DNA of 26,060 nt from Cochliopodium minus (taxonomy: Eukaryota > Discosea > Himatismenida > Cochliopodiidae): assembly GCA_024220525.1 (NCBI GenBank), contig JAMYWO010000375.1, forward strand, positions 4,140-30,199, read 5' to 3'. This document shows positions 1 to 26,060 of the stretch, one piece after another (positions within the stretch are counted from its first letter, which is position 1; every line of letters begins with the position of its first letter). A program made the translations under genes and the position numbers. A model generated the notes under the pieces. It was not told the DNA's origin. It ran no database searches and saw only the letters and a program-made list of their open reading frames with translations.

Positions 1-264
1 ATTAGAATGCGAATTAGATAAAAAATAATTTTGATTGTAAATTTAAAAATAATTAAATATTCATTGAGCAATTTATTCTCCGCGTTTTAATAAATGTTCA
101 TGGGTTTCCATTAACAAAATAATAAAAAAAAAATTATTTGGCCTAATGATAATTGAACGATTTTTATAATAAGAACATCATTCAATTGTTTATCTTTCAA
201 AAAATTCAAAAAATTCTTCTAAAATTTAAAACTGAAAAAAAAATTTTTTATTGTTACAAAATAG
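1..264. other. Non-coding left edge, probably upstream of or intronic to MCM5
   Basis: No convincing coding stretch is seen. Composition is a mix of A and T rather than the strongly T-rich pattern of the plus-strand introns that follow. It therefore looks more like intergenic or 5' DNA than intron, but this is an inference. A plausible splice acceptor (ATAG) sits at 261-264, just before MCM5 homology begins. Confidence 0.4.
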
Positions 265-4491
<4,227 letters not shown>

Positions 4492-4732
4492 AATGAAAGA
4501 AAATGAATTTTTAATTAAATTTACAATTTTCTTTTTAATATTTTTATTTTATTTTTATTTATTCTTTATTTTTTTAAAAACAAAAATTTCTTTTTTTTTT
4601 TTAATCAAAAAACATTTAATAAAAACAAATTTAATTAATTAATCTTTTTGTAATTCCCAACAAACAACAAAGCAAAAATGATGATTAATGAAAAACCACA
4701 AACTTTTTAATAAAAAAGGTTTTCAATTTAAA

Positions 4733-7700
4733 TTAAAAAGATACTGAAAAAGAAAAAAAAAACTTACTTAAAGTAGGTACACCAATAGCTGTTTTGAGAT
4801 TTCTTTTGGTCTTAAAAAATAATTTATGTATTTTAATAATGGTTTAAACTTTCAAAGTTTTTTTTTTTACTGCAAAAACAAGAGTTCCTTGTGAAGTATA
4901 ATCAAACACATTTGGAGGCAAAGTCTTAGAAACCATTTTCTTTATTACAACGGTCAAAGTGTTTCCCTCAAAAAATTTGATTGCAGATGGAGTGAAGATT
5001 CCTTCGTGTTGGTACCAAAATCTGTCTCCGTTACGAATACGGAGGAATTGTTCGAGAATAGAAGCTGAAAATAAAGCCCCGACGCTTGTATCTTCCTTTT
5101 TGTCTTCCAACAATCCACCAAGATATGGGTCCAACAATCTATCGATTTAAAAAAAAAAAATTAAAAAAAATAACCCATAAAAATTGAAAATTTTATTACG
5201 AAACATTGTCTTTTCCATAAAAATTGTTTAAAAGAGTTATGTATGAAGTATTAGAAGTAACACAACTGAAATTGGAACAAACAGGCAACCCATATGCTTT
5301 TCTTGCATCATTGTAACTTCCAATTCCCATTTCCCTTGCTCTCTTTTTTTTTAATAAAGAATTAAAAAATTAAAATTTAAAAATTAAAAATTAAAAATTA
5401 AAAATAAATTAAATTAAAATATTAAATATTGAAAATTAAAAATTGTAAATTAAAAAATTAAAAATTTTAAAATATTAAAAATGGTTTACTTGAATATTTC
5501 TTGCTGCTAAATCTGTTGCAAAATTATTTACTCTCGAAAAGAGAAAATCACGAACATCCTCTGTCATTGATCCGTCCGCAAAATACTGTTTTTGTGTGGA
5601 TATCCCTCTCAAGTAAGGACCTATTCCCACAGACAAAGAAGTTGGATTGTAATATGAGTCTTTCAGAAAAATGTGACCTAAAAAAATACAAAAAATAATT
5701 AAAGTGGCAGAATAATAAAATGAAACCAAAATAAATTCAAAAAATAAAAAAATCAATAATTTTAAATATAAAATCTAATAGAAAATAAAAAAAATTAAAT
5801 TAATCAAATTAAAATTTTAAAAATTTTTTTTTTAAAAAAAAAGTATTTAATGAACCTTTTGATATTACATCTCCTGTTTGACTAATTCTGAAAATGAGAT
5901 TAGAAAGTTCGCTGTGACCGAATCTGAAAGCAACTGCAGAAAAGAATTCGCTTACTTGTGGGTTGATGGTGTTATCATAGGTCTTGTACTCTGGAACGAC
6001 TCCATTCCCCAGTATCCTAGGTAAATATTCTTCAAATGTAATACGTTGAATTATAGCAATTAAGTAACTTCTTGCTAAACGTAAAATAAAAAATTAAAAA
6101 TTAAAAAATTTTAAAAAAGAAAAAACGATAAAATATTTTAAAAAAAATTATTTAAAAAAAATTAAAGAAAAGAAAATTAAAAATAATAAAAAGAGAAATA
6201 ATCAAAAAAAATTTTTTTTTTCACCAGTTTGAAAGCGAACTTCATCACTCAACTTTTTTGACAAAGTGGATGCTATTCTGTTGTGTTGCCTGAAGAAAAG
6301 AGAATATAAAGAGAGTAGAACAGGATTTTCATTTGCACGGGGATCTCCGCATGCATACAATTGTGTTTGATTGTATCTTCCAAAATTAGTCATATTTAAA
6401 AGTGGATTTCCTAATTTAAATTAATAATAAATTAATTTATTTTATTAATTATTTGCAATGTTTTAAAATTAATTTTCCAATTTAAAATTTAGACTCAAGT
6501 TTTATTTTGATATTCATTTTTCAAAATAAAAAAAATAATTTTTACACTTTTAATTAATTAGTTTTTCTGAATAAAAAATTTTTCTTAAATTTAATTTAAA
6601 TTATTAATAATTTTATTAAATTTTTAAAAGTTTTTTGATTTTACCTTTCCCATCATTGTTAAGGGGTAAAATATCTCCGTCTGCACTTTTTGAAGTTTTT
6701 AAAAGACCATTTTTTTGTGTTCTTAATGAGTTTGTTATTTTTGAATTTACTCCATAAATATTTCCCGCATCTATCCAAGGTGTAGCCAAATTATAGTATT
6801 GTCTAGGATTACTTGAGTTGGTTCCTTTTTTAAAAAATAAAAAATAAAAATAAAATTTACAAATCAAAAATCATTAAAAATTTAATTGAAATTCAAAAAT
6901 TTATTTACAATAAAAATTTTAATTAAAATAAATTATTTTATTGGATATCAAAAAAAAAAAAATTTAAAAAAACAAATTTTATTTATTTAAAATCAAAAAT
7001 AAAAATTAAATAAAATTATTTTCAATAAATTGATTAAATTCAATAAAAATAAAAAAAAAAATAAAGAAATTCAAAAATAAATTTAAAATAAATAGATTTA
7101 ATTTTAATAAATTTGTACCAGTTCCATTTATTAGTAAAGCTCTACAAAATTTCATTGTTTTGTTTCCTGTTGAATTTGGATCATAAAAAGGATCTCCTGT
7201 TGGTATTGGAATTGGAAATGATTCACAAGTGGTCGTGCTACTGTCTGGTATGTATACGATATCCCTGCTCATAAACTCTCCCCAATACGTGAGCATCTCT
7301 GTCAAAAACCTATCACTCAAATTTCTGTTTCCAGATTCGAATCTCCCAAAAAAATAATTTGATACGTCTCTTGGTGATGGTAATGTTGATGGAAATCCTC
7401 CATATGGCTAAGATTATAATAATTAAATTCTTTCGATTTAATTTCAGTTAATAGTTAACAAAGATAATTTAATTTCCATTTTCTATTTTTTCTTATTTTT
7501 ATTTATTTATTTTTTTTTTTTTTTTAATTTACCAGTGATGTATTGTCATTATACAATATAGGAGTGGATCTTATTATTTGTTGCAATATCTTTCCATAAT
7601 TCAAATTCATTTGATTATTTCCACTTGAAAGGTTAAAGTTATGAATGAAAAAAAAGAATTATTTTTATAAATTTGAAAGATACCTCCCATCCAAAGAATA

Positions 7701-7763
7701 ATCAGATGATGCAAAGATAGAAAAAATGAAAGAAATGAAAAGAATCAAAATTATTTTCTTCAT
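4733..7763 (-). CDS. Animal-type heme peroxidase-like protein, paralog A (secreted; distal His replaced)
   Basis: Ten exons in transcription order: 7763-7684, 7623-7533, 7407-7119, 6824-6645, 6410-6225, 6074-5856, 5677-5490, 5342-5200, 5138-4871, 4810-4733, about 573 residues in frame. The N-terminus MKKIILILFISF... is a signal peptide. Family signatures: LPSPRD near residue 66, GDPRANE (Arg238 and Glu241, matching the catalytic Arg and haem-linking Glu of myeloperoxidase), FRQHNR, proximal FGH (His329), NIQRAR with the Asn that pairs with the proximal His, DPYLGG, and RNGDRFW. The expected distal segment GQFLDHDL reads GEFMSRDI, so the distal His is Arg105 and the haem-linking Asp is Ser104. 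Normal peroxidase chemistry is therefore doubtful. The exon 5/6 intron (6224-6075) is absent from paralog B. The 3' end is uncertain: reading through the last donor would stop at 4844 instead. No membrane anchor is seen. Convergent with MCM5, 241 bases apart. Confidence 0.88.
7441..7493. repeat. 53-base segment in intron 2 of peroxidase A, identical to one in B
   Basis: This stretch lies inside intron 2 (7532-7408) of paralog A. By eye it matches 10401-10453 in intron 2 of paralog B base for base, while the flanking intron sequence does not align well. It could reflect recent gene conversion or a retained intronic element. Confidence 0.85.
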
Positions 7764-7875
7764 TTTCTTCAAAATTTTTTTTTTTTATTTTTTTTATTAA
7801 AAAAATTCCAAATGAGAGAAATGTACAACAAAAAAGAGTTTAAATGTACAAATTTTTGTTTGACAAAATAAGATG

Positions 7876-10693
7876 TTAATCAAGCAACTTTAAACCAACT
7901 TGCTTTAAAAAAATTAACACAGTTATGGAAACAAGCAAACAAGCACTGACAATAGGGATGATGACACCTGCCAAATAAAATCTGTTTTGCGGATTGTTGA
8001 AATCATAAATAGCGGAGTTGTTTGATCGAGTGAAACAATCGATGGGAAAGATTTCAGAAGGGATGTTTGCAATGATGATATCAGATAATCTCACACCAAT
8101 CTTTTCTGATTGTGAAGCATCAAAAATTCCTTTTTAAAAAAATTTTTAAAAAAAAAAATTTGGGAAAATAAAAAAATAAAAGTTTAAAAAAAATAAATAT
8201 AAAACTTTATTTACCTTTATTTTCGAACCAATATCTGTCCCCTGATCTAATTCTACTAAACTGTTCTGCTATTGCTTTCGAAAAAAGAGGACCAATGTTC
8301 GCTGAACTCATATGAGAAGTAGTGTTTGTTTTCAGTTTGTTTTCCAACACTCCTCCAAGATAAGGATCCAACAATCTAAAAAACAAGTAAAAAATAAAAA
8401 AATAAAAAATAAATAAATTTAATTTAAAATAATTATTCATACTCAACATTATCTTTTCCATAAAAATTGTTTAGAAGTGCAACAATAGTGGAGTTGGAAG
8501 AAACACAATTAAATGTATTACAAACAGGCAAACCATAAGCCTTTCTAACATCGTTGTAACTTCCAATACCCATGTCCCTTGCTCTCTTTTTTAAAAAAAA
8601 TTAAAAAATGAAAAATAATTCTAAATAAATTATTAAAAATTAATTTTTTTTTTAAAAAATTTTTTTACTTGAATATTTCTGGCTGCTAGATCCGTTGCAA
8701 AATTGTTTACTTTTGAAAACAAAAAATTTCTGAGATCTTCTTCCATTGCTCCATCTACTGAGTATTGTTGTTGGGTACAAGTCCCTCTCAAATAAGGACC
8801 TATTCCCATTTCCATTGTTGAGGGGTTGTAATATGAATCCATAAGTGACAAATGACCTAACAAAAAAGTATATAAATTTACTAAAAAATAAAAAAATAGT
8901 AAAAAATAAAAATAAAAAATAAAAAAATATAAAAAAAAAAATGTTTATAATAAAATGCAATAATAAAATAATAAATTATTTAAAATAAGAGATGAAAATA
9001 ATAAAAAAAAAAGGAATTTAAAAAATAAAAAAATAAAATTATTTTTTAAGAACAAAAAAAAAAAAACTACCTTGAGCTATTACGTTACCAGTAATAGATA
9101 ATCTAGTTATTATATTCGATACTTCCAAATGCCCATAGCTAAAAGCAACTGCAGAAAAAAACTCGCTTATTTGAGGATTTGTAGAATTTTTGTATCCTTT
9201 GTAAGCAGGGTAATAGTCTATTCCCATTAAATTGGGGAAGTATTCGTTCAAAGTAATGGATTGTATTTGTGCAATCACCAAACTTCTTGCTTCCTGAAAA
9301 ATTTCTTCATCAGATGATTTGGAAGATAGATCTGCAAGTCTGTTGTGTTGTCTGAAGAAAAGAGAATATAAAGAGAGTAGAACAGGATTTTCATTTGCAC
9401 GGGGATCTCCGCAGGCATACAATTGGGTTTGGTTGTATCTTCCAAAATTAGTCATATTTAAAAGTGGATTTCCTATTTTCAAAAGAAAAATAAATTAATT
9501 ATTTTAAAGTTTTTAACAATGTTTTTAAAATTAATTTTCCTAAAAATAATTGAGTTTATTTTAATAGTTAATTTTTTAAAATAAAAAAAAATTAAATTTT
9601 CTAGCTTTAAAAAAAAATTATTATTTTCAAAACTTTTAAAAAAATATTTTTTTGAAATTGTTTAAAATTTTTTAAAAAAAAAGTTTTATTTTACCTTTCC
9701 CATCATTGTTTAATGGTAACAAATCTCCATCTACGCCTAAAGATGTTTTGAGTTTTCCTCCCTTGAAGGTTCTTAATATACTTGTCATATTATAATTTCT
9801 CCATAAATATGACTACCATCTAACCAAGGTGTAGCCAAATTATAGTATTGTCTCTGGTTTTTCGAGCTTGTTCCTTTTGGAAATAAAAATCAAATAAAAT
9901 AAAATTGTACGAAATAAATTTAAAAAAAATTTTAAATAATAATCAAAAATTTAGTTTAAATCAAAATAAATAATAATAAAAATTGTATAAGAACAAAAGT
10001 AAAAAAAAAAACTTCATTTAAAATCAAAAAAAATAAAATAAAATTGTAAGGAATAAACTTTTAATTTTAAAAAAATTGTACCTGTCCCATTTATTGGTAA
10101 AGCTCTACAAAATTTCATTGTTTTGTTTCCATTTGAATTTGGATCAAAAAAAGGATCTCCTGTTGGTATTGGAATTGGAAATGATTCACAAGTGGTCGTG
10201 CTACTGTCTGGTATGTATACGATATCCCTGCTTATAAACTCTCCCCAATAAGTGAGCAATTCAGTATTCAATTTGGTATGGTAATTCCTCGTTCCTATTT
10301 CAAATCTTCCAAAAAAATAATTTGATATTTCTCTTGGAGAAGGCAATGTTGATGGAAATCCACCAAATGGCTTAATTAAAAAAAAAGAAAAAAAATTAAA
10401 ATTTCAGTTAATAGTTAACAAAGATAATTTAATTTCCATTTTCTATTTTTTCTCATTTTATATTTTTACCTCTGAGATATTATCATTATAATTAATCGGA
10501 GTGGTTCTTATAATTGGTTGTCCAGTCTGCCCATAATTGGGGAATTTTAAATTATTGAAACTATAATATTTTTTTTTTGTTATAGTTTTGAAAGATTCTC
10601 CAATTTTCAATACCTTCCATCATATGTGTAACTAGATATTGCAAGTATATATACAAAAAATGAAATTAAGAACAATAATTTAAAACCATTCAT
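7876..10693 (-). CDS. Animal-type heme peroxidase-like protein, paralog B (membrane-anchored; frameshifted in exon 4)
   Basis: Tandem paralog of A, starting 113 bases upstream of A's start side. Nine exons: 10693-10614, 10560-10470, 10370-10082, 9873-9695, 9472-9071, 8856-8669, 8585-8443, 8375-8215, 8129-7876. Exons 1, 2, 3, 6 and 7 match A's counterparts exactly in length. Exon 4 is 179 bases against 180 in A. One base is missing around 9798-9799, just after the codons for HIYG, and the frame then hits TGA within a few codons. Without that change the product would be about 595 residues. The signal peptide, GDPRANE, FRQHNR, YGH proximal His and RARDMG are all present. The distal site reads GEFISRDI, with Arg105 at the distal-His position. 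The last exon adds a transmembrane helix (about [20 protein letters not shown]) and a short basic tail, both absent from A. It could be a recent pseudogene, or the missing base could be an assembly error. Confidence 0.82.
10401..10453. repeat. 53-base segment in intron 2 of peroxidase B, identical to one in A
   Basis: Partner copy of 7441-7493, lying in intron 2 (10469-10371) of paralog B, in the same orientation and at a similar place relative to the splice sites. Confidence 0.85.
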
Positions 10694-10921
10694 TTCCTCA
10701 AATTTTTTATTTAAAAAAATAATTTTTCTTTTTGAGAAAAAGAGGAATAAAAGAGAATACATATTAACTTGAATTGGTGAATAAAGTTCAAACTATCTCA
10801 AAATATATGAAAAAATCCATCAAGATCACATTCAATTTAAATAAAAAAAAAAAAAAAAAAAAAAATTTAATATTAATTTGGGAAAACTCAGATATTTCCC
10901 TTTTTTCAAAAATTATTAGAT
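10694..10921. promoter_or_regulatory. Divergent intergenic region between peroxidase B and the ankyrin gene
   Basis: 228 bases separate two divergent start codons, so the stretch must carry both 5' regions. It is AT-rich and holds a 23-base A run at 10843-10865, 56 bases before the ankyrin ATG. No specific promoter motif can be defended. Confidence 0.45.
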
Positions 10922-13889
10922 ATGCAAAAGGAAGATTTTGAAATATTGGACAATTTGAATGAATGTGATCTTGATATAAAGAAGATCGAAGATCTTTTTT
11001 TGAAGAAAGAAATTAATCTCAATATGGTACAGGAGAATAATTTCAATACAACATATTTCCATCATATATGCACGAATCCATCATCAAATGTGGAAATAAT
11101 AAGATATTGCGTCACAATAAAGGCGGATATAAATTTGTCGAACAAATCAAATCAATCAGCATTATATTTCGCTTGCAAGAATAAAAAACCCGATGCAGAG
11201 ATAATAAACTATATGATAGAAAAGAAATGTAGAGTGAATGAGAGAAATAAATACTCTATGAATACACCATTGCACAGTTTATTCATAAAAAATAAAAAGA
11301 AGATAAATCATCCCAATGATTTCAAAAACAATAGAAAAGGAAATGGTTCGAACAATGATATGGATAAAGGTGATAAAGATAAATGTTGCATAAAAAACAT
11401 AACACTGGAGATGGTGAAACTCCTGGTAGAAAACAAAGCAGATGTAAATGCCCTCAACAAAGATAATCTAACACCAATCTATGTAGCGTGTAAAAACAAA
11501 CACATGAAAGTGGAAATCATCAAGTATCTGATCGAGAAAAAGTCAAATCTGACATACCACGACAAGAACGGACATGGAGCAATACATCTCGCTTGCCAGA
11601 ACTCCAAAATAAATTTGGAGATCATAAAGAGTTTGGTAGAAAACAAATCAGAGGTCAAATCTCTCAATTTTCAACCAATTTACTACGCATCAACAAACAA
11701 AACATTTTCAAAAGGCAAAAAAAAAAAAAATTTTTGAGAAAAAATTAATAAGAAAAAAAAACTTTACAAATTTTTAATTTTAATTTTATAAAAATTTACA
11801 TTTTAGACGTAATACAATATTTGGTCGAAAAGAAAGCAGACCTTAATTTGGGTCTTACACCACTCATTGAAGAGTTGGGAAAGAAACAGTTTTCTCTGGA
11901 AAAAATCAAGTTTTTCGTCGAACTGAAATCAGATCTGAACCACAAAAACTCGATGCAACCTCCCCTATTCCGAGCGTGCACCAACATTCACATGTCATTG
12001 GAAGTACTAGAGTATCTCATAGAAAAAAAGTCGGGATTAAATGGCAAGAACAAATCCAACGAAAATGCACTGTATCAACTCTGCAGCAAAAACTCTTTCT
12101 CCCTGCCTTACTTCCAACTTTTGGTAGAAAACAAAGCGGACATTAATTTAAAGGATGCCAACTCTATAACTCCTTTTTATGTGGCTTGTGCGAATAAGCT
12201 GGACAGTGAAAAGATAGAATACCTCATGAAAAGCAAAGCAGATGTGAATGTGCAGGATCTTTTTGGGAATCCCCCTTTTTTCTTCTACACCGGAAACAAT
12301 GACAACATGAATATGATGCAGCTTTTCGTGCAAAACAAGGCAGATGTGAACATCCAAAACAATAGAGGAGAGACCATCCTCCACAGGGAGTTCCTGCACA
12401 AAAACTTTAGCATGGAAACAATCAAGTTTTATGTAGAAAACCAAATCGATTTGAATCTCAAGGAAATCAAGAATCGTAATCCCATCCACTACTTGTTCGA
12501 AAATGGTGATTTCATCGATGAAATTGATTATTTGATCCAAAAAAAATCCGATCTGAATTGCAATGTGGAATATTATGGCACCCCTCTTCACATCTCCGTC
12601 AAAAAAAACTCTCCTCTGAAAGATCTGAAAAAGCTGGTCGATAACAAAGCAGATCTCAACATTTTGGACAGCTACCACAAATCCCCTCTTCTGTACGAAT
12701 GCAAAGGGGGAAACAAAGTGGAGATCATCCAGTTTTTGGTTGAAAATAAATCTGATTTGAATCTGATCAATGAGTTTGACAATCAAACTCTCCTGCATCT
12801 TGTCTGCAAAAATTCTAATTTTTCATTTGATGTGGTAAAATTGTTGATCGATAAAAATAATGCGTTGATCAACATGAAGGATAGGATCGAGGAGAATATC
12901 CCTCTCAATTTTTACTTGCAGGAGCAGGATTTGAATATCGATGTCATCCAGCATTTTGTTGAGAGCAAATCCGATTTGAATGTGATGAATATCAACAAGG
13001 AGATCCCTCTTCACATCGCCTGCAGAAACATCCACATCAATCTCGATATCATCAGGTATTTCGTCGAATTCAAATCTGATCTCAACAAAATCAACAAATA
13101 CAACGATAACATCCTCCATTTCTTGTGCAGAAACAAAAATAGCAACAAAGATTTCATCAAATACTTGTTAGAAAGCAAACTTTCTCTCAAAATCTCCGGC
13201 AACAACACTTCTCCTCTTCACGTCGTTTGTGGCAACAACATTTCGATAGATATCATAAAATTGTTGCTGGAAATCAAGTTTGATGTCAACACCAAAAGTA
13301 CCCTCAACAACGAAATACCTCTTCATCTCGCCTGCAAAAATAAAAACACCTCACCCGAAATCATCAAGTTTTTAATAGATAATAACTCTGATATTAATGC
13401 AAAGAACAAATACGGAGTTCAACCCATTCAATACTTGGAAAAAAACGAAAACAAAACGCTTTTACAAAACGAAGATCTCTTTTACATCTTTGTTTTTGGT
13501 GGTGTGGGTGTTTCTGTTCTTTCTTTATTTTCCAAGTTTGAATTTGTTCCTCACATCACCAAGAAATTGGAAGAAGGGACTTTGTGGAGTTATCAAACTA
13601 ACAAATACCTTCCTTCTTTTGTACAAAAGAAAATACAAACATTTATTTTATGTGTAAAGTTTTTTTCGAAGAGAAACAAGGTAAAATTACTTTTTTGTTT
13701 TAAATTTAACTTTTTGATTTAACTTTGAACTAAAAAAAGGTCATCTTTCCAAAACCTATTTTACTTATCGTTTTGCAAACATTTGTTACATATCATCTTA
13801 AAAACCCTGAATCGGTTGCTCCAAACAAAAGAAAACAAATTGAGAATAAAAAAGAAAACAGAAAAAACAAAAATAGGAAAAAGAAATAA
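10922..13889 (+). CDS. Ankyrin-repeat protein with C-terminal hydrophobic segments and Lys-rich tail
   Basis: Three exons, 10922-11714, 11807-13680 and 13740-13889, encode about 938 residues. From about residue 30 to 850 the protein is a near-continuous array of ankyrin repeats. The period is about 35 residues, with a recurring core of the type LVENKADVN and a helix of the type PLHLACKN, so the role is presumably protein binding. After the last repeat come a hydrophobic stretch (about LFYIFVFGGVGVSVLSLF), a linker, a second hydrophobic stretch in exon 3 (about PILLIVLQTFVTYHL) and a strongly basic tail ending NRKKK. This suggests a membrane-tethered scaffold. Intron 1 (11715-11806) has no usable GT donor. 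The junction that keeps both frame and repeat spacing uses GC (AAAG/GC) with a normal AG acceptor, giving NKTFSK joined to DVIQYLVEKK. Intron 2 is GT-AG. No partner or pathway can be named. Confidence 0.85.
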
Positions 13890-13943
13890 TAGAAAAAAGA
13901 GATTTATGTATAAATTTATTAAATATTTAATTTTTTTAATTGT

Positions 13944-15738
13944 TTATATTTTTTTATTTTCGATATTTATTTTGTTGTTGATTTGTTTGATGGTCAACAC
14001 TTGAGATTCCAAACCAGTAAACCCAAAATCATACAAATGAGGACAACTAGCAAAAAAGCGCAAAGCAGGATCGATCATCTGAACAGCGCTGCCAAAAACA
14101 ATCAGCCTCTCAATGGTCCCACAATGCTTCCTCAACAAATTGGACAAGTTAGGCAACTTGATTTCATCATCATACTTGGAAGAAATCTCCAACCGAGTAA
14201 ATTTGTTAGGAAAACTAATTCCGCTAACAAAGTTGATGAGGGTAAAGTAATCAAGATAAAGACAAAAATTTAAAGACAAAGAAAAAATTTTTTGGGATAA
14301 GTTGAGAATGTTTTTCAAATGAGAAAACTTGATCAAAGTGTGGGACAAATCTAATTCTGATAAATTGTAGGAAAACTTTATGATCATTTTGGTGAGCTGG
14401 TTGGGAGGGAGGCGGGAGTAGGTGCAGCCGAAACTGATGATTTGTTTGGCTTTGAAGTTGAGGCTTTTGCGTTCGGGGAGCTCGACGTCGATGCACTCAA
14501 AGACTTGGATCCTGCAAACTCTTAGATTGATTCCTAAAAAATATGAATTAAAAAATAAAAAAGAAATAAATAAAAATAAAAAATATGAATTAAAATAAAT
14601 AACAATAAAAATAAAATAACAATAGAAATAAAATAACAAATAAAAAATAACAAATTAAAATATAAAAACAAAAAAATAATAAAAATAAAAAAATAATAAA
14701 AAAATAATAAAAAAATTAAAAAAAATGAACCTCTTTCACAAATCTCTTCTGCAACTTCCTCTTTCACAATACCGACATCCAAATACTCTAAATTTTTGAT
14801 GAGTGGAGAAAGCTTCATGAAATGTTTCTTCTCTATCTCGGTTTTTACTTGAAGGACGAGTTTGGTGATATTGGCGAACTTTGAGATGATTTCTCCAAAG
14901 ATTTTTTCGTCAGAGAGACCAAAATGAAGCTCCAAACTTCTCATTTTGGGGAAAGGTTTTTCGGGCAATATTATGCCATTTACCTCTTCGTTAATAACTT
15001 TTTTTTTTTATTTGAAATGAAAAAAAAATATATGAAATTAAAAATAAAAATAAAAAACAAAAAATAAAAATTATATTTAATAAAATTAATAATAATGATA
15101 ATGAAAATAAAATAAACGGAAATAAAAATAAAAGTTATATTTAATAAAATTAATAATAATAACAATGAAAATAAAATGAACGGAAATAAAAATAAAAATG
15201 AAAAAAATGTGATCAAAATTTTGTAAAACAAAAATAATAAATGATGAAAATGAAAATTTTATAAATGGAAAAAAAAAATTAATATCAAAAAAAAAAAAAA
15301 AAGGGATTTACTTGACAAAGATTCGACGTTGGGAATATTCTTGAAAAAAATGTGAGAAAGAGTGTACTTTTGATTCTTCATGACCAGATGAGTGCAATAC
15401 TCCAAAAACAGAGATTTCGCACCATTCTTCACCTTGAAGTTGACAAAATCGACGTACAGCTCGTCAATGAACATCTCCTCAATAGGCAGAAGATGGAAGA
15501 TGCTCCCATTCGAGTAAAGATTTAAACTTCTCCATATGTTTATTGTTAACAACTCTTTCCACTTCTTACATACAAGACTTAGATTGTTTATGGTTTCTTT
15601 TACGTCTTTTTTTGACTTAGGGCTGAAATCTCGCAGGAATATTTTGAAGATGTATTTTATCAGCACGTTTGGCAGATCTTCTATCGTTTTCCCTGGTGTT
15701 TGTGGAGCTAATATCCCGTTTGTGTTCAACATCTTCAT
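13944..15738 (-). CDS. F-box protein with leucine-rich-repeat-like C-terminus
   Basis: Three exons, 15738-15312, 14997-14731 and 14533-13944, encode about 427 residues in frame. Near residues 18-70 is an F-box: EDLPNVLIKYIF, then a short charged insert, then LSLVCKKWKELL and WRSLNL. The rest has irregular leucine-rich repeats, for example MRSLELHFGL, LSELDLSHTLI, TRLEISS and CPHLYDFGFTG. Known F-box/LRR proteins act as substrate receptors of SCF (Skp1-Cullin-F-box) ubiquitin ligases, with the LRR part choosing the substrate. That role is inferred, and the substrate is unknown. I chose the Met at 15738 because upstream sequence is a poly-Lys stretch encoded by a homopolymer run. The acceptor at 14998 lacks a clear pyrimidine tract, so that junction is the least certain. 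The gene converges on the ankyrin gene, with 54 bases between stop codons. Confidence 0.8.
15071..15197. repeat. Imperfect tandem duplication, 64-base period, in F-box gene intron 1
   Basis: Two adjacent copies, starting at 15071 and 15135, share almost all of a 64-base unit that contains a distinctive AACGGAAAT core. They differ at only a few positions. The repeat lies within intron 1 (15311-14998) of the F-box gene. It looks like a fairly recent local duplication in an otherwise low-complexity intron. Confidence 0.75.
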
Positions 15739-16102
15739 TAGTGAGCTTTCTTTCCAACTCTTTTTTTTTTTTTTTTTGGAAAATAAATAAATTAAAGAAT
15801 GAAGGATTGAATCTGAGTTTAATTTTTTCCAACCCACTCTATAAATTTTTAATCAAATAAATTAAAAATAAAATAAGAAGAAGAGTATATTCGGTTGATG
15901 GATTTATAGGAACAAGATCTCACAATTTAGAGCAATAATATCTTCGTGTATATGATTTATATCGATCTATTATTATTATTTTGAGAATATAAATATACGT
16001 GGAACATATTTGTGTACACCTCAAGATCCAGTAAAATGAAACAGAATATACCAATCAAAATAAAATTATTTCTTTCAATCGAAGGTATACAATTTATTTA
16101 TA
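15739..16102. other. Intergenic spacer between F-box gene and small unknown gene
   Basis: 364 bases holding the 5' side of the F-box gene and the 3' side of the small gene at 16507-16103. It contains a T homopolymer run near 15761-15777 and short ATTATT tracts near 15970. I see no coding or RNA feature. Confidence 0.5.
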
Positions 16103-16507
16103 TCAATCTATTCCATAAATGAAAGATATCTCGTTGATTTTACGATATGATTTTTCACAAATTGCTATACAAAAAATTTTTTTTGTTACCTCTTTTTCTT
16201 CCTCTGCTTTTCTCTTTTTATTTGCTTTATACATCCCATCTCCTTTCACTATTGATTCTTCTTTCAATAATTTATTGAATGATTTTTTGAATAAATCATT
16301 TGTATTCTCTTCTATCGTTATATGAAGCATCAATTCTTGATATATTTGCCTTTTATATTAAAATATATCCACTTGTTATTAATTTATGAAAGATATTTGG
16401 AATATTTCAAGAATAATTGGTTACCCCAAAGAAAAATATTCTCTTTCCTCATAGAATGATTTCTTCTCTTTCAAAAAATCAAACACCAATAAAATCATTT
16501 TCTCCAT
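16103..16507 (-). CDS. Small two-exon hypothetical protein
   Basis: Exon 1 is 16507-16425 and exon 2 is 16349-16103, joined through a 75-base GT-AG intron to give about 109 residues in frame. The start MEKMILLVFDFL is followed by a charged stretch (KEKKSFYEERE). The junction yields YFSLGQIYQELMLHITIEEN, then a Lys/Glu-rich region (KKRKAEEEKEVTKK) and a short hydrophobic segment (IFCIAICEK). I do not recognise a family. The coding region is AT-rich like its surroundings, and the evidence is only open frame plus consistent splice phase, so it may be a decayed fragment or not a gene. Confidence 0.4.
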
Positions 16508-16729
16508 TTTTTTATTTTTTTCAAATGGAGCATCTTTATTTATCTTCCTCCTCTTCAATATTTTGATAATGGTGAGAAGAGTTGTAAAGATTCAAGAATT
16601 TTGACCGGTCGCAAAAAACGAAAATTGTCTTGAATCATAGAGGTTTGTGTTTGTATGTTCACTATTATTATATTCAAACTAATTTATTACATTACAAATT
16701 ATTTTTAACAAAACACAATAATCTACATA

Positions 16730-18060
16730 TTAAACACTCAACCCCCAATGCTCAAAAACAGATAAATGCATCATGATCTCGATGATGAGTGGCTTGGGAA
16801 CAGTGAGGGAGATGACATTCTTGCTGGATAGAGAATGGTCGGAAGAGAGCTTCATTCTAGTGACACAAAGCAAAAAATGAAAGCATTTGTACTTAAACTC
16901 GGGAGGAAAGGATCGGAAAGATTCCCTATTAAGATGAATGGGATTCCATACTTGAATATTATCTTCATAAAAATATTTGGTTGAATAAATAAATAGCTGA
17001 TCTATATTCTTCCCAGTTTTCGAAGATACCTCCAAGAATAACATGTTATTATCTTTAGAAAATTTCTCCGCCAAATCTTTTTGAACTTCTCGTTTTTCCT
17101 CCAAATCGCTTTTCGATCCCACCAAGACAAACTTTGTTGATTTCTTATCTTTCAAAAGAGTTTTCCAGTTATGATATTTATTACATATATTCGTAAAGCT
17201 TCTTCTGCATATTATGGAATATACAAGTATGACAATATCTGATCCATTCAAATAATTACTGTATGAAAAAAAAGAGGTGGAATTATTGAGAAAATATTTA
17301 GAAAAATAATTTTTTTTATTTGATGGGAATAATTTTTGAATCTTACACTTTGATTGATGAATATTCTTCTTGTCCAACTATTTTATGAATATAAAAGGTT
17401 AATGATTAAATAAATCTATGATTCTATTTCAATTTATAATTTTATCTTCTTGGATCGGAGATTAATTTTCACCATTTATATATTACTGAATATAATTTTT
17501 TTTTTTTTCATTTTCCTTACTTAATACTATCACCTCCATGTTTATTTCTCCATTGGATAAGCTCAAATCTTTATTCCATTTTTGTTCAATTTCGCTGTCG
17601 AGATATTCGTCAAATTCGTTGTTGAAATATTGCTTTCCAATAGCACTTTTCCCTATTGATTGATTGATAATTATAAAAAATCATTGAATATTATTTGAGG
17701 GAAATTAAATAAGTGAACGAAATAAAAGTAAATATATTTTTTTATTTTTTTTTGGTTTCCATTTTGTTCATAAACAAATTATATTGAATTCTATATATGA
17801 TTTTTTGTATCCATTTTATAAGAAATAATCTATTTACCACAACCAGAATCTCCAAATATCTTTTATTGTTGAAATGAAGAAAAAAAAAATGATTAGAATT
17901 AATTAGATGATTGGAAGATATTAAAAGGATATAAAATCCTTTTTAATTTTTTTACCCCAATTTTAATTGAATCTTTCTTTAATCTCTTTGCTGCTTTCAT
18001 ATTGTTGTATCTTTCTATATTTGCATCCCTTCTTCTACATTTGAACTTGGAATTCCCCAT
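16730..18060 (-). CDS. Divergent Ras-like small GTPase with C-terminal extension
   Basis: Five exons, 18060-17956, 17859-17838, 17652-17521, 17377-17347 and 17258-16730, encode about 272 residues in frame. G motifs of the Ras superfamily: P-loop GDSGCGKS (residues 38-45), switch II GQEEYSSIKVNYLNGSD (88-104), ILVYSI, G4 as SKSD (145-148, normally NKxD), and G5-like SSKTGKN. The Asp of the G3 DxxG motif appears to be Val85 (VLIGQ), so magnesium/GTP handling may be altered. About 100 residues follow the GTPase core (from roughly NPIHLNRESF to the end). They match nothing I recognise, and the protein ends HWGLSV without a CAAX prenylation box. The N-terminal 35 residues are basic. Two exons are micro-exons: 22 bases encoding IFGDSGC, and 31 bases encoding GQEEYSSIK. 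Superfamily membership is secure; the subfamily is not. Confidence 0.82.
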
Positions 18061-18748
18061 TTCAAACAAAAAAAAAATTTATAAAGAGGATTTTTTTATT
18101 TAGAGAAAGGTGAAAATTTTATTTTGATCTTTGTCGAATAAGATTTTTTTTTTATTTTTTATATATTTATTAATTAATTAATGTACAGAAATTATTTTGA
18201 AATTTTAGTGAAATAAACAAACATTTTTTTTATTTATACTCAATCATTTTTTTAAACCTAATTTTCTAAACCATCTTTTTAAACCTACTTTTTGAACACT
18301 TTTCTCAATAAGTTTCAAAATAAATTATTTTTTTTGTATTTCATTAAATTTAAATTAAATTTCCATTTTATAGAAATCTAAATCTAACACGATTTTTACG
18401 AGAAAACATTATTACAGACATTTTTTTCCATTAGTTGACTAATCATCACCTCTTTTACTTTTTTTTTAGAAATTCTCAATTTATCATCTTAAATAAAAAA
18501 AGTAAATGAAATTTTGATGAAATTCTAAAACTAATTTTATAATATTTTTATAAATAATAAAAAAAAAAAAAAGAAAAAAGAATAATATTAATTCCTTGAC
18601 AATGATTTTTTAAAAAAAAGAAAATTGATGTTTACTTTTTAAAAATATATATTTTAATTGACCCTCTATATAAAATTAAAATTCCTCCTCCTTATTTTTT
18701 AAAAAATAAAAGCTTTGCTGAAAGTAAATTATCTTTTCTTTTTGATTT
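18061..18748. other. Intergenic AT-rich spacer
   Basis: 688 bases between the start of the Ras-like gene and the 3' end of the helical protein gene. It consists of A/T runs with short homopolymers and has no open frame of note on either strand. It should contain the Ras-like gene's promoter, since that gene reads leftward from 18060, but no motif can be singled out. Confidence 0.6.
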
Positions 18749-19435
18749 TTAAAATTCTCCAAAATATTGAGCAATACCCAATCTTTTCACAATATCTTTA
18801 TGAGATTCTAAAGTTATAGAGGACAATCTATCAATTGCCTTCAAACAAGTATCCTTCCAGTATTTGATCTTCAAATCTACTTCCTCATTCAAACTATCTA
18901 TCTTCTTTTTCTCCATTTCTGCTTTGATATCTTCTTTCATTTCTTGGAAGATGGTGATATTAAACTTTTTATCGGAAATTATCTTGGAAATTTCTTTTTC
19001 CTTCTTAATGATAGCAAACAATTCTTCTCCATGCTTTTTTGCCAAGAGTGGATTCTCTTTCAAGAGCATCTCTTTCTCCATATCGATTTTTTTATCTACA
19101 ATGTACCATGGTTGCAAAGATATGCTGAAAAAAAACGACTCTTTATCTTTTTCTGATGTGACAGATTTGATGAATCCAAAATCGCAAAGTTTATCAACAA
19201 TCTCGCTTTATAAAATAAAAGAATAAAAAAAAAAAAGAATTTGAAATTTTTCAAAGAAAAAAAAAAATTATGGATTAAAAAATCACCTTATTTTCTTTTG
19301 ATCTCTTGTTTTCATCTCCAAACAAATCTCTTCAATGGACAATGGATCTCTTCTATTTTTGAAAACAGTAGCAAGTTGATGGAAGATTTCTATTCCATCG
19401 ATTTTAGACCAATCAATATCATTCAAACAATTCAT
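18749..19435 (-). CDS. Hypothetical protein: probable winged-helix N-terminus plus helical C-terminus
   Basis: Exon 1 is 19435-19287 and exon 2 is 19205-18749, joined by an 83-base intron to give about 201 residues in frame. The N-terminal half reads like a winged-helix fold: helix IFHQLATVFKNRR, DPLSIEEICLEM, then SEIVDKLCDFGFIKSV, followed by a beta-type strand ESFFFSISLQPWYI. The C-terminal 110 residues are rich in Lys/Glu and predicted by eye to be long helices or coiled coil (KEKEISKIISDKK, EMKEDIKAEMEKKK), ending RLGIAQYFGEF. Winged-helix plus coiled-coil layouts occur in several chromatin, meiotic and ESCRT proteins, but I cannot match any of them. The start at 19435 is the only in-frame Met upstream. 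The protease-like gene ends 105 bases upstream on the same strand. Confidence 0.6.
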
Positions 19436-19540
19436 ATGATGGATGGAAAATTAGAATGGCAAGGATATTTCGATTTTTTTTTTTATTATTTTTTCAATAT
19501 TTTAATTTAAAATTTTATACATAAATACTTATTAAACAAA

Positions 19541-21620
19541 TCAATCATGAAGAAAAGGGATTGACATTTTATCAGTGAAGTTTCTATAAACAAAAGCCAA
19601 AACGACCTCTATTGAGCAGAAAGAGAACAGAACAAGGAGAATGGGGTAGACAAAGAGTTTGGAGTAAACGCACTGTCCCAAAGGCCCGTTCATTTGGAAA
19701 AGATAGCTACTGCAATCAGGAGGTAAACACTTATTGGATTGTTTGTCATAAGTAAAAGAACCATCACAACTTATCATCTGAGAACATTGAGTATCTTTCG
19801 TGAAAGGGAATTAAGTTTTTTTTTAAAATAATAAATCAAAAAAATAAAAAATAAAAAATGTTATGAATGAATCACAATTATTTTTTGCTTCAACAGAGTA
19901 GTTGTTAAGAGGAATGAAGCCAACTTTCCTAGTTTGCAAGTCAAAAATAGTTTTGAACGAGTCTTGCAAGACTTTTGTTCCCAAAACAATCTGATCAAAC
20001 TCCGAAACCATCAAGCAAATTCTTAAAAAAAAAAACATACAAATAAATTATAATAGTATAAAAATTATAAATTAAAGTAAATAAATATCAAAAATTAATA
20101 AAAAATATGATAATGAAACAGTAAATTGAATATTAAAAAATAATCAAACAGTAAAAATTGAATATTAAAATATTTTTACGAGTAAACATTTTTTGTTGAT
20201 GTAGGTTCTAATAAGAGAGTGAGGGGAATATAAAACTTTTTTCCAAACTCAGAAAACTGGAATTGAAAAGGAGGGATTTGCTCGAGACCGTTTTTGATAG
20301 TGATAGTACACGTTGGCTGTTGGGGAGGGTAAAGAAACTCTCCACAATCTGCGCCGATCCAAATCATGGTGGCATTCCACAAGCTGGCAGGCAAATACAT
20401 GCATTTTTGGCCTGTGAAAAAAAAGTTAATCAAGATTAAAATAAATTAAACAATAAAATGTGATTTAACTTTATTTTATAATTTATAATTAATAGTAATC
20501 CTTGTAATTTATTATTTATTATTTATTTATTTATTTCTTCCAATGATTATTTATGTTTATTCAGTTGATTAATTTATTTTCTCGTAATTTATTATTTATT
20601 ATTTATACCAACATTATTTTTGTTTACAATTTATTTATTTATTTTAAATTAATTAAAAATCTAATTCTTAATTCTTACTTGTTGATACTATCGCATTCAT
20701 TTGACTTGATATTTGTTGCATAAGATCTATATCGCATATAGATAAATGATACAATGGGATGGGAAATTCGCTCAAGTAGTCTTCCTTCCATATGCCAGAT
20801 TCAGACCAATACAAATTCTCCTTTTCTTGTTCAGATTGGAATTCATATCCTCCCACATACATGATGGATTGTTTGATCTGATCATTGTTACCATCCTTTT
20901 TCAAGTCGTTTCCCTTTCCATATAGTTCCAATGCAAACATTTTGTTTGTATTGCTTTCCATAAGAGAATAAAAATCGCTGATCTCTGTATTATCTTGATT
21001 TTTTTTAATTTAATTGTCTCAGAATCAAAATTAAATTGATATTTCTTGTTATATAAGGTTATTATTAAATTTTTCTGTATTTTATATAAGATAATTCTCG
21101 AATAAATGATCAATTAAATTTACATGAATTCAATAGACCAAATGTTCCATCTATATCTTTCCAATCTCCAAATCTTGGTTCCAAATATTTCGCCATACAA
21201 AAATGATAATTCCAATTTTGTAATGTATAGTTTTGTTTTATTTCCAATGTTGCAACACCAACTCTACAAAACTATTTTTTTTGGGAATATTATTTTGATT
21301 GGTTACTTTTTTTTGAAGAATTTTTTTTTTTTTACCTGTTGTTGAAATGTGGAACAATTGTTGCAATATTGGAAGTTTGGGTTTGATGTATCAAAACATT
21401 TGGGTATATAATCTTTGGGACAAGTATCTTTCGCTATCATCATCAGTGTATGGCTCTCGGTGTCTATTTTCAATCTATATGTTTGATTATTGAATCCAAT
21501 ATTCATCTCAAAGGTATAAAAATCATTATTTTCAGTCAAATTTAAATTAAATTTATATTTTGGTATTGGAATGCAATGAATTAGATATAGGAAGACTAGT
21601 ATTAAGTAGATCTTCTTCAT
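19541..21620 (-). CDS. Membrane-anchored pepsin-fold (A1) aspartic protease-like protein, probably inactive
   Basis: Six exons, 21620-21336, 21271-21124, 20993-20679, 20411-20180, 20021-19876 and 19794-19541, encode about 459 residues in frame. It starts with a signal peptide (MKKIYLILVFLYLIHC). Pepsin-family landmarks follow in the right order: an FYTFEMNIGF strand, IDTES at residues 52-56 where active enzymes have DTGS, DGTFGLLNS (the DGILGL element), a GGYEF strand, AIVSTSQKCMYLP at about 245-257 where active enzymes have a second DTG/DSG, and VLGTKVLQDSF followed by a FDLQTRKVGFIPL strand (the ILGD element). The two active-site positions are about 195 residues apart, close to pepsin spacing. 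The second catalytic Asp is Ser248 and the Gly of the first triad is Glu55. A Cys-rich juxtamembrane part (CDGSF, KCLPPDC) precedes a transmembrane helix (about LFVYPILLVLFSFCSIEVVL). Likely a cell-surface or endosomal non-proteolytic protein. Confidence 0.83.
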
Positions 21621-21781
21621 TTTTTTATTTTTGTTAATTTTATCATCTTGATGAGAATAAATTTTAAAATTCTTTTCTTATTTAAGAATTAAAGATTAAT
21701 TTATTATTTTTATTTGAAATAATTAAAAAAAATTTGTTTGAAATAACAATAAAATAATCCTAAATTTTTTTAAGATCATAT
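21621..21781. promoter_or_regulatory. Divergent 5' region shared by protease-like and SWIM genes
   Basis: 161 bases separate two divergent ATGs (21620 on minus, 21782 on plus). Both promoters and leaders must lie here or overlap the genes. It is very AT-rich with no motif I can defend. Confidence 0.45.
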
Positions 21782-24700
21782 ATGAAAAAAGAAGATGATA
21801 TAGATACCAAACGAATTATCTACCATCAACCCAAATTGGATTTGAATTATATAAGATCATTAAGTACCAAGATTGAATTCGAAAAGGCCATAAATTGTGA
21901 TATGTCACAATATCCAATATTTGAACCGCCAAATCTCATAAAAACTGTATATCGTAAATATATTTTTATAATACTCAAAATTAAAATAATAAATGATGAT
22001 TATAACACCCCTATCTAATCAAGAAAATGGAATAAATGTGAGGATAGTATTAGATAAATTCAATAAGATAGAAAATGCGAGATGTTCTTGCAATCAACCA
22101 TATTGGTGTTATCATATAATTGCAACATTGATCATATTTTCAATAGAAGATGAGAATATCAATCTTAATTTTGAAAATTGTAAAGATGGGATAAAAAAGA
22201 TGGAAAGAACTGATTTGGAAAATTTATTATTAACTATTATATCCTCCGATCCCAAGATGATATCAAAGATATCGAAAGATTATAAATATGGTAAGGAGAA
22301 TGATTTTTCAATTCAAACAAAATTAAAATTAAATTAATTTATCACAATTAAAAGAAAATAAAACAAAAGAAGATCCAATTTCAGTTGTGAACACTTTGTA
22401 TGACCTGAAAGTTATAGATATGAAATTAAAAACATTAATTGATGCATGGATAGATGGATCGGTGAACACAGAGCAAAATTGTAAGTGCAAATGCCACATT
22501 TCCAACGAAAATGCTTGTAATACTTATGATTTCTCTTTTTTCTTTTAAAAAATAATTCACTTTTTTTTCACCAATAATAGCAAGTTTTTGTATTAATTGT
22601 AAACAAGAACACCAAAATACCCATGATTTTAACCCAGTCTACAAATTTTTGGAAGACTCACAAAATATTGTATTGAACTTGTTGAGACTTCGGGATATAG
22701 ACAACATGTTTGATGTTCTTTTTACAATCACAAAAAGATTTTTGTCAATAGATTTAAGAGATTTGCCTCTTACATTCAACCAGACAGCCTATTCAAGTTC
22801 AATAAGGCTAGTGGACAGCTTATGGGTTAAAGTTTTGTTAGAATTAGAAACCAGTACCAATCCCAACGTTGAAGTTTCTTCATTATCTGTCATTTCTGCT
22901 TCTAAGAAAATTGAGTGGACCAAAAAGATCTTTGAGCTGATTAATGAAAGGGAACTGAAAATCGACAATTTCATATTCGGTGGGTTGGTGGAATCTTTGC
23001 TGAACGGATGGGATACTCCTTTGATCATTTCTATTCTTTCTGGCACTCCAGGTCTGTTATGCAAAGAAAGCTCCGCTTTGGTCCAAGATTACAGAGTGGA
23101 AAAGCTTTTAAAGTTGAACAAGAAAAAAGAATGTCTCAATTATTTACTTGCAGTTCCTCCCAACCAATCTTTCATCTCCAAAAATAGAGATTGGAACAAA
23201 CAGATCTGTTCCTTGTTGATTGGCTTCAACCAAATCCAAAAGTCTTTCAAGTACGCCAAAGAACTCAGAGTCTTCGAAGAAATCTGGGATGTTTCTAAGA
23301 CTTATTTTGAAGGTGGCTACATGAAAGAATGCTTCGAAATTTTGGCCCCTTCTTTTATCACTCTTTCTTTTGCTAACCACAATTTCAGCACGAAAGAGGC
23401 TCTTTTCACTCTCATTGCCAAATCCATTCCAGAAAAGTTGTTTTCCAACCAAATCAACAGCGAGAAAAACAATTTGGTAAACCAAGTGGCCCTTAGAATG
23501 TCCACAAGTCTTTCTTTGTTCAACGAGCATGAATTCCGTTTGTTTTTCGATTTAGCCAAGATCTTTGTCGAAAAGGATCTTTTTATTTATTCCATGCACT
23601 TCATCACCAAAATGATAGAGATCCCTCATAGCATGAACGAAGAAGTCACTTCTTTTGTCATCGAAACTACCATCAAATGTGGAACTGATTATGTCAAATT
23701 GATCTCCAAGAGAATTACCGTAGAGGTTAAACTTTCTCCAGCCAATAATTTATTGTTCGCAAAGAAATTCTTTGAAGCTGGTGTATTTTTTTTTTTTATT
23801 TAATCATTCTCTTTGGTATTAATCATTTATTATTTAATACAGTATTACCAAGAGTCTGGCATAATAGGTAAATTAAATCTTAATCTTTTAAAAGAGTATT
23901 TAATTATATTATTATTCTTTTGGTAGCGAGATTCGGACTTATCAACATAGCCAAAGAAGATAATTCATATTTTAATCCTATTGTTTACCACTTTGCAAGG
24001 ATCCTCCTTCAAGTATCTTCTATCATATCGACAATGCACCTACTCAGGCCAATAACCCTGCTCAAAGCCATCTTCGCAGTCTTGTTCCCCACTCTAAAGA
24101 ACACTTATTGTTTGTTTTTATTATCCAGAAACTTGTTTGTCACCATCAAACAAATCAAAGACAACACTTTGACTGAGCTGGATTGTATGCCTGAAGAATA
24201 CAGCTTGAAGTACTTTGAAAATGTCAAAGATAATCTCTATTTGATCGTTCCTGCTTTGATGCTTGCTTTGATCGCCAACCGCAAGTTTTTCGACAACAAA
24301 GTTACTCCTCCCACCTTTTCTCCTCTCTACAATATGCCAGAGGGACACAAAGAGAACCCGAATTGGAAGAACATTTCACAAAACATCAGAGAACTCTTCC
24401 AGGTTTTCTTAATCAACTATGATCTCTCCATTTCCTTCTTTTGTTCTACCAGCGATGCCAAATATATAAACGATTTTGTCTTCGATAGCCATGTTCTTTC
24501 AAATTGTCTAAAAGTGGAATCTCAAAACGAAAACAAACTGGTGATAACCAAGATCGCTCCAGAACAAAACACCAAAGATTTCATCAAGAAGATGACCGCT
24601 TTCAACAACTATGTCGAGCAACAGAACACCACGCAGAAACTGCTTCCTGAGCTGATCATCAATTTGATGAACTCTGTTGTTGTGCTTCCCAGTGATAATG

Positions 24701-26060
24701 CCAATGAAAGCGAGGAAAAACCTGTTGATAAAGAAATATCCTTCAAAGATTATTTCATATCTTACTTTCCTTTTATTAGTTTAAACAATGATCATCTTGT
24801 AAAAAAAAAGATTTAATTTTTTTTTTTTAAATTTTTTAATTTTAATTTTAATACTTTTTTCTTTTTTTTTTTTTCCAAATCAGGTTTCGATCTATTCTCT
24901 TTTGCATGATGTGGACATGCCTTTTTCGATCAAATTTATCTGCAAAATGATCCAAGTGAATCAGGATCCTTTCCTCGCAAACAACAAGGGCCACGACGTC
25001 TTCGTGGATCTCCTCAAGTGTTTCTCCGACACCAAATCCAACGTCAACCTGAATTTCGACGAAATCGAGGAGCTTCTTTATCAAAAAGTCACCGATTTCG
25101 AAGTCAAACAGAGAATCCTCATGCAAATAAAGTACACCAAAACCATGCCTCCTTTAATACAATCAAAGATGGAAGCACTCGAGAAGAAATGGTCTTCCGA
25201 CGTCTCGTCTGTCTCCGTGCAAAATTTCAAGTTGAAACCTACCTTCGAACAATGGAATTCGATGGAGCACACTTTGTCTAAGCAGGAAGCAAATGAAATC
25301 TTGGATTACATGAAAGAGAAGAGGACCATCGCCTCCAAACGCATCTTCCACCATCTTAAGAAATGGGACACCCTCATCTTGTTTGAAAACCTCAGTTTGA
25401 TGGAGGATTTCGATTTCTCCATCATTGTTGAGATTTGTAGAAATTGTCAGAAGGATTCCAACTTTGTCAAGTTTTTGTTGGTTTTGTTAAAAGAAGTTTG
25501 TAGTCCAAACTTTATTTTAAAAGGTAAAAATTTTATAATTTATTTCAAGAATTCTCTTTTTTATTTCTTTTTTTTATTTTTTTTACTTTTTATGTTTATT
25601 TTAATTTTTTTATTTGAATTTCTTTCAATTTTTTTTTATTTAATTTAATTTTTAATTATTGATTGATTGTTTTTCATTCTTATCATTAAATTTTTATTTC
25701 TCAATTATTTATGTTTTTCATTTTATTCTGTAATTTTTTATTTTATTAATCATTATTATATTTTTATTTTTTAATTAAAGATATTTTTTATTTTATTCTT
25801 GTATTTTTAATTTTTAATTTAATTTTTGAATTATTTTTGATACTTGTTTTTCAATTTTATTTTATTTAAATTTTTATTTTATTTTTGAATTATTTTTTCT
25901 ATTTTAAATTTTTATTTTGACATTTTATTTATTACAATAAAGATCAAGATTACCATTTGTTTACTACGATGTTCCTGAGCGGCAAATTCGTTTCATTCAA
26001 CCACATCCTCTCCTTCTTCCACGAAAGGAGATCGCAGCTAGTCACGATCTTCAAAGAGAA
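21782..26060 (+). CDS. Large SWIM zinc-finger protein (partial, continues past right edge)
   Basis: Eight exons are visible: 21782-21953, 22024-22290, 22370-22516, 22581-23782, 23843-23867, 23927-24798, 24884-25523 and 25943-26060+. They give at least 1147 residues, with every intron phase consistent. Near residues 75-85 is a SWIM zinc finger, CSCNQPYWCYH, followed by HIIATLIIFS and a segment (DGIKKMERTDLENLLLTI) that resembles the region after the SWIM motif in animal ZSWIM4/5/6/8. A second Cys/His cluster follows (CKCKCH, then CINCKQEH). The remaining 900 or more residues look all-helical and soluble, with no motif I recognise. ZSWIM8-type proteins are substrate receptors of cullin-RING ubiquitin ligases; extending that role here is only a suggestion. 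The fifth exon is a 25-base micro-exon encoding YYQESGII. Large exons carry higher G+C than the first two. Truncated by the window end, with the frame open. Confidence 0.82.

Follow-up and report, generated by a model that had tools for sequence, protein, structure and literature searches.

Arginine at the distal histidine position in a tandem pair of peroxidase-fold genes of the protist Cochliopodium minus

Members of the peroxidase-cyclooxygenase superfamily share a distal GQxxDHD signature, from which families 4 and 7 are exempt, and halide binding is attributed to the conserved distal Gln (PMC4420034). The distal His is described as the acid-base catalyst of compound I formation, with Arg assisting (PMC6153280). 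Dictyostelium peroxidase A (DdPoxA, 6ERC; Gln97, His101, Arg233, Glu236) has Ile100 in place of the Asp that would form a haem ester, a loss reported to be tolerated with one ester link left; the enzyme, which has been produced in Pichia, is active and secreted (PMC5787809). Dual oxidases (family 7) display an extracellular peroxidase homology domain followed by a transmembrane (TM) stretch, are described as devoid of the proximal His and are fused to EF hands and a NOX module (PMC4420034). In Drosophila Duox the proximal and distal His are both said to be missing (PMC4654585), and loss of the distal His is in itself already known.

Gene A of Cochliopodium minus, the subject of this report, has the same domain as DdPoxA and shares its proximal triad, its catalytic Arg and the Glu of the haem ester; the ester Asp is absent from both. 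Unlike DdPoxA, it has kept neither the distal Gln nor the distal His. It resembles the dual oxidases in the succession of a peroxidase domain and a TM stretch. In contrast to them, it retains the proximal His329 and stands alone, its model stopping after the TM stretch; membership of the dual oxidases was rejected on these grounds, there being no EF-hand or NOX fusion. DUOX as the closest relative was likewise ruled out by the sequence scores against A, which are higher for 8s6c (319 bits) and DdPoxA (271) than for DUOX1 (183). The 8s6c entry, labelled Lactoperoxidase and presumably the cyanobacterial LspPOX, and the bacterial peroxidases, which we take to be of the family 6 type, are closest to A by sequence, but have the distal His throughout (77/77 aligned, of the best 80 of 437). 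DyP peroxidases belong to a different superfamily, and their combination of a distal carboxylate with Arg is compared with gene A as a possible way of working only, no membership being claimed.

The window, that is, the whole stretch of 26,060 nucleotides analysed here, spans positions 4140-30199 of contig C370 (JAMYWO010000375.1) in an assembly of 44.65 Mb and 598 contigs (GCA_024220525.1). Its GT-AG introns mark it as eukaryotic; those of genes A and B have a GC content of 9.6% (A+T 90.4%), and the whole window is 73.5% A+T. For comparison, Anaeramoeba ignava is reported to have introns of 91.86% A+T, close to this figure, but an overall A+T content of 80.65% (PMC11550330), which speaks against a relationship. 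Two tandem minus-strand genes, A and B, both encode PF03098 proteins (positions are those of the window):

4635..7763, minus strand: gene A; 11 exons, 584 residues, no stop, GT/AG at 10/10 introns
7763-7684, 7623-7533, 7407-7119, 6824-6645, 6410-6225, 6074-5856, minus strand: exons 1-6 of gene A, splice model
5677-5490, 5342-5200, 5138-4871, 4810-4768, 4702-4635, minus strand: exons 7-11 of gene A, splice model
4635..4702, minus strand: last exon of gene A, with a predicted TM stretch and a short tail (hydropathy)
7876..10693, minus strand: gene B, tandem paralogue; 9 exons, GT/AG at 8/8 introns

Homology and splice sites guided the manual choice of exons in gene A; exons 10-11 were placed by splice choice alone. 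The An_peroxidase domain covers residues 23-537 (Pfam PF03098, E 6.3e-124, profile positions 3-530 of 530); a Pfam scan up to E 1 returned PF03098 only, and the DyP profile was unmatched. The N-terminus is hydrophobic and forms a putative signal peptide, judged from hydropathy. Gene B is an open paralogue except for a single frame change in exon 4 (9873-9695), which may be either true decay or an assembly error. Its C-terminal TM stretch, again by hydropathy, lies within one exon (8129-7876). A Partiti_capsid match to an exon of gene B was disregarded, being weak, below cut-off and overlapped by the peroxidase match. Elsewhere in the window, an MCM OB domain match at 236-514 (plus strand) opens an MCM helicase gene of several exons, the later ones being putative assignments. 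Two long plus-strand open frames rich in ankyrin repeats lie at 10922-13722, a Ras-family GTPase open frame at 16733-17377 on the minus strand and a SWIM zinc-finger open frame at 21993-22334 on the plus strand.

The haem-pocket residues of gene A, and the distal motif of gene B, are located as follows:

7258..7281, minus strand: distal motif of gene A, GEFMSRDI (E101, S104, R105, D106), in exon 3; full reading YWGEFMSRDI
7278-7276, minus strand: E101 codon of gene A, distal Gln changed to Glu
7269-7267, minus strand: S104 codon of gene A (AGC), Asp changed to Ser
7264..7266, minus strand: Arg105 codon of gene A (AGG), replacing the distal His of 83/83 aligned relatives
7263-7261, minus strand: D106 codon of gene A, part of the distal motif
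6328..6339, minus strand: Arg238 and Glu241 of gene A in GDPRANE (catalytic Arg and haem-ester Glu), kept
6286..6288, minus strand: Gln255 of gene A in RQHNR, replacing the Glu (REHNR) of 83/83 aligned relatives
5914..5916, minus strand: His329 of gene A (FRFGH), proximal haem ligand, kept
5496..5498, minus strand: Asn409 of gene A, hydrogen-bond partner of the proximal His, kept
10221..10244, minus strand: distal motif of gene B, GEFISRDI, with the same SRD as gene A

The initial annotation had read YWGEFMSRDI in gene A, with the distal His replaced by Arg105 and the haem-linking Asp by Ser104. The spliced model confirms this reading and its numbering, as it does the claim that the proximal His, its Asn, the catalytic Arg and the haem-linking Glu are retained (His329, Asn409, Arg238, Glu241). 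The interval given for it, 7069..7269, proved ill placed, covering the distal motif only from S104 and then extending into intron 3. The loss of His and Asp was correctly seen; the change is, however, wider, and Gln101 to Glu and Glu255 to Gln had been missed. Similarly, the motif does occur in gene A as described, but its presence in the neighbouring gene B and the A/B gene-conversion tracts (see below) had escaped notice. Neither gene carries the GQxxDHD signature, with GEFMSRD in A and GEFISRD in B; the RxxE motif (R238, E241) and the proximal His with Asn (H329, N409) are present in gene A, and Arg412 is also kept. Two ways out of the distal change had been proposed for checking, and neither was found. 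A six-frame pattern scan over 4600-7900 and 7860-10800 yielded no alternative exon with a DHD motif, only the two SRD motifs. Gene A contains four His in total (residues 256, 329, 350 and 503) and, since the first of them is residue 256, no other His fits the distal place and none is alignable there.

A family search of the genome itself reveals at least seven further genes with PF03098 matches besides A and B. Six of these are membrane-type paralogues (C182, C485, C167a, C167b, C16 and C135) that read DHD at the distal site, as GQFxDHD or, in the C167 pair, AQLMDHD. Like gene A, these paralogues display a hydrophobic N-terminus, a PF03098 domain, a C-terminal TM stretch and shared introns; unlike it, they keep the Gln, Asp, His and Glu255. 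A YxxL-type tail ends five of the six and is absent from A, B and C16. At codons 104-105, the paralogues use GAT CAT (5/6) or GAT CAC (one), and gene A AGC AGG; a base-calling slip is very unlikely, since six of six bases differ from GAT CAT. The seventh gene, C21 (L014, about 2137-3979), is a divergent PF03098 gene whose distal site reads GVNFFIHDF; it entered none of the counts and is perhaps, as a guess, of dioxygenase or cyclooxygenase affinity. At locus L010, two near-identical DHD peroxidase genes stand in tandem (1426-3385 and 3661-5620), their starts 2235 nt apart.

Bacterial and archaeal genomes were scanned for relatives; 437 were confirmed and the best 80 (34-40% identical) kept. 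One of the two scan patterns stopped just past GQF/GEF, which favours Gln or Glu there and exerts no selection for His. Of these 80, 77 align over the distal site, and L042, L077 and L085 were dropped because their N-terminal parts fall out of order in the alignment. The 77 rows have His in 77/77, Gln in 77/77 and Asp in 76/77 (Ala in L034). For the dropped rows, tblastn located GQFLSHD in L042 and GQFLDHD in L077 further along, and none in L085; Ser at 104 thus has a precedent in L042, with the His still present. L042:2501-4129 and L077:2045-3628, both from Planctomycetota isolate KLAP164, carry the two parts of the domain in swapped order within one open frame, C-terminal part first, which looks like a circular permutation of the peroxidase domain. 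Among viral contigs, 35 stretches matched a pattern and none was confirmed as a relative.

Across the 83 rows formed by the six own paralogues and the 77 bacterial sequences, Q101, H105 and E255 are found in 83/83 and D104 in 82/83. Q101, H105 and E255 are the only columns (among those at least 90% conserved) that are invariant in 83/83 yet changed in both A and B; D104 is also changed in both. At the remaining pocket positions, the best 80 of 437 bacterial relatives have Arg238, His329 and Arg412 in 80/80, Glu241 in 79/80 and Asn409 in 78/80; the rows that differ are among the dropped L042, L077 and L085. Over the 102 columns at least 95% conserved in bacteria, A and B each keep 82 and the DHD paralogues 83-91. 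Gene A departs from the consensus at 25 columns of at least 90% conservation, many of which also vary in the DHD paralogues, and its other departures mostly concern columns less strictly kept than 101, 104, 105 and 255. Gene B alone departs at four further columns invariant in 83/83 (326, 468, 499 and 501), including Arg326 beside the proximal His, and may on this account be on its way out.

The maximum-likelihood tree, rooted at its midpoint, comprises the eight own proteins together with every third bacterial row (26 of 77). Support is 100/100 for the group of own proteins and likewise for A and B as sisters, and the pair joins C182 and C16 at 96/89; six rows, A and B among them, are flagged for unusual composition. 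As A and B nest among the paralogues, with DHD on both sides of their branch, the SRD motif, and hence the replacement of His by Arg, is derived. An intron at residue 58 is common to the seven own genes compared (C167b, with the exon lengths of C167a, was not among these), and another at residue 154 is common to A, B, C182 and C135. Over the domain, A and B have 68.3% in common, and A is 43.5-51.2% identical to the own DHD paralogues. Judged by profile and ancestry, gene A is a divergent member of the superfamily lying outside the DHD peroxidases.

Three stretches of exceptional likeness between A and B lie at the following places in gene A:

7119..7296, minus strand: apparent gene-conversion tract 1; codons 95-154, holding E101, S104 and R105; dS 0.097
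6277..6410, minus strand: apparent gene-conversion tract 2; codons 214-258, holding R238, E241 and Q255; dS 0.152
7440..7493, minus strand: 54-nt stretch within intron 2 with no A/B difference

Outside the two tracts (475 codon pairs), dN is 0.366 and dS 1.69, the latter near saturation, for a ratio of about 0.22: A and B diverged under purifying selection. The earlier statement that the rest of the frame is intact agrees with this record and with the unbroken 584 residues of gene A. Within the tracts taken together (105 codon pairs), whose borders were drawn by eye after inspection of the alignment, dS is 0.12 and dN 0.023. The longest identical A/B run is 85 nt, a length reached in 0/10,000 shuffles of codon order. 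The low dS, this run and the intron identity point to apparent recent gene conversion between A and B. Inside the tracts, too, silent changes outnumber replacement changes per site (Fisher p 0.0085 or 0.0017, according to the rounding of fractional counts). Because the distal motif, R238 and E241 sit inside the tracts, gene B provides no independent support for them; the proximal His, Asn and Arg412 are present in both genes outside the shared tracts. Conversion may have preserved the likeness of both pockets, or may merely have struck these exons.

The reading that we prefer, with a probability of about 0.5, is that gene A encodes a membrane-anchored haem-binding protein with a rebuilt distal pocket, which would have lost the classical His-dependent cycle and would act as a small-ligand-binding partner or regulator. 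Given the role of the distal His and the tolerance of DdPoxA to loss of the ester Asp, A probably still binds haem and runs the classical cycle poorly. A and B descend from a regular DHD peroxidase of this genome, and both are putatively anchored in a membrane with the fold facing outward or into a vesicle. The distal pocket has been rebuilt (Glu101, Ser104, Arg105), with the proximal haem ligand and its partners kept. His329-Asn409 would still hold the haem, possibly aided by a single ester bond through Glu241, and in a protein devoid of the distal His the peroxidase and halogenation cycle would be lost or very slow. The Arg/Glu-lined pocket may instead receive peroxide, an anion or a diatomic gas as its small ligand; carrying haem, the product of gene A would then act on the DHD peroxidases and NOX-like proteins of the genome as their partner or regulator. 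The view of the initial annotation that the gene was repurposed and is not dead is partly supported, gene A being open, under purifying selection and in possession of the proximal His, its Asn, the catalytic Arg and the haem-linking Glu; A and B probably changed job rather than died.

The retained Arg238 and the new Glu101 would also fit an active enzyme. A less probable reading is that Glu101 takes the proton of H2O2 and that Arg105 and Arg238 stabilise O-O cleavage, in convergence on the Asp-Arg couple of DyP peroxidases. The catalytic Arg and the proximal residues are still there, and A and B both combine Gln-to-Glu with His-to-Arg, where 83/83 relatives have Gln and His. In a B-class DyP, the distal Asp is reported to deprotonate H2O2 with a distal Arg alongside, but the role of that Arg is left unsettled in the same account (PMC6153280); furthermore, the carboxylate at position 101 may fall short of the peroxide, and loss of the distal His in Drosophila Duox is described with no mention of a new pair gained, as far as that account goes (PMC4654585). 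The fuller proposal, that the Glu/Arg pair replaces Gln/His in a protein whose haem chemistry, with peroxide or otherwise, continues, as an independent DyP-like arrival kept alike in the tandem genes by conversion of the pocket segments, appears doubtful. A report of Arg at the distal position in the peroxidase-cyclooxygenase superfamily was not found in a partial literature covered by titles and abstract openings.

Gene A could also be a haem-free ectodomain with a structural task in folding, adhesion or the binding of partners. The parallel is human DUOX1, whose peroxidase homology domain is reported to keep the fold with no haem density seen (PMC7794343). The alignment of A with DUOX1 covers this domain, and A is, as predicted, membrane-anchored too. 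The comparison is nevertheless strained, which makes this reading unlikely: the haem-ligand His is described as absent from human DUOX1, and A keeps His329, Asn409, Arg412, Arg238 and Glu241; human DUOX1 and 2 are even so said to bind haem weakly (PMC6368334). That A and B are decaying duplicates, with the distal changes as early damage, is suggested by the frame break in exon 4 of gene B and by its extra changes at invariant sites. We regard such decay as very unlikely, in view of a gene A open across 11 exons, the dN/dS of about 0.22 outside the tracts, the six differing bases at codons 104-105 and conserved columns retained almost as often as in the DHD paralogues.

Ferrochelatase, COX1 and cytochrome c1 gave no match in a six-frame family search of the whole genome that did find multi-exon genes of the A/B type, its control genomes being prokaryotic and organelle contigs possibly absent from the assembly. 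An [FeFe]-hydrogenase is encoded on C1. Contig C334 shows two NAD_binding_6 matches, no An_peroxidase match, and three open frames with Ferric_reduct matches (3/3, above cut-off in 2/3); judged by their motifs, the two genes there are probably NOX-like rather than ferric reductases. At face value, this would be a low-oxygen protist that takes haem from outside, yet has eight membrane-type peroxidase-fold genes. With the distal His lost and the haem ligand kept, gene A would separate haem binding from peroxidase chemistry. It would also provide a stand-alone, membrane-anchored counterpart of the dual oxidase peroxidase domain, the function of which has been called obscure in a review.
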